Positions 1 to 64,000 of a DNA stretch of 64,000 nucleotides are shown here, piece by piece. The stretch's first letter is position 1. Each line of letters opens with the position of its first letter. Both the position numbers and the translations under genes were made by a program. The stretch is from positions 62,001-126,000 of the forward strand of contig NZ_VOQQ01000001.1 in the NCBI RefSeq assembly GCF_007995055.1. Reading direction: 5' to 3'. The stretch comes from Sphingosinicella ginsenosidimutans. GTDB taxonomy: Bacteria; Pseudomonadota; Alphaproteobacteria; Sphingomonadales; Sphingomonadaceae. The notes under the pieces were generated by a model that worked only from the letters and a program-made list of their open reading frames with translations, had not been told where the DNA came from and ran no database searches.

Positions 1-267
1 CGGGTCGCGCTCTACACCGACAGCAACTATGTCCGCGACGGCATCACCAAATGGACCCGCGGCTGGATCCGCAACGGCTGGAAGACTGCGGACCGGAAGC
101 CGGTCAAGAATGCCGATCTGTGGCAGGCTCTGATCGCCGCCGAAGCGCCGCATCGCATCGAATGGCATTGGGTGAAGGGCCATGCGGGCCATCCGGAAAA
201 CGAGCGTGCCGACGCGCTGGCCTCCGCCGCGGCCGTCGCTCAGGCGTCGAACCGCGTCGCCAGATAG
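1..267 (+). CDS. rnhA: Ribonuclease HI, C-terminal part (cut by window edge)
   Basis: This is the last 88 codons of RNase HI, which cuts the RNA strand of RNA-DNA hybrids during replication and repair in the cytoplasm. The frame is open from base 1. It shows LYTDSNYV with a catalytic Asp, the basic handle region around [11 protein letters not shown], and [15 protein letters not shown] with the active-site loop His and the final catalytic Asp. These are classic type I RNase H motifs. The start is upstream of the window. Its last 28 bases overlap the end of the convergent oxidoreductase gene, so both genes share DNA at their 3' ends. The tail after ERADALAS is short and ends in VAR. Confidence 0.95.
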
Positions 268-1349
268 GGCGAAGGATCGACCGCGGCGATCATCGGATCG
301 CCCGCCTCGCCAAGCAGCAGCGCCGCGGCGAGCTTCGCCGCCGCCGGGGCGGTCTGGATGCCGAAGCCGCCCTGCCCCGCACACCAGAAGAAGCCGGGGT
401 CGCCGGGATCGGGTCCGTAGACGGGGCGCCGGTCCGGCGCGAAGCTCCTCAACCCCGCCCAGGCGCGCTCGACCCGCCCCACCCGCCAATCGACCACCTG
501 CTGCAGCCGATCGATGGCGATCGCGACATCGATCTCCTCGGCCGCGCAATCGCCGGCGGGACAGGGGGTCTCGTCATGCGGGCTGACCCACAATCGCCCG
601 CCCGCCTCGGGCTTGAAGTAGAATCGGCCGAGCGCGTCGACGATCAGCGGCAGGTCGGCCGGCGCCGGCGGATCGACCCGAAGCTGCGCCACCGTGCGGC
701 GATAGGGCTGGATCCCGATCGGCCGCACCCCTGCCATCGCGGCCACCTCGTCCGCCCACGCACCGGCCGCGTTGACCAGCGTCGCGGCCTCGATCGTCCC
801 CGCCTTCGTCTCGATCCGCCACATTTTACCACGCCGAACCCCGACAACCCGCGCGTCCGTGGCGAGCGCCGCCCCGCGCGTGCGCGCGCGCTTGAGATAG
901 GCCGCGTGCAGACGCGCCACGTCGATATCGGCACAGCTCGGCTCGGCCAGACCGAAGTGCCAGCCCGGTCTCAGGCCGTGGATCGCGAGCGCGCCGCGTC
1001 CGAGTTTCCGCAGCGGCACGCCTGAGACGGCGAAGGAGTCCGCAAGCGCGTCGAGCGCGCGGCGTCCTTCCTCCCGCGCGATATGGACCGCGCCGCGCGG
1101 CAACAGGAACGGCGCGTCGGCAAAGTCTCCGGGGGGCGCGGCGAGGAAGCCGCCCGAGGCGGTGGTGAGCGGCTGGATCGCCGGGCCGCCATAGGTTTCG
1201 GACCAGAAGGCGGCGGAGCGTCCGGTGCTGTGATAGCCCGGGTGCGCCTCCGCCTCGATCAGGATGACGGTTCGCGCGTCCGCAATCTCGGCAGCGAGGC
1301 TGGCGCCGGCCATGCCAGCACCGATGACCGCAACGTCGTAGCGGCTCAT
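240..1349 (-). CDS. FAD-dependent oxidoreductase of the DadA/glycine oxidase type
   Basis: A 369-residue flavoprotein. The N-terminus [16 protein letters not shown] is a Rossmann GxGxxG dinucleotide-binding fold, followed by the acidic strand end [16 protein letters not shown]. The C-terminal [15 protein letters not shown] is the second FAD-contacting motif of D-amino-acid-oxidase-like proteins. It probably oxidises an amino or hydroxy acid in the cytoplasm, but the substrate cannot be read from sequence. Its ATG overlaps the stop of the upstream alpha/beta hydrolase (ATGA), so the two are probably co-transcribed and translationally coupled. The 3' end overlaps convergent rnhA. Family assignment is firm; the exact reaction is unknown. 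Confidence 0.88.
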
Positions 1350-2278
1350 CGGGCGTGCTCGTCGAGGAAGGCATCGATCCGCGCCAGCGCATCGAGCCGC
1401 ACGTCATCGGGTTCGCGAAGGATTTCGTGCGCGGCATCCGGGTAGACGTGGAGCGTCGCGTGCGGCAGCAGGCGCGCGGCGCGCCGGATCGCGGCGGTGC
1501 TGACCAGCCGGTCCGCATCGGTGGCGAGCAGCAGCACCGGGGTTTCGACCGCGCCGAGCCGCGCCGGCGTGAAGGTGGCGCGGGCCGATCGATAGGACTG
1601 GTCGATCCAACCCCAGCTCGGCGTGCCGATGTTGAATTCGGGGTGCTGGCCCCACCACCACAGTTCGTCGGCGTAGCGATCGACCGAGCGGGTGAGGAAG
1701 CGCTGGCGCTGCGATCCAACCGGGGCGGCGGCCGGCGTCTTCCACACCCGCCGCTCGCCGCGCCCGCCCCGGGTCGCCGCCGCGGCGAGCGCCGGCGCCA
1801 GCCAGGCCGGCACCGGGGCGCTGTTGACCAGCAGCATCGGCGCGACCAGCACGGCGGCGTCGAGCGCCGGCCGCGCCTCGATCATGGCGCGCAGGAGCAA
1901 ATGGCCGCCGAGCGAATGGGCGACCGCGACATGCGGCCCCGGCCGCGCCGCGCGCCAGTTTGCGAGCAGCGCGATCAGGTCGCCGGTTCGCAATGCGAAA
2001 TCCGCGGATCCCGCATCGTCAGGCCGACGCGACAGGCCCTGGCCGCGCCAATCGAAGGCGGTGACGTTCCATCCCCGCTCGTGCCACCAATGGTAGATTT
2101 CCAGATATTTCTCGATGAAGTCGCCGCGCCCGCCGACGAACAGGAGATCGCCGCGCGCGGCCTCCGGCGCCGGCTGGAGCCAGTCCATCCGTCGCAGCGG
2201 CCAGCCATCGGGCGCGGCGAAGGTCGAGAAGACCGCGCCGGGCGGGTGGACACGGCGCGAGTCGTCGCTGTCGGCCAT
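1346..2278 (-). CDS. Alpha/beta hydrolase, lysophospholipase-like
   Basis: A 310-residue serine hydrolase of the monoglyceride lipase/PldB type. It has a strand-turn segment FDWRGQGLSRR typical of this family, the nucleophile elbow VAVAHSLGGH (GxSxG variant HSLGG), an acid loop near VLLLATDADRLVS and a late His in VYPDAAHEIL. No signal peptide is visible, so it is probably cytoplasmic and acts on an ester substrate such as a monoacyl lipid; the substrate is inferred from family only. It is first in a two-gene unit with the FAD oxidoreductase (4-base overlap) and is divergent from cpaA, with only 47 bases between the start codons to hold both promoters. Confidence 0.87.
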   Translation of the reverse strand: MADSDDSRRVHPPGAVFSTFAAPDGWPLRRMDWLQPAPEAARGDLLFVGGRGDFIEKYLEIYHWWHERGWNVTAFDWRGQGLSRRPDDAGSADFALRTGDLIALLANWRAARPGPHVAVAHSLGGHLLLRAMIEARPALDAAVLVAPMLLVNSAPVPAWLAPALAAAATRGGRGERRVWKTPAAAPVGSQRQRFLTRSVDRYADELWWWGQHPEFNIGTPSWGWIDQSYRSARATFTPARLGAVETPVLLLATDADRLVSTAAIRRAARLLPHATLHVYPDAAHEILREPDDVRLDALARIDAFLDEHAR

Positions 2279-2325
2279 GCGCCCCGGTTACGGTCTCGAA
2301 AGCTTTGCCGTCTAGAGGGCGACGC

Positions 2326-2796
2326 ATGTCCGCCGGTCTTTCCACCTTCCTGCTCATGCTGCTGGCGGCGTTGCTGCTGGCGTGCTGCTGGTTCGACTGG
2401 CGCTCGCGGATCATTCCCAACGGCCTCAACGCCGCGATCGCGCTGCTCGCCATTCCCTTCTGGTGGGCGGCGGGCCTCGCGCTCTGGCCGGACATCGCGC
2501 TCCAGATCGGCCTGGCGGTCGCGGTCTTCGCCATCTTTGCGCTGGCCTTCGCGATCGGCGCCATGGGCGGCGGCGACGTGAAGCTGCTCGGCGCGCTCGC
2601 GCTCTGGCTGCCGTGGCAGGCGCTGCTCGCCATGCTCGTCATCATGTCGATCGCCGGCGGGGTCCTGACGCTCGGCTTCGTCGTCGCCGGGCGGATCGCC
2701 GGGCGCACGGAACGGCCCGAAATCCCTTACGGGCTCGCCATCGCATTTGGCGGTTTGTGGGTCCTTAGCGAACGGTTTCTTTACCAATTTGGATGA
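2326..2796 (+). CDS. cpaA: Prepilin peptidase CpaA/TadV
   Basis: A 156-residue integral membrane aspartyl peptidase that cleaves the leader of Flp-type prepilins at the inner membrane. The first helix ends in CCWFDWRSRIIPN, which has the catalytic Asp in the usual C-x-x-D-x-R setting. The second catalytic Asp lies in AMGGGDVKLLGALALW (the GxGD-type motif). Four or so hydrophobic segments fill the rest. An ATG seven codons upstream exists, but the chosen start follows an AGAGGGCGA ribosome site and leads straight into the first membrane helix. It opens the pilus cluster and is the first gene after the divergent promoter region at 2279-2325. Confidence 0.93.
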   Translation: MSAGLSTFLLMLLAALLLACCWFDWRSRIIPNGLNAAIALLAIPFWWAAGLALWPDIALQIGLAVAVFAIFALAFAIGAMGGGDVKLLGALALWLPWQALLAMLVIMSIAGGVLTLGFVVAGRIAGRTERPEIPYGLAIAFGGLWVLSERFLYQFG

Positions 2797-2848
2797 TGAC
2801 TAGGGGCCGAGTTTACCATCGGTCCCATCGGGGGAGGCGACAAGCGCC

Positions 2849-3865
2849 ATGGACGTCAGGAAAATCGCGCTGCTGGTTGGCGCGCTCGTCATTGCGGCGG
2901 TCACCGCCATCATGGCGAAGAACATGTTCACCGGCGCGTCCGCGCCCCAGGCCGTTGCCGGACCGGCGACCGTTCCTGCCGGGCCGCAAGTGCTCGTCGC
3001 CGTGCGGCCGCTTCCGGTCGGCACGATCATCGAGGCCGATGCGCTGCGCTACCAGCCCTGGCCGCAGGGCCTCGTGCAGGACGCCTATTTCACCCGTGGC
3101 GAGCAGGGCGCCGATCCGCAGAGCCTGGTCGGCACCGTGGTCCGTACCGAGATCGCGGCCGGCCAGCCGGTGACGCAAGGCGCGCTGGTCCGTCCGGGCG
3201 AGCGCGGCTTCCTTGCCGCGGCGCTCGGGCCGGGGATGCGCGCCGTCACCGTCGCGGTTTCCGCGACCAGCGGCGTCGCCGGCTTCGTCTTCCCTGGCGA
3301 CCGGGTCGATCTCGTCCTGTCGCAGGAAGTCCAGGGCGGCGGCGACGGCCCGCCCCTCCACGCCTCCGAGACGATCGTTCGCAACATCCGGGTGCTTGCC
3401 GTCGACCAGCGGATCAACGCGCGCGACGAGGATGGCAACCAGGTCCCGCAGCACAGCTCGACGGTGACGTTCGAGGCGACCCCGAAGATCGCCGAGAAGA
3501 TCGCGGTCGCCCAGACGATCGGCCAGCTCTCGCTTTCGCTGCGCAGCCTTGCCGACAACAATGCCGAGCTCGAGCGCGCGATCGCGTCCGGCGAGGTCAC
3601 CGTGCCGCGCAGCGACGATCCCAATGCGGAACGCCGGATGCTGCTCGCGGTCCAGAGCCAGCCGATCGATTCGAACACGAGCTTCACGACGGGTGCCGAC
3701 GTCTCGCGCTTCCAGCGCAGCACCGTCCCCGGCCGTCCGCGCGACAACAACAATAACAATGGTGGCGCGCCCGCGCCCAATGCCCTGAACGGCCAGCCCG
3801 TCGGGCCGGTCGTCCGGGTGGCGCGCGGCAACAACGTCACGCTCGTTCCGGTGGGAGCACGTTAA
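2849..3865 (+). CDS. cpaB: Flp pilus assembly protein CpaB/RcpC
   Basis: A 338-residue periplasmic or inner-membrane-anchored pilus assembly factor. One N-terminal helix (IALLVGALVIAAVTAIM) is followed by an SAF domain starting VLVAVRPLPVGTIIEADAL (roughly residues 50-115) and the RcpC domain with FPGDRVDLVLS. RcpC proteins are thought to help the secretin assemble or bind envelope polymers. A low-complexity asparagine run (RDNNNNNGG) sits near residue 295, in an otherwise unstructured tail. A strong GGGGGAGG ribosome site precedes the ATG. It lies 52 bases after cpaA and one base before cpaC. Confidence 0.93.
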   Translation: MDVRKIALLVGALVIAAVTAIMAKNMFTGASAPQAVAGPATVPAGPQVLVAVRPLPVGTIIEADALRYQPWPQGLVQDAYFTRGEQGADPQSLVGTVVRTEIAAGQPVTQGALVRPGERGFLAAALGPGMRAVTVAVSATSGVAGFVFPGDRVDLVLSQEVQGGGDGPPLHASETIVRNIRVLAVDQRINARDEDGNQVPQHSSTVTFEATPKIAEKIAVAQTIGQLSLSLRSLADNNAELERAIASGEVTVPRSDDPNAERRMLLAVQSQPIDSNTSFTTGADVSRFQRSTVPGRPRDNNNNNGGAPAPNALNGQPVGPVVRVARGNNVTLVPVGAR

Positions 3866-3866
3866 G

Positions 3867-5465
3867 ATGACGAAGATCGAGAAGATCAGGCGCCTCGGCC
3901 TGGGCACGGCCCTTGCCGCCGCGCTGGCGGGCCTCGCCGCGGTCTCGACGGGCCCGGCGATCGCCCAGCCCGCCGGCGCCGCCGCGCCCGCCAACGACAT
4001 CACCCTGTCGATCGGCACCGGGCGGATGGTCCGCCTCACGGGCACGATGAGCGACCTGTTCGTCGCCAATGACAGCATCGCCGACGTCCAGGTCCGCTCG
4101 CCGAACCAGATCTACATCTTCGGCAAGGCGGCGGGCAGCACGACCGTCTATGCGACCGATCGCGCCGGCCATGTCGTCTATTCGGCCAATGTCCGGGTCG
4201 GCCAGAATCTCGCCGCGGTCGGGCAGCTCTTGCGCACCGCGATGCCCGAGGCCGATATCCAGGCGACGCCGATGAACGGCACCGTCCTGCTCACCGGCAC
4301 GGTCGCCCAGCCGGCCGACGCCGAGGAGGCCGAGCGCATCGTCCAGGCCTATGTCGGCACCGATACCCAGGTCATCACCCGCCTGCGCAGCGCGACTCCG
4401 CAGCAGGTGATGCTGCAGGTCCGCATCGCCGAGGTCAGCCGCTCGCTGGTCCGCCAGATCGGCGCCAACCTGCTCAGCCGCGACAATAGCGGCGGCTTCC
4501 TGTTCGGCATCGGCCAGGGCAATCCGGGCACGATCACCACGATCACCGACGGCAATTCGGACACCGGCCTGCCGGAAGGTTCGACGTCGTTCACCTTCAA
4601 CAATCCGGCCAACGGCACCACGCTCGGCGCCGCCGGCCGGCTGCTCGGCATGGACCTGCTCGGCACGCTCAACCTCAACGAGACGACCGGCCTCGTCACC
4701 ACGCTCGCCGAGCCGACGCTCGCCGCGCTGTCGGGCGAGACCGCGAGCTTCCTTGCCGGCGGCGAATTCCCGATCCCGATCTCGCAGTCGCTCGGCGCGG
4801 TGACCGTCGAATACAAGCAATATGGCGTCGGCCTCGCCTTCACGCCGACCGTGCTTGCCGACGGCCGCATCTCGATGCGCGTGCGTCCGGAAGTGTCGCA
4901 GCTCAGCGATCAGGGCAGCATCCGCCTCAACGGCTATAACGTGCCCGCCCTCACCACCCGCCGGGTCGAGACCACGGTCGAGATGGGTTCGGGCCAGAGC
5001 TTCATGATCGCCGGCCTGCTCAACAACACCAACAGCAATTCGGTCAATCGCGCGCCCTGGCTCGGCAACCTGCCGATCATCGGCGCCCTGTTCCGGTCGA
5101 ACAGCTTCCAGCGCAACGAGACCGAGCTGGTCGTCATCGTGACGCCCTATCTGGTCAATCCGGTCTCGGCCAACCGCATCGCGTTGCCGACGGACGGCTA
5201 TCGCAACGCGGACGATCCATCGCGCGTGCTGCTTGGCCAGGAACATAACAGCCTGACCGGCGAGCAGCGGCCCGGACCGGTCTCCGCGCCGGCCCAGACG
5301 GTCGGGCCGGGCGTCGGCGTCACCGGCGATGCGGGATCGGCGGCCGCCGCGGCCCGGCCCGGCGCCGCGCCGGTGCGCACCGCCACCGCCACGCCTGCCC
5401 CGCGCCCCGGCGCGATCGCCCCCGCCAGCGGCAGCGCCGCAGCCCAGCCCGGCTTCAACTTCTGA
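3867..5465 (+). CDS. cpaC: Flp pilus outer-membrane secretin CpaC/RcpA
   Basis: A 532-residue type II/III secretion-type secretin that forms the outer-membrane pore for the Flp pilus. It has a signal peptide (ALAAALAGLAAVSTGPAIAQ), an N-terminal secretin domain with ITLSIGTGRMVRL, a BON-like stretch near TVLLTGTVAQPADAEEAE, and the secretin core ending in the conserved segments SFMIAGLLNN and ELVVIVTPYLV. The last 80 residues are an Ala/Pro/Gly-rich tail after the secretin domain, as is common in sphingomonad copies. It starts one base after cpaB, and its TGA overlaps an alternative upstream ATG of cpaD, showing tight operon packing. Confidence 0.95.
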   Translation: MTKIEKIRRLGLGTALAAALAGLAAVSTGPAIAQPAGAAAPANDITLSIGTGRMVRLTGTMSDLFVANDSIADVQVRSPNQIYIFGKAAGSTTVYATDRAGHVVYSANVRVGQNLAAVGQLLRTAMPEADIQATPMNGTVLLTGTVAQPADAEEAERIVQAYVGTDTQVITRLRSATPQQVMLQVRIAEVSRSLVRQIGANLLSRDNSGGFLFGIGQGNPGTITTITDGNSDTGLPEGSTSFTFNNPANGTTLGAAGRLLGMDLLGTLNLNETTGLVTTLAEPTLAALSGETASFLAGGEFPIPISQSLGAVTVEYKQYGVGLAFTPTVLADGRISMRVRPEVSQLSDQGSIRLNGYNVPALTTRRVETTVEMGSGQSFMIAGLLNNTNSNSVNRAPWLGNLPIIGALFRSNSFQRNETELVVIVTPYLVNPVSANRIALPTDGYRNADDPSRVLLGQEHNSLTGEQRPGPVSAPAQTVGPGVGVTGDAGSAAAAARPGAAPVRTATATPAPRPGAIAPASGSAAAQPGFNF

Positions 5466-5494
5466 TGCCCCGCGAGGAAAAGGACACGACGCTC

Positions 5495-6157
5495 ATGCAA
5501 CGCCTCCTCACCATCGCCGCGGTTTCCGCCGTCGCCCTCGCCGCGTCGGGCTGCACGACGGCGCCGCAGGGCCCGCTGACCGCGCAGAACAACACCGGGC
5601 TCTATTCGCTGCACCAGCCGGTCGTCGAGCGCACCGATTATGTGTTCGATGTCCAGTCGAACGGCGACGGGCTTTCGGATTATGAGCGGGGCCGGCTCGA
5701 CGCATGGTTCGGCTCGATCGACCTGCGCTACGGCGATCGCGTGTCGATCGACGCGCCGGGCGGCGAGCCGTCCGAAGGCGTCGTCCGCGACGTCGCCGGA
5801 GTCGCCGGCCGCTATGGCCTGCTGCTCGCCGACGGCGCGCCGGTCACCGAAGGGGCGATCGCGCCCGGCACGGTGCGCGTCATTGCCAGCCGCGCCCATG
5901 CCAGCGTCCCCGATTGCCCGACCTGGAGCGATCGCGGCATGGTCGAACGCACGACGACCTCGAGCAACTATGGCTGCGCGGTCAATTCCAACCTCGCCGC
6001 GATGATCGCCGATCCCAACGATCTGGTGCTCGGCCGCGAAGGTTCGGTCGAAGGCAATACCGACACGGCGACGCGCGCGATCCGCAGCTATCGGACACGG
6101 CCCGCGACCAGCAACCAGGCGCTGCCGACCACCAGCACGACCAGCGGAGGCCACTAG
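5495..6157 (+). CDS. cpaD: Pilus assembly lipoprotein CpaD
   Basis: A 220-residue outer-membrane lipoprotein of the Tad system, thought to help localise or stabilise the secretin. The chosen start gives MQRLLTIAAVSAVALAASGC, a lipoprotein signal peptide with lipobox AASGC. An ATG at 5465 overlapping the cpaC stop would add a charged stretch PREEKDTT before the signal peptide and is less likely. The mature part has the CpaD-type central region DGLSDYERGRLDAW and a late conserved NYGCAVNSNLAAMIADPNDL. It lies between cpaC and cpaE in the operon. Confidence 0.92.
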   Translation: MQRLLTIAAVSAVALAASGCTTAPQGPLTAQNNTGLYSLHQPVVERTDYVFDVQSNGDGLSDYERGRLDAWFGSIDLRYGDRVSIDAPGGEPSEGVVRDVAGVAGRYGLLLADGAPVTEGAIAPGTVRVIASRAHASVPDCPTWSDRGMVERTTTSSNYGCAVNSNLAAMIADPNDLVLGREGSVEGNTDTATRAIRSYRTRPATSNQALPTTSTTSGGH

Positions 6158-6160
6158 ACC

Positions 6161-7444
6161 ATGAATGCGCCCTTCAACGCCCGCGCGGCGGCGCTGCGCG
6201 ATCCGTTTACCGCCTTCGTCTGCGACGAGGCGACGGCTGATCTGCTTCGCCCGGTCGCGGTCGAGCATGGCTGGTCCCCGGAGAAGGTCAACAAGGGCGG
6301 GCTGCGCAACGCCGTCCAGACTCTGTCCGTTTCGGCGAGCCCGAGCATCCTGTTCGTCGACCTGTCGGAGAGCGGCGATCCGCTGAACGACATCAACGCG
6401 CTCGCCGAAGTGTGCGAGCCGGGCACGGTGGTGATCGCCGCCGGCCAGGTCAACGACGTGCGCCTGTACCGCGATCTCGTCGCGAGCGGCATCCAGGACT
6501 ATCTCCTGAAGCCGTTCACCGCGGACCAGCTGCGCGACGCCTTCGCCAATGCCCAGCTCACCATTTCCGGCCCGCGGCTCAACGAGGCCGTGAGCGAGAA
6601 GCCCAATGTGATGGCGGCCGTGATCGGCGTTCGCGGCGGCGTCGGCGCCTCGACCGTCGCCTCCTCGCTCGCCTGGCTGATGGGCGAGAAGGCAGCGCGC
6701 TCGACTGCCTTGCTCGATCTCGACATCCATTTCGGGACCGGCGCGCTCGCGCTCGATCTCGAGCCCGGCCGCGGCCTCACCGACGCGATCGAGAATCCGA
6801 GCCGCATCGACGGACTGTTCATCGAGCGCGCGATGGTGCGCGCCAATGATCGCCTGTGCGTGCTGTCGGCGGAGGCGCCGATCAACCAGCAGATGCTGAA
6901 CGACGGCTCCGCCTTCTTCCAGCTTCAGGAAGAGATCCGCCACGCCTTCGAAGGCACGGTGATCGATCTTCCGCGCCCGATGCTGGTCCACTTCCCGCAT
7001 CTCGTGAACGATATCCAGGTGGCCGTCGTCGTCGTCGAGTTCACCCTCGCCGCGACCCGCGACGCGATCCGGATCCTGTCCTGGCTGAAAGCGAACGCGC
7101 CGCAGGCCCGCGTGATCGTCGTCGCCAACAAGGTGGCGCCAGGCCCGCAGGAAGTGACGCGCAAGGATTTCGAACATTCGATCGAGCGCAAGGTCGACGT
7201 GGTGATCCCGTTCGATCCCAAGGCCGCGTCGCAGGCGGCCAAGCTCGGCCAGCCGCTCGCCAAGACGGTGAAGGCAGGCAAGATCGCCCAGCCGCTCGAT
7301 CAGCTCCTGACCCTTGCCCTGGAGCAGTCCAGTGGCGAGGAGGCCGAGGCGGGCGCTGCGAAGAACGGATCGCTGCTCGGCAAGCTCGGCAATTTCAAGT
7401 CGCTCGTCGCCAAGAAGCCCAAGGAGGCGTCGGCGGCGGCCTGA
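6161..7444 (+). CDS. cpaE: Pilus localisation ATPase CpaE/TadZ
   Basis: A 427-residue cytoplasmic protein that positions the Tad pilus machine at the pole. Residues about 40-145 form a response-regulator-like domain (ILFVDLSES, then DYLLKPFTADQLRDA). This is followed by a MinD/ParA-type ATPase with the deviant Walker A GVRGGVGASTVASSL and the strand TALLDLDIHFGTGALALDLE. The C-terminal 40 residues are Ala/Lys-rich. It starts 3 bases after cpaD with a GCGGAGG ribosome site. In most related clusters the secretion ATPase gene cpaF comes next; here only 37 bases separate it from tadB. Confidence 0.94.
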   Translation: MNAPFNARAAALRDPFTAFVCDEATADLLRPVAVEHGWSPEKVNKGGLRNAVQTLSVSASPSILFVDLSESGDPLNDINALAEVCEPGTVVIAAGQVNDVRLYRDLVASGIQDYLLKPFTADQLRDAFANAQLTISGPRLNEAVSEKPNVMAAVIGVRGGVGASTVASSLAWLMGEKAARSTALLDLDIHFGTGALALDLEPGRGLTDAIENPSRIDGLFIERAMVRANDRLCVLSAEAPINQQMLNDGSAFFQLQEEIRHAFEGTVIDLPRPMLVHFPHLVNDIQVAVVVVEFTLAATRDAIRILSWLKANAPQARVIVVANKVAPGPQEVTRKDFEHSIERKVDVVIPFDPKAASQAAKLGQPLAKTVKAGKIAQPLDQLLTLALEQSSGEEAEAGAAKNGSLLGKLGNFKSLVAKKPKEASAAA

Positions 7445-7481
7445 CCGGGCCGCGCGTCGCGTCGCACAGGAGGAGGATAGC

Positions 7482-8459
7482 GTGCCGGGTGTTTCGATTC
7501 TCCTGCTGGCCGGGGGCGCGGGCTTCACGCTGCTCCTGCTCGCCGCCGCGTTCGGCGGTCCTTCGGCCGACAAGGCGAAGGCGAAGCGGCTGGAGCTGGT
7601 GCGCGAGCGGCACAGCCGCTCCACCGAGGTCGCCGCGCAGGCGCAGATGCGCCGCATCTACGCCCAGCGCCAGAACCGCGCCGTCGACGATTTCGCCCAG
7701 CGCTTCATTCCCAATCCGGCGCTCCTTCGCCGGCGGCTCGAGCAGACGGGGCGGACCTGGTCGCTCGGCCAATATGCGATGGCCTCGGCCGGGCTCGGGG
7801 TCGTCGTCCTGGCGCTGCTGCTGTTCAAGGGGATGCCGCTGCTGCTCGCGCTGTCACTCGGGCTGTTCGCGGGCGTCGCCGTGCCGCACTTCATCGTCGG
7901 CCAGCTGATCAAGCGCAGGATCAACAAGTTCACCCAGCGCTTCCCGGACGCGATCGAGCTCGCGGTGCGCGGCCTTCGCTCCGGCCTTCCGATCTCCGAG
8001 ACGATCGGGATCGTCGCGAGCGAGGTTCCCGGCCCGGTCGGCGTCGAATTCCGCAACGTCGCCGACAAGATGAAGATCGGCCGGACGATGGAAGCCGCGC
8101 TCCAGGACGTCAGCGATCGGCTCGGCACGCCGGAATTCCAGTTCTTCGTGATCAGCCTCGCGATCCAGCGGGAGACCGGCGGCAACCTTGCCGAAACGCT
8201 GTCGAACCTCGCAACCGTCCTTCGCCAGCGCGCCGCGATGAAGCTCAAGATCAAGGCGATGTCGTCGGAATCGAAGGCGTCGGCCTATATCATCGGCGCC
8301 CTGCCCTTCATCGTCTTCGGGCTGATCTGGTTCATCAACGGCACCTACATGCAGAATTTCTTCGTCGATTCCCGCCTGATGATCGCGGGCGGCGGCGGCC
8401 TTGTGTGGATGAGCATCGGCGCATTCATCATGGCCAAGATGATCAATTTCGAGATCTGA
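7482..8459 (+). CDS. tadB: Pilus inner-membrane platform protein TadB
   Basis: A 325-residue polytopic protein of the GspF/TadB family, one of two platform proteins of the Flp pilus. The GTG start was chosen because it follows AGGAGGA by 7 bases and gives a first membrane helix VSILLLAGGAGFTLLLLAAAF. A second pair of helices lies near residues 95-150, the GspF cytoplasmic domain around FPDAIELAVRGLRSGLPISE, and helices at the C-terminus. The reading frame is open well upstream, but that part lies inside cpaE. It directly follows cpaE and is followed 18 bases later by tadC. Confidence 0.93.
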   Translation: MPGVSILLLAGGAGFTLLLLAAAFGGPSADKAKAKRLELVRERHSRSTEVAAQAQMRRIYAQRQNRAVDDFAQRFIPNPALLRRRLEQTGRTWSLGQYAMASAGLGVVVLALLLFKGMPLLLALSLGLFAGVAVPHFIVGQLIKRRINKFTQRFPDAIELAVRGLRSGLPISETIGIVASEVPGPVGVEFRNVADKMKIGRTMEAALQDVSDRLGTPEFQFFVISLAIQRETGGNLAETLSNLATVLRQRAAMKLKIKAMSSESKASAYIIGALPFIVFGLIWFINGTYMQNFFVDSRLMIAGGGGLVWMSIGAFIMAKMINFEI

Positions 8460-8477
8460 GCGAGGACGACCAGCGAC

Positions 8478-9476
8478 ATGACTCCGGCGCACGGCCCAAC
8501 CTTCATGGGGATCGACATGGTGATGGTGGGGAGCATCCTCTCCGCCGTCGCGACCTTCGCCGTGCTCCTCGCCATCTATGCCGCGACGACGGTGCGCGAT
8601 CCGATGGCCAAGCGGGTCAAGGCGCTGAACGAGCGCCGCGAGCAATTGAAGGCGGGCATCGTCGCCTCGACCTCGAAGCGCCGCCGCAACATCTCCAACC
8701 GCAACGAGATGGCGGACAAGGTGAGGAACGTCCTCGCCTCGATGAAGATGCTCCAGGCCGAGCAGGTCGAAAAGGCGCAGGCCCGGCTGATGCAGGCCGG
8801 CATCCGTTCGAAGGACATGGCCTTCGTCGTCATCTTCGCGCGCTTCGTGCTGCCGGTGGTGCTCGGCGGCCTCGCGCTGCTGCTGATCTACGGGATCGAC
8901 TATTTCCCCGATTGGGGACCGCTCAAGAAATACGGCTTCGTCGCCGGCGCCTTCCTGCTCGCCTACAAGGCGCCCGATCTCTACATCAAGAACCGCGTCG
9001 ACAAGCGCACCCATGCGATCCGCAAGGGCCTGCCCGACGCGCTCGACCTGCTCGTCATCTGCGCCGAAGCCGGCCTCACCGTCGATGCCGCCTTCGGCCG
9101 CGTCGCGCGCGAGCTCGGCAAGGCCTATCCCGAGCTCGGCGACGAATTCGCGCTGACCTCGATCGAATTGGGCTTCCTCACCGATCGCCGCCTTGCGTTC
9201 GAGAATCTCGCCAAGCGCATCAATCTCGAATCGGTGCGCGGCGTGGTGACGACCATGATCCAGACCGAAAAATACGGCACCCCGCTCGCCAGCGCGCTTC
9301 GCGTCCTTTCGGCCGAATTCCGCAACGAACGCATGATGCGCGCGGAGGAAAAGGCGGCGCGCCTCCCGGCGATCATGACGGTGCCGCTGATTCTTTTCAT
9401 CCTGCCGGTGCTGTTCGTCGTCATCCTCGGCCCGGCCTCCTGCTCGATCCACGACTCGCTGCTCGCGACCCACTGA
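8478..9476 (+). CDS. tadC: Pilus inner-membrane platform protein TadC
   Basis: A 332-residue GspF-family membrane protein, the partner of TadB in the Flp pilus platform. It has an N-terminal helix after a short polar lead, two central helices around VIFARFVLPVVLGGLALLL, the GspF domain starting at GLPDALDLLVICAEAGLTVD, and a C-terminal helix IMTVPLILFILPVLFVVILG. It is the last recognisable pilus gene here. The tetratricopeptide gene tadD, the pilin gene flp and the TadE/F/G minor pilins are not in the window, nor is cpaF. Confidence 0.93.
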   Translation: MTPAHGPTFMGIDMVMVGSILSAVATFAVLLAIYAATTVRDPMAKRVKALNERREQLKAGIVASTSKRRRNISNRNEMADKVRNVLASMKMLQAEQVEKAQARLMQAGIRSKDMAFVVIFARFVLPVVLGGLALLLIYGIDYFPDWGPLKKYGFVAGAFLLAYKAPDLYIKNRVDKRTHAIRKGLPDALDLLVICAEAGLTVDAAFGRVARELGKAYPELGDEFALTSIELGFLTDRRLAFENLAKRINLESVRGVVTTMIQTEKYGTPLASALRVLSAEFRNERMMRAEEKAARLPAIMTVPLILFILPVLFVVILGPASCSIHDSLLATH

Positions 9477-9511
9477 TCGGGGCGGGAACCTAAAGCGGCG
9501 CGGCGCGCTTG

Positions 9512-9537
9512 TTTCGGCGACGGTACGCCGAAAGGAG
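9512..9537 (+). promoter_or_regulatory. Hairpin abutting a ribosome binding site
   Basis: A perfect 8-base inverted repeat (TTTCGGCG at 9512-9519, CGCCGAAA at 9526-9533) with a 6-base loop lies directly against the GGAG ribosome site at 9534-9537 of the next gene. In RNA it would form a stable stem ending at the Shine-Dalgarno bases. It could be the end of the tad transcript or a translational control element; no U tract follows, so a classic terminator is less likely. Confidence 0.4.
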
Positions 9538-9545
9538 CGCGCGAC

Positions 9546-9929
9546 ATGCCCGCCTTCACCCCCGATCAGTGGCTGATCCTGCTGCTTGTCTTCCTGCTTG
9601 GCCTCTTCCTCGGCCTCGCGCTGATGGCCAGCCCAAAGTGGAAGCACCGCTATCGCGAGGAGGTCGCCCGGCGCGAGGCGTTGGAGGCCGACAATGCGCG
9701 TCTTCGGCGAGAGGCGGACGAGATGGCCTCGCTGCGCGGCGCCGCCGCCCGCGATGAGGCGCGCCGCCGCGAGGCCGCGGCCGAGAGCGATGTCGAGGTC
9801 GAGCGCCGGGTCGCCGATCGCCGAGCGGCGGATCGCGCCGCCGCCGAGGACGACCTGGTTCGCAGCGAACGCCTGCGCGCGGAGGAAGACGAGCTCCGCC
9901 GCCGCGACGGGCCGCGCGGCCCGCTCTAG
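9546..9929 (+). CDS. Small membrane-anchored coiled-coil protein, unknown function
   Basis: A 127-residue protein I do not recognise by name. One N-terminal membrane helix (QWLILLLVFLLGLFLGLALM) is followed by about 95 highly charged residues rich in Arg, Glu and Ala, with heptad-like spacing (EEVARREALEADNARLRREA), which predicts a coiled coil in the cytoplasm. It has a good AAAGGAG ribosome site. It is 69 bases after tadC on the same strand but separated by a hairpin, so a link to the pilus is possible but unproven. Its TAG stop and that of convergent ppdK share the tetramer CTAG. Confidence 0.7.
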   Translation: MPAFTPDQWLILLLVFLLGLFLGLALMASPKWKHRYREEVARREALEADNARLRREADEMASLRGAAARDEARRREAAAESDVEVERRVADRRAADRAAAEDDLVRSERLRAEEDELRRRDGPRGPL

Positions 9930-12592
9930 GCTTTCGCCTTCAGCGCCGCCTGCGCCGCCGCGAGCCGCGCGATCGGCACGCGATAGGGCGATGCGCTGAC
10001 ATAATCGAGGCCGACGCTCTCGCAGAAGGCGATGCTCGCCGGATCGCCGCCATGCTCGCCGCAGATGCCGAGCTTGATCGCCGGGCGCGTCGCCCTGCCC
10101 CGCTCGGCCGCGAGCCGGATCAACTCGCCAACGCCCTCCACGTCGATGCTGACGAACGGGTCGCGCGCGAAGATGCCCTTATCGACGTAAATGCCCAGGA
10201 AGCGCCCGGCATCGTCGCGGCTGACGCCCAGCGTCGTCTGGGTGAGATCGTTGGTGCCGAAGCTGAAGAATTCCGCCTCATCGGCGATCTCGCCGGCCCG
10301 AAGGGCGGCGCGCGGCAGCTCGATCATCGTCCCGACCAGATAGTCGATCCGCTTGCCGGTTTCGGCGAACACCGCCTCGGCCGTCCGCTCGATCAGCGCC
10401 TTGATGATCGCGAGCTCCGCCTTCGTAGCGACCAGCGGCACCATGACCTCGGGGATCGGCGCCTCGCCCCCCTCGCCGGCCACCGCGACCGCGGCCTCGA
10501 AAATGGCGCGGGTCTGCATCTCGTAGATTTCGGGATAGGTGATCCCGAGCCGGCAGCCGCGATGGCCGAGCATCGGGTTCGATTCCGCCAGATCCTGCGC
10601 GCGGGCACGAAGCGTCTCGACCGCAAGGCCGGAGGCGCGCGCCACCTCGGCGAATTCCTCCTCCTGATGCGGCAGGAATTCATGGAGCGGCGGATCGAGC
10701 AGGCGGATCGTGACGGGAAGGCCCGCCATGATCCGGAAAATCTCCGCGAAATCGTCGCGCTGGGCCGGGAGCAGTTTGTCGAGCGCCGCGCGGCGGCCGG
10801 CCTCGTCGGGCGCGAGGATCATCTGGCGGACATTGGCGATCCGCTCGGCATCGAAGAACATGTGTTCGGTCCGACACAGGCCGATCCCTTCCGCGCCGAA
10901 TTCGCGCGCGGTGCGGCAATCGGCCGGGGTTTCGGCATTGGCGCGGATGCTGAGCCGCCGCATCGCATCGGCCCAGGCCATCAGCGCGCCGAAATCGCCG
11001 ACCAGCTCGGGCTGGACGGTCGGCACCTCGCCGAGCATCACCTCGCCGGTCGACCCGTCGAGCGTGATGACGTCGCCCTGCTTCACCTCGCGCGCGCCGA
11101 TCCGCATCAGCCCGGCGCGATAATCGATCGAAAGCCCGCCGGCGCCCGAGACGCAGGGGCGGCCCATGCCCCGGGCGACCACCGCCGCGTGGCTGGTCAT
11201 GCCGCCGCGCGCCGTCAGGATGCCCTGCGCCGCGTGCATCCCGTGAATGTCCTCCGGGCTCGTCTCGACGCGCACGAGGATCACTTTCTCCCCGCCCTCG
11301 GCCCATTTCTCGGCGGTGTCGGCATCGAACACCGCCTTGCCGCAGGCGGCGCCGGGCGAGGCGTGCAGGCCCTTGGCAATCACCTCGCGCGGCGCGGCCG
11401 GATCGAGCGTCGGGTGGAGCAGCTGATCGAGCGCCGCCGGATCGACGCGAAGCACCGCTTCCTCGCGGGTGATCAGGCCTTCGTTCGCCATGTCCACCGC
11501 GACCTTGAGCGCGGCCTTGGCGGTACGCTTGCCGCTGCGCGTCTGCAGCATCCACAATTTGCCGCGCTCGACGGTGAACTCGATGTCCTGCATGTCGCGA
11601 TAATGGCGCTCGAGCGTCTCGAACACTTGCGCGAGCTGGCCATAGACTTCGGGCAGCGCCTCTTCCATCGACGCGGCCTTGGCGCCCGCTTTCTCGCGCG
11701 CCGCCCTGGTCAGATATTGCGGCGTGCGGATACCGGCCACGACATCCTCGCCCTGCGCGTTGATCAGATATTCGCCATAATAGGCCCGCTCGCCGGTCGA
11801 TGGATCGCGGGTGAAGGCGACCCCGGTCGCGCTGGTTTCGCCGAGATTGCCGAACACCATCGCCTGGACGTTGACCGCGGTGCCCCAGTCTCCGGGAATG
11901 TCGTTGAGCCGGCGATAGACCTTGGCGCGCTCCGACTGCCACGATCCGAACACCGCGCCGATCGCGCCCCACAATTGGTCGTGCGGATCGGTGGGGAAAT
12001 CGCGGCCGAGCTCCTCGGCGACGATCTCCTTGTAGCGCCCGACCAGCCGCCGCCAGTCCTCGGCATCCAGATCGGTGTCGAGATGGACGCCCTTGTCCTC
12101 CTTGGCGATCTCAAGCGCTTCCTCGAACAGGCCGTGATCGACGCCCATGACGACGTCGGCATACATCTGGATGAAGCGGCGATAGCTGTCCCAGGCGAAG
12201 CGCTCGTCGCCCGAGGTCGCGGCAAGGCCGGCGACCGTCTCGTCGTTGAGGCCGAGGTTGAGGACCGTGTCCATCATGCCCGGCATCGACACCCGCGCGC
12301 CCGAGCGGACCGAGACGAGCAGCGGATCGGCGGGATCGCCGAAGCGCTTGCCGACGACCGCCTCGATGTGCGCGATGCCGCCCGCGATTTCGTCGCGCAC
12401 ATCGTCGGGGATGCGCTCGCCCTCGCGGTAATAGCGATCGCACATCTCGGTCGAGATGGTGAAGCCCGGCGGCACCGGCAGGCCGATCGAAGCCATTTCG
12501 GCAAGGTTCGCGCCCTTGCCCCCGAGCAGATTCTTGTCGCCCGCCCCGCCATCCGAGACGCCGCCGCCGAAGCGGTACACATATTGGCTCAT
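9926..12592 (-). CDS. ppdK: Pyruvate, phosphate dikinase
   Basis: An 888-residue enzyme that interconverts pyruvate, ATP and phosphate with PEP, AMP and pyrophosphate, working in PEP supply for gluconeogenesis. Length and domain order are normal: N-terminal ATP-grasp domain opening YRFGGGVSDGG and LLGGKGANLAEM, central phosphohistidine domain with GGMTSHAAVVARGMGRPC, and C-terminal TIM barrel with GIGLCRTEHMFF, SFGTNDLTQTTLG and GICGEHGGDP. The start at MSQYVYRFGG matches the family N-terminus; a start 10 codons upstream is possible. It is a single transcription unit, convergent with the small coiled-coil gene. Confidence 0.97.
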   Translation of the reverse strand: MSQYVYRFGGGVSDGGAGDKNLLGGKGANLAEMASIGLPVPPGFTISTEMCDRYYREGERIPDDVRDEIAGGIAHIEAVVGKRFGDPADPLLVSVRSGARVSMPGMMDTVLNLGLNDETVAGLAATSGDERFAWDSYRRFIQMYADVVMGVDHGLFEEALEIAKEDKGVHLDTDLDAEDWRRLVGRYKEIVAEELGRDFPTDPHDQLWGAIGAVFGSWQSERAKVYRRLNDIPGDWGTAVNVQAMVFGNLGETSATGVAFTRDPSTGERAYYGEYLINAQGEDVVAGIRTPQYLTRAAREKAGAKAASMEEALPEVYGQLAQVFETLERHYRDMQDIEFTVERGKLWMLQTRSGKRTAKAALKVAVDMANEGLITREEAVLRVDPAALDQLLHPTLDPAAPREVIAKGLHASPGAACGKAVFDADTAEKWAEGGEKVILVRVETSPEDIHGMHAAQGILTARGGMTSHAAVVARGMGRPCVSGAGGLSIDYRAGLMRIGAREVKQGDVITLDGSTGEVMLGEVPTVQPELVGDFGALMAWADAMRRLSIRANAETPADCRTAREFGAEGIGLCRTEHMFFDAERIANVRQMILAPDEAGRRAALDKLLPAQRDDFAEIFRIMAGLPVTIRLLDPPLHEFLPHQEEEFAEVARASGLAVETLRARAQDLAESNPMLGHRGCRLGITYPEIYEMQTRAIFEAAVAVAGEGGEAPIPEVMVPLVATKAELAIIKALIERTAEAVFAETGKRIDYLVGTMIELPRAALRAGEIADEAEFFSFGTNDLTQTTLGVSRDDAGRFLGIYVDKGIFARDPFVSIDVEGVGELIRLAAERGRATRPAIKLGICGEHGGDPASIAFCESVGLDYVSASPYRVPIARLAAAQAALKAKA

Positions 12593-12667
12593 GCCCGGTC
12601 CACCCGTCCAAAAGTCACACAAAAGTCAGTCCAAGAACGCAGCATTCTCGTTCCGATGTCGTAATGG

Positions 12668-15112
12668 CTAACCCTCGATCCGCGAGAAATCGGCGACTGC
12701 ATCGACCGCGTGCTGGAGACGCGACAGCAGGATCAGCCGGGTTTCCCGCTTGTGCGGATCGACATCGTTCACCGTCACATTATCAAAGAACGCATCGACC
12801 GGCGCGCGCAGGCCCGCCAGCACCTTCATTGCCCCCTGATAATCCTCACGCTTCAGCGCTTCCGCGGCGGCCGGCTCGGCCGCGTCGAGGGCGGCGATGA
12901 GAGCAGCTTCCTCTTTTTCGGGCGTGTAGGAAAGGGGCTCGTTCCCCTCCCGTTCTCCTTCGCTTTCCTTCCCCTCTCCCTTGAGGGAGAGGGCAGGGTG
13001 AGGGTGTACCGCGCCGGCGGGTTCACTCGAAGGCCGAGCCCCCTCACCCCGACCCTCTCCCCGCTGGGGAGAGGGAGTTGGCGCAGACCAGCCTTCCTTC
13101 TTCAGGATGTTCGCGGCGCGCTTGTAGCCGGCGAGGAGATCGGCGCCTTCCTTCGTCTCGACGAAGGATTGCAGCGCCTTCACCCGGGCGAGCAGGCGGA
13201 CGAGATCGTCCTCCCCGCCCAGCGCGAACACCGCGTCGATCAGGTCATGCCGGACGCCCGCCTCGCGCTGCTGGACCTTGAGGCGGTCGGCGAAGAAGTC
13301 GAGGAGGTCCGATGTGACTCCCCTTGGATCGACCGAATCCCAATCTGGCAATTTCTCGCCAACTCGCGCGGCCATGATCTCTGTCTCGGCGATGAAGTCG
13401 AGTTTGCCGTAATCTTTCCTAATTTCGCTAATAGCCGCGTGCATGGGCTTGTAGAGTTGCAAAAACAGCTCGAACGAAGAGCGAGAAAACACTCGCCCTA
13501 GGCTAAGCCGAAGCTGATTCAATGTGATTAGCTGGATGGCAGCTAAACACGATCTACGTAAGGCAAACGGGTCCCGAGAGCCCGTCGGCGGAAGCTTCGC
13601 TGCGAAAAAGCAGAGCATCGTATCCAGCTTGTCCGCCAAACTCACCGCCACCGTCACCGGCGCGGTGGGGACGTCGTCGCCCTGGCCGACCGGCTTGTAG
13701 TGATCGCGGATCGCCTCGGCGACCTCTGGGGGCTCGCCCTGCGCGGCGGCGTAATAGCCGCCCATCAGGCCCTGCAACTCGGGAAACTCGCCGACCATGC
13801 CGGTGACGAGATCGGCCTTGGCGAGCCGCGCGGCGCGTTCGGCGAGGGCGGCCAGTTCCTCCCCGGTACGGGGAGGGGGACCGCCAGCCGGAGGCTGGTG
13901 GTGGAGGGGGTCGCGAGACCCATCGCGCGGGTGGAGAGCCCCCTCCACCGTCCGCTGCGCGGCCGGTCCCCCTCCCCGTTCCGGGGAGGATGTGACGATC
14001 CCTTCCTCGACCAGCCAGCGGGCCAGCTTCGCCACACGCTCGACCTTGTCCGCCACCGTGCCGAGCTTTTCGTGGAAGACGATGCCGGAGAGCTTCTTCG
14101 CCTGTTCCTCCAGCGGGACCTTGAGGTCCTGCTCCCAGAAGAAGCGCGCGTCCGCGAGCCGCGCGGCGAGGACCTTGCGGTTGCCCTCGACGATCGCCGC
14201 GCCGCCATCCGAGGCCGCGATGTTGGCGGTGCAGATGAAGGCGTTGGCGAGCTTGCCCGCCTTGTCGCGGCAGACGAAATATTTCTGGTTCACCCGCGCG
14301 GTGAGCTGGATCACCTCCGGCGGGACGTCGAGGAACGCGGCGTCGAAACGGCCGAGGAGCGGCACCGGCCATTCGGTGAGGCCGGCATTTTCCGCAATCA
14401 GCCCTTCGTCCTCGATCAGCTCGAGGCCGGCTTCGGCGGCAAGCTTCGCCGCGCCCTCCCGGACGATGCGCGCGCGCTCGTCCTGGTCGACGATGACGTG
14501 GCAGGCGCGCAGCTTTTCGACATAATCGGCGGCCGAGCCGATCGTGATCGCGCCGGGATGGTGGAAACGATGGCCGGCCGTCGCGGAGCCGCTGGCGATG
14601 CCGGCGATCTCGAACGGAACGACCTCGCCGCCGAGCAGGGCGACGATCCCCTGCAGCGGCCGCACCCAGCGAAGGCTCTCGGTCGACGCGGATGCGTCTC
14701 CCCAGCGCATCGATTTGGGCCAGGGGAAGGCGCGCACGATGGCCGGGATCGCCTCGGCCAGCACCGCGGCGGTCGAGCGGCCGGGTTTCTCGATGACTGC
14801 GAACCAGATTCCGTCGCGCTCGACGAGTTGGTCGCGCTCCAGCCCCGTCTTGCGCAGGAAGCCCTCCAGCGCCTGCGGCGGCGCGGACGTGCGCGGCCCT
14901 TTCAGCTCCTCGCTCACCGCCTCGGTCTCGGCCGGCAGGCCGCGCGCGATGAGCGCGAGCCGGCGCGGGGTCGCATAGGTCTCCACGGCCTGCGCGGCGA
15001 GCCCGGCAGCCGCGAGCTGTTCCCCGAACAGCCGCGCAAGATCCGCCCGCGCCTTCGCCTGCATCCGCGCCGGAATTTCCTCCGAAAGGAGTTCGAGGAG
15101 GAAATCGCTCAT
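12668..15112 (-). CDS. glyS: Glycyl-tRNA synthetase beta chain with repeat insertions
   Basis: An 814-residue beta subunit of the tetrameric glycyl-tRNA synthetase, which charges tRNA-Gly together with GlyQ; bacterial GlyS is usually near 700 residues. The start MSDFLLELLSEEIPARMQ is canonical. Conserved blocks such as ETYATPRRLAL, GMVGEFPELQGLMG, AVSLADKLDTM and FFADRLKVQQREAGVRHDLID are intact, so the enzyme should be functional. The excess length comes from three odd segments. Residues about 375-419 are read through a palindromic element (13857-13990). Residues about 679-715 are read through another (12969-13077). Residues about 518-597 lie in DNA of roughly 48-57 percent GC (13321-13560). 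All keep frame. The gene follows glyQ after a repeat-filled 148-base gap. Confidence 0.95.
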   Translation of the reverse strand: MSDFLLELLSEEIPARMQAKARADLARLFGEQLAAAGLAAQAVETYATPRRLALIARGLPAETEAVSEELKGPRTSAPPQALEGFLRKTGLERDQLVERDGIWFAVIEKPGRSTAAVLAEAIPAIVRAFPWPKSMRWGDASASTESLRWVRPLQGIVALLGGEVVPFEIAGIASGSATAGHRFHHPGAITIGSAADYVEKLRACHVIVDQDERARIVREGAAKLAAEAGLELIEDEGLIAENAGLTEWPVPLLGRFDAAFLDVPPEVIQLTARVNQKYFVCRDKAGKLANAFICTANIAASDGGAAIVEGNRKVLAARLADARFFWEQDLKVPLEEQAKKLSGIVFHEKLGTVADKVERVAKLARWLVEEGIVTSSPERGGGPAAQRTVEGALHPRDGSRDPLHHQPPAGGPPPRTGEELAALAERAARLAKADLVTGMVGEFPELQGLMGGYYAAAQGEPPEVAEAIRDHYKPVGQGDDVPTAPVTVAVSLADKLDTMLCFFAAKLPPTGSRDPFALRRSCLAAIQLITLNQLRLSLGRVFSRSSFELFLQLYKPMHAAISEIRKDYGKLDFIAETEIMAARVGEKLPDWDSVDPRGVTSDLLDFFADRLKVQQREAGVRHDLIDAVFALGGEDDLVRLLARVKALQSFVETKEGADLLAGYKRAANILKKEGWSAPTPSPQRGEGRGEGARPSSEPAGAVHPHPALSLKGEGKESEGEREGNEPLSYTPEKEEAALIAALDAAEPAAAEALKREDYQGAMKVLAGLRAPVDAFFDNVTVNDVDPHKRETRLILLSRLQHAVDAVADFSRIEG
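12969..13077. repeat. Palindromic element, type A, inside glyS
   Basis: About 109 bases made of two hairpin arms (CCCTCTCCC TTGA GGGAGAGGG and CTCTCCCCGCTGGGGAGAG) facing each other across a 25-base variable centre. The arm at 12972-13007 matches the reverse complement of 52280-52315 at all 36 positions. The other arm differs from its partner there at only a few bases. Read through glyS it encodes Pro/Gly/Arg-rich sequence such as PTPSPQRGEGRGEG and HPHPALSLKGEG, in the variable loop between AANILKKEGW and EEAALIAALD. It has no stop codon in that frame. Confidence 0.9.
13321..13560. other. Low-GC segment inside glyS
   Basis: A sharp composition break in an otherwise high-GC gene. I count 87 G or C in the 180 bases 13381-13560 (48 percent), and about 57 percent in 13321-13380, against an estimated 65-70 percent around it. 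It encodes FALRRSCLAAIQLITLNQL through SFELFLQLYKPMHAAISEI to LPDWDSVDPRGVTSD, between the conserved blocks KLPPTGSRDP and LLDFFADRLKVQQ. AT-ended codons (TTA, AAT, ATT, GAA) are unusually common. It looks like a replaced or inserted segment from another source. Confidence 0.75.
13857..13990. repeat. Palindromic element, type B, inside glyS
   Basis: About 134 bases bounded by 27-base terminal inverted repeats (13857-13883 and the complement of 13964-13990) that differ at one base. Each terminus is itself a hairpin (CCTCCCCGGTACGGGGAGG). Inside, GGTGGAGGGGG and CCCCCTCCACC form a second inverted pair. In glyS it is translated to residues about 375-419, rich in Pro, Gly and Arg (SSPERGGGPAAQ, PPAGGPPPRTGE), just before the conserved ELAALAERAARLAKADL. 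Related copies lie at 15118-15156 (one end only) and 53424-53553. Confidence 0.9.
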
Positions 15113-15117
15113 CGCCG

Positions 15118-15156
15118 ATCCTCCCCGGGACGGGGAGGGGGACCGCCGCGCACCAC
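15118..15156. repeat. Solo end of type B palindromic element
   Basis: Six bases upstream of the glyS start codon lies a single copy of the type B terminus. Bases 15119-15147 match the left end of the glyS insertion (13857-13885) at 28 of 29 positions. It forms one strong hairpin (CCTCCCCGGGACGGGGAGG) in what should be the ribosome binding region of glyS, so it may affect glyS translation. Confidence 0.85.
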
Positions 15157-15161
15157 CTCGT

Positions 15162-15232
15162 TCGTCCCGAGCGCAGTCGAGGGGCGCATGTGATGAATCA
15201 GTGCCGGCGCCCCTCGACTTCGCTCGGGACGA
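15162..15232. repeat. Palindromic repeat between glyQ and glyS
   Basis: A 26-base inverted repeat (15162-15187 against 15207-15232, 25 of 26 positions paired) with a 19-base spacer. The arms carry CCCGAGCGCAGTCGAGGGGC, a sequence unlike types A and B. It lies in the glyQ-glyS gap and would form a long hairpin in the transcript. It is a third repeat type packed around the same gene. Confidence 0.85.
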
Positions 15233-15260
15233 GCGGTCGTTCGTTGCGGCCAAGCGCTCC

Positions 15261-16130
15261 TCACGCCGCCCATCCGTTCTTGTCCATCCAGGCCTGGCAG
15301 CTGCCCTTCGCGAGATCGCGGACGCGGCCGATATAGGCCTGGCGCTCGGCGACCGAGATGACGCCCCGGGCATTGAGGAGGTTGAAGACGTGGCTCGCCT
15401 TGATCGCCTGCTCGTAAGCGGGGATCGGCAGCTTGGCGTCGAGGCAGTTGCGGCATTCCGCCTCCGCCTTGCGGAACAGATCGAAGAGCGCCTCGGTATT
15501 CGCAACCTCGAAGTTCCACGCGCTCATCTCGCGCTCGTTCTCAAGGAAGACGTCGCCATAGGTGACGCCGGCGTCGTTGAACGCGAGATCGTACACATTG
15601 TCCTTGTTCTGGATGTACATCGCCAGCCGCTCGAGCCCGTAGGTGAGCTCGCCCGCGACCGGCTTGCAATCGAAGCCGCCCATCTGCTGGAAATAGGTGA
15701 ACTGGGTCACCTCCATCCCGTCGCACCACACTTCCCAGCCGAGGCCCCACGCGCCGAGCGTCGGGCTTTCCCAATCGTCCTCGACGAAGCGGATGTCGTG
15801 CTTCGAAAAATCGATGCCGATCGCGGCGAGGCTGCCGAGATAGAGGTCCTGAAGGTCGGGCGGGCTCGGCTTCAGCACCACCTGATATTGATAATAATGC
15901 TGGAGCCGGTTCGGATTTTCGCCATAGCGGCCGTCGGTCGGCCGGCGCGATGGCTGGACGAAGGCCGCCTTCCACGGCGTCGGCCCGAGCGCGCGAAGCG
16001 TGGTCGCGGGGTGGAAGGTTCCCGCGCCCATCTCCATGTCATAGGGCTGGAGGATGACGCAGCCATGGCCGCTCCAATAGTCATGGAGCGTCAATATGAG
16101 CTGCTGGAAAGAGAGCGGCGCGGTGCCCAA
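15261..16130 (-). CDS. glyQ: Glycyl-tRNA synthetase alpha chain
   Basis: A 289-residue catalytic alpha subunit that works with GlyS to form glycyl-tRNA. The N-terminus [14 protein letters not shown] and the class II motif regions [35 protein letters not shown] and [10 protein letters not shown] are all present and of normal length. The frame begins with TTG at 16130, preceded by an AGAGGA ribosome site; no ATG is available before LSFQQ, so a TTG start is likely. It is upstream of glyS with 148 bases between, filled by repeats. It is divergent from the GumN-like gene, with 77 bases between the starts. Confidence 0.96.
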
Positions 16131-16207
16131 TGCGTCCTCTTCGCGGGTGCAACAAATCGGGTTTCGCTTTGGCCGATGGAGCCGGGGCGGTCAAGGAAAG
16201 GGAATCG

Positions 16208-17170
16208 ATGCAAGGGTCTGCTTTGTTCGTCGCTTTGAAGCGCCAGGTGACGCGCCTGCTGAAGGGCCTTGCCGCCACCGCGCTGACGCTGTCCGCCGCC
16301 AATGCCCAGCCGCAGCCGCAACCGCAGCCATCGGCGCGCACCGCGCCAGCGCCGGCGCCGGTGGTCCGCCTCGCCCGCCCGGCGCTCTGGCGTCTGCGCG
16401 ACCGCGACACGACCATCTATCTGTTCGGGACGATCCACGCGCTGCCGGAGAATCTGCGCTGGCACACGCGCCCCCTCGATCGCGCGCTCGCCGCCGCCGA
16501 CGAGATCGTGATGGAGGTCTCGCCCGCCGATCTCAACGCCGGCGCGATCCAGGCGATGCAGAGCGTCGGCCTTGCGCAGAACCTGCCGCCGATCCTCGAA
16601 CGGGTCCCCGCCGATCGGCGTGCCCGGCTGGCGGAGCTCATCCGGCAATCGGGGCTGCCCGCGCCGATATTCGACCGGCTCAAGACCTGGGCGGCGGCGA
16701 TCGCCCTGATCTCGGCCGGCTTCCAGCGCATGGGCCTTGCCGCCGATCGGGGCATCGAGACCAGCCTCGCCTCCGCCGCCGGGGATCGCCCGGCCACGGG
16801 GCTCGAGACCGCGCGCGAGCAGCTCGGCTTCCTCGACAGCCTCTCCGAGGAATCGCAGCGCGCCCTTCTCGCCTCGGCGACCGACGACGACAGCCAGGGC
16901 CGCGAGGAATTCGACGCGATGCTCAACGCCTGGAGCCGCGGCGACGTGGCGGGGATCGCGCGCACCTTCAACACCGACGAGACGATGACGCCCGAGCTTC
17001 GGCGCGTCCTGCTGACGCAGCGCAATGCGCGATGGGCGGGCTGGATCGAGCAGCGGCTGGCGCGGCCAGGCACGGTGTTCATCGCGGTCGGCGCCGGCCA
17101 TCTCGCCGGCCCGGACTCGGTGATCGCGGATCTGGAGGCGCGCGGCCTGCGGGTCGAGCGGGTCCAGTGA
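16208..17170 (+). CDS. TraB/GumN family protein
   Basis: A 320-residue exported protein. The start was set at MQGSALFVALKRQ because it follows AAGGAAAGGG and gives a signal-like segment (LLKGLAATALTLSAANAQ). Next comes a Pro/Gln-rich linker, and then the GumN domain opening ALWRLRDRDTTIYLFGTIH with the family GTIH motif. The conserved C-terminal block has RNARWAGWIEQRL and VFIAVGAGHLAGPDSV. These domains resemble the haem-binding/protease-like TIKI/TraB fold, but the activity in bacteria is uncertain. It stands alone, divergent from glyQ and upstream of rplY. Confidence 0.88.
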   Translation: MQGSALFVALKRQVTRLLKGLAATALTLSAANAQPQPQPQPSARTAPAPAPVVRLARPALWRLRDRDTTIYLFGTIHALPENLRWHTRPLDRALAAADEIVMEVSPADLNAGAIQAMQSVGLAQNLPPILERVPADRRARLAELIRQSGLPAPIFDRLKTWAAAIALISAGFQRMGLAADRGIETSLASAAGDRPATGLETAREQLGFLDSLSEESQRALLASATDDDSQGREEFDAMLNAWSRGDVAGIARTFNTDETMTPELRRVLLTQRNARWAGWIEQRLARPGTVFIAVGAGHLAGPDSVIADLEARGLRVERVQ

Positions 17171-17275
17171 CTTGCCTTCGGTGGCGCGCTCCCCTATAGG
17201 CGCGCGTCCCCCGCTCATGGTCATCCCTGGAGGCGTGCGCGGGAACGCAACGTAACCCGCATCAGGAGACATGCA

Positions 17276-17944
17276 ATGAGCGAACAGCTTACGCTGTCGG
17301 CCGAAGCGCGCGAACGGGCTGGCAAGGGAGCCTCCCGCGCACTGCGCAACCAAGGCCGCGTCCCCGCCGTCGTGTACGGCAACAATGAAGAGCCGCTTTC
17401 GATCCACCTGGAAGAGAAGGCGCTGATCAAGCACCTCAACACCGGCCACTTCATGAATTCGGTGGTGATGATCGACGCGGGCGGCAAGCCCGTGCGGACC
17501 CTGCCGAAGGACGTCCAGTTCCACCCGGTCACCGATCGGCCGCTGCATGTCGATTTCCTGCGCATTTCCGAACATGCCAAGGTCACCGTCGCGGTGCCGA
17601 TCCGCTTCGTCGACGACGAGAAGTCGAAGGGCCTGAAGCGCGGCGGCGTGCTCAACGCCGTCCGCCACGAGCTCGATCTCGTCTGCGACGCGGCCGAGAT
17701 TCCCGAAGAGGTGGTGATCAGCCTCGCCGGCACCGACATCGGCGATTCGATCCACGTCAGCCACGTGACTCTGCCCAAGGGCACGGAGAGCGCGATCACC
17801 GATCGCGACTTCACGATCGCGACGATCGTCGCCTCGTCGGGCGCCAAGTCCGAAACCACCGAGGGCGGTGAGGGCGGCGAGGCTCCGGCCGCCGCCGATG
17901 TCCCGCTGGTCGGCGAAGAGCCGGCCGAGGGCGGCGAGGAATAA
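17276..17944 (+). CDS. rplY: Large ribosomal subunit protein bL25 (CTC form)
   Basis: A 222-residue 5S-rRNA-binding ribosomal protein of the long CTC type. The N-terminal L25 domain has [20 protein letters not shown] and [14 protein letters not shown]. The C-terminal TL5-type domain has [19 protein letters not shown] and [19 protein letters not shown] (variant reading AVPIRFV). The last 40 residues are an acidic Ala/Glu/Gly tail ([20 protein letters not shown]). The ribosome site AGGAG lies 8 bases before ATG. It is paired with pth downstream, as is common in proteobacteria, with a palindrome in the 60-base gap. Confidence 0.96.
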
Positions 17945-17952
17945 GCCCGATA

Positions 17953-17990
17953 CGGTTCGTCATTCCGGCTTTCGCCGGGGTGACGAACCG
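17953..17990. repeat. Short palindrome between rplY and pth
   Basis: A 17-base inverted repeat (17953-17969 against 17974-17990, 15 of 17 paired) around TTTC. The arms contain CGGTTCGTCA and CCGGC. There is no T tract after it, so it may be a dispersed palindromic repeat or an mRNA-stabilising hairpin rather than a true terminator. Confidence 0.6.
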
Positions 17991-18004
17991 GGCATTCCAT
18001 TCCC

Positions 18005-18580
18005 ATGCAGATCTGGGTCGGCCTCGGCAATCCCGGCGCTGAACACGCCATGCAGCGGCACAATGTCGGCTTCATGGCGGTGGACGCGGTCGCCGAGACC
18101 TGGTCCTTCGATCCCGAGAAGAGGGCCTTTTCCGGCTGGGCGCGGCTCGGCCGGATCGGCGGTGAGCGCATCCTCCTGCTCAAGCCCGCCACCTATATGA
18201 ACGATTCGGGCCGCGCCATCCGCGCCGCGCTCGATTTCTACAAGGCCGACATCGGCGACGTCACCGTCTTCCACGACGAGCTCGATCTCGCCCCGTTCCG
18301 CGTCAAGGTGAAGACCGGCGGCGGCACCGCGGGCCATAACGGCCTGCGCTCGACAGAAGCGCATATCGGCAACGCCTTCCGCCGGGTGCGGATCGGCATC
18401 GGCCATCCGGGCCACAAGGACAGGGTGCTGCGCCATGTCCTCGGCAATTACGCCAAGGCCGAGATCGAGCCGCTGACCGACATGCTCGGCGCGATCGCGG
18501 CCGAAGCCGGGTGGCTGGCGAAGGGCGACGATGCCCGCTTCATGAACGAGATCGCGCTGCGCCTGCGACAGGGCGATTGA
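18005..18580 (+). CDS. pth: Peptidyl-tRNA hydrolase
   Basis: A 191-residue cytoplasmic enzyme that frees tRNA from stalled peptidyl-tRNA. The opening MQIWVGLGNPGAEHAMQRHNV carries the catalytic His (RHNVGF). Further motifs are LLKPATYMNDSG, VFHDELDLAPFRVKVKTGGG, GHNGLRS and RVRIGIGHPGHKDRV. These motifs and the length match the family. It lies 60 bases after rplY on the same strand. Confidence 0.97.
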   Translation: MQIWVGLGNPGAEHAMQRHNVGFMAVDAVAETWSFDPEKRAFSGWARLGRIGGERILLLKPATYMNDSGRAIRAALDFYKADIGDVTVFHDELDLAPFRVKVKTGGGTAGHNGLRSTEAHIGNAFRRVRIGIGHPGHKDRVLRHVLGNYAKAEIEPLTDMLGAIAAEAGWLAKGDDARFMNEIALRLRQGD

Positions 18581-18715
18581 GCAGCCTTCCGATCCCTGCG
18601 CCCAATTCGGAATCGGCCGCGCGGCGTTCGTCGCGTCTGGGCGACGTTCGTCCCGGACCCGGAACAAGCGTCGCGAACGGATCGTAGCGGGGCCGTTCCA
18701 GTAAGGGAGAAGTCC

Positions 18716-19045
18716 ATGCGTAAGATGATTTCCGCCGCCATTCTCGCCGGCCTGCTCGGCTCGACCGCAATGCCCGCGCTCGCCCAGCATCGCCGCCCGG
18801 CCCCGCATCGCCCTGCCCCGCATCACAACTGGCGCGAGATGCAGAGCTCGCGCGGCCACCACTGGCGCCGGGGCCAGCGTCTCAGCATCGCCCAGCGCCG
18901 CTGGCGGGTGAACGATTGGCAGCGCCGCGGCCTTCGCGCGCCGCCGCGCGGCTATTATTGGGTGCGCGAGAACAACAATAGCGGCGACTATCTCCTCGTC
19001 GCGGCGGCCACCGGCCTCATCGCGAGCATCCTCGCCTCGCAATAA
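18716..19045 (+). CDS. RcnB-family periplasmic protein
   Basis: A 109-residue exported protein. The signal peptide MISAAILAGLLGSTAMPALAQ is followed by a His/Pro/Arg-rich stretch (HRRPAPHRPAPHHNW), then the RcnB core RRWRVNDWQRRGLRAPPRGYYWVRENN. It ends in a hydrophobic tail. RcnB proteins act in nickel/cobalt homeostasis in enterobacteria; the role in sphingomonads is unclear, and many copies are found. The ribosome site is AAGGGAGAAG. It is a single gene followed by a bidirectional hairpin. Confidence 0.8.
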   Translation: MRKMISAAILAGLLGSTAMPALAQHRRPAPHRPAPHHNWREMQSSRGHHWRRGQRLSIAQRRWRVNDWQRRGLRAPPRGYYWVRENNNSGDYLLVAAATGLIASILASQ

Positions 19046-19054
19046 GCATGATCG

Positions 19055-19085
19055 AGCCCCTCTCCCACGATGGAGAGGGGCTTTC
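19055..19085. terminator. Bidirectional terminator between convergent genes
   Basis: AGCCCCTCTCC (19055-19065) pairs perfectly with GGAGAGGGGCT (19072-19082), followed by TTTC. It lies between the stops of the RcnB-like gene and the convergent metalloprotease gene and can serve both. Confidence 0.75.
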
Positions 19086-19087
19086 AT

Positions 19088-21547
19088 CTACAGCCCCGGC
19101 CAGTCCTCGCCCTCGGCGCCGCCGATCGGCATGCCGGGCGGGATGGTCGGCAGGCGGCGCTGATCGGCCACGGCCGCGGCGAGCGCCTCGCGATCGCCGA
19201 GCAGCCGGGCGAGGCCGCGGCTCCAGTCCGCCTGAACGCCTGTGCCGGTCGTTCGGGCGAGGCTCGCGGCGAGCCGCTGGAGCCGATCCGACAGCGCCAG
19301 GGCGATGGTCGGCGACAGGGCCGGATCCCGTTGCGCGCGGGCCAGCGCGAGCGCCGTGGTCGTCGCGATCCGCCGCTGCACCGCCGCCTGCGATTCGCCG
19401 AGGCGATCGAAGGCGAAGGTCCGCTCGATCAGGCGGTCGATCACTTCGTGCGCGCTCGGGAAGGCCGGATCGGCCTGGCTCTGAATCTCCAGCCGGTTGA
19501 GGCGAGTCGGCGCGACAAGATCGGTGAGGGTCACGGCCGCTCCCGTCTCGGTCGCCGCCAGCGGATCGAAGACCGGGCCGCCGGCGGTGGGGATGAGTTC
19601 GATGTCCGTCTGCCGATCACGATCCCCTGCCCAACCCGCGCTGAGCTGCGGCAGCAACGCCGGCGGGACCGTCAGCCGGTCAGGCGCCAGCGTATCGAGC
19701 AGCGCGTCCAGCGCGCGCCGTTGGTCCGCCGCGGGCACGGCACGGGCCTCGCCATGGTCGTCGCCGATCACCGCATAGGTGAAATCGAATCCGCCGAGCA
19801 TCTTGGCGGCTGCTTCGATCTGGTAGCGATCGATCAACCAGATCGGCACAAAGACCCGACGAAGCTGGGACTGCGGATCGCCGGGATGAAGCGCCGCCGG
19901 TCCGAAGCGCTGGAGGGCGGCGGTCCGCACCGCCATCATCCGCCGCAGCTCTTCCACCGGATCGGCCCCGTCGTCCCACAGGCTTCCGAGCGGATGCGGG
20001 GAATCGGCCGCGCGCGAATCGTCGTCGGAAACGAAGCGCAGCCCGTCGCGCAGCGCCGCCGCCATGCGCTGGTCGCCCTCCGCATCGGTCCGCGCGCCAT
20101 AGAGCCAGTCGACCGCGAACATGTCCCACCGCCCGACGCCGCTGCCATAAGCGTCGGTCAGCGTCGGAGCGCCCGCGGACAGGCCGATGCGCGGCGCCGG
20201 ATAGTCCATCACCGAATAGCGGCCCTGCGTGCTCGCCGCGAAATTGTGGGCGAAGCCGAGCGCGTGGCCGACCTCATGCGCGCCGAGCTGGCGGATGCGC
20301 GCCAGGGCGGCGGTGATCGGATCGTTGGGATCGCCGGTGCCGGTCAGCCCCGCGCCGACCAGGGCCTGGAAGATCATCAGATCCTGCCGCACCCGAAGCG
20401 AGCCGAGCAGCACCTGTCCGCGGATGATCTCGCCCGTGCGCGGATCGGTGATCGGCTGGCCATAGGACCAGCCGCGCGTCGCCCGGTTCACCCAGTTGAC
20501 GACATTGTAACGAACATCGAGCGGGTCGGCGCCCTCGGGCAGCACCTCGGCCCGGAAGGCATCGACATAGCCGGCCGCGTCGAACGCCTGCCGCCACCAG
20601 TTCACGCCTTCGACCAGCGCGGTGCGGATCGGCTCCGGCGCCGCGCGATCGATGTAGAAGACGATCGGGCGCCGCACGGGGCTTCGCGGCGCGGCCGGAT
20701 CGGTCTTCTCCAGCCGGAACCGCGTTGCCAGTTCGTAGACCAGCGGGCGGCCGAGCGGCGCGTTATAATCCACCACCTGCATCCCGAAGCTGCCGGCGCG
20801 CGGATCGAAGCGGCGCGGCTGATAGCCCGGCTCCGGCAGCGCGACCAGCGAATGGCGCACGACGAAGCTCGCATTGCCGCGTTCGGGAACGATGTTGGCG
20901 ACGTCCGCCCCGGGCCGCTCGCTCGTGAAGGTGAGCCTTGCGGACAGCTCCAGGTTGCGCGGGAAATCGCGAACGAAATTGACGTCGGCGACGCTGAGTT
21001 CCGGCCGCAGCTTGTAATCGCCATTCTGCTCCTCGCGCAGTGCCCGCGCGATGTTCATGTCGTCGCGCACCAGGAACGGTGCGACATCGACGATCAGCGA
21101 TCCGCCATCGCCGACGGCAGCGATGTCTCCCATCCAGATCGTCGAATAGGCGAAGCTGTGGCGCACGCCCTCGATCATGTCCGGATCGCCGCCCTCCGCC
21201 CGGAAGCGGGGATTTTCGATCTCGGCGAGCACCTTGCGGCCCACGCGGCGGAAGATCAGGAGGCGCGCCTCGCGGCTCTGCGCGTGATCGAGGCCGAGCG
21301 GCGCCGAGCCGAGCCCGGTTTCCAGCGCGGTGAGGTAGATGAAGCGCCCGGAAATCCCGTCCGCGTCGGGGGCCGGCAGCGTCAGGTAGATATGCCCGTT
21401 TTCGCGATCGACATGGACCGGAAGCAGGCCCTGCTGCGCGCTCGTCCCCGCAAGCACCTGCGCGGCCGGGCGGAGCGCCGGCGGATCGGCGGCAAGCGCG
21501 GGCGCGGCAAGCGTGGTGGCGATCAGGAATGCAAGGTACGGCTTCAT
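19088..21547 (-). CDS. Zinc-dependent metalloprotease (DUF5117/DUF4953 type)
   Basis: An 819-residue exported peptidase. The start gives signal peptide MKPYLAFLIATTLAAPALA after an AAGGGGG ribosome site. The zinc site is HEVGHALGFAHNF (HExxHxxxxxH, metzincin-like), with a following VMDYPAPRI Met-turn-like segment. The N-terminal part has the DUF5117 features NGHIYLTLP and YFTALETGLG-like (YLTALETGLGSAP). It is probably periplasmic or surface-bound; the substrate is unknown. It is monocistronic, convergent with the RcnB-like gene and divergent from ychF, with 119 bases between starts. Confidence 0.88.
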   Translation of the reverse strand: MKPYLAFLIATTLAAPALAADPPALRPAAQVLAGTSAQQGLLPVHVDRENGHIYLTLPAPDADGISGRFIYLTALETGLGSAPLGLDHAQSREARLLIFRRVGRKVLAEIENPRFRAEGGDPDMIEGVRHSFAYSTIWMGDIAAVGDGGSLIVDVAPFLVRDDMNIARALREEQNGDYKLRPELSVADVNFVRDFPRNLELSARLTFTSERPGADVANIVPERGNASFVVRHSLVALPEPGYQPRRFDPRAGSFGMQVVDYNAPLGRPLVYELATRFRLEKTDPAAPRSPVRRPIVFYIDRAAPEPIRTALVEGVNWWRQAFDAAGYVDAFRAEVLPEGADPLDVRYNVVNWVNRATRGWSYGQPITDPRTGEIIRGQVLLGSLRVRQDLMIFQALVGAGLTGTGDPNDPITAALARIRQLGAHEVGHALGFAHNFAASTQGRYSVMDYPAPRIGLSAGAPTLTDAYGSGVGRWDMFAVDWLYGARTDAEGDQRMAAALRDGLRFVSDDDSRAADSPHPLGSLWDDGADPVEELRRMMAVRTAALQRFGPAALHPGDPQSQLRRVFVPIWLIDRYQIEAAAKMLGGFDFTYAVIGDDHGEARAVPAADQRRALDALLDTLAPDRLTVPPALLPQLSAGWAGDRDRQTDIELIPTAGGPVFDPLAATETGAAVTLTDLVAPTRLNRLEIQSQADPAFPSAHEVIDRLIERTFAFDRLGESQAAVQRRIATTTALALARAQRDPALSPTIALALSDRLQRLAASLARTTGTGVQADWSRGLARLLGDREALAAAVADQRRLPTIPPGMPIGGAEGEDWPGL

Positions 21548-21666
21548 GCTACCCCCTTTGTCGTGCGCCGACACTAAGCTGGCAAAGCCGGAGCGCAACC
21601 GCTAACGGGGCCGCTGATTTTTCCTCCTGTCGCCGCCGGTCGCGGGAGGATGTGGAAAGGGCGTTC

Positions 21667-22767
21667 ATGGGCTTTCGTTGCGGGATCGTCGGGCTGCCGA
21701 ATGTCGGCAAGTCCACCTTGTTCAATGCGCTGACCGAAACGGCGGCGGCGCAGGCGGCCAATTATCCATTCTGCACGATCGAGCCCAATGTCGGCCGCGT
21801 CGCGGTTCCCGATCCGCGCCTGCGCCGGCTCGCCGAGGTCGCGAAGTCGGCGCAGGTGATCGAAACGCAGCTCGAGTTCGTCGACATCGCCGGGCTGGTG
21901 CGCGGCGCTTCGACCGGCGAGGGGCTCGGCAACCAGTTCCTCGGCAATATCCGCGAGGTCGACGCGATCGTCCATGTCCTGCGCTGTTTCGAGGGCGGCG
22001 ACGTCACCCATGTCGAAGGCCGGGTCGATCCCGTCGCCGATGCCGAGACGGTCGAGACCGAGTTGATGCTCGCCGATCTCGAGAGCCTGGAAAAGCGCGT
22101 GCCCAATCTCGTCAAGAAGGCGCAGCAGGGGGACAAGGAGGCGAAGATCCAGGCCAGCGTCCTCGGCCAGGCGCTCGATCTGCTCCGCGATTCGAAGCCT
22201 GCGCGGCTCACCCAGCCCAAGGACCACGAGGAGAAACTGGCGCTGGATCGCGCCCAGCTGCTCACCGCCAAGCCGGTCCTCTACGTGTGCAATGTCGACG
22301 AAGGCGACGCCGCCACCGGCAACGCCCACAGCGCCCGGGTGTTCGAGAAGGCGGCTGAGGAAGGCGCGAAGGCAGTCATCATCTCGGCGGCGATCGAGGC
22401 GGAGATTGCGACCATGCCGACGGAGGATCGCGCCGAATTCCTCGCCGATCTGGGCCTTCAGGAGACCGGCCTCGCCCGCATCATCCGCGCCGGCTACGAT
22501 CTCCTGCACCTCATCACCTTCTTCACCTGCGGCCCCAAGGAGGCGCGCGCCTGGACGGTTGAGAAAGGGGCGAAGGCGCCACAGGCCGCGGGCGTCATCC
22601 ATTCGGACTTCGAACGCGGCTTCATCCGCGCCGAGACGATCGCCTATGACGATTATGTCGCGCTCGGCGGCGAGACCGGTGCGAAGGAAGCCGGCAAGAT
22701 GCGCGCCGAGGGCAAGGACTATGTCGTCCAGGACGGCGACGTGATGCTGTTCCGATTCAACGTGTAG
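21667..22767 (+). CDS. ychF: Redox-regulated ATPase YchF/Obg-like
   Basis: A 366-residue GTPase-fold ATPase linked to stress responses and ribosome binding. The start at MGFRCGIVGLPNVGKSTLF has the P-loop. The G2/G3 region is LEFVDIAGLVRGASTGEGLG and the altered G4 is YVCNVDEGD (family NxxE-type, which gives ATP preference). The C-terminal TGS domain runs LITFFTCGPKEARAW to YVVQDGDVMLFRFNV. The frame is open upstream, but that part lacks a good start. The 3' end overlaps the convergent lipoprotein gene by 11 bases. Confidence 0.97.
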   Translation: MGFRCGIVGLPNVGKSTLFNALTETAAAQAANYPFCTIEPNVGRVAVPDPRLRRLAEVAKSAQVIETQLEFVDIAGLVRGASTGEGLGNQFLGNIREVDAIVHVLRCFEGGDVTHVEGRVDPVADAETVETELMLADLESLEKRVPNLVKKAQQGDKEAKIQASVLGQALDLLRDSKPARLTQPKDHEEKLALDRAQLLTAKPVLYVCNVDEGDAATGNAHSARVFEKAAEEGAKAVIISAAIEAEIATMPTEDRAEFLADLGLQETGLARIIRAGYDLLHLITFFTCGPKEARAWTVEKGAKAPQAAGVIHSDFERGFIRAETIAYDDYVALGGETGAKEAGKMRAEGKDYVVQDGDVMLFRFNV

Positions 22768-23275
22768 CGGCGGCCGGCGGCGGCGCGGCGGCGGCCTCGC
22801 CGTCCCCCTCTTCGACGACGACTCGGGGGTGCGGCGCGTCCGCCGCGCGCTGCGCCGGGCCCTGAAGCGCGGCCATGACCGCGTCGGACGTCACGTGATA
22901 GCCGACCAGCGACGCGGTGCCGCCGGCGACGCGGAAGGTGAAGTCCTCGCCGAGATTGCCGCGCATGAAGTGCGATACATAGCTCAGCGAGACTGTCGAA
23001 CCGCCACCGCCATAATTGATCCGCCATCCGCGCGGCGTCGCATCTTCGTAAAGGCCGAGGCGGTTGTGGATGGCGCCGAGCAGCCGAAGGGCAGCGGCTT
23101 CCGTGCCAGCGGCCCGGAAATCGTCGCTGGCCGACGCATAGATTTCGTGGAACTGCCCGGCATCGAGGCGATGGTGAAATTCCGTCACCGCCCGTTCGGC
23201 AACCGCCCGATCCTGTCCGGCGGAGCATCCGGCAATCGCGAGCAGGACAAGCGGCTGGACGATGAGTGCCTTCAT
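22757..23275 (-). CDS. Lipoprotein, DUF4019-like, twin copy 2
   Basis: A 172-residue lipoprotein: MKALIVQPLVLLAIAGCSAG, with lipobox AIAGC. The mature part AVTEFHHRLDAGQFHEIYASASDDFR and the later NYGGGGSTVSLSYVSHF align by eye with the next gene (23377-23871), which shows AVTQFHQLLDQARYSDIYAATAPDFR and NYTGSGHLVTLHYTTQY. The fold is likely DUF4019/NTF2-like; function is unknown. The C-terminal tail is Ala/Glu-rich. It lies 101 bases downstream of its twin on the same strand. Confidence 0.75.
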   Translation of the reverse strand: MKALIVQPLVLLAIAGCSAGQDRAVAERAVTEFHHRLDAGQFHEIYASASDDFRAAGTEAAALRLLGAIHNRLGLYEDATPRGWRINYGGGGSTVSLSYVSHFMRGNLGEDFTFRVAGGTASLVGYHVTSDAVMAALQGPAQRAADAPHPRVVVEEGDGEAAAAPPPAAATR

Positions 23276-23376
23276 ATCGCCCCCTTTCCCGCTCCCGAGC
23301 ATAGAGCCGCCGGGCGGCGCGGCTCAACCGACCGGGGACATGCGTCCGGCCCGAAGGCCGCCGCGCGGGCTCCGGC

Positions 23377-23871
23377 CTATTTGCCGCCGGCCCCGTCGTC
23401 CCCCGCCCCCTTCCCGCCCTGGTCGGGCGCAGGCGCCGTGTTCGGATCTTCCGCCTGCGCCTGGCCGGCGCCGGCGCCGTCGGAGCTCACGCTGTAATTG
23501 ACCAAAGCGGCGGCGCCGTCCGCGACGCGGTAGATGAAGTCCTCGCGCGCCTGGGCGGCGGCATATTGGGTCGTGTAGTGCAACGTCACCAGATGCCCGC
23601 TGCCCGTATAATTGACCTGCCAGCCCGACTGGTTGGCGGCGCGGACGTTGCCGAGCGCGTGGACGCGCTGGAGGAGGTCGGTGAACTGGGCCTCGCTGGT
23701 CGCCTGCCGGAAATCGGGCGCGGTCGCGGCGTAGATGTCGCTGTAGCGCGCCTGATCGAGCAATTGGTGGAACTGCGTCACGGCGGCTTCGGCCGCGGTC
23801 TTTTCGGCGCCGGCCGAGCAGCCGGCCAGCGCAAGCCCGCCAGCGGCGGCCAGGATCATGTTTCGAATCAT
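23377..23871 (-). CDS. Lipoprotein, DUF4019-like, twin copy 1
   Basis: A 164-residue lipoprotein with signal MIRNMILAAAGGLALAGC and a GGAGGGGAAAG ribosome site. The central domain is a paralogue of the neighbouring 22757-23275 product, with the same spacing of FHQLLD, DIYA, DFRQA and a beta-rich C-terminal half ending EDFIYRVADGAAALVNYSV. The tail from about residue 135 is Gly/Ala/Asp-rich and disordered. Function is unknown. It is divergent from the pyrophosphatase gene, with about 67 bases between starts. Confidence 0.75.
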   Translation of the reverse strand: MIRNMILAAAGGLALAGCSAGAEKTAAEAAVTQFHQLLDQARYSDIYAATAPDFRQATSEAQFTDLLQRVHALGNVRAANQSGWQVNYTGSGHLVTLHYTTQYAAAQAREDFIYRVADGAAALVNYSVSSDGAGAGQAQAEDPNTAPAPDQGGKGAGDDGAGGK

Positions 23872-23938
23872 CGCTCTTTCCCCTCCGTGCGGACGCACGC
23901 TAACAAACCTGCCAGGCTGAAAGAAGGAGCGCGAAGGC

Positions 23939-25246
23939 ATGGGATCGGGCGACACCAAAGCGACACAGATGCCGTTTAGCGCGGCAAACATGACAGTCCG
24001 CACACGTTCCGGCCTCGCCATCCTCGCCGCCGCCCTCGCCGCCCTCCTGCCCGGATGCGCCGCCCAGCCATTGTCGCCGCCGGTCGCCGTGCAGGCTGCG
24101 CCCGCCGAGGCGCGCGAGCCGGTCACCATCCTCGTCTCGATCGACGGATTTCGCGCCGACTATCTCGACAGGGGCGAGACGCCGAACCTCTCCCGGCTCG
24201 CCGCCGAAGGCGCGCGCGCGGCGATGCGGCCGTCCTTCCCGAGCAAGACATTTCCCAACCATTATGCGCTGGTGACGGGCCTGCGCCCCGACCATAACGG
24301 CATCGTCGACAATACGATGGAGGATCCGCGCCGGCCCGGCATCACCTTCAAGATCAGCAACGATCAGGCGCTCGATCCCTTCTGGTGGGATGAGGCGGAG
24401 CCGATCTGGATCACCGCCGAACGCCAGCATGTACGCACCGCGACGATGTTCTGGCCCGGCGCGGAAGTCGCGCATGACGGGCTGCGTCCGTCCGACTGGC
24501 AGCATTTCGACATGAACGTGACCGGGCAGCAGCGGGTGCGCGGCGTGATCGATTGGCTGCGGCGGCCGGCGGCGATCCGGCCGCGCTTCCTCACCGTCTA
24601 TTTCGACACGGTCGATACGGCCGGGCACCAATATGGGCCGGACGCGCCGGAAACCGATGCCGCCATCCGCGATGTCGATGCGCGGATCGGCGAACTCGTC
24701 CACGACCTTGCCGAGCTTCGCCAGCCGGCGAACCTGGTCGTCGTCGCGGATCACGGCATGGCCGCGACCAGCCCGGACCGGGTGGTCCGGCTCCCCGACC
24801 TCGTCGATCCGGACACCGTTCATCTCGTCACCGACGGGCCCTATGCCGGCATGGATGCGCTGCCCGGCCACGAGACCGAGGTGGCGGCGGCCCTGCTTCG
24901 CCCGCACGACCATGTCCAATGCTGGCGCAAGACGGACATCCCAACGCGCCTGCATTACGGGACGAATCCGCGCGTCCCGGATTTCTACTGCCTGGCCGAG
25001 ACCGGCTGGCTGATCGTCAAGCCGGATGTCGAGATCCATCCCGGCGGGACCCACGGCTATGACAATGCCGCGCCGGAAATGCGGGCGCTGTTCGTTGCCG
25101 CCGGCCCCGCCTTCCGGGCCGGCGTCCGGCTCGAGGCGTTCGACAATGTCGATGTCTATCCGCTGCTCGCGGGCTTGATCGGGATCACGCCGCGCCCGTC
25201 GGACGGGACGATTTCGCCGCTGGAGCCCGCCTTGCGGACGCGCTGA
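23939..25246 (+). CDS. Ectonucleotide pyrophosphatase/phosphodiesterase family lipoprotein
   Basis: A member of the type I phosphodiesterase/nucleotide pyrophosphatase branch of the alkaline phosphatase superfamily, probably periplasmic. Metal and nucleophile motifs are ILVSIDGFRADYL (first Asp), FPSKTFPNHYALVTG (catalytic Thr), YFDTVDTAGHQYGP, VVADHGMA and HPGGTHGYDN. A lipoprotein signal ends LAALLPGC. The start at 23939 follows AAGGAG by 9 bases but gives a 22-residue polar lead; a start at 23990 (MTVRTRSGL) fits the signal peptide better but has no clear ribosome site. The substrate is not known. Confidence 0.88.
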   Translation: MGSGDTKATQMPFSAANMTVRTRSGLAILAAALAALLPGCAAQPLSPPVAVQAAPAEAREPVTILVSIDGFRADYLDRGETPNLSRLAAEGARAAMRPSFPSKTFPNHYALVTGLRPDHNGIVDNTMEDPRRPGITFKISNDQALDPFWWDEAEPIWITAERQHVRTATMFWPGAEVAHDGLRPSDWQHFDMNVTGQQRVRGVIDWLRRPAAIRPRFLTVYFDTVDTAGHQYGPDAPETDAAIRDVDARIGELVHDLAELRQPANLVVVADHGMAATSPDRVVRLPDLVDPDTVHLVTDGPYAGMDALPGHETEVAAALLRPHDHVQCWRKTDIPTRLHYGTNPRVPDFYCLAETGWLIVKPDVEIHPGGTHGYDNAAPEMRALFVAAGPAFRAGVRLEAFDNVDVYPLLAGLIGITPRPSDGTISPLEPALRTR

Positions 25247-25606
25247 TCAGCCGTGTGGGCGTCGGCCGCGACGCGGCGGCGCGCTCCTGTTCCCGTCGCG
25301 ATTGAAATCGTGCCAGTTGGAGCGTCCGGCCGTGTTTCGCGGGCCATGCCAGCTGCCGCGGCGGCCTTCCCAATGGCGACGCTGATCGTCGTTCCAACGG
25401 TGACGCCGCCGCTGCGCGTCGTAAACGTAGATTCCGGTCCCGGGATAATAATAGTCGCCGTACCAGCCCCAATAAGGATCGCCATAGGACGCCTCATAGG
25501 CGAAGCCGGGCCCGCCATAGCCGAACCCGCCGTCGCCGACGCAGCCGGAAAGTGCGGCCGCGGCAGCCGACATGGAAAGCGCGACGACAAGGCGGGGCGT
25601 AGGCAT
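25247..25606 (-). CDS. Small lipoprotein, Tyr/Gly-rich, unknown
   Basis: A 119-residue predicted lipoprotein: MPTPRLVVALSMSAAAAALS then GC (lipobox ALSGC). The mature protein is Gly/Tyr/Trp-rich (YGDPYWGWYGDYYYPG) and then Arg/His-rich (YDAQRRRHRWNDDQRRHW), a layout seen in many sphingomonad envelope proteins of unknown role. A GAGGAGATT ribosome site precedes ATG. It starts right after the stop of the convergent phosphodiesterase gene. No enzyme motif is visible. Confidence 0.7.
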   Translation of the reverse strand: MPTPRLVVALSMSAAAAALSGCVGDGGFGYGGPGFAYEASYGDPYWGWYGDYYYPGTGIYVYDAQRRRHRWNDDQRRHWEGRRGSWHGPRNTAGRSNWHDFNRDGNRSAPPRRGRRPHG

Positions 25607-25742
25607 GATGAATCTCCTCGATGGCCGACCGGTGGGGGCCGATCGGGACTGGGGCGCAACGAGCGGCGTCGGCGGACGGTTCCGGATTTGACATCGTTGG
25701 CGCGACCGCCGATCCCGCGCTCCGCAACCGGCGGAGGCGCAT

Positions 25743-26189
25743 ATGATCTATTTCGAAGACCTTGAGGTTGGCGCACGGACCGAGTTCGGCAGCTACGAGG
25801 TGACTCGCGAGGAAGTCCTCGAATTCGCGCGCAAATATGATCCGCAGCCCTTCCATCTTTCCGATGAGGAGGCCGCCAAGACCCATTTCGGCCGCATCGC
25901 CGCCAGCGGCTGGCACAGCTGCGCGATGACGATGGCGGTGATCGCCCGCTATGTCGTCGGCCACGAGCAAGCGGGCCTCGGATCGCCCGGCATCGACGAA
26001 TTGCGCTGGCTGAAGCCGGTCTATCCGGGCGACACGATCCACGTGTCCGGCACGATCGTCGACAAGACGCCGTCGCGCAGCCGGCCCGAGATCGGATCGT
26101 TCCGCACCGAAACGGTGGTGACAAACCAGGATGGCGTGCCCGTGATGCGCTTCACCTCGATCGTGCTCATCCGCCGACGGCCCGCCTGA
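25743..26189 (+). CDS. MaoC family dehydratase
   Basis: A 148-residue hot-dog-fold protein of the (R)-specific enoyl-CoA hydratase type. It has FARKYDPQPFHLSDEEA (the hydratase-2 Asp/His region), FGRIAASGWHSCAMTM and ELRWLKPVYPGDTIHVSG, all family hallmarks. It likely hydrates an enoyl-CoA in the cytoplasm; the pathway is not clear from neighbours. It is followed after 28 bases by a frameshifted glutathione transferase gene on the same strand. The 136-base gap before it shows nothing else I can name. Confidence 0.9.
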   Translation: MIYFEDLEVGARTEFGSYEVTREEVLEFARKYDPQPFHLSDEEAAKTHFGRIAASGWHSCAMTMAVIARYVVGHEQAGLGSPGIDELRWLKPVYPGDTIHVSGTIVDKTPSRSRPEIGSFRTETVVTNQDGVPVMRFTSIVLIRRRPA

Positions 26190-26217
26190 GCGCCCGAAGC
26201 GGAGAGGAGACCTCGCC

Positions 26218-26864
26218 ATGACGATCACCATCACCGCCTTCGAACGCTCGCCCGATGGGGGACAAGGCCTCGCGCGCGACACGCGGGTACGCTGGGCGCT
26301 CGAGGAGGTGGGGCAGCCTTACGAGGTCCGCCTGCTTTCCTTTGCCGCGATGAAGGAGCCCGCGCACCTGCCCGTCATCCGTTCGGCCAGATCCCGACCT
26401 ATGAAGAGGGCGATCTCGTCCTGTTCGAAACGGGTGCGATCGTCCTCCACATCGCCGATCATCACGCGGGCCTGATGCCGGCGGATGCCGACGCACGAGC
26501 CCGCGCGATCGCCTGGATGTTCGCGGCGAGCAACACGGTGGAGCCGCCGATCCTCGACCTCGTGACGGCCCGGATATTCGAGGCCGACAAGCCCTGGAGC
26601 GAGGCGCGCCTGCCTTTGGTCAAGGATCGCGTCCGCGCCCGGCTCGACTCGCTCGCCGCGCGCCTCGGCGACGCCGACTGGCTCGATGGCGCCTTCAGTG
26701 CCGGCGATCTGATGATGGTGTCGGTGCTGCTCAGGCTGCGCCGGTCGGGGCTGCTTGACGAATATCCGGGGCTGGCAGCCTATGTGGCCCGCGGCGAGGC
26801 GCGGCCCGCCTACAAACGGGCCTTCGCCGCCCAGCTTGCCGTCAACGCCCCGAAGGCGGGCTGA
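26218..26864 (+). pseudogene. Glutathione S-transferase, frameshifted
   Basis: Two reading frames together encode a full glutathione transferase. The first frame runs from ITAFERSPDGGQGLARDTR to MKEPAHL and then loses homology. One base restored at about 26370 puts the next stretch into frame: ARHPFGQIPTYEEGDLVLF, then ETGAIVLHIADHHAGLMP and the helical C-terminal domain up to the stop at 26864. So a single-base deletion disrupts the thioredoxin-fold domain right at the glutathione-binding PTYEEGD-type loop. This is either a real pseudogene or a sequencing error; the rest shows no other damage, which favours a recent event or error. Confidence 0.8.
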
Positions 26865-26930
26865 GCGACATCGGCGCGGGCCGGCGGGCATCCGCCGCGA
26901 CGGATGCCGGCCGGGCTGCCCGTTCGCCGC

Positions 26931-27839
26931 TTATTCGGTGACGCCCGCCTCGCGGCTCGCCTGCTGGCGCTTTTCCATATTCTCTGGATCGAGCGCGCCG
27001 GTCGCCCGCACCCGCCGATCGCCGCCATGCCAGATGTTCTGGTAGGAGAGATAGGCGAGGATCGTCGCGATCAGCAGGAAGACGAGCACCGGCAGGCCCA
27101 CCGCATGGCGGGTGGTGAGGTTCGGCTCGGCCGCCCACATCAGGAACGCCGACACGTCCTGCGCCATCTGGTCCACCGTCGGGCGCGGATTGCCCGGCGC
27201 GTAGGTGACCTGCCCGTCCGCGGTCAGCGGCGGCGGCATCGCGATGTTGAGGTTCGGGAAATAGGGGTTGTAGTGCAGCCCCTGCGGCACCTCATAGCCA
27301 GCCGGCGGGTTCCGGAAGCCGGTCAGGATCGAATAGATATAGTGCGGCCCGCCCTCGCGCGCCTTCGCCATCAGCGACAGGTCCGGCGGCAGCGCATTGT
27401 TGTTCGCGGCGCGCGCCATCGTGTCGTTGGCATAGGGGCCCGGGATATGATCCGCCGGGATCGCCTTGCGCGTCGCGGCTTCGCCGGTGTCCGGATTGAT
27501 CGACGGGACCTGATGGGGCCACTGATCGGCGATCGCGCGGACTTCGGCTTCGGAATAGCCGATGTCACGCAGGCTGCGGAACGCCACCTGGCCGAGGCCG
27601 TGGCAGGTCGAGCAGACCTCGCGATAGACCTGGAAGCCCCGCTGCAGCTGCTGCTCATCGAAGCGGCCCAGCGGGCCGTCGAACGAGAAGCGGACCTCCT
27701 CGCGCGGCGGCAGGTGGTACCGCGCCTCGGCCGTCTGCTCGGGCGGATTGGTGACATAGGTGTAGGCGCCGTGGCCGAACGCCCACAGGACGACGAAGGC
27801 GAAGACGAGCCCGACGAGGATGCCCAGACCGCGAACCAT
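26931..27839 (-). CDS. petC: Cytochrome c1 of the bc1 complex
   Basis: A 302-residue haem c subunit that carries electrons from the Rieske protein to cytochrome c. It has an N-terminal helix (LGILVGLVFAFVVLWAFG), the haem-binding motif CSTCHGLGQVAFR (CxxCH), the conserved HIPGPYANDTMARAANN and PPDLSLMAKAREGG, the Met ligand region NLNIAMPPPL, and a C-terminal membrane anchor (VGLPVLVFLLIATILAYLSY). It is the third gene of the bc1 operon, 18 bases after cytochrome b. Confidence 0.96.
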   Translation of the reverse strand: MVRGLGILVGLVFAFVVLWAFGHGAYTYVTNPPEQTAEARYHLPPREEVRFSFDGPLGRFDEQQLQRGFQVYREVCSTCHGLGQVAFRSLRDIGYSEAEVRAIADQWPHQVPSINPDTGEAATRKAIPADHIPGPYANDTMARAANNNALPPDLSLMAKAREGGPHYIYSILTGFRNPPAGYEVPQGLHYNPYFPNLNIAMPPPLTADGQVTYAPGNPRPTVDQMAQDVSAFLMWAAEPNLTTRHAVGLPVLVFLLIATILAYLSYQNIWHGGDRRVRATGALDPENMEKRQQASREAGVTE

Positions 27840-27857
27840 TTTGTCTTACGTCCCCCT

Positions 27858-29147
27858 TTAAGCCGTCGTCGTGACGCCGATCGGCGCAGCTTCCGCCTCT
27901 TCGCCATGCAGCACGCTTTCCGAGATCGAGTTCGGCAGCGGCAGCGTCTTCTCGAACATCGAGAGGAGCGGCAGGACGATGAGGAAATGGATGAAATAGT
28001 AAGCCGTCGCGATCTGCGAGATCATGACATAGGGCTCTTCGGCCGGCGATCCGCCGCAATAGCCGAGCACGAGCACGTCGGCGACGAGGATCCAGAAGAA
28101 GATCCGGAAGGTCGGCCTGTAGCTCCCCGAGCGCACCGGCGACTTGTCGAGCCAGGGCAGGAAGAAGAGCAGCAGGATCGAGCCGAACATCGCCAGCACG
28201 CCCCACAGCTTCGCTTCCAGGATGAAGTCCGACGTGAAGGCGCGAAGGATCGCGTAGAACGGCCAGAAATACCATTCGGGAACGATGTGCGCCGGCGTCG
28301 AAAGCGGGTTGGCCTCGACATAGTTGACCGGGTGCCCGAACGCATTCGGGGCGAAGAAGAGCAGCAGCGCGAAGACGATGAAGAAGATGCCGACCCCGAA
28401 GCCGTCCTTCGCCGTATAATAGGGATGGAACGGCAGGGTGTCCTGCGGGCTCTTCACGTCGACGCCGGTCGGGTTGCCCGATCCCGGGATGTGCAGCGCC
28501 CAGATGTGGAGGACGATGACCCCCGCGATCACGAACGGCAGCAGATAGTGGAGCGAGAAGAAGCGGGTCAGCGTCGGCTGGTCGGGCGCATAGCCGCCGA
28601 GCAGCCAATGCTGGATCGGATCGCCGACGAGGGGGATCGCGCCGAACAGGCCGGTGATCACCTTCGCACCCCAGAAGCTCATCTGCCCCCAGGGAAGGAC
28701 ATAGCCCATGAACGCGGTCGCCATCATCAAAAGGAAGATGACGAGGCCGAGCATCCACACCATCTCGCGCGGCGCCTTGTAGGAGCCGTAATAAAGGCCG
28801 CGGAAGATGTGGATATAGGTCACGATGAAGAACATCGAGGCGCCGTTGGCGTGGGCGTAGCGAAGGAACCAGCCCTGGTTCACATCGCGCATGATGTGCT
28901 CGACCGAATTGAACGCGGTCGCATCGCCGGCCTGGTAGTGCATCGCAAGGATGATGCCGGTGACGATCTGGAGCGTCAGCGCGAGCCCGGCGAGGACGCC
29001 GAAGTTCCAGAAATAATTGAGGTTGCGCGGCACCGGATAGCCGCCGCCGACCGCGCCATAAGCCAGCCGCGGCAGCGGCAGGCGCTGATCGAGCCAGCGC
29101 ATGAACGGGTGCTTCGGCGTGTATTTCTCAGCCCAGGGAAAGCTCAT
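27858..29147 (-). CDS. petB: Cytochrome b of the bc1 complex
   Basis: A 429-residue membrane subunit with the quinol-oxidising and quinone-reducing sites. It has eight or so hydrophobic helices, haem-ligand histidines in [18 protein letters not shown] and [14 protein letters not shown], and the Qo-site PEWY motif ([16 protein letters not shown]). [14 protein letters not shown] is also present. Length is normal for alphaproteobacteria. It is the middle gene of the operon, between the Rieske and c1 genes. Confidence 0.97.
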
Positions 29148-29158
29148 CTTATTCTACC

Positions 29159-29725
29159 TCAGCCGATGCGAACCGTGGTGGGCGACGTGAAGGCATATTC
29201 CGGCACTTCGAGATTCTTCGGCGCCGGGCCCTGACGGATGCGCGCGGCGGTATCGTACATCGAGCCGTGGCAGGGGCAGAAATAGCCGCCGAACGGCCCG
29301 CGATTCTCGCCTTCGCCGGCGCCAAGCGGCACGCAGCCCAGATGGGTGCACACGCCCATGGTGATCAGCCAGTTTTCCTTGCCCGGCTTGGTCCGCTCCG
29401 CCAGCGTCTGCGGATCGCGCAGCGTCGAGACGTCGACCGCATTGGCCTCCTGGATCTCGCGCGGCGTCAGGTTGCGCAGGAACACGGGCTGCTTGCGCCA
29501 GATCGTCTTGATCGCCTGGCCCGGCTGGATGTGCGAAATATCGACGTCGATCTGCGCGAGCGCGAGCACGTCCGCCGACGGGTTCATCTGGTTGATCAGC
29601 GGATAGAGCAGCGCAACCGCGCCGGCCGCCGGAAAGGCGACCGCGCCGAGATTGAGAAAATCACGCCGGCGCATACCGTCTTCGCCATGCGCGTCCATAT
29701 GCTCGCTATATTCGACCGCAGCCAT
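29159..29725 (-). CDS. petA: Rieske iron-sulfur subunit of the bc1 complex
   Basis: A 188-residue 2Fe-2S protein. The start MAAVEYSEHMDAHGEDG follows AAGGAC. The twin-arginine-like signal is RRRDFLNLGAVAFPAAG, with one membrane helix. Cluster ligands are CTHLGCVPL and CPCHGSMYD. It passes electrons from quinol at the Qo site to cytochrome c1. It is the first gene of the bc1 operon; its promoter should lie in the divergent 166-base gap shared with trmL (29726-29891), where no palindrome or other motif stands out. Confidence 0.97.
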   Translation of the reverse strand: MAAVEYSEHMDAHGEDGMRRRDFLNLGAVAFPAAGAVALLYPLINQMNPSADVLALAQIDVDISHIQPGQAIKTIWRKQPVFLRNLTPREIQEANAVDVSTLRDPQTLAERTKPGKENWLITMGVCTHLGCVPLGAGEGENRGPFGGYFCPCHGSMYDTAARIRQGPAPKNLEVPEYAFTSPTTVRIG

Positions 29726-29891
29726 ATCGTCCTTGCCTCGTGCGGGCCGCCTGTGGGCCCGGACACCGCCCCCCATTGTGGCCGTACGGCCGTGGCGGTT
29801 CGCGGGCCTGATAGACGCAGGGTGCGGGCTTTGCCAACATCGAATTTGACCCGCCTGTGACGCGGCCGTCCATCTCCGCTAAGCCCGGCCC

Positions 29892-30338
29892 ATGCGGCTC
29901 GCTCTCCATCAGCCCGACCAGGCCGGCAATGTCGGCACGATCATGCGGCTCGCCGCCTGCCTGGGCGTTCCGCTCGACGTGATCGAGCCGTGCGGCTTTC
30001 CCTGGGGCGATCGCGCGCTGAGGCGCGCCGGGATGGATTATGCCGAGATCGCCAACGTGACTCGCCATGCCGATTGGGCGCGATTCGATTCGGCGCTGAC
30101 GGGACGGCTGGTGCTGTTCACGACGCAGGCCGCGGTGCGGCTGCCGGAGGCGCGCTTCGAGTCGAAAGACGTGCTGCTGTTCGGCTCCGAAAGCGCGGGC
30201 GTGCCGGAGGCGGTGCATGAGCGTGCGGACCTGCGCGTGAGGATCCCGCAGGTTCAGGGCACGCGGTCGTTGAACCTTGCGGTGGCGGCGGGGATCGGCA
30301 TCGCCGAGGCGCTGCGCCAGGTGGGCGCGTTGCCCTAG
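29892..30338 (+). CDS. trmL: tRNA (cytidine(34)-2'-O)-methyltransferase
   Basis: A 148-residue SPOUT-class methyltransferase that modifies the wobble base of tRNA-Leu isoacceptors. It has the N-terminal MRLALHQPDQAGNVGTIMR with the SAM-fold NxGxxxR, and the C-terminal trefoil-knot signatures LLFGSESAGVPEAVHE and IPQVQGTRSLNLAVAAGI. Length matches the family. It is followed after 110 featureless bases by hemF. Confidence 0.95.
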   Translation: MRLALHQPDQAGNVGTIMRLAACLGVPLDVIEPCGFPWGDRALRRAGMDYAEIANVTRHADWARFDSALTGRLVLFTTQAAVRLPEARFESKDVLLFGSESAGVPEAVHERADLRVRIPQVQGTRSLNLAVAAGIGIAEALRQVGALP

Positions 30339-30448
30339 CGCCCGTCGAGGCGGGCAGCGGCCGGCGCGGCCCGCAGCAGGGGCGCCGCAACCGGCCTGAG
30401 CATGGCACGGGCTTGCCAGCGGGCGCGCAGGAGGGCTAGCGCGCGGCC

Positions 30449-31312
30449 ATGATCGAACTGGACCACCAGCAACAGGCGACGCGCGATTGGTTCGAATCGC
30501 TGCGGGACCGGATCTGCGCCGAATTCGAGGCGATCGAATCGGAAGCGGGAAGCGACGCGCGCTTCGCCTACCTGCCGTGGGACCGCGCCGATCCCGACGG
30601 ATCGCCGGGCGGCGGCGGGGTCCGCGGCCTGATGAAGGGCAAGGTGTTCGAAAAGGTCGGGGTCAACGTCTCGACCGTCGCCGGGCGCTTTTCCGAGGAG
30701 TTCGCCAAGACGATCAACGGCGCCGCCGAGGATCCGCGCTTCTTCGCGACCGGGATCAGCCTGGTCGCCCACATGGCCAATCCGCATGTCCCCGCGGTCC
30801 ACATGAACACGCGCTTCCTGTGCACCACGAAGCGCTGGTTCGGCGGCGGCGCGGACCTCAATCCGCCGATTCCCTATGAGGAGGACACCGCCGATTTCCA
30901 CGCGCGGCTGCGCGCCGCCTGCGCCGCGCACGATCAGACCTATTACGGCCGCTTCTCGAAATGGGCGGAGGATTATTTCTACATCCCCCATCGCGGCGTG
31001 CATCGCGGCGTCGGCGGCATCTTCTACGATCATCTCGAGTGCATGGCGCCGGGCAAGGGCGCGAGCTTCGATGAGAATTTCGCCTTCACCCGCGACGTCG
31101 GCGAGGCATTCCTCGACATCTTCCCCAGGCTGGTGCGGCGACGGATGGCGACTCCCTTCGACGAGGCCGACCGGGCCCGCCAGCTCGAGTGGCGCGGCCG
31201 CTATGCCGAATTCAACCTGATCTACGACCGGGGCACGCTTTTCGGGCTCAAGACCGGCGGCAATGTCGACGCCATCCTGATGAGCCTCCCCCCGCTCGCC
31301 ACCTGGTCATGA
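30449..31312 (+). CDS. hemF: Oxygen-dependent coproporphyrinogen III oxidase
   Basis: A 287-residue enzyme of haem synthesis that turns coproporphyrinogen III into protoporphyrinogen IX using oxygen. Motifs: GGGVRGLMKGKVFEKVGVN, VHMNTRFLCTTKRWFGGG, HRGVGGIFYDHLE and EFNLIYDRGTLFGLKTGGN. Length is normal. The ribosome site AGGAGGG is about 12 bases upstream. Its stop overlaps the acetyltransferase start (ATGA). Together with the bc1 and phytochrome/haem oxygenase genes, it shows the window's haem link, though they are not one operon. Confidence 0.96.
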   Translation: MIELDHQQQATRDWFESLRDRICAEFEAIESEAGSDARFAYLPWDRADPDGSPGGGGVRGLMKGKVFEKVGVNVSTVAGRFSEEFAKTINGAAEDPRFFATGISLVAHMANPHVPAVHMNTRFLCTTKRWFGGGADLNPPIPYEEDTADFHARLRAACAAHDQTYYGRFSKWAEDYFYIPHRGVHRGVGGIFYDHLECMAPGKGASFDENFAFTRDVGEAFLDIFPRLVRRRMATPFDEADRARQLEWRGRYAEFNLIYDRGTLFGLKTGGNVDAILMSLPPLATWS

Positions 31313-31884
31313 ACGGCCAGCTCATCGACGTTCCCGCCGGCATGGTCGCCGCCGTCGTGACCTATCTCGAAATGACCGCCCGGCCCGATTTGACGCCGGT
31401 TCCGGACCGCGGCCTCCGCCTCGCCCGGTGGACGTTCGCCGATCCTGCGCGTTACCGGGCGCTGTTCGAGCGCGTGGGTTCGCGCTGGCTGTGGTTCTCG
31501 CGGCTGGCGATGGACGAAGCGGCGCTCCGCGCGGCGATGGCCGAAGTCCATTCGGTGATCGACGAATCGGGCGACGATGTCGGCCTGCTCGAGCTCGATT
31601 TCCGGACCAGGGGCGAATGCCTGATCCGCTTCCTCGGCCTCGCCCCCGAGCTCGCTGGCAAGGGCCATGGCAAGTGGCTGTTCGCCGAGACGCTGCGCCT
31701 GGCCTGGCGCGATGGGGTCAGCCGGGTCCGCGTGCACACGTGCAGCCTCGATCATCCAGCCGCCCTGCCCTCCTATCTGCGCGCCGGCTTCCGGCCCTAT
31801 GCGCGCGCGTTCGAGAGCTTCCCCGACCCGCGCCTCGCCGGCCTGCTGCCGCGCGAGGCAGCGCCTCAAATCCCGATTCTCTAG
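31309..31884 (+). CDS. GNAT family N-acetyltransferase
   Basis: A 191-residue acetyltransferase. The acetyl-CoA site is in FLGLAPELAGKGHGKWLFAE, a variant of the Q/RxxGxG/A motif (AGKGHG). The C-terminal part RVRVHTCSLDHPAALPSYLRA is typical of the fold. The substrate is unknown. The ATG overlaps the hemF stop by 4 bases, so it is likely made with HemF. The convergent membrane-protein gene overlaps its 3' end by 4 bases. Confidence 0.87.
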   Translation: MNGQLIDVPAGMVAAVVTYLEMTARPDLTPVPDRGLRLARWTFADPARYRALFERVGSRWLWFSRLAMDEAALRAAMAEVHSVIDESGDDVGLLELDFRTRGECLIRFLGLAPELAGKGHGKWLFAETLRLAWRDGVSRVRVHTCSLDHPAALPSYLRAGFRPYARAFESFPDPRLAGLLPREAAPQIPIL

Positions 31885-32684
31885 GCCGCCAGCTGCGCGT
31901 AGACGCGTGCGATCAGCGTCGCGAGATAAGGCGAGGCGAGTGTCGTCACGCCCGCCCCCACAAGCGTGACGATGAAGGCGCCGATGCTGCCCGGCACCGG
32001 CGGCCCGACAAGCGCGATGACCGCGAGCCCGACCACGCTCTGGATCGCGATCAGCAGCGTCCCATAGGCAACGGTGACGAGCAGGACGAGCCCGATCAGC
32101 CTCAGCACATGGCCTTTCGTCAGTGTCCAGCTGCGGGCGATCAGGCGGAACGGGCCGCCTTCCTCGCCCGCCGCGAGCGGCGTGATGAGCAGGAGCCGCG
32201 CCCCGAAATAGGCGGCAAGTGGCAGCAGCGCGACCATGGCCAGGACCACCGCCTTGGTGAATGCCGCGTTGGGGGCGCCGGCCTTGGCCGCCTCGACCGC
32301 GCCCGGCACGGCCGACACCGCGACGGTGACGATCAGCATGAACAGGATGAAGCTTGCGATGCCGGCGATGAGCGCGACGCCAAGCAGCGCGGGCAGCCGC
32401 GCCGCCCCGTGGCGTAGCGCTTCTCCCACCGAGATTCCCGGCCGAAGCGCGAGGCTTGTGATCGCGACATTGCCGATCGCGCTCAGCAGCAACGCGACCG
32501 GGAACAGGACCAGCCAGGCGCCGCTCGCGGGCGGCTGACCCGCGGCACTCGCCGGCGTCAGCGCTTCGGTGACCGCGACCGGGAGGGCGATCAGCATGAA
32601 CGAGACCGGGAACAGCAGCCGGCCCTCGCGGCGGACGAACGCGACCGACTCCTCCCAGGCCGCCGTGATCGACAGATTTGCCAT
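31881..32684 (-). CDS. Polytopic membrane protein, glycerophosphodiesterase membrane-domain-like
   Basis: A 267-residue integral membrane protein with about six hydrophobic helices, for example [20 protein letters not shown] and [20 protein letters not shown] cytoplasmic segment [17 protein letters not shown] is like the motif between helices in glycerophosphoryl diester phosphodiesterase membrane domains and related stress-associated membrane proteins. No catalytic site is visible. It is divergent from lipB, with only 46 bases between starts. Confidence 0.7.
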
Positions 32685-32730
32685 TGCCTACGCTTTCCCT
32701 TCGCTTTGCCACGGCTTATGCGCGAGGGCG

Positions 32731-33429
32731 ATGGACCGCGCAACGCACCCTCGACGCGCCTCCGTCCCGCGCGCGGATTCGCCGGTCGAATGGCGGGTCA
32801 GCGAAGGGACGGTGCCCTACCCCGAAGCGCTCGCCGAAATGGAGGCGCGCGCCGCCGCGATCCGTGACGGGACCGCGGGCGAGCTCGTCTGGCTGCTCCA
32901 GCACCCGCCGCTCTACACCGCCGGGACCAGTGCGGATCCGGCCGAATTGTTCAATCCGCAGGGCTTCCCGGTCTTCGATGCCGGCCGTGGCGGGCGCTAC
33001 ACCTATCACGGGCCTGGCCAGCGGATCGGCTATGTGATGCTCGATCTCGATCGGCGCGGGCGCGATCTCAGGCGATTCGTCCACGGCCTCGAAGGCTGGG
33101 TGATCGACGCCCTCGCCCGGATCGGCGTCACCGCGCGCCGGGCGCCCGGTCGGATCGGCATCTGGGTGGACCAGCATGGGACGGAAGCGAAGATCGGCGC
33201 GATCGGCGTGCGCGTGAAGCGCTGGGTGACGATGCACGGATTCGCGGTCAACGTCGCGCCCGAACTTTCGCACTTCTCAGGCATCGTGCCCTGCGGTATC
33301 GCGGAATTCCCGGTGACCAGTCTCGAAGCGATGGGCGTACGCGATGTCGGGGCCCGCTTCGATCTGGCGCTCCGTGACGGGCTCGATACCTTTCTGTCCT
33401 CGCTGGAGGGCGAGGCACGGGAGGGTTGA
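32731..33429 (+). CDS. lipB: Lipoyl(octanoyl) transferase
   Basis: A 232-residue enzyme that moves octanoate from acyl carrier protein to the lipoyl domains of 2-oxoacid dehydrogenases. Motifs: [34 protein letters not shown], and VPCGI with the catalytic Cys (residue 188). [17 protein letters not shown] is also present. The start [13 protein letters not shown] gives a normal length; the frame is open further upstream, inside the opposite-strand gene, and was not used. The promoter of the next lipoprotein gene begins over its last codons. Confidence 0.95.
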
Positions 33430-33452
33430 GGGCCGCTTCCTTTGCGTATAAT
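33426..33452 (+). promoter_or_regulatory. Promoter with consensus -10 box
   Basis: A perfect TATAAT (33447-33452) lies 69 bases before the start codon of the next gene, with TTGAGG (33426-33431) 15 bases upstream as a possible -35 box. A purine-rich ribosome site AGGGAGA lies before the ATG. A perfect -10 box stands out in DNA this rich in GC and suggests strong transcription of the small lipoprotein gene. The short 15-base spacer makes the -35 call less sure. Confidence 0.55.
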
Positions 33453-33520
33453 GTGCACAACCGATTTGGGACAACGAGGGGGCCTACCCGACCAAATCAT
33501 CAATCTAGGGAGACCTTTTA

Positions 33521-33796
33521 ATGCGTGACATTCTCAAGAAAATCGCCACCGGTTCGATGATTGCCGGCGCGGCCCTGTTCGTTGCGGCTTGCGGCGGCAA
33601 CAGCACCAACACCACCGCGAACACCGAGATGGGCAACGATTCCATGTACGACATGAACGCGACCGATACCGGCATGGACGCGAACATGACCGACGCCAAC
33701 GCGATGACCGACGCCAATGCGATGACCGACGCGACGGCGACCGACGCCAACGCGACGGCGACCGACGCGAACGCTGCGGCCACCAACGGCCAGTAA
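33521..33796 (+). CDS. Small lipoprotein with Asp-Ala-Asn repeats
   Basis: A 91-residue predicted lipoprotein: basic start, hydrophobic MIAGAALFVAACGG with lipobox. The mature protein is almost all Asn, Thr, Ala, Asp and Met, ending in near-identical units (MTDANAMTDANAMTD, ATDANATATDAN). It has no enzyme features and should be disordered and acidic. It has a strong promoter-like TATAAT upstream and a classic terminator after it, so it is a one-gene unit. A shorter paralogue lies at 33931. Function is unknown; abundant small envelope lipoproteins of this kind are common in sphingomonads. Confidence 0.75.
   Translation: MRDILKKIATGSMIAGAALFVAACGGNSTNTTANTEMGNDSMYDMNATDTGMDANMTDANAMTDANAMTDATATDANATATDANAAATNGQ
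33686..33780 (+). repeat. Coding tandem repeat in the small lipoprotein gene
   Basis: About 95 bases of imperfect tandem units based on ATGACCGACGCCAACGCG (encoding MTDANA), later drifting to GCGACGGCGACCGACGCC-like units (ATATDA). Unit changes keep the frame, so copy number can vary without breaking the gene. Confidence 0.8.
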
Positions 33797-33821
33797 GCCA
33801 GGCGTTCTACGCTATCGACGG

Positions 33822-33854
33822 AAGGCCGCCGGTTTCCGGCGGCCTTCTTTTTTT
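33822..33854 (+). terminator. Rho-independent terminator of the small lipoprotein gene
   Basis: AAGGCCGCCGG (33822-33832) pairs perfectly with CCGGCGGCCTT (33836-33846) across TTT, followed by C and seven Ts. This is a textbook intrinsic terminator, 26 bases after the stop codon. Confidence 0.93.
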
Positions 33855-33930
33855 GCGCCTTCCGCCGGCTTGCGCCCGCGCCGCCGGGGAGGGATAAGGC
33901 GAGGCGTTTCAAGCCAAAGGGAGCTTTACC

Positions 33931-34221
33931 ATGCGTTTCATTTCCACCCTGCGCGTCTCGATGGTCGCCGCTTCGGCGCTGTTCGTCGCGGCCTGCGGCG
34001 GTCATGGCGGCGAGGCCGCGAACAACACCGCCAGCGATCTCGACAGCAATTTGATGATCGACCAGGCCGGGAATGACTCGAGCGCGATGGAAAGCGTCGC
34101 CAATGCGCCGGCCCCGGCGCCGATCGTGAACGACACGACGATGTCCAACGAAGCAGCCACCGACACGGGCGCCGGCACCGCGGCCGGCGACACGGTCGAC
34201 AGCAACGTCGCGGGGATGTGA
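33931..34221 (+). CDS. Small lipoprotein, paralogue of the preceding one
   Basis: A 96-residue predicted lipoprotein. Its signal SMVAASALFVAACGG is nearly the same as that of the 33521 product (ALFVAACGG in both), followed by a low-complexity Asn/Ala/Asp/Thr tail (NTASDLDSNLMIDQAGND). The ribosome site is AAAGGGAGC. Likely exported and disordered; function is unknown. It has no repeats as regular as those of its neighbour, so the two share the export part more than the tail. Confidence 0.7.
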   Translation: MRFISTLRVSMVAASALFVAACGGHGGEAANNTASDLDSNLMIDQAGNDSSAMESVANAPAPAPIVNDTTMSNEAATDTGAGTAAGDTVDSNVAGM

Positions 34222-34343
34222 GCGGCGACGGGCGGCCCGCCGCCGGCGCCGCAAGGCGTGGCGCATCCGCGCCGCGCCGCGAGCGCCGGTCGTGGTGACA
34301 GGGCCGCCCACCGTCCCTTAGGATGATCGTGGCGGAGGAGTGG

Positions 34344-35000
34344 ATGACGAAAGCAAGGATCATCGCGACGGCGATGCTGGCGCTGGCCGCGGCCGCCCCG
34401 GGGGCGCCGGCCTCCGCGCAGCTTTTCCTCTACGATCCACAGATCCCCAGCGGCCCGATGACCCCCGATGATCCGCTGGTCGGCATCCCGCTGCCCGGCG
34501 CGACGCCGGCGGAGGCGCAGGCGGGCATGATCTGGAACCTGCGCTCCGGCCTCAACGTGGCCGCCCTGCAATGCCAGTTCTCGCCCTATCTGCGCGCGGT
34601 CGACAATTACAACGCGGTGCTCGGCCAGCATTCGGGCGAGCTCAACCGCGCCTATCAGACGCTCGAAGGCTATTTCCGTCGCACCGCCGGCGCCCAGGGG
34701 CCGCGCCGCTTCGACGATTATTCGACGCGCACCTATAACGGCTTTTCGACGCTGAATGCCCAGCTCGGCTTCTGCCAGGCGGCGGCGCGGATCGCCAAGG
34801 ACGCGCTCACCCGCCGCCAGGGCGAATTCCACACGCTCGCGACCGAACGGCTGCGCGAGCTGCGCGGCAGCCTGACGCCGTTCTACGACAGTTACGCCTT
34901 CATGCGGATGCCGGTGCGCCTCGCCCCGATCCAGCTCGACCCGCCCGATTGCTCGCGACTGCGCGGCCGGGAGCGGCGCGAGTGCCAGCGCGGCGGCTGA
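34344..35000 (+). CDS. Exported protein of unknown function
   Basis: A 218-residue protein I cannot name. The start MTKARIIATAMLALAAAAPG follows GGAGGAG and gives a signal peptide ending ASAQ. The mature part has helical segments with four or so Cys (LQCQFSPYLRAVDNYN, LGFCQAA, PPDCSRL, RRECQRGG) and a central VLGQHSGELNRAYQTLEGYF. The Cys spacing suggests disulfides in the periplasm. It is convergent with queE, with 3 bases between stops. Confidence 0.7.
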   Translation: MTKARIIATAMLALAAAAPGAPASAQLFLYDPQIPSGPMTPDDPLVGIPLPGATPAEAQAGMIWNLRSGLNVAALQCQFSPYLRAVDNYNAVLGQHSGELNRAYQTLEGYFRRTAGAQGPRRFDDYSTRTYNGFSTLNAQLGFCQAAARIAKDALTRRQGEFHTLATERLRELRGSLTPFYDSYAFMRMPVRLAPIQLDPPDCSRLRGRERRECQRGG

Positions 35001-35003
35001 CGT

Positions 35004-35630
35004 TCAGGGAAGCCCGAGCAGCTTGTGGGTCTGCAGGCTGAGCGCCCAGCGCGGGTGTCTCATCACATAATCGATCGCTGCCGCGCGTGCGGCCACGGCG
35101 TCGGCGCAGTCCATCGGCTGGATCAGGAAATGATCGAAGTCCCAGCCGAGCAGCGCGGCCGGATCGATTCCCGTCTGCGGCCAGACGAGCTTGAGCTCAT
35201 TGCCCCGGCGCTGGACGATCTCGGTTCCCGCCTTCGGGCTGACGCAGATCCAGTCGAGCCCCGCCGGCGCCGGGAGCGTCCCATTGGTCTCGATCGCGAT
35301 CTCGAACCCGGCGGCGTGCAGCGCGTCGATGAGCGCGGCGTCGAGCTGGAGCGTCGGCTCGCCTCCGGTGATGACGACCAGCGGACGGTCTCCCTCTCCC
35401 CACAGCGCCGCCGCCCTGTCCGCCAGCGCGCCGGCCGCATAGCGGCCGCCATTCTCGCCATCCGTGCCGACGAAGTCGGTGTCGCAAAAGCGGCATTGCG
35501 CGGTCGGTCGATCGATCTCGCGCCCGCTCCACAAATTGCACCCGGCCATGCGCAGGAAGACCGCGCGTCGGCCCGCCTGCATCCCCTCCCCCTGGAGGGT
35601 CAGGAACATTTCCTTGACCGCGTAGGTCAC
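35004..35630 (-). CDS. queE: 7-carboxy-7-deazaguanine synthase
   Basis: A 208-residue radical SAM enzyme of queuosine synthesis that makes 7-carboxy-7-deazaguanine from carboxytetrahydropterin. It has [12 protein letters not shown] and then Cys-x14-Cys-x2-Cys in place of the usual CxxxCxxC (GCNLW ... QCRFCDTDF), the form known for Que[11 protein letters not shown] and [10 protein letters not shown] follow. The GTG start overlaps the queC stop (GTGA), so translation is coupled to queC. It uses 6-carboxytetrahydropterin from QueD, not seen here. Confidence 0.95.
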
Positions 35631-36322
35631 GACCGCGCCGCGTAGACGGTCGGATCGGGCAGGCCCGCCTCAGCAAAGCCGCGGGCGCGCAGGCGGCACG
35701 AATCGCAGGCGCCGCAATGTTCGCCGGCCGGAGTCGGATCGTAGCAGGTCCAGCTCATCGCCGCGTCGAGCCCGAGTCGCGCGGCCTCGCGCGAAATGTC
35801 GGCCTTGGTCATCGCCATGAGCGGCGTGTGGACGGTGAAGCGATCGCCTTCCACTCCAGCCTTGGTGGCAAGGTTCGCCATGTCTTCGAACGCGCGAACG
35901 AATTCGGGCCGGCAATCGGGATAGCCCGAATAATCGAGCGCGTTGACGCCGATGAACAGGTCCCGCGCGCCGATCGCCTCCGCCCATCCGAGGCACAGAG
36001 AAAGGAAGATGGTGTTGCGCGCCGGAACATAGGTCACCGGTATGCCCTCGCCCACCCCGCCTTTCGGGACGGCGATGTCGGCGGTCAGCGCCGATCCGCC
36101 GAATCGCGTGAGATCGAGCGGCAGCACGACATGCCGTTCGGCGTCGAGATGCGCGGCGATCCGCGCCGCCGCCTGGAGTTCGACCCGATGCCGCTGGTTA
36201 TAGTCTATGGTGAGCGCGGCCAACCGATAGCCGGCTTCGCGCGCGAGCCCCGCGACGACCATCGAATCCATGCCGCCCGAAAGCAGGACGACGCCAAGCG
36301 GTGCTTTGGATGCCTGAGCCAT
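35627..36322 (-). CDS. queC: 7-cyano-7-deazaguanine synthase
   Basis: A 231-residue ATP-dependent enzyme that converts 7-carboxy-7-deazaguanine to preQ0 in queuosine synthesis. It has the PP-loop [17 protein letters not shown] and the zinc-binding [14 protein letters not shown] with an upstream Cys in [19 protein letters not shown] is conserved. It is first in the queC-queE unit. A terminator and further hairpins lie in the 159-base gap before it. Confidence 0.96.
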
Positions 36323-36348
36323 GCGCGCGCATATAGGCCGCGCGCCGG

Positions 36349-36383
36349 GAAAAAGAATGGGCCGCCCGTTTCGGAGCGGCCCA
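36349..36383 (-). terminator. Terminator upstream of queC
   Basis: On the minus strand, TGGGCCGC and GCGGCCCA (36358-36365 and 36376-36383) pair perfectly around a 10-base loop and are followed by ATTCTTTTT. It ends transcription from the 36482-36883 gene, or attenuates read-through into queC. Two more hairpins precede it (CAGGCTTGAAGCCTG at 36387-36401 and GCGTGCC/GGCACGC within 36414-36434). Confidence 0.75.
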
Positions 36384-36481
36384 GTTCAGGCTTGAAGCCT
36401 GCTAGGGAGGAAAGCGTGCCAAATCCCGGCACGCCCTCCTTCTACCGGCGCGATGGTAAACAACGCGTTAATGCTGTTTTT

Positions 36482-36883
36482 TCAGGAACATGGACCCACT
36501 TTGCGACCCTGGACGTGGAGCGCGAAGGGGGCGCCGTTGAACAGGCCCTGGCTGTCGATCTGAACCAGTCGCGGCGTTTCGACCAGGATCGTGGTGCGGC
36601 CCGATCCCGATGCCGGACAGGAATAGCGAAGCGTCAGGCTGCGCGAATCGGCCGAGATCAGGCTGCGGGAGCAGTTCCGGCCGGCATGCTGGATCTGGAC
36701 CAGCTGCGCCGGATCGCCCAGGCAGATCGACGAGATCAGCCGGTTGCCCTCGTCGCGCAGCTCCCACCGGCCAGGCTCGAGCGTGCCGAGCAGCGGCAGC
36801 GCTGCGGGCACGGCCTGCATCGCGGCGAGACCGAGAAAGATGGCGCCGAGCGCTGACACCCGGCCAGACAGGAACTTGCCCAT
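36482..36883 (-). CDS. DUF3617-like exported protein
   Basis: A 133-residue protein with an N-terminal hydrophobic segment (VSALGAIFLGLAAMQAV) and a domain starting LGTLEPGRWELRDEGNR, the usual opening of DUF3617 proteins. A Cys pair (SICLGDP, RNCSRSL) and later YSCPASGSG and VGPCS suggest disulfides. The start MGKFLSGRVSAL gives the best signal; the frame is open for 40 codons upstream without a clear start. Function of the family is unknown. It lies upstream of queC on the same strand, separated by terminators. Confidence 0.72.
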   Translation of the reverse strand: MGKFLSGRVSALGAIFLGLAAMQAVPAALPLLGTLEPGRWELRDEGNRLISSICLGDPAQLVQIQHAGRNCSRSLISADSRSLTLRYSCPASGSGRTTILVETPRLVQIDSQGLFNGAPFALHVQGRKVGPCS

Positions 36884-36977
36884 GCGGTCACCACGTCGAT
36901 GCGACCGAATCCCCCTCGGTCCAGAACGTGCAGTGTCGCCCGGAATTGGGGCCGAAAATCGACCGCCATGCGGCGGA

Positions 36978-37895
36978 TCAGTCGGCAAGGTCGCCAATCG
37001 CAACCGGAAAGGCGCGCGAACAGAATTCGCAATCGACGGCGATCATCCCGTCGGCGTCAGCCATCGTGGCCCGCTCCTCGGCCGAAAAGCGCGACAGCAC
37101 CGATCGGATATGCTCCGCATTGCAGCGACAGCCGCGGGACAGCCCGACCGCGCCGAGCACGCGCACCTCCTCTTCCTCGTGAAACAACCGCCACAACAGG
37201 GTCTCGAGCGGGAGCTCGGCATCGGTGAGCTCGCCGTCGCGGACCGTTTCCGCGAGGATGCGGACATGATCCCATTCGGGATGATCGAGGCGGGTGTGGA
37301 GCCGGTCGCGCCCCTCCTCGCCTTCCGGAAGATGCTGGACGAGCAGGCCGCCGGCGACATGGCCGCTATCGTCGACCGCGAGCCTGACGAAGCTCGGAAT
37401 CTGCTCAGACTGGGCGAAATAATGCTGCGCCGCCTCGGCGAGGCTTCCGCCCTCCAGCGGAACGATCCCCTGGTAGCGCTCGCCCGTCGCCGCCTGATCG
37501 AAGGTGATGGCGAGATAGCCCTTGCCGAACAGGTCCGCGAGGGTCGGCCGCGGCGCCGCGGCGAGGCGATCGGCGTCGAAGCGCACATAGCCGCGCAGCT
37601 CGCCGCCCTTATAATCGCACACCAGCAGATCGACGATCCCCGCCTCGGTCTGCGCCTGGAGGGTCAGCTGGCCGTCGGCATCCTTGAGCATCGCGCCCAG
37701 AAGCCCGGCGAGCACCAGCGCCTCCCCGAGGAGCCGAGCGATCGGCGCGGGATAGGCGTGGGCGGACAGGATCTCCCCAAGCACCGGCCCGAGCCGGACG
37801 AGCCGCCCGCGCGCGTGACGCCCCGGCAGGGTGAAACCGACCGCGACATCGATCGCCGCGGGGCGAAGTTCGGAAATTGTAGCCATGGGGGACAT
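36978..37895 (-). CDS. hslO: Hsp33 redox-regulated chaperone
   Basis: A 305-residue chaperone that binds unfolded proteins under oxidative stress. The C-terminal redox switch shows RGCRCNAEH (CxC) and DCEFCSRAF (CxxC), the four zinc-binding cysteines. The N-terminal domain has ALVLAGLLGAMLKDADGQLT. Start could be at 37895 (MSPMATIS) or 37886 (MATIS); neither has a clear ribosome site. It is 89 bases downstream of argD. In many alphaproteobacteria argF lies between argD and hslO; here it does not. Confidence 0.94.
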   Translation of the reverse strand: MSPMATISELRPAAIDVAVGFTLPGRHARGRLVRLGPVLGEILSAHAYPAPIARLLGEALVLAGLLGAMLKDADGQLTLQAQTEAGIVDLLVCDYKGGELRGYVRFDADRLAAAPRPTLADLFGKGYLAITFDQAATGERYQGIVPLEGGSLAEAAQHYFAQSEQIPSFVRLAVDDSGHVAGGLLVQHLPEGEEGRDRLHTRLDHPEWDHVRILAETVRDGELTDAELPLETLLWRLFHEEEEVRVLGAVGLSRGCRCNAEHIRSVLSRFSAEERATMADADGMIAVDCEFCSRAFPVAIGDLAD

Positions 37896-37984
37896 GTGGC
37901 GACGAAGAGCGCGCCGTCAATAGGCCGCGCCCGTCCCCGCGCGCGTCCCCCTCGATCGTCATGGACGAGCGGGGCTATCGGCAC

Positions 37985-39169
37985 TCAGGCCGCCGGCACC
38001 TCATATTGCGCCGCGGCCTTCGAAAGCCGCTCGACGAATTCGGTGATATGGGCGTCCTCGATGATCAGCGGCGGCAGCACGCGCACCACATTGTCGCCGG
38101 CGGCGACCGTCAGCAGGCCATGTTCGCGCAGATAGGTGACGAAGGCGCGGCTGTCGGTCTTCATCTTGACGCCGAGCATCAGGCCGAGCCCGCGTACGCC
38201 TTCGAACAGGTGATCGTGATTGGGGATCATCTGCTCGAGCGCGCCCTTGAGCCGCTCGCCCATGCGCGTGACATGGTCGAGGAATTCGTCATTGGCGACG
38301 ACATCGAGCACGGCCTCGCCCGCCGCGCAGGCGAGCGGGTTGCCGCCATAGGTCGATCCGTGCGTGCCGATCGTCATGCCGGCCGCCGCCTTTTCGGTCG
38401 CGAGGCAGGCGCCCATCGGGAAGCCGCCGCCGATGCCCTTGGCCGCGGCCATGATGTCCGGCGTGATCCCGTAATGTTCATGGGCGAAGAGCTTGCCGGT
38501 GCGCGCATAGCCGCACTGGACCTCGTCGAGGACGAGCATCAGGTCGTTCTCGTCGGCGAGCTGGCGCAGGCCACGCAGGAATTCCTGGCTCGCCGGGCGG
38601 ATGCCGCCTTCGCCCTGGACCGGCTCGACCAGGAACCCGGCCGTATGCTCGTTCATCGCGGCCTTCGCGGCCTCGAGATTGTCGAACTCGACGACGTGGA
38701 AGCCGGGCAGCAGCGGTGCGAAGCCGTCGCGCAGCTTCTCCTGGTTGGTCGCGCTGATCGTGCCCAGCGTGCGGCCGTGGAAGGCGCTGCTGAACGTGAT
38801 CAGCTCATGCTTTTCCGGGCGCCCGTGATGATGGTGGTAACGCCGCGCGGTCTTGATCGCGCATTCCACCGCCTCGGCGCCGGAATTGGTGAGGAAGACG
38901 GTGTCGGCGAAGGTCAGCTTGGTGAGCCGGGTCGCGAAGGATTCGCCCTGCGGGCTGCCATAGAGGTTGGAGACGTGGATCAGCGTCTCCGCCTGCTTCT
39001 GGATCGCCTTGGTAAGCACCGGATGGCCGTGGCCGAGCAGGTTGACGGCGATGCCGCTGGCGAAATCGAGATATTTCTCGCCGCCCTCGCCATAGAGATA
39101 CACCCCCTCGCCTCGCACCGGCCGCACCGGCGAGCGCGGATAGACGGGCATGAGCGGGGTGATGGTCAT
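37985..39169 (-). CDS. argD: Acetylornithine aminotransferase family protein
   Basis: A 394-residue class III PLP-dependent aminotransferase that makes N-acetylornithine in arginine synthesis (also able to act in lysine synthesis in some bacteria). It has VFLTNSGAEAVECAIKTARR, the Asp-containing LMLVLDEVQCGYARTGKLF, and MAAAKGIGGGFPMG with the PLP-binding Lys. THGSTYGGNPLACAA is conserved. The ribosome site is GGAGAGC. It is followed by hslO on the same strand. Confidence 0.94.
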   Translation of the reverse strand: MTITPLMPVYPRSPVRPVRGEGVYLYGEGGEKYLDFASGIAVNLLGHGHPVLTKAIQKQAETLIHVSNLYGSPQGESFATRLTKLTFADTVFLTNSGAEAVECAIKTARRYHHHHGRPEKHELITFSSAFHGRTLGTISATNQEKLRDGFAPLLPGFHVVEFDNLEAAKAAMNEHTAGFLVEPVQGEGGIRPASQEFLRGLRQLADENDLMLVLDEVQCGYARTGKLFAHEHYGITPDIMAAAKGIGGGFPMGACLATEKAAAGMTIGTHGSTYGGNPLACAAGEAVLDVVANDEFLDHVTRMGERLKGALEQMIPNHDHLFEGVRGLGLMLGVKMKTDSRAFVTYLREHGLLTVAAGDNVVRVLPPLIIEDAHITEFVERLSKAAAQYEVPAA

Positions 39170-39198
39170 CGAAGCTCTCCAGGCGAGGTGTCCAAGGG

Positions 39199-39226
39199 AA
39201 AAAGGCGGCCTGTAACAGGCCGCCTT
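39199..39226 (-). terminator. Terminator downstream of the small exported protein gene
   Basis: AAGGCGGCCTG and CAGGCCGCCTT (39202-39212 and 39216-39226) pair perfectly around TAA, and on the minus strand a run of T follows. It ends the transcript of the 39292-39642 gene and lies 30 bases before the argD start. A second strong hairpin (GGGCGCCGCG/CGCGGCGCCC, 39253-39262 and 39271-39280) lies between the stop and this terminator. Confidence 0.85.
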
Positions 39227-39291
39227 CTCAACTCTCGCTATAGAGATTTCGGGGGCGCCGCGTCAACGAACGCGGCGCCCTTTGGTTGGCC

Positions 39292-39642
39292 TTAGCGGCG
39301 GCCGGGGACGCGATCCCAGTCGCGCTGCTCGAGGCGCAGGCGCATGTGCAGCCGGTTGATGCCGTTCTGCAGGGTGCGGACCTCGGCCCGGTTGAGCCCG
39401 CCGCGCTGGTAGATCTGGTAGGTGCGGCGGAGCTGCAACGCCTCGCGGCGCAGGCTGGCGGCCTCGCGCGGCGAAATCGTGCGACGCTGCTGGGCACGGT
39501 TGATCTGCATGTCGAGCTGGTTGATGTCCTGCCGGATCTGCGCCGACACGACCGGGGTGAGCCGCCAGGGCTGCGCCGAAGCCGGCGCGGCTGCGGTGAG
39601 CGCGGCGCCGGCGAGCGCGGCGGAAATGAGCAACTTACGCAT
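39292..39642 (-). CDS. Small exported helical protein, unknown
   Basis: A 116-residue protein with signal peptide MRKLLISAALAGAALTAAAP (ending ASAQ) after GAGGAG. The mature part is a charged helical repeat (SAQIRQDINQLDMQINRAQQ, REAASLRREALQLRRTY) with no Cys and no enzyme motif. Similar small Gln/Arg-rich secreted proteins are common in sphingomonads; function is unknown. A monocistronic unit with its own terminator. Confidence 0.7.
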   Translation of the reverse strand: MRKLLISAALAGAALTAAAPASAQPWRLTPVVSAQIRQDINQLDMQINRAQQRRTISPREAASLRREALQLRRTYQIYQRGGLNRAEVRTLQNGINRLHMRLRLEQRDWDRVPGRR

Positions 39643-39726
39643 CGAAACAACTCCTCGTTGGTGCACTTTGGCAGAACCGGTTCTAGAAACCGTGCGCTGC
39701 GAAACGGCTGAACGGCCACGACAGAA

Positions 39727-39760
39727 TCCGTTCATAATTGTCGCGATTTGTATGAACGGA
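39727..39760. promoter_or_regulatory. Perfect 10-base inverted repeat
   Basis: TCCGTTCATA (39727-39736) and TATGAACGGA (39751-39760) are exact inverted repeats with a 14-base AT-rich centre. It lies 8 bases past the end of the permease gene and about 85 bases before the small exported protein gene. It could be an operator for a dimeric regulator of the latter, or a weak terminator of the former. Confidence 0.45.
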
Positions 39761-39768
39761 ACGAGGTG

Positions 39769-40596
39769 TCAGGCCTTGATCTTCCATCCGCTCCGCAGCA
39801 GGCCGTAGCACAATGATCCGAGCGCGATGTTGATCCCCAGCAGCAGGATGCCGCCAAGCAGGACCGGCGAATCGGCGGTGCCGAGGAAGCCGTAGCGAAA
39901 GCCGGAGATCACATAGAAGAACGGGTTGGCATGGCTCACCGCGCGGAAGGCGGGCGCGAGCGATTCGATCGAATAGAAGGTGCCGGAGAGGAGCGAGAGC
40001 GGGGCGACCACGAAATTGGTCACCGCCGCGGCATGATCGAACTTCTCGGCCCAGATCGAGGTGACGAGGCCGAGGAAGCCGAGCATCGATGCGCCCATCA
40101 GCCCGAACCAGAACACCACGGCCGGATGGCTCGGCATCACATGGACCCCGGGCCACAGCAGCATCGCCGCCCACACCGCGAAGCCGACCAGGAAGGCCCG
40201 CGTCACCGCCGCGCCGATCAGCCCGGCGATCAGCTCCCCGGTCGATAGCGGCGGCATCAGATAGTCGACGATCGTGCCCTGCATCTTGCCGACCAGCAGC
40301 GAGAAGCTCGCATTGGCGAAGGCGTTCTGGATCATGCCCATGACGATCAGGCCGGGGGCGATGAAATCGGCGAAGGGCACGCCCATCACGGTGCGCCCGG
40401 CGCGGCCCAATGCGACGGTGAAGATGACGAGGAACAGCATGGTCGTGACCGCGGGCGCCCACACCGTCTGCAGCTGGACCTTGAAGAAACGCCGCACCTC
40501 CTTCACATAGAGCGTCTTGAGGCCGCCCCAATTGACGTTCCGGATCACGGGAACGCCGGGGGCGGTGCGAACCCAATTCGAAGCCTGCTCGTTCAT
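39769..40596 (-). CDS. ABC-2 type transporter permease
   Basis: A 275-residue membrane protein with six hydrophobic segments, of the NodJ/DrrB-like ABC-2 permease family. It has LKTLYVKEVRRFFKVQLQT near the N-terminus and the family motif region FYSIESLAPAFRAVSHANPF with a preceding VAPLSLLSG. It exports an unknown substrate across the inner membrane and must pair with an ATP-binding subunit. No ATPase gene lies next to it. The ribosome site GGAGGCG is good. It is divergent from gcrA with 54 bases between starts. Confidence 0.87.
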   Translation of the reverse strand: MNEQASNWVRTAPGVPVIRNVNWGGLKTLYVKEVRRFFKVQLQTVWAPAVTTMLFLVIFTVALGRAGRTVMGVPFADFIAPGLIVMGMIQNAFANASFSLLVGKMQGTIVDYLMPPLSTGELIAGLIGAAVTRAFLVGFAVWAAMLLWPGVHVMPSHPAVVFWFGLMGASMLGFLGLVTSIWAEKFDHAAAVTNFVVAPLSLLSGTFYSIESLAPAFRAVSHANPFFYVISGFRYGFLGTADSPVLLGGILLLGINIALGSLCYGLLRSGWKIKA

Positions 40597-40650
40597 GATC
40601 GCCTCCGCTAGTCGCGCAGGCCGTGCCGGGCAAGCCTAGCAAGGAAGCAA

Positions 40651-41325
40651 ATGACGATGTCGTGGACGGACGAGCGGATCGAACGGCTGAAGGAGCTGTG
40701 GAGCCAGGGGATCACCGCCAGCCAGATTGCGGACGAACTGGGCGGGGTCTCCCGCAATGCCGTGATCGGCAAGGCGCACCGGCTTGGCCTCCAGTCGCGT
40801 CCGTCGCCCGTCAAGCCGAACGAGGGCGAGGCGCCGGCCGCGCCGGCAACGAAGGCCAAGCCCGAGCGATCGGAAAAGGCGCCGCGCCCGGCGCCCGAGC
40901 CGAGGCCCGCGCCGGTCGCCGCCGCCGCGCCCGAGCCCAAGGCCGGGGTGGCGCAGGCCCAGCCCACGGCGCCGCAGCAGCCGGCCCAGCCGGTGGTCCG
41001 GTCGATCGGCCCGGGCGGCTTCGTCCGCCAGGGTCCGGGCGACCAGCAGGCGCCGATCCCGCCCGCGCCGCCGCGGCGGCTCGTCCCGGCCAAGCCGAGC
41101 CCGGAGATCGCCGACAAGACCAGCCTGCTCGATCTCAACGATCGCATCTGCAAGTGGCCGATCGGCCATCCGGGGGAGCCCGATTTCCATTTCTGCGGCG
41201 CGCCGGCCAATCCAGGCTTCCCTTATTGCGTCCAGCATTGCGGCGTCGCCTATCAGGCGCAGCTGCCCCGCCGCGACCGCAAGCCGCCGCCCCCCCTGCC
41301 CTTCGGTGGCCCGCGCGTCCGTTAA
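40651..41325 (+). CDS. gcrA: GcrA cell cycle regulator
   Basis: A 224-residue transcription cofactor of alphaproteobacteria, known in Caulobacter to bind sigma70 RNA polymerase and prefer CcrM-methylated GANTC promoters. It has the HTH-like N-terminus MSWTDERIERLKELW and GVSRNAVIGKAHRLGLQ, a long Pro/Ala-rich linker, and the C-terminal sigma-binding end CKWPIGHPGEPDFHFCGAP with paired Cys. Start at the first ATG (SD AAGGAAG, 5 bases away) or two codons later. Placed alone, divergent from the permease gene. No GANTC site is seen in its 54-base upstream gap. Confidence 0.95.
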   Translation: MTMSWTDERIERLKELWSQGITASQIADELGGVSRNAVIGKAHRLGLQSRPSPVKPNEGEAPAAPATKAKPERSEKAPRPAPEPRPAPVAAAAPEPKAGVAQAQPTAPQQPAQPVVRSIGPGGFVRQGPGDQQAPIPPAPPRRLVPAKPSPEIADKTSLLDLNDRICKWPIGHPGEPDFHFCGAPANPGFPYCVQHCGVAYQAQLPRRDRKPPPPLPFGGPRVR

Positions 41326-41471
41326 GCGGACCGCCGCGCCACGATGAATTGATCGCGAATGCGACGACCTGCGGTTTCTACCGGGAACCGCGGGCCTTTT
41401 CGCGTATTCTTATAGGGTTACCGGAGGGGGCGAAGAGTCTCCGGGAAAGTCATGAATGGAGAAACGGACGC

Positions 41472-41627
41472 ATGTCGCCCGACGATGTCGATTATCTTGA
41501 GCAGCGCGCCGAGACGCAATTGGAACTGGCCCAGAAGGCCCGCGACCCGCGTGTCGTGCAGGCCCATTACGAGCTCGCCCAGGCCTATCTCGACCAGATT
41601 TACGGCGCCGTGGAGGAAGCCGCCTGA
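41472..41627 (+). CDS. Small conserved-looking protein, 51 residues
   Basis: A 51-residue protein: MSPDDVDYLEQRAETQLELA, then RDPRVVQAHYELAQAYLDQI and an acidic end. It reads as one long amphipathic helix. It is not a shadow of the convergent gene, which starts later. The upstream gap of 146 bases (41326-41471) has no other feature, though a TATAGGG lies near 41412. I do not know its role; the composition and codon use are like neighbours. Confidence 0.6.
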   Translation: MSPDDVDYLEQRAETQLELAQKARDPRVVQAHYELAQAYLDQIYGAVEEAA

Positions 41628-41657
41628 GCCGGGCCGTGGGTGATCCGTCGCCGCCGC

Positions 41658-42446
41658 CTAGGGCTGACGCCGCAGGTCGTAATCGATCCTGATCCGGACC
41701 CAGGCCCCGACCAGCGATTCCCCGCCACGACGCGGCGGGCGCACCCTGAACTCCCACGCGGCGGCGAGCACCGACCGGTTGATCTGCGATCCTTGCGGAT
41801 ATTCATCGAGCGGGACGCAATCCTCGACCCGGAAATCCGGCGCCGTGCGGCAGGCGATGAGGCCCCAGCCGGGGCCGCGCGCGGTCGAGAGGTAAGAGCG
41901 CAACATCTCCGCGCGCGGCTCCTCATACCATTGGGCCGCGTAGAGCGGTTCGCCATTGGGCGCCGTCCCGACCCGCTCCGAATCGCCGGGCGCGGAACTG
42001 GGCGGCGCCGGCGGCCCATAGGGCGCGGCCGCCGGCCGATCGGGGCGGCGGCGCAGTCCCGGGGTCAGATTGAACGCCATTGGCACGATCGTCACCGGCG
42101 GCGCCGCGGGCGCCACGAGCGCCGGCTGGGCCGGAACCGCGGGCGGTTGCGATGGCGGCGCCGGCCGGTCCGGCTGCGGCGCCGGCTGTTCGCGCGTCGT
42201 TCGCCGGCGTGTCTGCGCCCGCTGCTCGGTCCGGTCGTCCTGCGAGACCTCTTCCGCCCGGAAACTGAGCAAGGTCGTGCGCGATTCCTTGACCCCGGGC
42301 GACCGGGCCGTGCCGAGCGTCAGCAGGAGGAGCAGCAGCAACAGCTCCATCAGCAGCGCGAGCCCGACGCTGAGCGCACGCCCCCCGGTCAAGGCACGAG
42401 CCCGCCGGACGAACGCGAAGGCAGGAATGGGCCTGGTCAGAAACAC
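41658..42446 (-). CDS. TonB-like membrane-anchored protein
   Basis: A 262-residue protein with one N-terminal helix (ALSVGLALLMELLLLLLLLT), a Pro/Gln/Ala-rich linker of about 70 residues (APQPDRPAPPSQPPAVPAQP) and a folded C-terminal domain with two Cys (GLIACRTAPDFRVEDCVPL) that ends in VRIRIDYDL. The layout is that of TonB-family energy transducers, but the C-terminal TonB box-binding motifs are not clear, so a TonB role is inference. GTG start. It is convergent with the 51-residue gene and divergent from parE. Confidence 0.65.
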   Translation of the reverse strand: MFLTRPIPAFAFVRRARALTGGRALSVGLALLMELLLLLLLLTLGTARSPGVKESRTTLLSFRAEEVSQDDRTEQRAQTRRRTTREQPAPQPDRPAPPSQPPAVPAQPALVAPAAPPVTIVPMAFNLTPGLRRRPDRPAAAPYGPPAPPSSAPGDSERVGTAPNGEPLYAAQWYEEPRAEMLRSYLSTARGPGWGLIACRTAPDFRVEDCVPLDEYPQGSQINRSVLAAAWEFRVRPPRRGGESLVGAWVRIRIDYDLRRQP

Positions 42447-42634
42447 CTGGTTCCGGTGGCATTGTCCGCGGATCCGGATGCCCGCGGCTGGGGTCGCTTG
42501 CGATAAGCCCGCCCCGGCCGCGTGACAAGCGCATGCCGCCGCGCCGTTGCGTCGGGCCGCCCCATCTTCCGCCTGTGGATAGAACAGCCCAAGAACCTTG
42601 CCCGGGCGACTCCGCCCCTCCTATACCCTCGCTC

Positions 42635-44611
42635 ATGTCCGATCTGTTCGCCTCCGCCTCCCGCACCTCCGCCGATTACGATGCCTCCGCGATCGAGGTT
42701 CTGGAGGGGCTCGAGCCAGTCCGCCGCCGCCCGGGCATGTATATCGGCGGGACGGACGATCGCGCGCTGCACCATCTCGCCGCCGAGGTGCTCGACAATT
42801 CGATGGACGAGGCCGTGGCCGGCCATGCCTCCAGGATCGAGATGACGCTGGAGCCGGGCAACCGGCTGACCATTTCAGACAATGGCCGCGGCATCCCGAT
42901 CGACGAGCATCCCCGCTTTCCGGGCAAGTCGGCGCTGGAGGTGATCCTCACCACCCTCCATTCGGGCGGCAAATTCTCCGACACGGCCTATGCGACCTCG
43001 GGCGGCCTCCACGGCGTCGGCGTCAGCGTCGTCAACGCCTTGTCGACCGAGACGATTGTCGAGGTCGCGCGCGACCGGCAGCTCCATCGCCAGACCTTCG
43101 CGCGCGGCCTGCCGACGTCGAAGCTGATCGAGGTCGGCCCGACCCAGAACCGGCGCGGCACCAGCACCACCTTCACCCCCGATCCCGAAATCTTCGGCGA
43201 AGGCGCGCATTTCAGCCCGAAACGGCTCTACCGGCTCGCGCGGTCCAAGGCCTATCTGTTCGCCGGCGTCGAGATACGCTGGAAATGCGATCCGACGCTG
43301 ATCGACGACGACACGCCGGCCGAAGCGGTGTTCCAGTTTCCGGGCGGCCTCGCCGATCATCTCAAGGAGCAGATCGAGGGCAAGGAGACCGCGACCAGCG
43401 CCCCCTTCGCCGGCCGGCACGATTTCCCCGATGCGAAGGGCTCGGCCGAATGGGCGGTCGCCTGGCCGATCTGGGGCGAAGGCGCGCAATCCTATTATTG
43501 CAACACCATCCCCACGCCCGACGGCGGCACCCACGAACAGGGCCTGCGCACCGCGCTGACCAAGGGCATCCGCGCCTTCGGTGAGCTGGTCGGGCAAAAA
43601 AAGGCCAAGGACATCCAGTCCGAAGACCTGCTCGCCGGCGCGGAGATCATGCTTTCGGTCTTCATCCGCGACCCGCAGTTCCAGAGCCAGACCAAGGACC
43701 GGCTGACCTCGCCCGATGCGGCGCGTCTGGTCGAAAATGCGGTGCGCGACCATTTCGACCATTTCCTCGCCGATCATATGGAGCGCGGCCGCGCGCTTCT
43801 GGGCTTCGTGCTCGATCGGATGGACGAGCGGCTGAAGCGCCGCGCCGAGCGCGAGATCAAGCGCAAGACGGCCACCTCCGGGCGAAAGCTGAGGCTTCCC
43901 GGCAAGCTCACCGATTGCGCGAACGACGATCCGGAGGGGACCGAGCTCTTCATCGTCGAAGGCGACAGCGCCGGCGGCTCCGCCAAGCAGGCGCGCGACC
44001 GCAAGACGCAGGCGATCCTCCCGATCCGCGGCAAGATCCTGAACGTCGCGTCGGCGACCGCCGACAAGATCCGCGCCAACCAGGAGATCGCCGATCTCGC
44101 GCTGGCGCTCGGCTGCGGGGTGCGCGATCGCTGCAAGCCGGACGATCTTCGCTACGAACGGATCGTCATCATGACCGACGCCGATGTCGACGGCGCGCAT
44201 ATCGCGACGCTGCTGATGACCTTCTTCTTCCAGGAGATGCCCGAGCTGGTGAAGCGGGGGCACCTCTTCCTCGCCCAGCCGCCGCTCTATCGCCTCTCCG
44301 CCGGCACCAGCGTCGCTTATGCCCGCGACGACGCGCATCGCGCCGAGCTCGAGGCGACGATGTTCAAGGGCAAGAAGGTCGAGGTCTCGCGGTTCAAGGG
44401 CCTCGGCGAGATGAACCCGGCGCAGCTTCGCGAAACCACGATGGACCCCAGGACGCGCAGCCTCATCCGCATCACCCTTCCCGCCGATTATGAGGATCGC
44501 GCCGCGGTGAAGGATTTGGTCGACCGGCTGATGGGCCGCAACCCGGAGCACCGTTTCCGCTTCATCCAGGATCATGCGGCGCAGCTCGACGAAGAGGAGA
44601 TCGACGCCTGA
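42635..44611 (+). CDS. parE: DNA topoisomerase IV subunit B
   Basis: A 658-residue ATPase subunit that decatenates daughter chromosomes with ParC. The GHKL ATPase domain has LEPVRRRPGMYIGGTDDRAL and EVLDNSMDEAVAG. The Toprim part has EGDSAGGSAKQARDR and MTDADVDGAHI. The C-terminal end has KGLGEMNPAQLRETTMDP. The start MSDLFASASRTSADYDA is preferred over upstream in-frame codons. A run of seven A at 43596-43602 sits in frame as CAA AAA AAG. The 188-base gap before it has no clear signal. Confidence 0.97.
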   Translation: MSDLFASASRTSADYDASAIEVLEGLEPVRRRPGMYIGGTDDRALHHLAAEVLDNSMDEAVAGHASRIEMTLEPGNRLTISDNGRGIPIDEHPRFPGKSALEVILTTLHSGGKFSDTAYATSGGLHGVGVSVVNALSTETIVEVARDRQLHRQTFARGLPTSKLIEVGPTQNRRGTSTTFTPDPEIFGEGAHFSPKRLYRLARSKAYLFAGVEIRWKCDPTLIDDDTPAEAVFQFPGGLADHLKEQIEGKETATSAPFAGRHDFPDAKGSAEWAVAWPIWGEGAQSYYCNTIPTPDGGTHEQGLRTALTKGIRAFGELVGQKKAKDIQSEDLLAGAEIMLSVFIRDPQFQSQTKDRLTSPDAARLVENAVRDHFDHFLADHMERGRALLGFVLDRMDERLKRRAEREIKRKTATSGRKLRLPGKLTDCANDDPEGTELFIVEGDSAGGSAKQARDRKTQAILPIRGKILNVASATADKIRANQEIADLALALGCGVRDRCKPDDLRYERIVIMTDADVDGAHIATLLMTFFFQEMPELVKRGHLFLAQPPLYRLSAGTSVAYARDDAHRAELEATMFKGKKVEVSRFKGLGEMNPAQLRETTMDPRTRSLIRITLPADYEDRAAVKDLVDRLMGRNPEHRFRFIQDHAAQLDEEEIDA

Positions 44612-44666
44612 TCATGGCGGAGGGGGGAGCAATGGAGGCAGCGACCTGCCGGGGCGTGGGGGCGCG

Positions 44667-44999
44667 ATGACGAGGAAGAGCCATCGCCAGCCGCCGCGCC
44701 CTCGGCCGCTCTGGACGATCCAGCGCGCGACGAATTTCGGGATCGCCTTCGGCGCCGCCGCGCTGCTGATCCAGGCGCTGTTCGGGGAGGAGCGGCGCTG
44801 GCTTTTCCTCTGCTACGTCGGGCTGCTCGTCCTCACCGTCGCCTGCGCCTTGTCGCTGCTGTGGATCACCGCGATCGACATGCGGCGGCGCGGCACCAGC
44901 CATCTGATGCGCCCGGTGCGCGGCTTCGACATCGCGGTCGGTTTGGTCCTCCTCGTCATCGCGGGCTATGCGCTGAACCTGGCCTGGCCGGGGGTTTGA
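44667..44999 (+). CDS. Small membrane protein, unknown
   Basis: A 110-residue protein with a basic N-terminus (MTRKSHRQPPRPRPLW) and three hydrophobic helices (ATNFGIAFGAAALLIQALF, LFLCYVGLLVLTVACALSLL, GLVLLVIAGYALNLAW). No motif is recognised. The start was placed at MTRKSH, giving a cytoplasmic basic head. It lies 55 bases after parE and 44 bases before the sigma factor gene on the same strand. Confidence 0.65.
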   Translation: MTRKSHRQPPRPRPLWTIQRATNFGIAFGAAALLIQALFGEERRWLFLCYVGLLVLTVACALSLLWITAIDMRRRGTSHLMRPVRGFDIAVGLVLLVIAGYALNLAWPGV

Positions 45000-45043
45000 G
45001 GATTCTTCTGTAAGAAACGCCGGCCGCCGCCGACTAAAGGATC

Positions 45044-45565
45044 ATGGCGCGGGACCAGCACGACCAGGACGGACTTTATGCGCAGGCCATCGCCGCGCAC
45101 GGGCCAGCGCTCGCCAGGCTGGCGCGCGCCGTCGAGGCCGATGCCGATCGCGCCCTCGATCTCGAACAGGACATGCACCTGGGCCTGTGGCGAAGCTTCG
45201 CCGGCTATGACGGCCGCTGCGCGATCGGCACCTGGACCTTTCGGGTGACGCACAACATCGCCGCCGCCCACCGGCGCGGCGGCGCGCGATCGATGAAGCT
45301 GGTCGGGCTCGACGAGGCGGAGGCGCTCGCCGGCACCGCCGATCCCGAACGCGACGCCGGCGAGGCCCATGCGCTCGCGCGCCTGCGCCGCCTCGTCCAG
45401 CAGCTGAAGCCCGCCGACCGATCGGTGATCCTGCTCTGGCTCGAAGGGCTCGATGCCGCCGCGATCGCCGAAGTGACCGGACTGTCGCCAGCCAATGTCG
45501 CGGTGAAGACGCATCGCATCAGGGCGTTGCTCGCGCGCCATTTCCAGACGGGAGACCCGACATGA
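45044..45565 (+). CDS. ECF-type sigma factor
   Basis: A 173-residue sigma-70 family factor of the extracytoplasmic function class. Region 2 reads through DLEQDMHLGLWRSFAGYDG and GTWTFRVTHNIAAAH. Region 4 is LKPADRSVILLWLEGLDAAA followed by the helix-turn-helix IAEVTGLSPANVAVKTHRIR. It likely drives transcription of its own operon and other envelope genes. The stop overlaps the ATG of the next gene (ATGA), the usual layout for a sigma factor with a membrane partner. Confidence 0.9.
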   Translation: MARDQHDQDGLYAQAIAAHGPALARLARAVEADADRALDLEQDMHLGLWRSFAGYDGRCAIGTWTFRVTHNIAAAHRRGGARSMKLVGLDEAEALAGTADPERDAGEAHALARLRRLVQQLKPADRSVILLWLEGLDAAAIAEVTGLSPANVAVKTHRIRALLARHFQTGDPT

Positions 45566-46134
45566 CCGATCCGCGCTCGATCTGGGCGGCGGACGATGCC
45601 CACCTGCCGCCGCTGTCGCCGGCAGACCTGCGCGGCCGCGACGCGCGCTTTCGTCGCCGGGTGCGACGGCGCAACCTCGTCGAATATGTCGCCGGCGGCG
45701 TGCTCATCGCGCTGTTCGGCGCGATCGGCGCGCGGGCGCAGGACGGCCTGTTCCGCATCGCCTGCGCGGCGATCGTGCTGGGAGTCGTCGCCGTCCTCTT
45801 CAGCCTCAGGCGGCGCGGGGCGGCACATCGCCCGGACGGCGCCGCCCCGGTCCGCGATCATTATCGCGCCGAGCTTTCGCGGCAGCGCGATGCGCTCGCG
45901 AGCGTGTGGCGCTGGTATCTCGCGCCGCTCGTCCCCGGCCTCGCCCTCCTGTTCGCCGCGCGCTGGCGTGAGGTGGCGGGCGATGCGGGGATCGGCGCGG
46001 CAAATGCGAGGATTCTGCCGGCGATTGTGGTGACTATCGTGGTTTTCGGTGGAATCCATTGGCTGAACCGTGTCGGTGCGCGCCGGCTCGATGGCGAGAT
46101 CGCAAAGCTCGACGAATCCGATCAGGAGGATTGA
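45562..46134 (+). CDS. Membrane protein, possible anti-sigma or signalling partner
   Basis: A 190-residue protein of unknown family. An N-terminal cytoplasmic part (DDAHLPPLSPADLRGRDARF) precedes four hydrophobic segments (VAGGVLIALFGAIGA, IVLGVVAVLFSL, LVPGLALLFAAR, AIVVTIVVFGGIHWL) and a charged end. No zinc-binding anti-sigma (ZAS) motif is seen. Its 4-base overlap with the sigma factor gene suggests that it controls or is controlled by that factor. It is followed 3 bases later by the serine hydrolase. Confidence 0.65.
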   Translation: MTDPRSIWAADDAHLPPLSPADLRGRDARFRRRVRRRNLVEYVAGGVLIALFGAIGARAQDGLFRIACAAIVLGVVAVLFSLRRRGAAHRPDGAAPVRDHYRAELSRQRDALASVWRWYLAPLVPGLALLFAARWREVAGDAGIGAANARILPAIVVTIVVFGGIHWLNRVGARRLDGEIAKLDESDQED

Positions 46135-46137
46135 TCC

Positions 46138-47466
46138 ATGCCCCGTTCCCGCCCCGCCATTTCTGCCGTCGCCACCGCCATCGCCGCCATGCTCGCGATG
46201 CCCGCACCGGTTGCCGCGCAGGCGACCCCGCAAACCACCGCAAACCACGCATCGGCCAGCGCCGCCCTGACGCAGCGCGCGGACGATGTCGTCGCCCTGC
46301 TGAACGGCGGCGGCGATCCCGACGCCTTGTTCGCGCCGGCCTTCCTCGCCCAGGTGCCGGCGGAACGGATGCGCGCCATCTCCGCCCAGATCGTCCAGCA
46401 ATATGGACGGGCCGAACGGGTGACCGGGATCGCGCCGCGCGACGCCAGGTCCGGCACGATCGACATCGCGACCGAGCGCGGGACGCTGCACATCCTGATC
46501 GGCGTCGCCGCCGATCCGCCGCACCGGATCGAGACCTTGCTCGTCACCGGCGCCGAGCTCAGCGGCGACACGATGGACGCGGTGACGGCGGAAATCCGCG
46601 CGCTTCCCGGCACCGCTTCAATGGTGGTCGCGCGGCTCGGTGACGGCCCGCCGCAGCCGATGGCCGGGATCGAGCCCGATCGGGCGATGGCGATCGGATC
46701 GGCGTTCAAGCTCTTCATCCTCGCCGAGCTCGACCGGCAGGTGCGCGCCGGCCAGCGCCACTGGGCCGACGTGGTGCCGCTCGACCGCCGCTCCGCGCCA
46801 TCGGGCATCCTCCAGGCCTGGCCGGCGGGGACGCCGATGACGCTGCAGACGCTCGCCACGCTGATGATCTCGATCAGCGACAACACCGCCACCGATACGT
46901 TGCTCCACATCGCCGGGCGCGAGAATGTCGAGCGGATGATGACGACGATCGGCGTCGCCGCCGCGCCGCGCAACCGCCCCTTGCTCTCGACGCTCGAACT
47001 CTTCGCGCTCAAGGCGGCGCCGCAGCCGGCCTACGACGCCTGGCGCAATGCCGACGAGGCCGGGCGCCGCCGCCTGCTCGCGCGCGATTATGCGGCGCTC
47101 GATGCGGCGCAGCTGCCGGCGGACCTGCTCGCCGGGCCGCCGTCGCGGATCGACACGCTGGAATGGTTCGCCTCGCCGATGGACCTGGCGCGAACCATGG
47201 ACTGGCTGCGGCGCGAGGGCAGCGAGACCGCGCGGGCCATCCTGGCGGTCAATCCCGGCGGCCCGGCGCTGCGCGGGCGCTTCGCCTATGTCGGCTACAA
47301 GGGCGGATCGGAGCCGGGCGTGATCGATCTCACCTGGCTGCTGCGCGACCGCGAGGGCGCCTGGTTCGTGGTGACCGGCGCCTGGAACAATCCGGCGGCC
47401 GCGGTGGACGAGGCGCGCTTCCTCGGCCTGATGACGCGCGTCGCCACCCTCGTGCAGGGCTCTTAA
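46138..47466 (+). CDS. Serine hydrolase of the class A beta-lactamase fold
   Basis: A 442-residue exported hydrolase. It has a signal peptide (FPAIS-like start PAISAVATAIAAMLAM, ending in AQA) and an N-terminal NTF2-like domain (residues about 40-150) with LNGGGDPDALFAPAFLAQV. Then comes the penicillin-recognising fold with SAFK (Ser188, Lys191), SDN (Ser247-Asn249) and a KGG triad near Lys388 (GYKGGSEPGV). These are the beta-lactamase/DD-peptidase catalytic elements. Peptidoglycan or beta-lactam could be the substrate; that is inference. It follows the sigma module by 3 bases. Confidence 0.88.
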   Translation: MPRSRPAISAVATAIAAMLAMPAPVAAQATPQTTANHASASAALTQRADDVVALLNGGGDPDALFAPAFLAQVPAERMRAISAQIVQQYGRAERVTGIAPRDARSGTIDIATERGTLHILIGVAADPPHRIETLLVTGAELSGDTMDAVTAEIRALPGTASMVVARLGDGPPQPMAGIEPDRAMAIGSAFKLFILAELDRQVRAGQRHWADVVPLDRRSAPSGILQAWPAGTPMTLQTLATLMISISDNTATDTLLHIAGRENVERMMTTIGVAAAPRNRPLLSTLELFALKAAPQPAYDAWRNADEAGRRRLLARDYAALDAAQLPADLLAGPPSRIDTLEWFASPMDLARTMDWLRREGSETARAILAVNPGGPALRGRFAYVGYKGGSEPGVIDLTWLLRDREGAWFVVTGAWNNPAAAVDEARFLGLMTRVATLVQGS

Positions 47467-47500
47467 CCCTCTATTTGCCGCCTGGCGCTACAATGGCCGG

Positions 47501-47998
47501 ATGAGCGGCGCGACATTCGGACGCAAGGGATTGGCCGGCGGCATCGCCGCACCCCGCCACGCGCCCGCTTTCGGCGCCGCGGCGCCGGCGCAGCGGCCGC
47601 TCTCGCCGGACGAGGAGATGGCGGCGCGCCGCGAGGCCTTCCTCGCCGCCGAGCGCGCGCGAAACGGCGGCGCCGCCGCCCCCGCCGCGACGCAGGTCCA
47701 GCAGCAGAAGATCGAGCGGCTCGCGCGCGCGCTGACGCCCCGCCCGCCGGAGACGTTCGAGGGCAAATCCTATCCGGTCGCCTTCCTGCTGTGGATGCTG
47801 CTCGGCGTCGCCGGCGCGCACCGGCTCTATCTCGGCCGCCGGATCAGCGGCGGCATCCTCGCCGCCATGTTCACGGTGAGCGTGGGACTCCTCGCGACGG
47901 GCTATTACCCCGCCTTCCTCGGCCTCGTCGCCTGTACCCTGGGGATGCTCGCCGACGGCCGCCTGATCGGGCGGATGAGCAAGGCGCGCCGCCGCTAG
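47501..47998 (+). CDS. TM2 domain-containing protein
   Basis: A 165-residue membrane protein. An Ala-rich N-terminal half (cytoplasmic) is followed by the TM2 domain: SYPVAFLLWMLLGVAGAHRL then YLGRRISGGILAAMFTVSVG, with a second helix. TM2 proteins usually have two helices linked by a DxF-like turn; function is unknown. It lies 34 bases after the serine hydrolase on the same strand. Its stop overlaps convergent apaG by 4 bases. Confidence 0.85.
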   Translation: MSGATFGRKGLAGGIAAPRHAPAFGAAAPAQRPLSPDEEMAARREAFLAAERARNGGAAAPAATQVQQQKIERLARALTPRPPETFEGKSYPVAFLLWMLLGVAGAHRLYLGRRISGGILAAMFTVSVGLLATGYYPAFLGLVACTLGMLADGRLIGRMSKARRR

Positions 47999-48393
47999 CT
48001 CGTCACCGCCGGCGCGACCAGCGGGAATCGCGGGATATCGACCGGAAAGCTGGCCCCGTCCTCGGCGACCATGAAATAGCGGCCCGACATCGCCCCGGTC
48101 GGGGTCTGGAGCGGGCAGCCCGAGACATAGTCGAACGATTCGCCGGGCTGCATCACCGGCTGCTCGCCGACCACGCCCTCGCCCTGCACCTCATGTGTGA
48201 CGCCGCGCCCGTCGCTGATCGTCCATTCGCGGCTGATCAGCTGGATGGTGCGCGCGGAGCCGTTCTCGATGCGGATATGATAGGCCCAGAACCAGCGGCC
48301 CTTGGCAGGCTCCGACTGTTCGGGAAGGAAGCTGACCGACACGCGGACGGTGACGCCGTCGGTGGTCGCGGAGTGGGCGAAGAGCTCTTTCAC
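47995..48393 (-). CDS. apaG: ApaG domain protein
   Basis: A 132-residue single-domain protein of the FN3-like ApaG fold, linked to cobalt and magnesium homeostasis in enterobacteria. It has TDGVTVRVSVSFLPEQSEPA, FWAYHIRIENGSARTIQL, SREWTISDGRG, GVVGEQPVMQPGESFDY and YVSGCPLQTPTGAMSGRYFM. A GTG start is used and no strong ribosome site is seen. It is convergent with the TM2 gene and lies just past recO on the same strand. Confidence 0.93.
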   Translation of the reverse strand: MKELFAHSATTDGVTVRVSVSFLPEQSEPAKGRWFWAYHIRIENGSARTIQLISREWTISDGRGVTHEVQGEGVVGEQPVMQPGESFDYVSGCPLQTPTGAMSGRYFMVAEDGASFPVDIPRFPLVAPAVTS

Positions 48394-48424
48394 AGGGGAA
48401 ATGTGAGGCGCGGCGCCCGGCAGG

Positions 48425-49060
48425 TCAACCTGCGATCCGCTTCAGCCGGTCGATCAGCCGGCCGCGCCCGGCCAGCACCTCGGCCTGCCGATCCACCAAG
48501 AGGTCGCGCGCGAGGAAATGGCCGGTGACGCCGAGCCCCTCGCGAATCGCGACCCAGGGCGGCGTGCCGGGCGCGCGCAGCGCCGGCGGCAGCGCGAGCA
48601 GGGCGGTCTCGTCGAGCCCGAAGCCGAGCTCGTCGAGCATCAGCAGCTCGTAGCGGATCAGCGCCGCCGCCCAGCCGCGCGCGCTCGGCGCCGCCTCGAT
48701 CGCACCGAGCAGGCCTTCGAGGCCCAGATAGACCTGCGGATAAGGCTGCGCTTCGGGGAGCGCGGCGGCGGTCAGCGCCGTCGCCCATTCGATCCCGGCC
48801 GCCGCCAGCGGCTCGGAGAGCAGGAAGGCGCGGCTGTGGGCCAGCTCGGCCGTCAGGTGGGCGAGCTGCTCGTCGGTGCGGGCGCGATATTCGGCCTGGA
48901 CGCGGTTGCCGGGCACGAGCACGGGCCGAAGCCGCCGCGATCGACCGCCGCGCACATAGCCGGCCTGGATGCCGGCGCCCGGCGTCAGCGCGCGGACGAT
49001 CGCGCCATGCTCGCCATGCGCCCGCACGGCGACGATCACGGCTTCGGTCAGAAGGTGCAT
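48425..49060 (-). CDS. recO: DNA repair protein RecO
   Basis: A 211-residue RecF-pathway mediator that helps load RecA. The OB-fold N-terminus is [20 protein letters not shown] with [16 protein letters not shown]. The middle domain has [20 protein letters not shown] and [14 protein letters not shown]. The Cys zinc motif of some RecO proteins is absent, as is common in alphaproteobacteria. It is followed by apaG on the same strand after 31 bases. The start is divergent from the cupin-like gene with 129 bases between. Confidence 0.93.
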
Positions 49061-49189
49061 GGATCGAGCCTAGCAAGGAAATCGCCCGGCGGTGACCCGA
49101 ATCGATACAGCGGCCGCGCGCGAGGGGGCACGGTAACCCACTGAATACCACTTTGCGCTACCCGCCGCGGAAAGCGCGAAGGAGTCCCG

Positions 49190-50038
49190 ATGTCCGTCTT
49201 CGGCAAAGCCGATCTTGCCCGCCTGCGATCCTTCTATCCGGGACAGCCGGGCCTGCTGAATCACCGGCTCGTCGGCCACGAATTGCTGACGCTGGAGGCG
49301 CTGGTCGAGCTGGGGCGACAGATGCCGCCGGCCAGCGTCGAATATAATGCGGGCGACCTGCCGATCGGGGTCGACCCCGGCGCGATCGGCGCGACCGGCC
49401 TGTCGATCGAGGAGACGATCCGCGGGATCGAGGAATGCGGCAGCTGGATGGTGCTGAAGCATGTCGAGCGGGTGCCGGCCTATGCGGCGCTGCTCGAGGC
49501 GGTGCTCGGCGAGATCGCCCCGGTGGTCGAACCGGCGACCGGCGAGATGCTGACCCACCAGGGTTTCATCTTCATCTCGTCGCCCGGCGCGGTGACGCCG
49601 TTCCACATGGATCCGGAGCATAATATCCTGCTCCAGATCCGCGGCCGCAAGACGATGAACATCTTCCCCGGCGATGCCAGCGTGGTGCCCGACGAGCTGC
49701 ACGAGGCCTATCACGCCGGAAGCCACCGCAACCTGCCGTGGCGCGCCGATTTTGCCGCGCTCGGCGTCGGCTTCGAGCTGGCGCCGGGCGATGCCGTTCA
49801 CGTGCCGGTGAAGCGGCCGCACTGGGTCCGCAACGGGGCCGAGCCGTCGATCAGCTTCTCGATCACCTGGCGCTCGCACTGGTCCTATCAGGAGGCCGAC
49901 GCGCGCGGCATGAACCGGCTGATCCGCAAATGGGGCCTGCAGCCCGCCGCCCCGGCCCCCTTCCCGCGCGCCAATGCCGGCAAGGCCTATGCCTATCGCG
50001 CGATCAGGAAGGCGCGCACGCTGGGCCGAACCGCCTGA
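49190..50038 (+). CDS. Cupin-like (JmjC-type) protein
   Basis: A 282-residue cupin-like protein. The beta-barrel core has GFIFISSPGAVTPFHMDPEH (HxD iron ligands), LLQIRGRKTMNIFPGD, and late HVPVKRPHWVRNG with the third ligand His. Similar proteins are annotated as cupin-like or transcriptional regulators; the iron/2-oxoglutarate oxygenase fold is likely, the substrate unknown. An AAGGAG-like ribosome site precedes the ATG. A palindromic repeat follows the stop. Confidence 0.8.
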   Translation: MSVFGKADLARLRSFYPGQPGLLNHRLVGHELLTLEALVELGRQMPPASVEYNAGDLPIGVDPGAIGATGLSIEETIRGIEECGSWMVLKHVERVPAYAALLEAVLGEIAPVVEPATGEMLTHQGFIFISSPGAVTPFHMDPEHNILLQIRGRKTMNIFPGDASVVPDELHEAYHAGSHRNLPWRADFAALGVGFELAPGDAVHVPVKRPHWVRNGAEPSISFSITWRSHWSYQEADARGMNRLIRKWGLQPAAPAPFPRANAGKAYAYRAIRKARTLGRTA

Positions 50039-50059
50039 TCAGCCCCGATGCGCTGACGT

Positions 50060-50185
50060 CCTTCGATACGGGCCTTCGCCGGGCTCAGCCCCTACTCAGG
50101 ATGAGCGGGCCAGGTGGCTGGAATGGTGGCAGCACGGCGCTCATCCTGACTGGCCGGTGAGCTTGTCGAACCGGCGTATCGAAGG
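50060..50185. repeat. Palindromic intergenic repeat, type C
   Basis: Ends CCTTCGATACG (50060-50070) and CGTATCGAAGG (50175-50185) are exact inverted repeats, and the inner parts keep pairing loosely (CTCAGGATGAGCG against CGCTCATCCTGA). It fills most of the 182-base gap between the cupin-like gene and uvrC. It is not related to the type A or B elements. Confidence 0.85.
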
Positions 50186-50220
50186 GCGTATCGGAAGCCT
50201 CGAAGAGCCCATCGCCAGCC

Positions 50221-52146
50221 TCACCCGCGCGGGTGGAAATAATCGTAGATGCCCTGTGCGGTCGCGCGGCTGATGCCGGGGACTTTTTCCAGATCCTCCA
50301 GCGCCGCACCTTTCACCGCGCGGGCCGTGCCGAAATGCATGAGCAGCGCGCGCTTGCGGCCCGGGCCGATGCCGGGAACGTCGTCGAGCGGGCTGGTGAC
50401 CAGGCTCTTCGCCCGCTTCTGGCGGTGCGCGCCGATCGCGAAGCGATGCGCCTCGTCGCGCAGCCGCTGGAGATAGAAGAGCACCGGCGCATTCGCCGGC
50501 AGGGTGAATTCGCGCCCGCCCGGCAGGTGGAAGGTCTCGCGCCCGGCATTGCGATCCGGCCCCTTGGAGACGCCAACCACGGGCACGTCGTGGACGCCGG
50601 CATCCTCAAGCACTTCGCACACCGCCGAGAGCTGGCCCTTGCCGCCGTCGATCAGCAGCAGATCGGGCCATTCGCCGCGCGACCGATCCGGATCCTCCTT
50701 CTCCAGCCGGGCGAAGCGGCGGCCGAGCACCTCGCGCATCATCGCGAAATCGTCGCCGGGCGCGGTCTCCGGCCGCTTGATGTTGAACTTGCGATAGGCG
50801 TTCTTGCGGAAGCCCTCCGGCCCCGCGACGATCATCGCGCCGACCGCATTGGTGCCCATCACATGGCTGTTGTCATAGACCTCGATCCGCTCGGGCGGCT
50901 CGGGCAGCTCGAACAGGTCGGCGATCTCGCGCAGGTTCCTCGCGGTGGTCGAGCTTTCGGCGAGGCGGCGATCGAGCTCCTCCTCGGCGTTGCGCGCGGC
51001 CTGGCGGACCATCCGGGCGGTCTCCCCGCGCTGCGGCGCCTGAAGCCGCACCTTGCGCGCGGCGCGCTCCGAAAAGGCCTCGGCGAGCAGCTCCGCCTCG
51101 GGCAGCGGCCGATCGGTCAGCACCAGCCGCGCCGGCGGCACCTCCTCGTAGAACTGGGCGAGGAAGCTCTGCAGCACCTCTTCCTCCGGCACGTCGCTGG
51201 TGTGCGCCGGGAAGAAGCTGCGATGGCCCCAATTCTGGCCGCCGCGGATGAAGAAGGCCTGGATGCACATCTGCCCGCCCTTCGCGGCGAGCGCGAAGAG
51301 ATCGGCATCGCCGAGCTTTTCGGCGTGGATCGCCTGCGCGCCCTGGATGAAGGTGAGCGCGCGCAGCCGATCGCGATAGACGGCGGCGAGCTCGTAATCC
51401 TGCTTCTCCGCCGCCTCAGACATCAGCTTGCCCAGCTTCTGCTGGATCTTGGTCGATCGACCGGAGAGGAAATCCTTCGCGTCGCGGACCAGCTCGTCAT
51501 AGGCGGCCTCGTCGATCCGGCCGACGCACGGCGCCGAGCAGCGGCGGATCTGGTAAAGCAGGCAAGGGCGCGAGCGATTGGCGAAGAAGCTGTCGGTGCA
51601 GCTGCGAAGGAGGAACAGCTTCTGCAGCGCGTTCAGCGTCTCGCGCACCGATCCGGCGCTGGCGAAGGGCCCGTAATACTGCCCCTTGAAGCGCCGCGCG
51701 CCGCGATGGAGCTGGACGCGCGGGAAATCGTGATCCTCGCGAAGCAGGATGAAGGGGAAGCTTTTGTCGTCGCGAAGCAGCACATTGTAGGGCGGCCGGT
51801 AGCGCTTGATGAGCTGCGCCTCGAGCAGCAGCGCCTCCGCCTCGGTATGGGTGGTGACGATCTGCATGGACCGGGTCTGCGCGACCATGCGCTGGAGCCT
51901 CTTGGTGAGGCGGGGAACCTGGGTGTAGCTCGTCACCCGGTTCTTCAGCGCGCGCGCCTTGCCGACATAGAGCACGTCGCCGCGCGCATCGAGCATCCGG
52001 TAGACGCCCGGCCGCACCGGCAGCGTCTTCACCACCTTGCGGATCGCGGCGATCCCGGCCTCCAGATCGGGCGCGTCGGCGCCGCGAACGGTGTAGGTCG
52101 CCTTTTCCTCGTTGAATCGGCCGGGGCTCGTCGTCGGATCGGTCAT
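50221..52146 (-). CDS. uvrC: Excinuclease ABC subunit C
   Basis: A 641-residue nucleotide-excision-repair nuclease. The N-terminal GIY-YIG nuclease has RPGVYRMLDARGDVLYVGKA. The Cys-rich region has CLLYQIRRCSAPCVG, the UVR domain has KLMSEAAEKQDYELAAVYRD, and the RNase H-like second nuclease has VYDNSHVMGTNAVGAMIV and DLLLIDGGKGQLSAV. Tandem helix-hairpin-helix ends GIGPGRKRALLMHFG and VPGISRATAQGIYDYF. The start MTDPTTSPGRFNEEK was chosen; upstream in-frame codons lack a ribosome site. Confidence 0.96.
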   Translation of the reverse strand: MTDPTTSPGRFNEEKATYTVRGADAPDLEAGIAAIRKVVKTLPVRPGVYRMLDARGDVLYVGKARALKNRVTSYTQVPRLTKRLQRMVAQTRSMQIVTTHTEAEALLLEAQLIKRYRPPYNVLLRDDKSFPFILLREDHDFPRVQLHRGARRFKGQYYGPFASAGSVRETLNALQKLFLLRSCTDSFFANRSRPCLLYQIRRCSAPCVGRIDEAAYDELVRDAKDFLSGRSTKIQQKLGKLMSEAAEKQDYELAAVYRDRLRALTFIQGAQAIHAEKLGDADLFALAAKGGQMCIQAFFIRGGQNWGHRSFFPAHTSDVPEEEVLQSFLAQFYEEVPPARLVLTDRPLPEAELLAEAFSERAARKVRLQAPQRGETARMVRQAARNAEEELDRRLAESSTTARNLREIADLFELPEPPERIEVYDNSHVMGTNAVGAMIVAGPEGFRKNAYRKFNIKRPETAPGDDFAMMREVLGRRFARLEKEDPDRSRGEWPDLLLIDGGKGQLSAVCEVLEDAGVHDVPVVGVSKGPDRNAGRETFHLPGGREFTLPANAPVLFYLQRLRDEAHRFAIGAHRQKRAKSLVTSPLDDVPGIGPGRKRALLMHFGTARAVKGAALEDLEKVPGISRATAQGIYDYFHPRG

Positions 52147-52209
52147 CGCGGTTGATTTAGGCATTCCCCGCGCGCAACGCACTAGGACCAATCGACATTC
52201 AACTTGTAT

Positions 52210-52315
52210 CTCCCTCTCCCCGGAGGGGAGAGGGTTGGGGTGAGGGGGCTCGGCGGTCGAGAATAATCCCAGACGCCCGACACCCTCACCCTGCCCTCTC
52301 CCTCAAGGGAGAGGG
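52210..52315. repeat. Palindromic element, type A, intergenic
   Basis: About 106 bases in opposite orientation to the glyS copy at 12969-13077. Its arm 52280-52315 is the exact complement of 12972-13007 over 36 bases, and the other arm (around GGAGGGGAGAGGGTTGGGG) is nearly the same. The centre (about 25 bases) differs. It sits in the gap between the starts of uvrC and the SDR gene, where it could add hairpins to either transcript's leader. Confidence 0.93.
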
Positions 52316-52374
52316 AAAGAAGAGGGATGTCGGCGCCGACTGTCGATTGCGTCCCAGGTTGAAAGGGAAGAAGC

Positions 52375-53097
52375 ATGAAGCTCACCGGCAAGACCGCGCT
52401 CGTCACCGGCGGCACCGACGGCATCGGGCGGGAGATCGCGCGCCAGCTTCGCGCCAAGGGAGCGAGCATGATCGTCCACGGGCGCAATCCGGAGCGGATC
52501 GCGGCGGCGCAGGCGGATGGGTTCGAGACGATCGCGACGGACCTGTCGACCCCGGCGGGGATCGAGGCGCTGGTCGCCGCCATTCAGGGCCGGACGCTGG
52601 ACATCCTGGTCAACAATGCCGGCATGGGCGCGGCCTATGACGTGAACGCGGCGATCGATCTCGACGCGGTGGACCGCTGCCTCTTCCTCAACCTCCACGC
52701 GCCGATCCACCTCGCGACGCGGCTGCTGCCCCAGCTGAGGGCGCGTCCGGGCGCGATGATCGTCAACGTCACCTCGGGCCTCGCCATCGCGCCGCGCGCC
52801 GGAAGCCCGGTCTATTGCGCGACCAAGGCGGGCCTTCGCAGCTTCACGCTGACGCTGCGTCGCCAGCTCGCCGGCACGACCGTGCATGTGCTGGAGGCGC
52901 TGCCGCCGCTGGTCGACACGGCGATGACCGCCGCCAACCAGCGCCACGCCAAGATGCCGGCCGCCGAATGCGCCCGCCAGATCGTCGCGGCGATGGAGGC
53001 GGGGCGAGACGAGGCCAATGTCGGCGCGGTGCGGTGGCTCAGGCTGCTCTACAGCCTGTCCCCCGCCCTCGCCCGCCGGCTGATGCTTCGCTACTGA
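52375..53097 (+). CDS. Short-chain dehydrogenase/reductase
   Basis: A 240-residue SDR oxidoreductase, DltE-like. It has the NAD(P)-binding TALVTGGTDGIGREIAR (TGxxxGIG), the NNAGMGA motif (VNNAGMGAAYD), active-site Ser in IVNVTSGLA, and Tyr/Lys in PVYCATKAGLRSF (YxxxK). It has a clear AAGGGAAG ribosome site. The substrate is unknown. It is followed 6 bases later by the YjbR gene. Confidence 0.9.
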   Translation: MKLTGKTALVTGGTDGIGREIARQLRAKGASMIVHGRNPERIAAAQADGFETIATDLSTPAGIEALVAAIQGRTLDILVNNAGMGAAYDVNAAIDLDAVDRCLFLNLHAPIHLATRLLPQLRARPGAMIVNVTSGLAIAPRAGSPVYCATKAGLRSFTLTLRRQLAGTTVHVLEALPPLVDTAMTAANQRHAKMPAAECARQIVAAMEAGRDEANVGAVRWLRLLYSLSPALARRLMLRY

Positions 53098-53103
53098 TCG
53101 GAC

Positions 53104-53424
53104 ATGGCCACGCCCGAGGACTTCCGGCGCATCGCCCTCTCCTTTGCCGGCGCGGAAGAACGGGCGCATATGGCCCATCCGGATTTCAGGGTCGGCGGCA
53201 AGATCTTCGCGACGCTCGGATCGCCCGATGCCGCGCACGGCATGGTCCAGCTCATGCCCGAGCAGCAGGCGCTGGCGATCGAAGCGGAACCGGCGGCGTT
53301 CCGCGCTGCCAGCGGCGCCTGGGGCCGCGGCGGCTCGACGCTGGTGCGGCTGGAGGCCGTGTCCCACGAATGGCTGGAGCGCACGCTCGAATGGGCGTGG
53401 CGCAAGCGGGCGCCGACGAAATAA
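53104..53424 (+). CDS. MmcQ/YjbR family protein
   Basis: A 106-residue protein of the YjbR fold (a double-wing DNA-binding-like fold). It has PEDFRRIALSFAGAEERAHM with a following HPDFRVGGKIFATLG and a late HEWLERTLEWAWRKRAP, both normal for the family. Function is unknown. It is probably co-transcribed with the SDR gene. Its stop TAA abuts a type B palindromic element. Confidence 0.85.
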   Translation: MATPEDFRRIALSFAGAEERAHMAHPDFRVGGKIFATLGSPDAAHGMVQLMPEQQALAIEAEPAAFRAASGAWGRGGSTLVRLEAVSHEWLERTLEWAWRKRAPTK

Positions 53425-53553
53425 TCCTCCCCGCCGCGGAAGGCGATGGGGAGGGGACCGCGTGAAACGCGGTGGTGGGGCTTTCGGCGCCGGAGGCCCC
53501 TCCACCATCCTTCGGATGGTCCCCTCCCCATCCGCTTCGCGGACAGGGAGGAT
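53424..53553. repeat. Palindromic element, type B, intergenic
   Basis: Starts ATCCTCCC and ends GGGAGGAT, with inner inverted pairs around GGGGAGGGGACCG and GGTCCCCTCCCC and a nested GGTGGTGGGGC/GCCCCTCCACC. It has the same plan as the glyS insertion at 13857-13990 but with longer end loops. It fills the gap between the YjbR and atpF stops, where it also acts as a strong hairpin for both converging transcripts. Confidence 0.88.
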
Positions 53554-53560
53554 ATTTGGA

Positions 53561-54106
53561 TCAGCGCCTTGCCAGGCCCCCGATGGTGGCGTCGACCATC
53601 GCCTTGTCGGCCTTGGCGTCGAGCTTGTCGCGGAGCAGCCGTTCGGCGGCGGCGGCGGCGGCGGTGGCGGCGCGGCTGCGGACCTCATCGATCGCGGCGC
53701 GCTCGGCGGCGGCGATCTTGTCCTCGGCCATGCGGGTGCGGCGCTCGACCAGGGCGGCGGCGTCGGCTTCCGCCTGGGCGACGATGCCGGCGGCCTCGGT
53801 GCGGGCGCGCTCGACCATGGTCGCGGCCTCGGCATCGGCCTGGGCGGCCTTGGCCTCATATTCGGCCTTGAGCGATTCCGCCTCGGCGCGAAGCTGCGCG
53901 GCCTCGTCCAGCTGCTGGCGGATCGTCGCGATCTTGGCGTCGAGCGCGCGGCCGATCGCGGCCGGAACCTTCTTCCACAGGAGCAGCGCGAAGACGGCGA
54001 GCATCGCCAGCGCGATCCATGCGGGCGGGGTGAGCCCGAAGGCCGACGGTTCGACCTCGGCGTGGGCGGCGCCGCCCGGCGCCTCGGTCATCGCATGCTC
54101 AGCCAT
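53561..54106 (-). CDS. atpF: ATP synthase Fo subunit b
   Basis: A 181-residue stator subunit of F-type ATP synthase. One N-terminal helix (PPAWIALAMLAVFALLLWKK) is followed by a long charged helix (LDAKIATIRQQLDEAAQLRA, KAEYEAKAAQADAEAATMV). Order a-c-b'-b is the alphaproteobacterial form, so this second b-type gene is b. Its start overlaps the b' stop by 8 bases. It is the last gene of the Fo cluster. A type B palindrome follows. Confidence 0.93.
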   Translation of the reverse strand: MAEHAMTEAPGGAAHAEVEPSAFGLTPPAWIALAMLAVFALLLWKKVPAAIGRALDAKIATIRQQLDEAAQLRAEAESLKAEYEAKAAQADAEAATMVERARTEAAGIVAQAEADAAALVERRTRMAEDKIAAAERAAIDEVRSRAATAAAAAAERLLRDKLDAKADKAMVDATIGGLARR

Positions 54107-54590
54107 TGACCACCGCCTTCACCGCATTGGCGGCATCGGCCTCGCTGACCGAGAGGCCGGCGAGCCGCGACACCATTTCGCGCGCCGCTTCCGCCGCGAT
54201 CCTTTCGACATCGGCCGCCGCCGCTGACGCCTGCTCGGCGAGCCGCGCTTCGGCCGCCTCGATCTTCGCCCGGAGCCCTTCATCCGCGGCGCGGACCTGC
54301 GCCTCGGCAGCCTTGGCGCTGTCCTGGCGCGCCGCGGCGGTGACCTTCAACGCCTCGGCGCGGCTCTCCGCGATCCGGGCGCTATAGGCCTCCTCGGTCG
54401 AATCGGCGGCGGCGCGCGCCTGCTCGGCAGCGGCGAGATCGGACGTGATCCGCCCCTCGCGGGCATCGACCGTCGCCTGGATCTTCGGCACCATGCCCTT
54501 GGCGATGCCGAAATAGACGAGCGCCATCGTGACCACGAGCCAGAAAAGCTGCGACCAGATGACTTCGCCGAGCTGGGTAAGCTGAGGCAT
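54099..54590 (-). CDS. atpF': ATP synthase Fo subunit b'
   Basis: A 163-residue second stator subunit. It opens with LTQLGEVIWSQLFWLVVTMA and a membrane helix ending LVYFGIAKGMVPKIQ, then a long Ala/Glu-rich helix (QARAAADSTEEAYSARIAES-like) in the cytoplasm. It pairs with subunit b in one heterodimeric stalk, as in photosynthetic and alphaproteobacterial enzymes. It follows atpE by 57 bases and overlaps atpF by 8 bases. Confidence 0.92.
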   Translation of the reverse strand: MPQLTQLGEVIWSQLFWLVVTMALVYFGIAKGMVPKIQATVDAREGRITSDLAAAEQARAAADSTEEAYSARIAESRAEALKVTAAARQDSAKAAEAQVRAADEGLRAKIEAAEARLAEQASAAAADVERIAAEAAREMVSRLAGLSVSEADAANAVKAVVNG

Positions 54591-54647
54591 TTCGGGGCCT
54601 TCGTCCTGAACGGCGGCGGGACGCGAACGTGCCCGCCGCCCTGTCGC

Positions 54648-54878
54648 TTAGATCGCGTAGAGGATGATCATCGCGACCGCGAACGCGATCAGGCCGAGAA
54701 GCTCCGCCGCGGCGAAGCCGATGAACAGGCGGCCCTGCTGGCCGTCGGCCGCCGCCGGGTTGCGAAGCGCGCCCTGGAGGAACTGGCCGAACACGATGCC
54801 GACGCCGATGCCGGCGGCGCCAACGCCGATGGCGGCGAGACCGGCGCCGATGACCTTGGCTGCTTCAAGACTTTCCAT
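54648..54878 (-). CDS. atpE: ATP synthase Fo subunit c
   Basis: A 76-residue proteolipid that forms the c-ring rotor. Two helices (AKVIGAGLAAIGVGAAGIGV and LFIGFAAAELLGLIAFAVAM) are joined by a polar loop RNPAAADGQQ. The proton-binding carboxylate is the Glu in AAAELLGL on the second helix. Sequence and length are typical. It lies between the a and b' genes. Confidence 0.97.
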   Translation of the reverse strand: MESLEAAKVIGAGLAAIGVGAAGIGVGIVFGQFLQGALRNPAAADGQQGRLFIGFAAAELLGLIAFAVAMIILYAI

Positions 54879-54906
54879 GATGTGAACTCCTTCGTGAAAC
54901 CGTGAC

Positions 54907-55680
54907 TTAGTGAAGATTGACCGCGTCGTTGATGTAGAGCGACGTCAGCAGCGCGAAAACATAGGCCTGGATCGCCGCGACCAGCAGCTCGAGCGCGAGC
55001 ACGCCGGCGATGAACACGAACGACAAGAGGCTGATCGCCGTGCCCGCGCCGCCGGCGTTGAGCCCGCTGACGACGAAATTGCCGAACACCTCGACCAGGA
55101 TGTGGCCGGCGATCATCGCGACGAACAAACGAAGCGCGAGGCTGAACGGACGCACCATGAACGAGATCAGCTCGACAAGGAAGATGAGCGGCAGCAGCAC
55201 GAGCGGCGTGCCGTGCGGCACGAACAGCGAGAAGAAATGGAAGCCGTGCCGCCAGAAGCCGACGATCAGCACGATCGAGAAGCTGACGATGGCGAGCAGC
55301 CCGGTCACGGTGAACTGGCTGGTGACGGTGAACGGATGCACGCCCGCGATCGCAAACGGCATCATGCCCATCAGGTTGGCGAACAGGATGAACATGAAGA
55401 TCGAGAAGACCCAGGGCATGAACTTGCGCCCTTCCGGCCCGATGCTCGTCGAGACCATGTTGTCGACGAACCCCGTCACCCCCTCGACCATCGCCTGCCA
55501 GCGGCCGGGGACGAGCTGGCGCTTCATCCCGCCGAGCATGAAGACCCACAGCGCGCCGAGGACGATCAGCATCCACAGCGCCGAGGTGGTGAAGCTGATG
55601 TCGTAGCCGGCGATGTTGAGGTCCGCGATCTTGCTGATCGCGAACTGGTGCATCGGGTCGATCTTGGATTCGGCCGCCAC
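54907..55680 (-). CDS. atpB: ATP synthase Fo subunit a
   Basis: A 257-residue membrane subunit that forms the proton half-channels. A GTG start gives VAAESKIDPMHQFAISKIAD after a GAGGGGAAAAG ribosome site; the open frame upstream overlaps atpI and is not used. The conserved Arg helix is in PFSLALRLFVAMIAGHILVE, with ELLVAAIQAYVFALLTSLYI near the end. It follows atpI by 22 bases. Confidence 0.95.
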   Translation of the reverse strand: MAAESKIDPMHQFAISKIADLNIAGYDISFTTSALWMLIVLGALWVFMLGGMKRQLVPGRWQAMVEGVTGFVDNMVSTSIGPEGRKFMPWVFSIFMFILFANLMGMMPFAIAGVHPFTVTSQFTVTGLLAIVSFSIVLIVGFWRHGFHFFSLFVPHGTPLVLLPLIFLVELISFMVRPFSLALRLFVAMIAGHILVEVFGNFVVSGLNAGGAGTAISLLSFVFIAGVLALELLVAAIQAYVFALLTSLYINDAVNLH

Positions 55681-55702
55681 GCTTGTCTTTTCCCCTCGCG
55701 CC

Positions 55703-56023
55703 CTATTCGGGGCGCTGTTTCGAAATCTTGTACACGTTCCAGATGGCGCCGCAGAACCCGAGGAACAGCAGCGCCAAGAGGAAGACCGGCCGGGTCCCGA
55801 ACCACCGATCGAGCAGCCACCCGACAAGGGCGCCGCCGAGCGGCATCCCGAACAGGTCGGAAAGGATGCGCATGCCCTGGGCCTGGCCCTTGCCTTGCGC
55901 GCCCGCATTCGTTCCCGTCCGAGCCGATTCCTGCGCTTGCGCCTGCTTCAATCGCCGATCGAGCGATCTCAGCCGCGCATCTTCAGGAAGGCCTGGGTCC
56001 TGCCGGGGCTCGTCTTCCGCCAT
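55703..56023 (-). CDS. atpI: ATP synthase accessory protein AtpI
   Basis: A 106-residue membrane protein that helps build the c-ring. It has a charged N-terminus (LRSLDRRLKQAQAQESART) and two helices: GMPLGGALVGWLLDRWF and VFLLALLFLGFCGAIWNVYK, the AtpI/Z type. It is the first gene of the Fo operon. The 173-base gap before it, shared with divergent radC, should hold both promoters; no clear box is seen. Confidence 0.9.
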   Translation of the reverse strand: MAEDEPRQDPGLPEDARLRSLDRRLKQAQAQESARTGTNAGAQGKGQAQGMRILSDLFGMPLGGALVGWLLDRWFGTRPVFLLALLFLGFCGAIWNVYKISKQRPE

Positions 56024-56196
56024 GCCGCTCTCCCCAAAATGGCCCCCATGCGGGCGCCGGACAGGGCATGCCGGCGGACCAGCCCGCCAAGGCGCGGTTC
56101 CCTTAGGAAGGCCGGCAAGTCAAGTCAACACGAATGGTGCAATGCAGCAGGCGCGGGCTTGTTGCGGGAAGCCGCGCCCTCGCCTAATCCCTGGCC

Positions 56197-56877
56197 ATGG
56201 CCGATACGGGGGACGGCAGCGGGCACCGCGCCCGCCTGAGACAGCGCCTGTTCGAGGGCGGACCCGATGCGCTGCTCGATCACGAGCTGGTCGAATATCT
56301 CCTCGCGCTGGCCATTCCCCGCCGCGACACCAAGCCGCTCGCGCGAAAGCTGCTCAAGGAGTTCGGCGGCTTCGGCGCGCTGATGACGGCGGATGCCTCG
56401 GCGATCATGCGCGCCGGCGGGATCAGCGAGACGGCGGCGGCGGCGCTCAAGACCGCCCATGCCGCGGCGCTTCGCCTGCTCAAGGACAAGGTGGCGGCCC
56501 GCCCGGTGCTCGGCTCGTGGCAGGCCCTGCTCGACTATCTCCACGCGGACATGGCGCACGAGGGGATCGAGCGGGTGCGGGTCCTCTTCCTCAACGCCAG
56601 GAACATGCTGATCGCCGACGAGGCGATGTGGGAGGGATCGATCGACGAATCGGCGGTCCACGTCCGCGAGATCATGCGCCGCGCCATGGATCTCCATGCG
56701 ACCGCCCTGATCCTCGTCCACAACCACCCCTCGGGCGATCCATCCCCCAGCCCGCAGGACATCCGCATCACCCGCAACATCATCGAGGCCGGCCGCCACC
56801 TCAAGATCACCGTCCACGATCACGTCATCATCGGCACCAACAGCCATGCCAGCCTGAAAGGCCTGGGGCTGATCTGA
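56197..56877 (+). CDS. radC: RadC family JAB-domain protein
   Basis: A 226-residue protein of the RadC family. It has helix-hairpin-helix-like N-terminal part (LARKLLKEFGGFGALMTADA) and a JAMM/JAB metal site LILVHNHPSGDPSPSPQD (HxHx7-10D) with the upstream Glu in LSADEAMWEG-like text (IADEAMWEGS). Once linked to DNA repair, its real function is uncertain. Length is normal. It is a single gene upstream of purB. Confidence 0.9.
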   Translation: MADTGDGSGHRARLRQRLFEGGPDALLDHELVEYLLALAIPRRDTKPLARKLLKEFGGFGALMTADASAIMRAGGISETAAAALKTAHAAALRLLKDKVAARPVLGSWQALLDYLHADMAHEGIERVRVLFLNARNMLIADEAMWEGSIDESAVHVREIMRRAMDLHATALILVHNHPSGDPSPSPQDIRITRNIIEAGRHLKITVHDHVIIGTNSHASLKGLGLI

Positions 56878-56927
56878 TCTTTCCCGGAAGGATTGATCGC
56901 GCCGCGCCGCCACCATAAAGCGCCGGC

Positions 56928-58241
56928 ATGATCCCCCGCTATTCACGCCCCGACATGGCCGCGCTCTGGTCGCCCGAGACGCGCTATCGAATCTGGTTCG
57001 AGATCGAGGCCCATGCGCTCGATGCGATGGCGGCGCTCGGCGTCGTCCCGAAGGAGTCGGCCGAGGCGGTCTGGGGCTGGTGGGCGACGAATCCGGCGAT
57101 CGACGTCGAGCGGATCGACGCGATCGAGGCGGTGACGAAGCATGACGTGATCGCCTTCCTCACCTGGGTCGCCGAGGAAGTGGGGCCGCAGGCGAGATTC
57201 CTCCACCAGGGCATGACCAGTTCGGACGTGCTGGACACCTGCCTCGCGGTGCAGCTGAAGCGCGCGGCGGACCTTCTGATCGCCGATCTCGACGCCTTGC
57301 TCGACGTGCTGAAGCGCCGCGCGTACGAGCACAAGCTGACGCCGACGATCGGCCGCAGCCACGGCATCCATGCCGAGCCGGTGACATTCGGGCTCAAGCT
57401 CGCCCAGGCTTATGCGGAGTTCGCGCGGGGCCGCGCCCGGCTGGTCGCCGCGCGCGACGATGTCGCGACCTGCGCGATTTCCGGCGCGGTCGGCACCTTC
57501 GCGAATATCGATCCCAGGATCGAGGCGCATGTCGCGGAGAAGATGGGACTTTCGATCGAGCCGGTTTCGACCCAGGTGATCCCGCGCGATCGCCACGCGA
57601 TGTTCTTCGCGACGCTTGGCGTGATCGCCTCGTCGATCGAGCGGCTGGCGACCGAGGTCCGGCACCTCCAGCGCACCGAGGTGCTTGAGGCGGAGGAATA
57701 TTTCGCGCCGGGCCAGAAAGGCTCGTCCGCCATGCCGCACAAGCGCAACCCCGTGCTGACCGAGAATCTGACCGGCCTCGCCCGGGTCGTTCGCTCGGCG
57801 GTGACGCCGGCGCTCGAGAATGTGGCGCTGTGGCACGAGCGCGACATCAGCCACTCGTCGGTCGAGCGCTATATCGGACCGGACGCGACGATCACGCTCG
57901 ATTTCGCGCTGGCGCGCCTCACCGGCGTCATCGACAAGCTGCTCGTCTATCCCGAGCGGATGCAGAAGAATCTCGACCGGATGGGCGGCCTCGTCCATTC
58001 GCAGCGCGTGCTGCTCGCGCTCACCCAGGCCGGCGCGAGCCGCGAGGATTCCTATCGCCTTGTCCAAAGAAACGCGATGAAGGTATGGGAATCGGACGGA
58101 AAATTGTCGCTGCTCGACCTTCTGAAGGCCGATCCCGAGGTCACCGCCCTCCTCTCCCCGGCCGAGCTCGAGGAGAAGTTCGACCTCGACTATCATCTGA
58201 AGCATGTCGACACCATCTTCGACCGGGTGTTCGGCCAATGA
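56928..58241 (+). CDS. purB: Adenylosuccinate lyase
   Basis: A 437-residue enzyme that splits SAICAR and adenylosuccinate in purine synthesis. The fumarase-superfamily signature is GSSAMPHKRNPVLTENL. Other blocks: MTSSDVLDTCLAVQL, GRSHGIHAEPVTFGLKLA and WHERDISHSSVERYIGPD. Length is normal. The start follows GGAAGGATT. Its TGA overlaps the ATG of the heme oxygenase gene (ATGA), an unusual partner for a purine enzyme. Confidence 0.97.
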   Translation: MIPRYSRPDMAALWSPETRYRIWFEIEAHALDAMAALGVVPKESAEAVWGWWATNPAIDVERIDAIEAVTKHDVIAFLTWVAEEVGPQARFLHQGMTSSDVLDTCLAVQLKRAADLLIADLDALLDVLKRRAYEHKLTPTIGRSHGIHAEPVTFGLKLAQAYAEFARGRARLVAARDDVATCAISGAVGTFANIDPRIEAHVAEKMGLSIEPVSTQVIPRDRHAMFFATLGVIASSIERLATEVRHLQRTEVLEAEEYFAPGQKGSSAMPHKRNPVLTENLTGLARVVRSAVTPALENVALWHERDISHSSVERYIGPDATITLDFALARLTGVIDKLLVYPERMQKNLDRMGGLVHSQRVLLALTQAGASREDSYRLVQRNAMKVWESDGKLSLLDLLKADPEVTALLSPAELEEKFDLDYHLKHVDTIFDRVFGQ

Positions 58242-58786
58242 GTGCGCGGGCGGCGCTGAGGAGTGCGACCGCCGAGAATCACCACAGGGTCGACGCCGCC
58301 TTTTCCCGCTTCGATCTCGCCACCGCCAGCGGCTACCGGCGGTTCCTTCTGGCGCAGGCGGGCGGCTTCCTTCCGATCGAACGCGCGCTCGACGAGGCGG
58401 GCGCGGCCGACGTGCTCGACGATTGGCCGCAGCGCCGCCGCGGCACGCTTCTGCGCGCCGACCTCGAAGAGCTCGAAGTCACGCCCCCGGAACTTTTTTT
58501 CCGCCCGGACTTTTTTTCCGGGGAGGCGTCGATACTCGGCGCGATCTACGTGCTGGAGGGATCGAGGCTGGGGGGTGCGGTGCTGAAGCAGGCCGTGCCC
58601 GGCCACTTTCCCCGGCGATTCCTGGAGGCCCGGCACGTGGCCGGCGGCTGGCGCAAGCTCCTCCAGGCGCTCGACGACTTGCTGATCCGGCCCGATGATC
58701 TCGACGCCGCCGTGCGGGCGGCGAAGGAGGTTTTCGCGCGCTTCGAGGCGGAGGCGGGAGCGCAGTTGGAGAACAAGGCCGCGTGA
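58238..58786 (+). CDS. bphO: Heme oxygenase for biliverdin synthesis
   Basis: A 182-residue biliverdin-forming heme oxygenase. It has the proximal-His region RSATAENHHRVDAAFSRFD and the distal helix GAIYVLEGSRLGGAVL with a Gly-rich bend. It makes biliverdin for the phytochrome encoded next. The gene overlaps purB by 4 bases and bphP by 4 bases (GTGA). Two T7 tracts (58494-58500 and 58511-58517) encode FFRPDFF, odd in such GC-rich DNA. Confidence 0.92.
   Translation: MSARAALRSATAENHHRVDAAFSRFDLATASGYRRFLLAQAGGFLPIERALDEAGAADVLDDWPQRRRGTLLRADLEELEVTPPELFFRPDFFSGEASILGAIYVLEGSRLGGAVLKQAVPGHFPRRFLEARHVAGGWRKLLQALDDLLIRPDDLDAAVRAAKEVFARFEAEAGAQLENKAA
58494..58517 (+). other. Paired T7 homopolymer tracts in bphO
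   Basis: Two runs of seven T, 10 bases apart, each inside the near-direct repeat ACTTTTTTTCCG. They use rare TTT Phe codons where TTC is the norm here. Such tracts are prone to polymerase slippage; one base gained or lost would knock out bphO and could uncouple bphP. Confidence 0.8.
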
Positions 58787-61359
58787 GTGACGTCCATCCA
58801 CAGGTCGATCTGACCAATTGCGACCGCGAGCCCATCCACATCCTGGGCGCCATCCAGCCGATCGGCTTTCTGATCGCCCTGTCCTCGGACTGGATGATCG
58901 CCCGGGTGTCCGCCAATGCGGGCGCCTTCCTCGGCACGGGCGACAGCGAGGCATTGCTGGGACGCCCCCTCGCCGGGCTGCTCCCGGCGGGCACGATCCA
59001 TGCCCTGCGCAACCGCGTCGCCATGCTGCGGGGCCCCGACGCGGTGGAACGGCTGTTCGGATGCCCGATCCGCCAGGGCGGCGAGCCGTTCGACATCGCC
59101 GTCCATGTGTCCGGTGGCCAGATCGTCATCGAGGCGGAGCCCGGATCGACCGACACCGGCGATGCGACCGGGACCGTGCGATCGATGATCGCGCGCCTGG
59201 ACCAGACAGGGTCCATTCCCGATTTCCTGCACGAGGGCGCGCGGCAGGTTCGCGCGCTGACCGGCTACGACCGGGTGATGGTATACCGCTTCGCCGCGGA
59301 CGGCTCGGGCGAGGTCGCCGCCGAATCCTGCCGGCGCGGCATCGGTTCGTTCCTCGGGCTGCACTATCCGGCGACCGACATCCCGGTGCAGGCACGCGCG
59401 CTCTACAAGCGCAACCTGCTCAGGATCATCACCGACGTGAACGCCGAGCCGGTCGGGATCGTGCCGGCGCTGGACGAGAACGGCGCGCCGCTCGATCTCT
59501 CGCTCTCGGTGCTGCGCGCCGTGTCGCCGATCCACATCGAATATCTGAAGAACATGGGCGTCCAGGCCTCGATGTCGATCTCGATCGTCGTCGAGGGACG
59601 GCTGTGGGGTCTCTTCGCCTGCCACCATTATTCGCCGCGCGTCATCCCGTTCGAGCGGCGATCGGTGGCGGAATTGTTCGCGCAGATGTTCGCGATGCGG
59701 CTCGAAAGCCGGGAGCGCCAGCTGATCGTCGAGTTCGAGCGCCGGGCGCGCGACATTTCGGACCAGCTGCTGGGCGCCGTCGCCACCGACGAGACGCTGC
59801 TGAAGGACCCGGACTGGCTGAGCAACATCCTGACCCACGCCATTCCGGCGGACGGCGTCGGCGTGTGGATCAACGGCAGCCATGCCTTTTCCGGGACGAC
59901 CCCGGACACCGACCAGTTCGCGCGGATCATCAAGGCGCTGAACGGAACCGCCGCCGGCAAGGTCTACGCGACCGACCGGATCGCGAGCATCGTCGCCGGC
60001 GCCGAGGATTTCGCCGATACGGTCGCCGGGATGCTCGCCATCCCGATCAGCCGGGCCCCGCGCGACTATGTCGTGCTGTTTCGCTCCGAGCTGGTCCGCT
60101 CGGTGCGGTGGGGCGGCGATCCCCACAAGCCGGTCGAATATGGCCCCAACGGACCGCGCCTCACGCCGCGCGAGAGCTTCGAGGAGTGGAAGGAGACGGT
60201 GGTCGGCCGCTCCCGCCCCTTCACGACTTCCGAATGCCGTGTCGCGGAAACCCTGCGCGCGACCCTGATCGAAGTCGTGCTGCGGCTCGCCGACGAGGCC
60301 AGCGCCGAGCGGCAGGCGGCGAACGAGCGCCAGGAATTGCTGATCGCCGAGCTCAACCACCGGGTCCGCAACATCCTTGCCGTGATCCGCGGCCTGATCC
60401 GGCAATCGCAGCCCAAATCGGGATCGAGCATCGAGGATTTCGTCCGGCTCGTCGACGGCCGGATCCATGCGCTCGCCCGCGCACATAACCAGATCACCGA
60501 CGACCACTGGGGCCCGGCGCCGATCCGCGCACTGATCGACGCCGAGGCAGCCGCCTTCCTCGCCGACCAGACCGAACGCATCATCGTCGACGGGCCGGAC
60601 TTCCTGCTCAACCCGCAGGCCTATTCGACCATGGCGCTGGTGATCCACGAGCTGGTGACCAATTCGGCCAAATATGGCGGGCTTTCCGACAGCGGAAAGG
60701 CGCACATCTCCTGGCGTCTCAACGAGGCTGGAGACCTGCTGCTCGAATGGCGCGAAAGCGGCGGCCCGCCGGTCAAGCCACCCTCGCGCAAGGGCTTCGG
60801 CTCGACGATCATCGACCGCTCGGTGCCCTATGACCTGGGCGGCGACTCCAGCATCGATTACAAGCGCGAGGGCGTGGAGGCGCGATTCCGGATCCCCGCG
60901 CGCCATGTTTCCGCTCCGAAGGACCATAGCGGACCGGCGATCCGCTTCCCGCGGCCGGCGCCCGCCAAAAATGGGCCCGTCCCCGACCAGGTGATCAAGG
61001 GCGCGAACGTGCTCCTGGTCGAGGACAGCCTGATCATCGCGCTCGACGCCGAGGACATATTGAAGCGCCTCGGCGCCGCCCATGTCGCCACCGGCGCGAC
61101 CGTCGAAGGGGCGCTGGATATGATCCGCGCGGCCCGGCCGACGCTGGCGCTGCTCGACATCAATCTCGGCGACCAGACCAGCTACGCCGTGGCCGACCGG
61201 CTCGCCGAGCTCGGCATCCCCTTCCTCTTCGCCACCGGTTATGGCGAGCAGGCCGATCTGCCGGCCGACCACAAGCACCGCCGGGTGGTGCAGAAACCCT
61301 ATACGATCGAGAATGTGGCCCGCGCCCTCGCCGAGCTGATCGGCACGGCGCAAGCCTGA
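58783..61359 (+). CDS. bphP: Bacteriophytochrome HWE histidine kinase with receiver domain
   Basis: An 858-residue red/far-red light sensor. Domain order: PAS (about 10-115) with chromophore Cys13 in TNCDREPIH; GAF (about 140-310) with HYPATDIPVQARALY; PHY (about 320-500) with the tongue motif PRESF (462-466); HWE kinase with phospho-acceptor His526 in ELNHRVRNILAVIRG and WRESGGP; and C-terminal receiver (about 745-855) with Asp792 in LALLDINLG. A GTG start overlaps bphO, which makes its biliverdin. Phosphate probably passes to the fused receiver and then to an unseen partner. Length and motifs show it to be intact. Confidence 0.94.
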   Translation: MSDVHPQVDLTNCDREPIHILGAIQPIGFLIALSSDWMIARVSANAGAFLGTGDSEALLGRPLAGLLPAGTIHALRNRVAMLRGPDAVERLFGCPIRQGGEPFDIAVHVSGGQIVIEAEPGSTDTGDATGTVRSMIARLDQTGSIPDFLHEGARQVRALTGYDRVMVYRFAADGSGEVAAESCRRGIGSFLGLHYPATDIPVQARALYKRNLLRIITDVNAEPVGIVPALDENGAPLDLSLSVLRAVSPIHIEYLKNMGVQASMSISIVVEGRLWGLFACHHYSPRVIPFERRSVAELFAQMFAMRLESRERQLIVEFERRARDISDQLLGAVATDETLLKDPDWLSNILTHAIPADGVGVWINGSHAFSGTTPDTDQFARIIKALNGTAAGKVYATDRIASIVAGAEDFADTVAGMLAIPISRAPRDYVVLFRSELVRSVRWGGDPHKPVEYGPNGPRLTPRESFEEWKETVVGRSRPFTTSECRVAETLRATLIEVVLRLADEASAERQAANERQELLIAELNHRVRNILAVIRGLIRQSQPKSGSSIEDFVRLVDGRIHALARAHNQITDDHWGPAPIRALIDAEAAAFLADQTERIIVDGPDFLLNPQAYSTMALVIHELVTNSAKYGGLSDSGKAHISWRLNEAGDLLLEWRESGGPPVKPPSRKGFGSTIIDRSVPYDLGGDSSIDYKREGVEARFRIPARHVSAPKDHSGPAIRFPRPAPAKNGPVPDQVIKGANVLLVEDSLIIALDAEDILKRLGAAHVATGATVEGALDMIRAARPTLALLDINLGDQTSYAVADRLAELGIPFLFATGYGEQADLPADHKHRRVVQKPYTIENVARALAELIGTAQA

Positions 61360-61451
61360 CCTGCCGCGCGGTTCGAAATGCGGGCGCCGAAGGGGCTTTC
61401 AAGCGCCGGACTTCCCCCTATCTTGCCTGTGACCACCCGGAGGATCCTAGC

Positions 61452-62156
61452 ATGACCGATTTGTCCACTTTCCCGATCACCACGCGCTGGCCCGCGCAGC
61501 ACCCGGATCGCATCCAGCTCTATTCGCTGCCGACGCCCAACGGCGTGAAGGTATCGATCATGCTGGAGGAGACCGGCCTTCCCTATGAGCCGCACCTCGT
61601 CGACATCATGAAGAACGAGAGCTGGACGCCGGAATTCCTGTCGCTCAACCCCAATGGGAAGATCCCGGCGATCCTCGATCCCGACGGGCCCGGCGGCAAG
61701 CCGATGGGGTTGTGGGAATCGGGCGCGATCCTGATCTACCTCGCCGAAAAGAGCGGCAAGTTCCTGCCCGCCGATCCGGCGCGGCGCTACGAGACGATCC
61801 AGTGGGTGATGTGGCAGATGGGCGGCCTTGGGCCGATGTTCGGCCAATTGGGCTTCTTCCACAAATTCGCCGGCCGCGACTATGAGGACAAGCGCCCTCG
61901 CGATCGCTATGCCAATGAAAGCAAACGCTTGCTCGGCGTCCTTGAAAGCCGGTTGGCGGATCGGACGTGGATCATGGGCGACGATTATACGATCGCCGAC
62001 ATCTCGATGCTCGGCTGGGTCCGCAACCTCATCGGCTTCTACGAGGCCGCCGAGCTGGTCGATTATGCGAGCCTGAGGCACGTGCCCGCCTGGCTGGAGC
62101 GCGGGCTTGCGCGTCCCGCCGTCCAGCGCGGGATCACGATTCCGGCGCGGACCTAG
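61452..62156 (+). CDS. Glutathione S-transferase family protein, YghU/Ure2p-like
   Basis: A 234-residue thioredoxin-fold plus helical transferase. The N-terminal part has IQLYSLPTPNGVKVSIMLEE and SLNPNGKIPAILDPDGPGGK, with glutathione-site GLWESGAILIYLAE. The C-terminal part has VMWQMGGLGPMFGQLGFF. These motifs are those of Nu-class/YghU (disulfide reductase) proteins. It is probably cytoplasmic. Unlike the broken gene at 26218, it is complete. It is convergent with dnaJ. Confidence 0.93.
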   Translation: MTDLSTFPITTRWPAQHPDRIQLYSLPTPNGVKVSIMLEETGLPYEPHLVDIMKNESWTPEFLSLNPNGKIPAILDPDGPGGKPMGLWESGAILIYLAEKSGKFLPADPARRYETIQWVMWQMGGLGPMFGQLGFFHKFAGRDYEDKRPRDRYANESKRLLGVLESRLADRTWIMGDDYTIADISMLGWVRNLIGFYEAAELVDYASLRHVPAWLERGLARPAVQRGITIPART

Positions 62157-62184
62157 ACGTTCGCGCCGGGGGGCGCGACTGCCG

Positions 62185-63309
62185 TCAGCCGGTGATCGCG
62201 TCCTTCAGTTTCTGGAAGAAGGTGCGAGAATTGGGGCATTCGTCCCCGGTCTCGGTCTCGCGGAAGGCTTCGAGCAACTCGCGTTGCCTTGCGCTGAGCC
62301 TGGTCGGGGTCTCGACCTCGATCTCGATCACCATGTCGCCGCGGCCACGGGCGTTCAACGCGGGCATCCCCGCGCCGCGCAGGCGCAGCTGCTTGCCCGA
62401 CTGGATCCCGGCCGGGATACGGACTTCGTTCGGCGCGCGATCGAGCCCCGGCACCTCGATGCAGCCGCCGAGCGCCGCGGTCGTGAAGCTGATCGGCGCG
62501 CGGCAGAACAGGGTCGTGCCGTCACGCTGGAAGATGGCGTGCCGGGCGAGGTGGACGAAGATGTAGAGATCGCCCGCCGGCCCGCCGCGCACGCCCGCCT
62601 CGCCTTCCCCGGCCAGGCGGATGCGGGTGCCCTCGTCGACGCCGGCGGGGATGTTGACGGTCAGCGTCTTGCGCTTCTCCACACGGCCCTCGCCCCGGCA
62701 GGAGCGGCAGGGATCGGCGATCATCTCGCCGACGCCGCGGCAGACCGGGCAGGTCTGCTCGACCACGAAGAAACCCTGGCGCGCGCGGACCTGGCCGTGG
62801 CCGCCGCAGGTGTTGCAGGTCCGGGCGGAGGTGCCCGGCTTGGCGCCCGAACCGCCGCATGGCTCGCACGTCGCGGTGGTGTCGATCGAAAGCTCGACCT
62901 CGCGGCCCTCGAACGCATCCTCGAGCCGGATTTCGAGATCGTAGCGCAGGTCCGATCCGCGCCGGACGTCGCGCTGGCGGCCCTGGGCGCCGCCCATGAA
63001 CTCGCCGAAGATATTGTCGAAAATGTCGGCGAAGGACCCGAAATCCTGGGCGCCACCCGCAGGACCACCGCCGAAGCCGCCATTCTGGAAGGCGGCATGG
63101 CCGAACCGATCATAGGCGGCGCGCTTCTGCGGATCCTTCAGGCAGTCATAGGCCTGGCTGATCGCCTTGAACCGCGCCTCGGCATCCGGGCACCCGCCAT
63201 TGCGGTCGGGATGGCATTCCATCGCGAGCCGGCGATAGGCGGATTTGATCGTCTTGTCGTCCGCGCTCCGATCGACCTGGAGCAGCTCGTAATAATCGGT
63301 TTCAACCAT
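62185..63309 (-). CDS. dnaJ: Chaperone DnaJ
   Basis: A 374-residue co-chaperone that stimulates DnaK. The J domain has YYELLQVDRSADDKTIKSAY and the HPD motif (CHPDRNGG). A Gly/Phe linker (FQNGGFGGGPAGGAQD) and four CxxCxGxG zinc motifs follow (CEPCGGSG, CNTCGGHG, CPVCRGVG, CRSCRGEG). It follows dnaK after about 150 bases that hold a type A-like repeat, so transcription may be partly uncoupled or the mRNA processed there. Confidence 0.97.
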   Translation of the reverse strand: MVETDYYELLQVDRSADDKTIKSAYRRLAMECHPDRNGGCPDAEARFKAISQAYDCLKDPQKRAAYDRFGHAAFQNGGFGGGPAGGAQDFGSFADIFDNIFGEFMGGAQGRQRDVRRGSDLRYDLEIRLEDAFEGREVELSIDTTATCEPCGGSGAKPGTSARTCNTCGGHGQVRARQGFFVVEQTCPVCRGVGEMIADPCRSCRGEGRVEKRKTLTVNIPAGVDEGTRIRLAGEGEAGVRGGPAGDLYIFVHLARHAIFQRDGTTLFCRAPISFTTAALGGCIEVPGLDRAPNEVRIPAGIQSGKQLRLRGAGMPALNARGRGDMVIEIEVETPTRLSARQRELLEAFRETETGDECPNSRTFFQKLKDAITG

Positions 63310-63313
63310 TTTT

Positions 63314-63449
63314 CCCTCGCCCCTTCAGGGGAGAGGGTAGAGCCGCGAAGCGGCGAAGGGAGAGGGGCAGTGCCGGACTCTCTACCATCTGCTCATCCTC
63401 TCGGGCTCCCCCTCTCCCCAGCCCTCTCCCCCGGAGGGGAGAGGGAGGG
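63314..63449. repeat. Palindromic element, type A-like, between dnaK and dnaJ
   Basis: About 136 bases with outer hairpin-forming ends (CCCCTTCAGGGGAGAGGG on the left, CTCTCCCCCGGAGGGGAGAG on the right) and inner GAGAGGGGCAG and CCCCCTCTCCCC arms. It is related to the glyS and uvrC/SDR type A copies by these arms but is longer in the centre. It fills the dnaK-dnaJ gap. Confidence 0.8.
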
Positions 63450-63458
63450 TCCGTCCGT

Positions 63459-64000
<542 letters not shown>

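Follow-up and report, generated by a model that had tools for sequence, protein, structure and literature searches.

The glyS gene of Sphingosinicella ginsenosidimutans carries, in frame, an inverted dimer of the BoxC repeat, in which two arms of intrastrand-triplex type face each other across a 36-nt centre. We favor the reading, with a probability of about three in four, that BoxC dimers have no mover of their own and that copies within genes survive only in frame and in tolerant loops or linkers.

A BoxC dimer and a second palindrome in glyS

The window, which is the whole 64,000-nucleotide stretch of DNA analysed, has a GC content of 68% and contains glyS, the gene for the beta subunit of glycyl-tRNA synthetase, on the minus strand (12668..15112). 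Its 814-aa product matches Pfam families PF02092 (E=1.8e-181) and PF05746 and chain C of PDB entry 7yse (E=1.1e-90). The BoxC (triplex-motif) dimer lies at 12972..13075 (minus strand) in loop S3 and encodes approximately PSPQRGEGRGEGARPSSEPAGAVHPHPALSLKGEG, a Pro/Gly/Ser/Glu-rich peptide with EEAALIAALD just beyond it in protein order. Counted from AANILKKEG to ALIAALD, anchors included, the loop has 78 residues here and 31 to 38 in the relatives where it is shortest, in agreement with a preliminary description of this DNA that placed the element in a variable loop.

The element is a 104-bp palindrome with a core layout of a 33-nt arm, a 36-nt centre, and a 35-nt arm. The arm at 13041..13075 (minus strand), which is type B-like with a 3-nt second loop, fits the BoxC/TM_ECO consensus, CCCTCNCCC N3-6 GGGNGAGGG N3 GGGNGAGGG, with loops of 5 and 3 nt. 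The type A-like arm at 12972..13004 (plus strand) fits this pattern save for its 2-nt second loop. The loop letters of the arms differ from the TTA and CCG of E. coli, and neither a GTAG nor a CGTC tag was found beside the hairpin, where CA or NNG is followed by GGGTGAGGG. Judged from its bases, the arm would allow an intrastrand triplex. The RNA fold of the element has an energy of -78.8 kcal/mol compared with -59.9 +/- 3.8 for 200 shuffles (z -4.96).

A second palindrome, T2, is unrelated to BoxC and lies in frame in loop S2 of the same gene (13857..13990, minus strand); it is an inverted repeat with 32-nt arms (91%) and an RNA fold of -114.5 kcal/mol (z -8.98). The earlier claim of two different palindromic elements in frame within one glyS gene is thus upheld. 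In an AF2 model of GlyS, pLDDT falls below 50 at residues 681-723 (BoxC insert) and 379-410 (T2 insert), and both inserts, flanked by confident helices, are modeled as low-confidence loops of low predicted order.

Copies in the genome and in relatives

Another BoxC dimer is located between uvrC and an SDR gene (52212..52315, plus strand; RNA fold z -6.76), in the intergenic position and opposite orientation previously described, and the reverse complement of 52280-52315 is identical to the arm at 12972-13007 over 36 of 36 bases. A genome-wide search found that the element is not limited to glyS and the site at 52210: the exact hairpin has 23 copies in the 3.04-Mb genome (reversed control, 0), and the motif is present in 23 of 41 genomes (this one and 40 relatives). 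All 22 listed dimers pair a 2-nt-loop arm with a 3-nt-loop arm, as does the glyS element, which is the inverted A+B pairing of BoxC as judged by second-loop length. The centre (13005..13040 in glyS) is 36 nt long in 20 of the 22 and variable in sequence.

The near identity of the arms had been read as a sign of recent spread. We reject arm identity as a clock, since the same 33-nt arm occurs eight times in G008, a genome with 45 BoxC arms, and twice in G004; these repeats, together with the same 22-nt hairpin in copy no. 2 of E. coli K-12 (Table 1 of Holder et al. 2015, PMC4666352), show it to be a conserved motif of long standing. Each strand of the two copies in the window does have at least one open frame, as claimed (one on the plus and two on the minus strand in glyS, and one on each strand in the 52.2-kb copy). 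The accompanying proposal that open frames help the element settle in genes found no support. The 68 dimers not scored as in-gene average 2.79 open frames of six versus 3.17 in dinucleotide shuffles, 62 of these 68 are open on both strands versus 85% of shuffles, and the ten dimers scored as in-gene have 3.5 frames open versus 4.02 in shuffles. Since such frames are no commoner than in shuffles, we reject the idea that they are an adaptation.

BoxC dimers within genes

Family-verified BoxC dimers are in frame in glyS and ileS of the S. ginsenosidimutans genome, in valS, ileS, glyS, mutL, cysG, and carA of G008, and in valS of G006. The lengths of these nine copies (104, 104, 105, 105, 106, 106, 125, 125, and 128) cover all values modulo 3, indicating that no fixed element length preserves the reading frame, which is instead maintained at the junctions. 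None of 32 elements in G018 lies within a gene. The possibility, raised in the preliminary description, that copies inside genes break frames as often as chance was followed in part: the nine verified copies are in frame, and a coarse test of 51 elements without a spanning coding ORF in G008 and G018 found none with stop-free same-strand coding sequence in both 150-nt flanks, and among the 81 glyS genes a single one (L073, a metagenome assembly) is interrupted inside its S3 insert.

Four of the seven independent in-gene events are in tRNA synthetases (P ~2e-6 if synthetases form 1.6% of coding sequence and ~3e-5 if 3%, both shares being assumed estimates). The gene count leaves out G000 loci in which the element precedes the family match (L009, methylmalonyl-CoA mutase; L010, nrdB; L102, rpoC), those with an unscanned ORF (L014 and L096), and L105, a single arm beyond a terminase match, as well as L115, L221, and L247, where an ORF without a Pfam match spans the element. 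Coverage was all of G008 except two arms at contig ends, 30 loci for the 66 arms of G024, and 30 loci for the 38 arms of G004 and G006. Methylmalonyl-CoA mutases from metagenomes carry a near-identical peptide between their two domains. A region-restricted protein search, confined to proteins of similar length and kept out of the enrichment argument, gave five matches among 139 candidates (two glyS, one of them the window's own, and three methylmalonyl-CoA mutases). For T2-like matches in long open frames, 20 stretches were picked and 10 ORFs sent to Pfam, of which six were verified (four hydantoinase/oxoprolinase genes, coaBC, and truB).

Loops of GlyS, IleS, and ValS

The same synthetase loops are occupied by several palindrome families, and some of the copies are shared by inheritance. 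In 81 glyS genes, a non-random sample since its 80 other loci are the best 80 of 294 relatives found, the counted BoxC, T2, and GC-rep hairpins lie only in loops S1 to S3, which make up 16% of the sequence. Perfect stems of at least 9 bp are present in 77 of 94 inserts versus 39 of 327 control windows taken from these genes. Loop S2 is short in 22 of the 81. GlyS of G008 has BoxC in S2 and a GC-rep in S3, the loops that in the window hold T2 and BoxC, respectively.

A palindrome of one of four motif classes fills the IleS loop in 19 of 23 readable genomes (G021, G024, and one truncated locus left out): 12 are BoxC or BoxC-like, three TCGAC, one T2, and three TTGTCGAAGG-like, two of the last (L312 and L313) classed by eye. 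The class patterns used for loop inserts are loose and overlapping; some inserts match both BoxC and T2, and L306 is weak. The IleS loop without a palindrome has 25 residues in one genome and 4 to 6 in three. Among 25 genomes in which the ValS loop could be read (one truncated locus left out), 21 have a short loop; the loop holds BoxC in G006 and G008, a different family in G019, and a one-hairpin remnant in G010. Similar remnants occur in L076 and L080, and a single loop of L069 contains two GC-rich palindromes in tandem. Sister species can differ in the family at one loop, as in L017/L020 versus L027 (89% core identity), L063 versus L068 (90%), and L047 versus L079 (91%). In seven of eight comparisons, inherited inserts show stronger conservation at third codon positions than their two flanks do on average; several of the comparisons are related, and in some the right flank includes the hypervariable S4 region.

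Origin and persistence of the inserts

In the explanation that we favor, BoxC would be a non-autonomous repeat that has spread through the genome by copying, largely into intergenic sites. Insertions in genes would be kept only if their length holds the frame and the frame has no stop, with the encoded peptide landing in a tolerant loop or linker. Among the Sphingomonas relatives, such sites would be a small number of loops in large essential enzymes, chiefly GlyS, IleS, and ValS, where different palindrome families may have inserted, been lost, and been followed by others. We infer that BoxC copies move, that broken insertions are removed by selection, and that the enzymes tolerate the peptide without gaining from it. 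Several observations count against this explanation. No new insertion event was caught among the genomes compared, and neither a target-site duplication nor an exact insertion boundary was established. Arms that are identical around differing centres could also reflect constraint or homogenisation, and the third-position conservation would be unexpected for a purely neutral passenger. The IleS loop is short in only 3 of 23 genomes, which is more filling than mere tolerance obviously gives, and the one broken glyS insert also weighs against it.

A tentative alternative, to which we give clearly less weight, is that a palindrome residing in a loop attracts the next by hairpin- or BoxC-directed insertion, so that loops once occupied are hit repeatedly and families replace one another. 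Such insertion is suggested by element N, a nested palindrome of about 60 nt at the same BoxC-arm position in all five copies found. It occurs once in each of five of the seven genomes reached through loci, apparently in place of the AGAG of GGGGAGAGGG, and its glyS copies occupy arm 1 in two species but arm 2 in a further one. The tandem palindromes of L069 and the family differences between sister species are also consistent with replacement. However, only one family is seen in most loops, with no visible trace of a second, N is single-copy in each genome and may be a BoxC-arm variant travelling with the arm, and the one-hairpin remnants in L076, L080, and valS of G010 indicate that loops can empty first. 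The N pattern had no matches in 149 genomes of the family.

It is rather improbable that the inserts are functional, with an mRNA hairpin or DNA triplex tuning translation, folding, or expression of the synthetases. The very stable folds of both inserts in the glyS message, the conserved third positions, and the share of synthetases among the BoxC events would fit such a role, but the loops are short in many relatives (3 of 23 ileS, 21 of 25 valS, and 22 of 81 glyS S2), G018 has no element in a gene, the families are interchangeable, and mutL, cysG, carA, and methylmalonyl-CoA mutase carry inserts as well. Large multidomain essential enzymes may simply display survivors best.

Movement of BoxC by the organism's own RAYT (REP-associated tyrosine transposase, Y1_Tnp), as is thought for GTAG REPs, is very unlikely. 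The genome has one Y1_Tnp match (C1:2113697-2114017), but no inverted repeat of at least 12 nt (with up to 120 nt between arms) lies within 500-680 bases of it, so the gene is not flanked by the element. BoxC and Y1_Tnp are also independent over the 41 genomes (both in 9, Y1_Tnp only in 7, BoxC only in 14, neither in 11; Fisher P=1), and G008, for all its arms, has no Y1_Tnp match; RAYT as the mover is therefore unsupported. Ordinary low-complexity expansion of a GC-rich coding loop, palindromic by chance, would suit the base composition and the Pro/Gly-rich peptide but is refuted by the count of exact hairpins, and the identity with the intergenic copy, the regular A+B pairing, and the constant centre leave it a negligible chance.

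Palindromes within genes were already known; the presence of BoxC in genes and the recurrent filling of synthetase loops appear, as far as we looked, to be new. BoxC, which in E. coli was described as an intergenic repeat with no known mover, thus enters essential genes in frame. The GlyS, IleS, and ValS loops, refilled by unrelated palindromes, are natural experiments in which sister species carry the loop filled, empty, reduced to a remnant, or with a nested element; they inform the spread and loss of mover-less palindromes and help to gauge the tolerance of essential enzymes for inserted peptides. If resident palindromes do attract others, a few synthetase loops would be standing landing pads, with unrelated families passing through the same essential genes while the frame is kept.

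Comparison with known palindromic elements

Rickettsia palindromic elements (RPE) were reportedly treated by Ogata in 2000 and by Claverie and Ogata in 2003. The element here works like one, being a palindrome in frame in conserved protein genes. RPE are about 105-146 bp long, in frame in conserved genes, and tolerated in at least one tested enzyme; they belong to a different host group and, in the part of the source used, are not described as triplex-type repeats (PMC2229807). The likeness is one of behaviour, and we claim no membership. The palindromic repeats of Pseudomonas aeruginosa that have been proposed to shape proteins resemble the present inserts in lying within enzyme genes, but differ, by their description in part of that paper, in host, genes, and sequences (PMC4496055).

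Intragenic GTAG and CGTC REPs, in the sections of Di Nocera et al. 2013 (PMC3733652) consulted, are likewise short palindromes and dimers in genes, including truB and tRNA synthetases of E. litoralis and S. alaskensis, and recB carries a REP at roughly the same site in two Xanthomonas species. The glyS element is a BoxC and has neither tag, and loops of three synthetases refilled by several families, with change between sister species, were not encountered in those sections.

The closest relative is BoxC itself (PIT element, TM_ECO intrastrand-triplex motif), with 23 copies in E. coli K-12, all intergenic, according to the parts of Holder et al. 2015 (PMC4666352) drawn on here. Both share the arm CCCTCTCCC-loop-GGGAGAGGG-loop-GGGTGAGGG, stem sizes, inverted A+B pairs, variable loops, and the lack of a linked mobility gene. 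In contrast to the consensus second loop of 3 nt, one arm here has 2 nt, and most listed dimers have a 36-nt centre, whereas four of five E. coli pairs have 16-27 nt (computed from Table 1 of PMC4666352) and the fifth is turned the other way. The intergenic position is a reported property of the K-12 copies and stands outside the motif definition (PMC4666352); unlike those copies, some BoxC dimers here lie in frame within genes.

A BoxC dimer within the GlyRS gene

The gene glyS, read from the minus strand, encodes a GlyRS beta subunit of 814 residues (match to PDB 7yse, E=1.1e-90) and contains a palindrome at 12972-13075, with arms of 33 and 35 nt on either side of a 36-nt centre. The preliminary description had placed this palindrome in frame within glyS and had reported that one arm (12972-13007) is identical to the reverse complement of 52280-52315; both statements are borne out, the latter over 36 of 36 bases. 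Judged by its arm sequence, CCCTCTCCC-loop-GGGAGAGGG-loop-GGGTGAGGG, the element is an inverted pair of BoxC repeats (also called PIT elements or TM_ECO). One arm matches the TM_ECO consensus, and the other has a second loop of 2 nt instead of 3 nt. The same pairing of 2-nt and 3-nt second loops is present in 22 of the 22 dimers from this genome and the relative G008 that meet a strict pattern, and the centre is 36 nt long in 20 of them, the exceptions being those in valS (37 nt) and ileS (56 nt). BoxC is described as forming an intrastrand triplex in vitro, with 3610 copies counted in 262 proteobacterial genomes (PMC4666352), and is listed among the stem-loop families of E. coli (PMC2267715).

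Palindromes in the loops of GlyS

A palindrome of a different family (T2) is present at 13857-13990 of the same gene. We compared 81 glyS genes, namely the one in the window together with the best 80 of 294 loci. An enlarged S2 loop is present in 59 of these, an enlarged S3 in 43, and an enlarged S1 in 7; among the enlarged S3 loops, 15 are accounted for by a protein extension with IPQTGEEDP and 10 match no element pattern. With this extension left out, perfect stems of at least 9 bp were found in 77 of 94 inserts, versus 39 of 327 control windows. Hairpins of BoxC, T2, and a third family (GC-rep) are confined to S1-S3, and outside these loops there is a single match of another class in the hypervariable region S4 and five weak 12-nt matches elsewhere. 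The S4 region (13340-13570) has 50% GC within a glyS of 67% GC and encodes a stretch that is hypervariable between species.

The occupants of the loops change between close relatives. Between species whose glyS cores are 89-94% identical, one loop differs in its family, or holds a full element, a one-hairpin remnant, or another family, depending on the species. In G008, GlyS carries BoxC in S2 and GC-rep in S3; the window copy carries T2 in S2 and BoxC in S3. An AlphaFold2 model (33 sequences) gives the inserts, residues 379-410 and 681-723, pLDDT below 50 between confidently predicted helices; the other segments below 50 are 135-151 and 440-442. In E. coli GlyRS beta, ~7 residues span the S2 gap and ~30 span that of S3.

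Directly upstream of the start codon is a T2-type hairpin (15112-15147) of unexceptional fold (z -1.02), whose 3' arm GGGGAGG lies at a Shine-Dalgarno-like position and would be paired if the hairpin forms. A TCGAC-type inverted repeat (15159-15235; 29-nt arms, 93%) also lies directly upstream of glyS, so that four palindromes of three kinds occur in ~2.3 kb.

In three glyS genes (loci L050, L051, and L094), the BoxC arm in S2 itself contains a palindrome of ~60 nt, here called N. One copy each was found in five of seven genomes searched, all five at the same position of the BoxC arm, where N apparently replaces AGAG (L050, L051, L094, L326, and L328). The glyS arm that holds N differs between species, so that N either entered at least twice or moved. 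A relay, in which a resident palindrome draws in the next one, is conceivable at such sites, though we consider it rather improbable.

BoxC copies inside other genes

We assigned an element to a gene where a coding ORF spans it on both sides, coding sequence being judged by a codon model with the window as its training set. Of 19 places examined in this genome, two lie within family-verified genes (glyS and ileS), as do six of 25 fetched elements in G008 (valS, mutL, glyS at loop S2, ileS, cysG, and carA) and, by the same test, none of 32 in G018. An additional collection of 79 elements came from many genomes, chiefly G004, G006, and G024, and partly overlaps the others; five of its elements are spanned: the window glyS again, valS of G006, and three that were left uncounted for want of a Pfam match. 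Taking shared ileS inserts as one event, and shared valS inserts likewise, the nine gene copies reduce to seven independent events, four of them in tRNA synthetases. If these enzymes are taken to make up 1.6% of coding length, the small sample gives P ~2e-6, and at 3% it gives ~3e-5, both shares being rough estimates. Among the remaining 51 elements in G008 and G018, none is bordered on each side, over 150 nt, by stop-free coding sequence of one strand, so that this coarse test revealed no broken gene there.

In 19 of 23 readable genomes, the ileS loop that follows QWFIPMD is occupied by palindromes (12 BoxC or BoxC-like, 3 TCGAC, 1 T2, and 3 TTGTCGAAGG-like); one of the remaining loops has 25 residues without a palindrome and three have 4-6 residues. 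A valS loop could be read in 25 genomes: it is short in 21, and contains BoxC in G006 and G008, another family in G019, and a remnant in G010. An inverted repeat of the TTGTCGAAGG kind adjoins the end of uvrC at 50056-50189 (52 nt, 75%), the same kind being present in the ileS loop of L314.

A protein search found the GlyS insert peptide at 75-82% identity at the same loop of another GlyS and in metagenome methylmalonyl-CoA mutases. In two of the latter (P0003 and P0004), the peptide, of BoxC type and closely resembling the one in the window GlyS, lies between the two domains. In-frame T2-like peptides are present in hydantoinase/oxoprolinase (four genomes), coaBC, and truB (loci L276, L277, L279, L284, L292, and L294).

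Reading frame, spread, and persistence

It had been proposed that open frames help the element to settle in genes. The 68 dimers scored outside genes have on average 2.79 of six frames open, versus 3.17 in dinucleotide shuffles, and the 10 scored in genes have 3.5, versus 4.02; both sets fall below the shuffles, and the proposal is not supported. Both strands are open in 62 of the 68, compared with 85% of shuffles. The BoxC dimer is not specially stop-free. The lengths of the nine gene copies leave every possible remainder on division by three, so it is the junctions that keep the frame, presumably through selection. In L073, from a metagenome-assembled genome, the glyS frame is broken within a palindromic S3 insert, which may be an assembly error.

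The element is not limited to glyS and 52210, the restricted distribution that the preliminary description had considered: the exact hairpin has 23 copies in this 3.04-Mb genome (reversed control, 0), and 23 of 41 genomes carry the full motif, each with between 1 and 66 arms. Recent spread, which had been read from the near-identity of arms, does not follow, because the 33-nt arm found in glyS has eight exact matches in G008 and two in G004, and E. coli BoxC copy no. 2 has the same 22-nt hairpin (PMC4666352). As these sequence comparisons indicate, arm identity is no date for insertion. In G024, numerous near-identical single arms (CCCTCTCCCGCTYGCGGGAGAGGGCAGGGTGAGGG) look like a recently expanded subfamily. 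The window also has a degenerate dimer between two same-strand ORFs (63312-63447) and a lone hairpin, AGCCCCTCTCC..GGAGAGGGGCT followed by TTTC (19055-19082), possibly a terminator or BoxC remnant.

No association of BoxC with the RAYT-type transposase match Y1 was found among 41 genomes (both in 9, Y1 only in 7, BoxC only in 14, neither in 11), and no flanking inverted repeats were found at the Y1 gene of this genome. In the most probable reading, the BoxC dimer is a mover-less repeat that survives inside genes only in frame and in tolerant loops. In seven of eight comparisons, several of them related, inherited inserts show stronger conservation at third codon positions than their flanks do on average, which counts against a purely neutral reading.

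Comparison with known palindromes

In-frame palindromes are already known from the RPE of Rickettsia and from other small repeats (PMC2229807) and from enzymes of P. aeruginosa (PMC4496055). GTAG/CGTC REPs are reported inside genes, tRNA synthetases and truB among them, and at about the same site of recB in two species (PMC3733652); in truB of other bacteria, both REPs and RPE-1 have been described. In searches of an open-access library, we found no report of BoxC within genes or of recurrently filled synthetase loops. The five inverted BoxC pairs described for E. coli K-12 each combine a type A and a type B arm (PMC4666352), and the glyS element is likewise an inverted pair of arms. However, whereas the K-12 copies are given in that account as intergenic in every case, the glyS copy lies in frame inside a gene.
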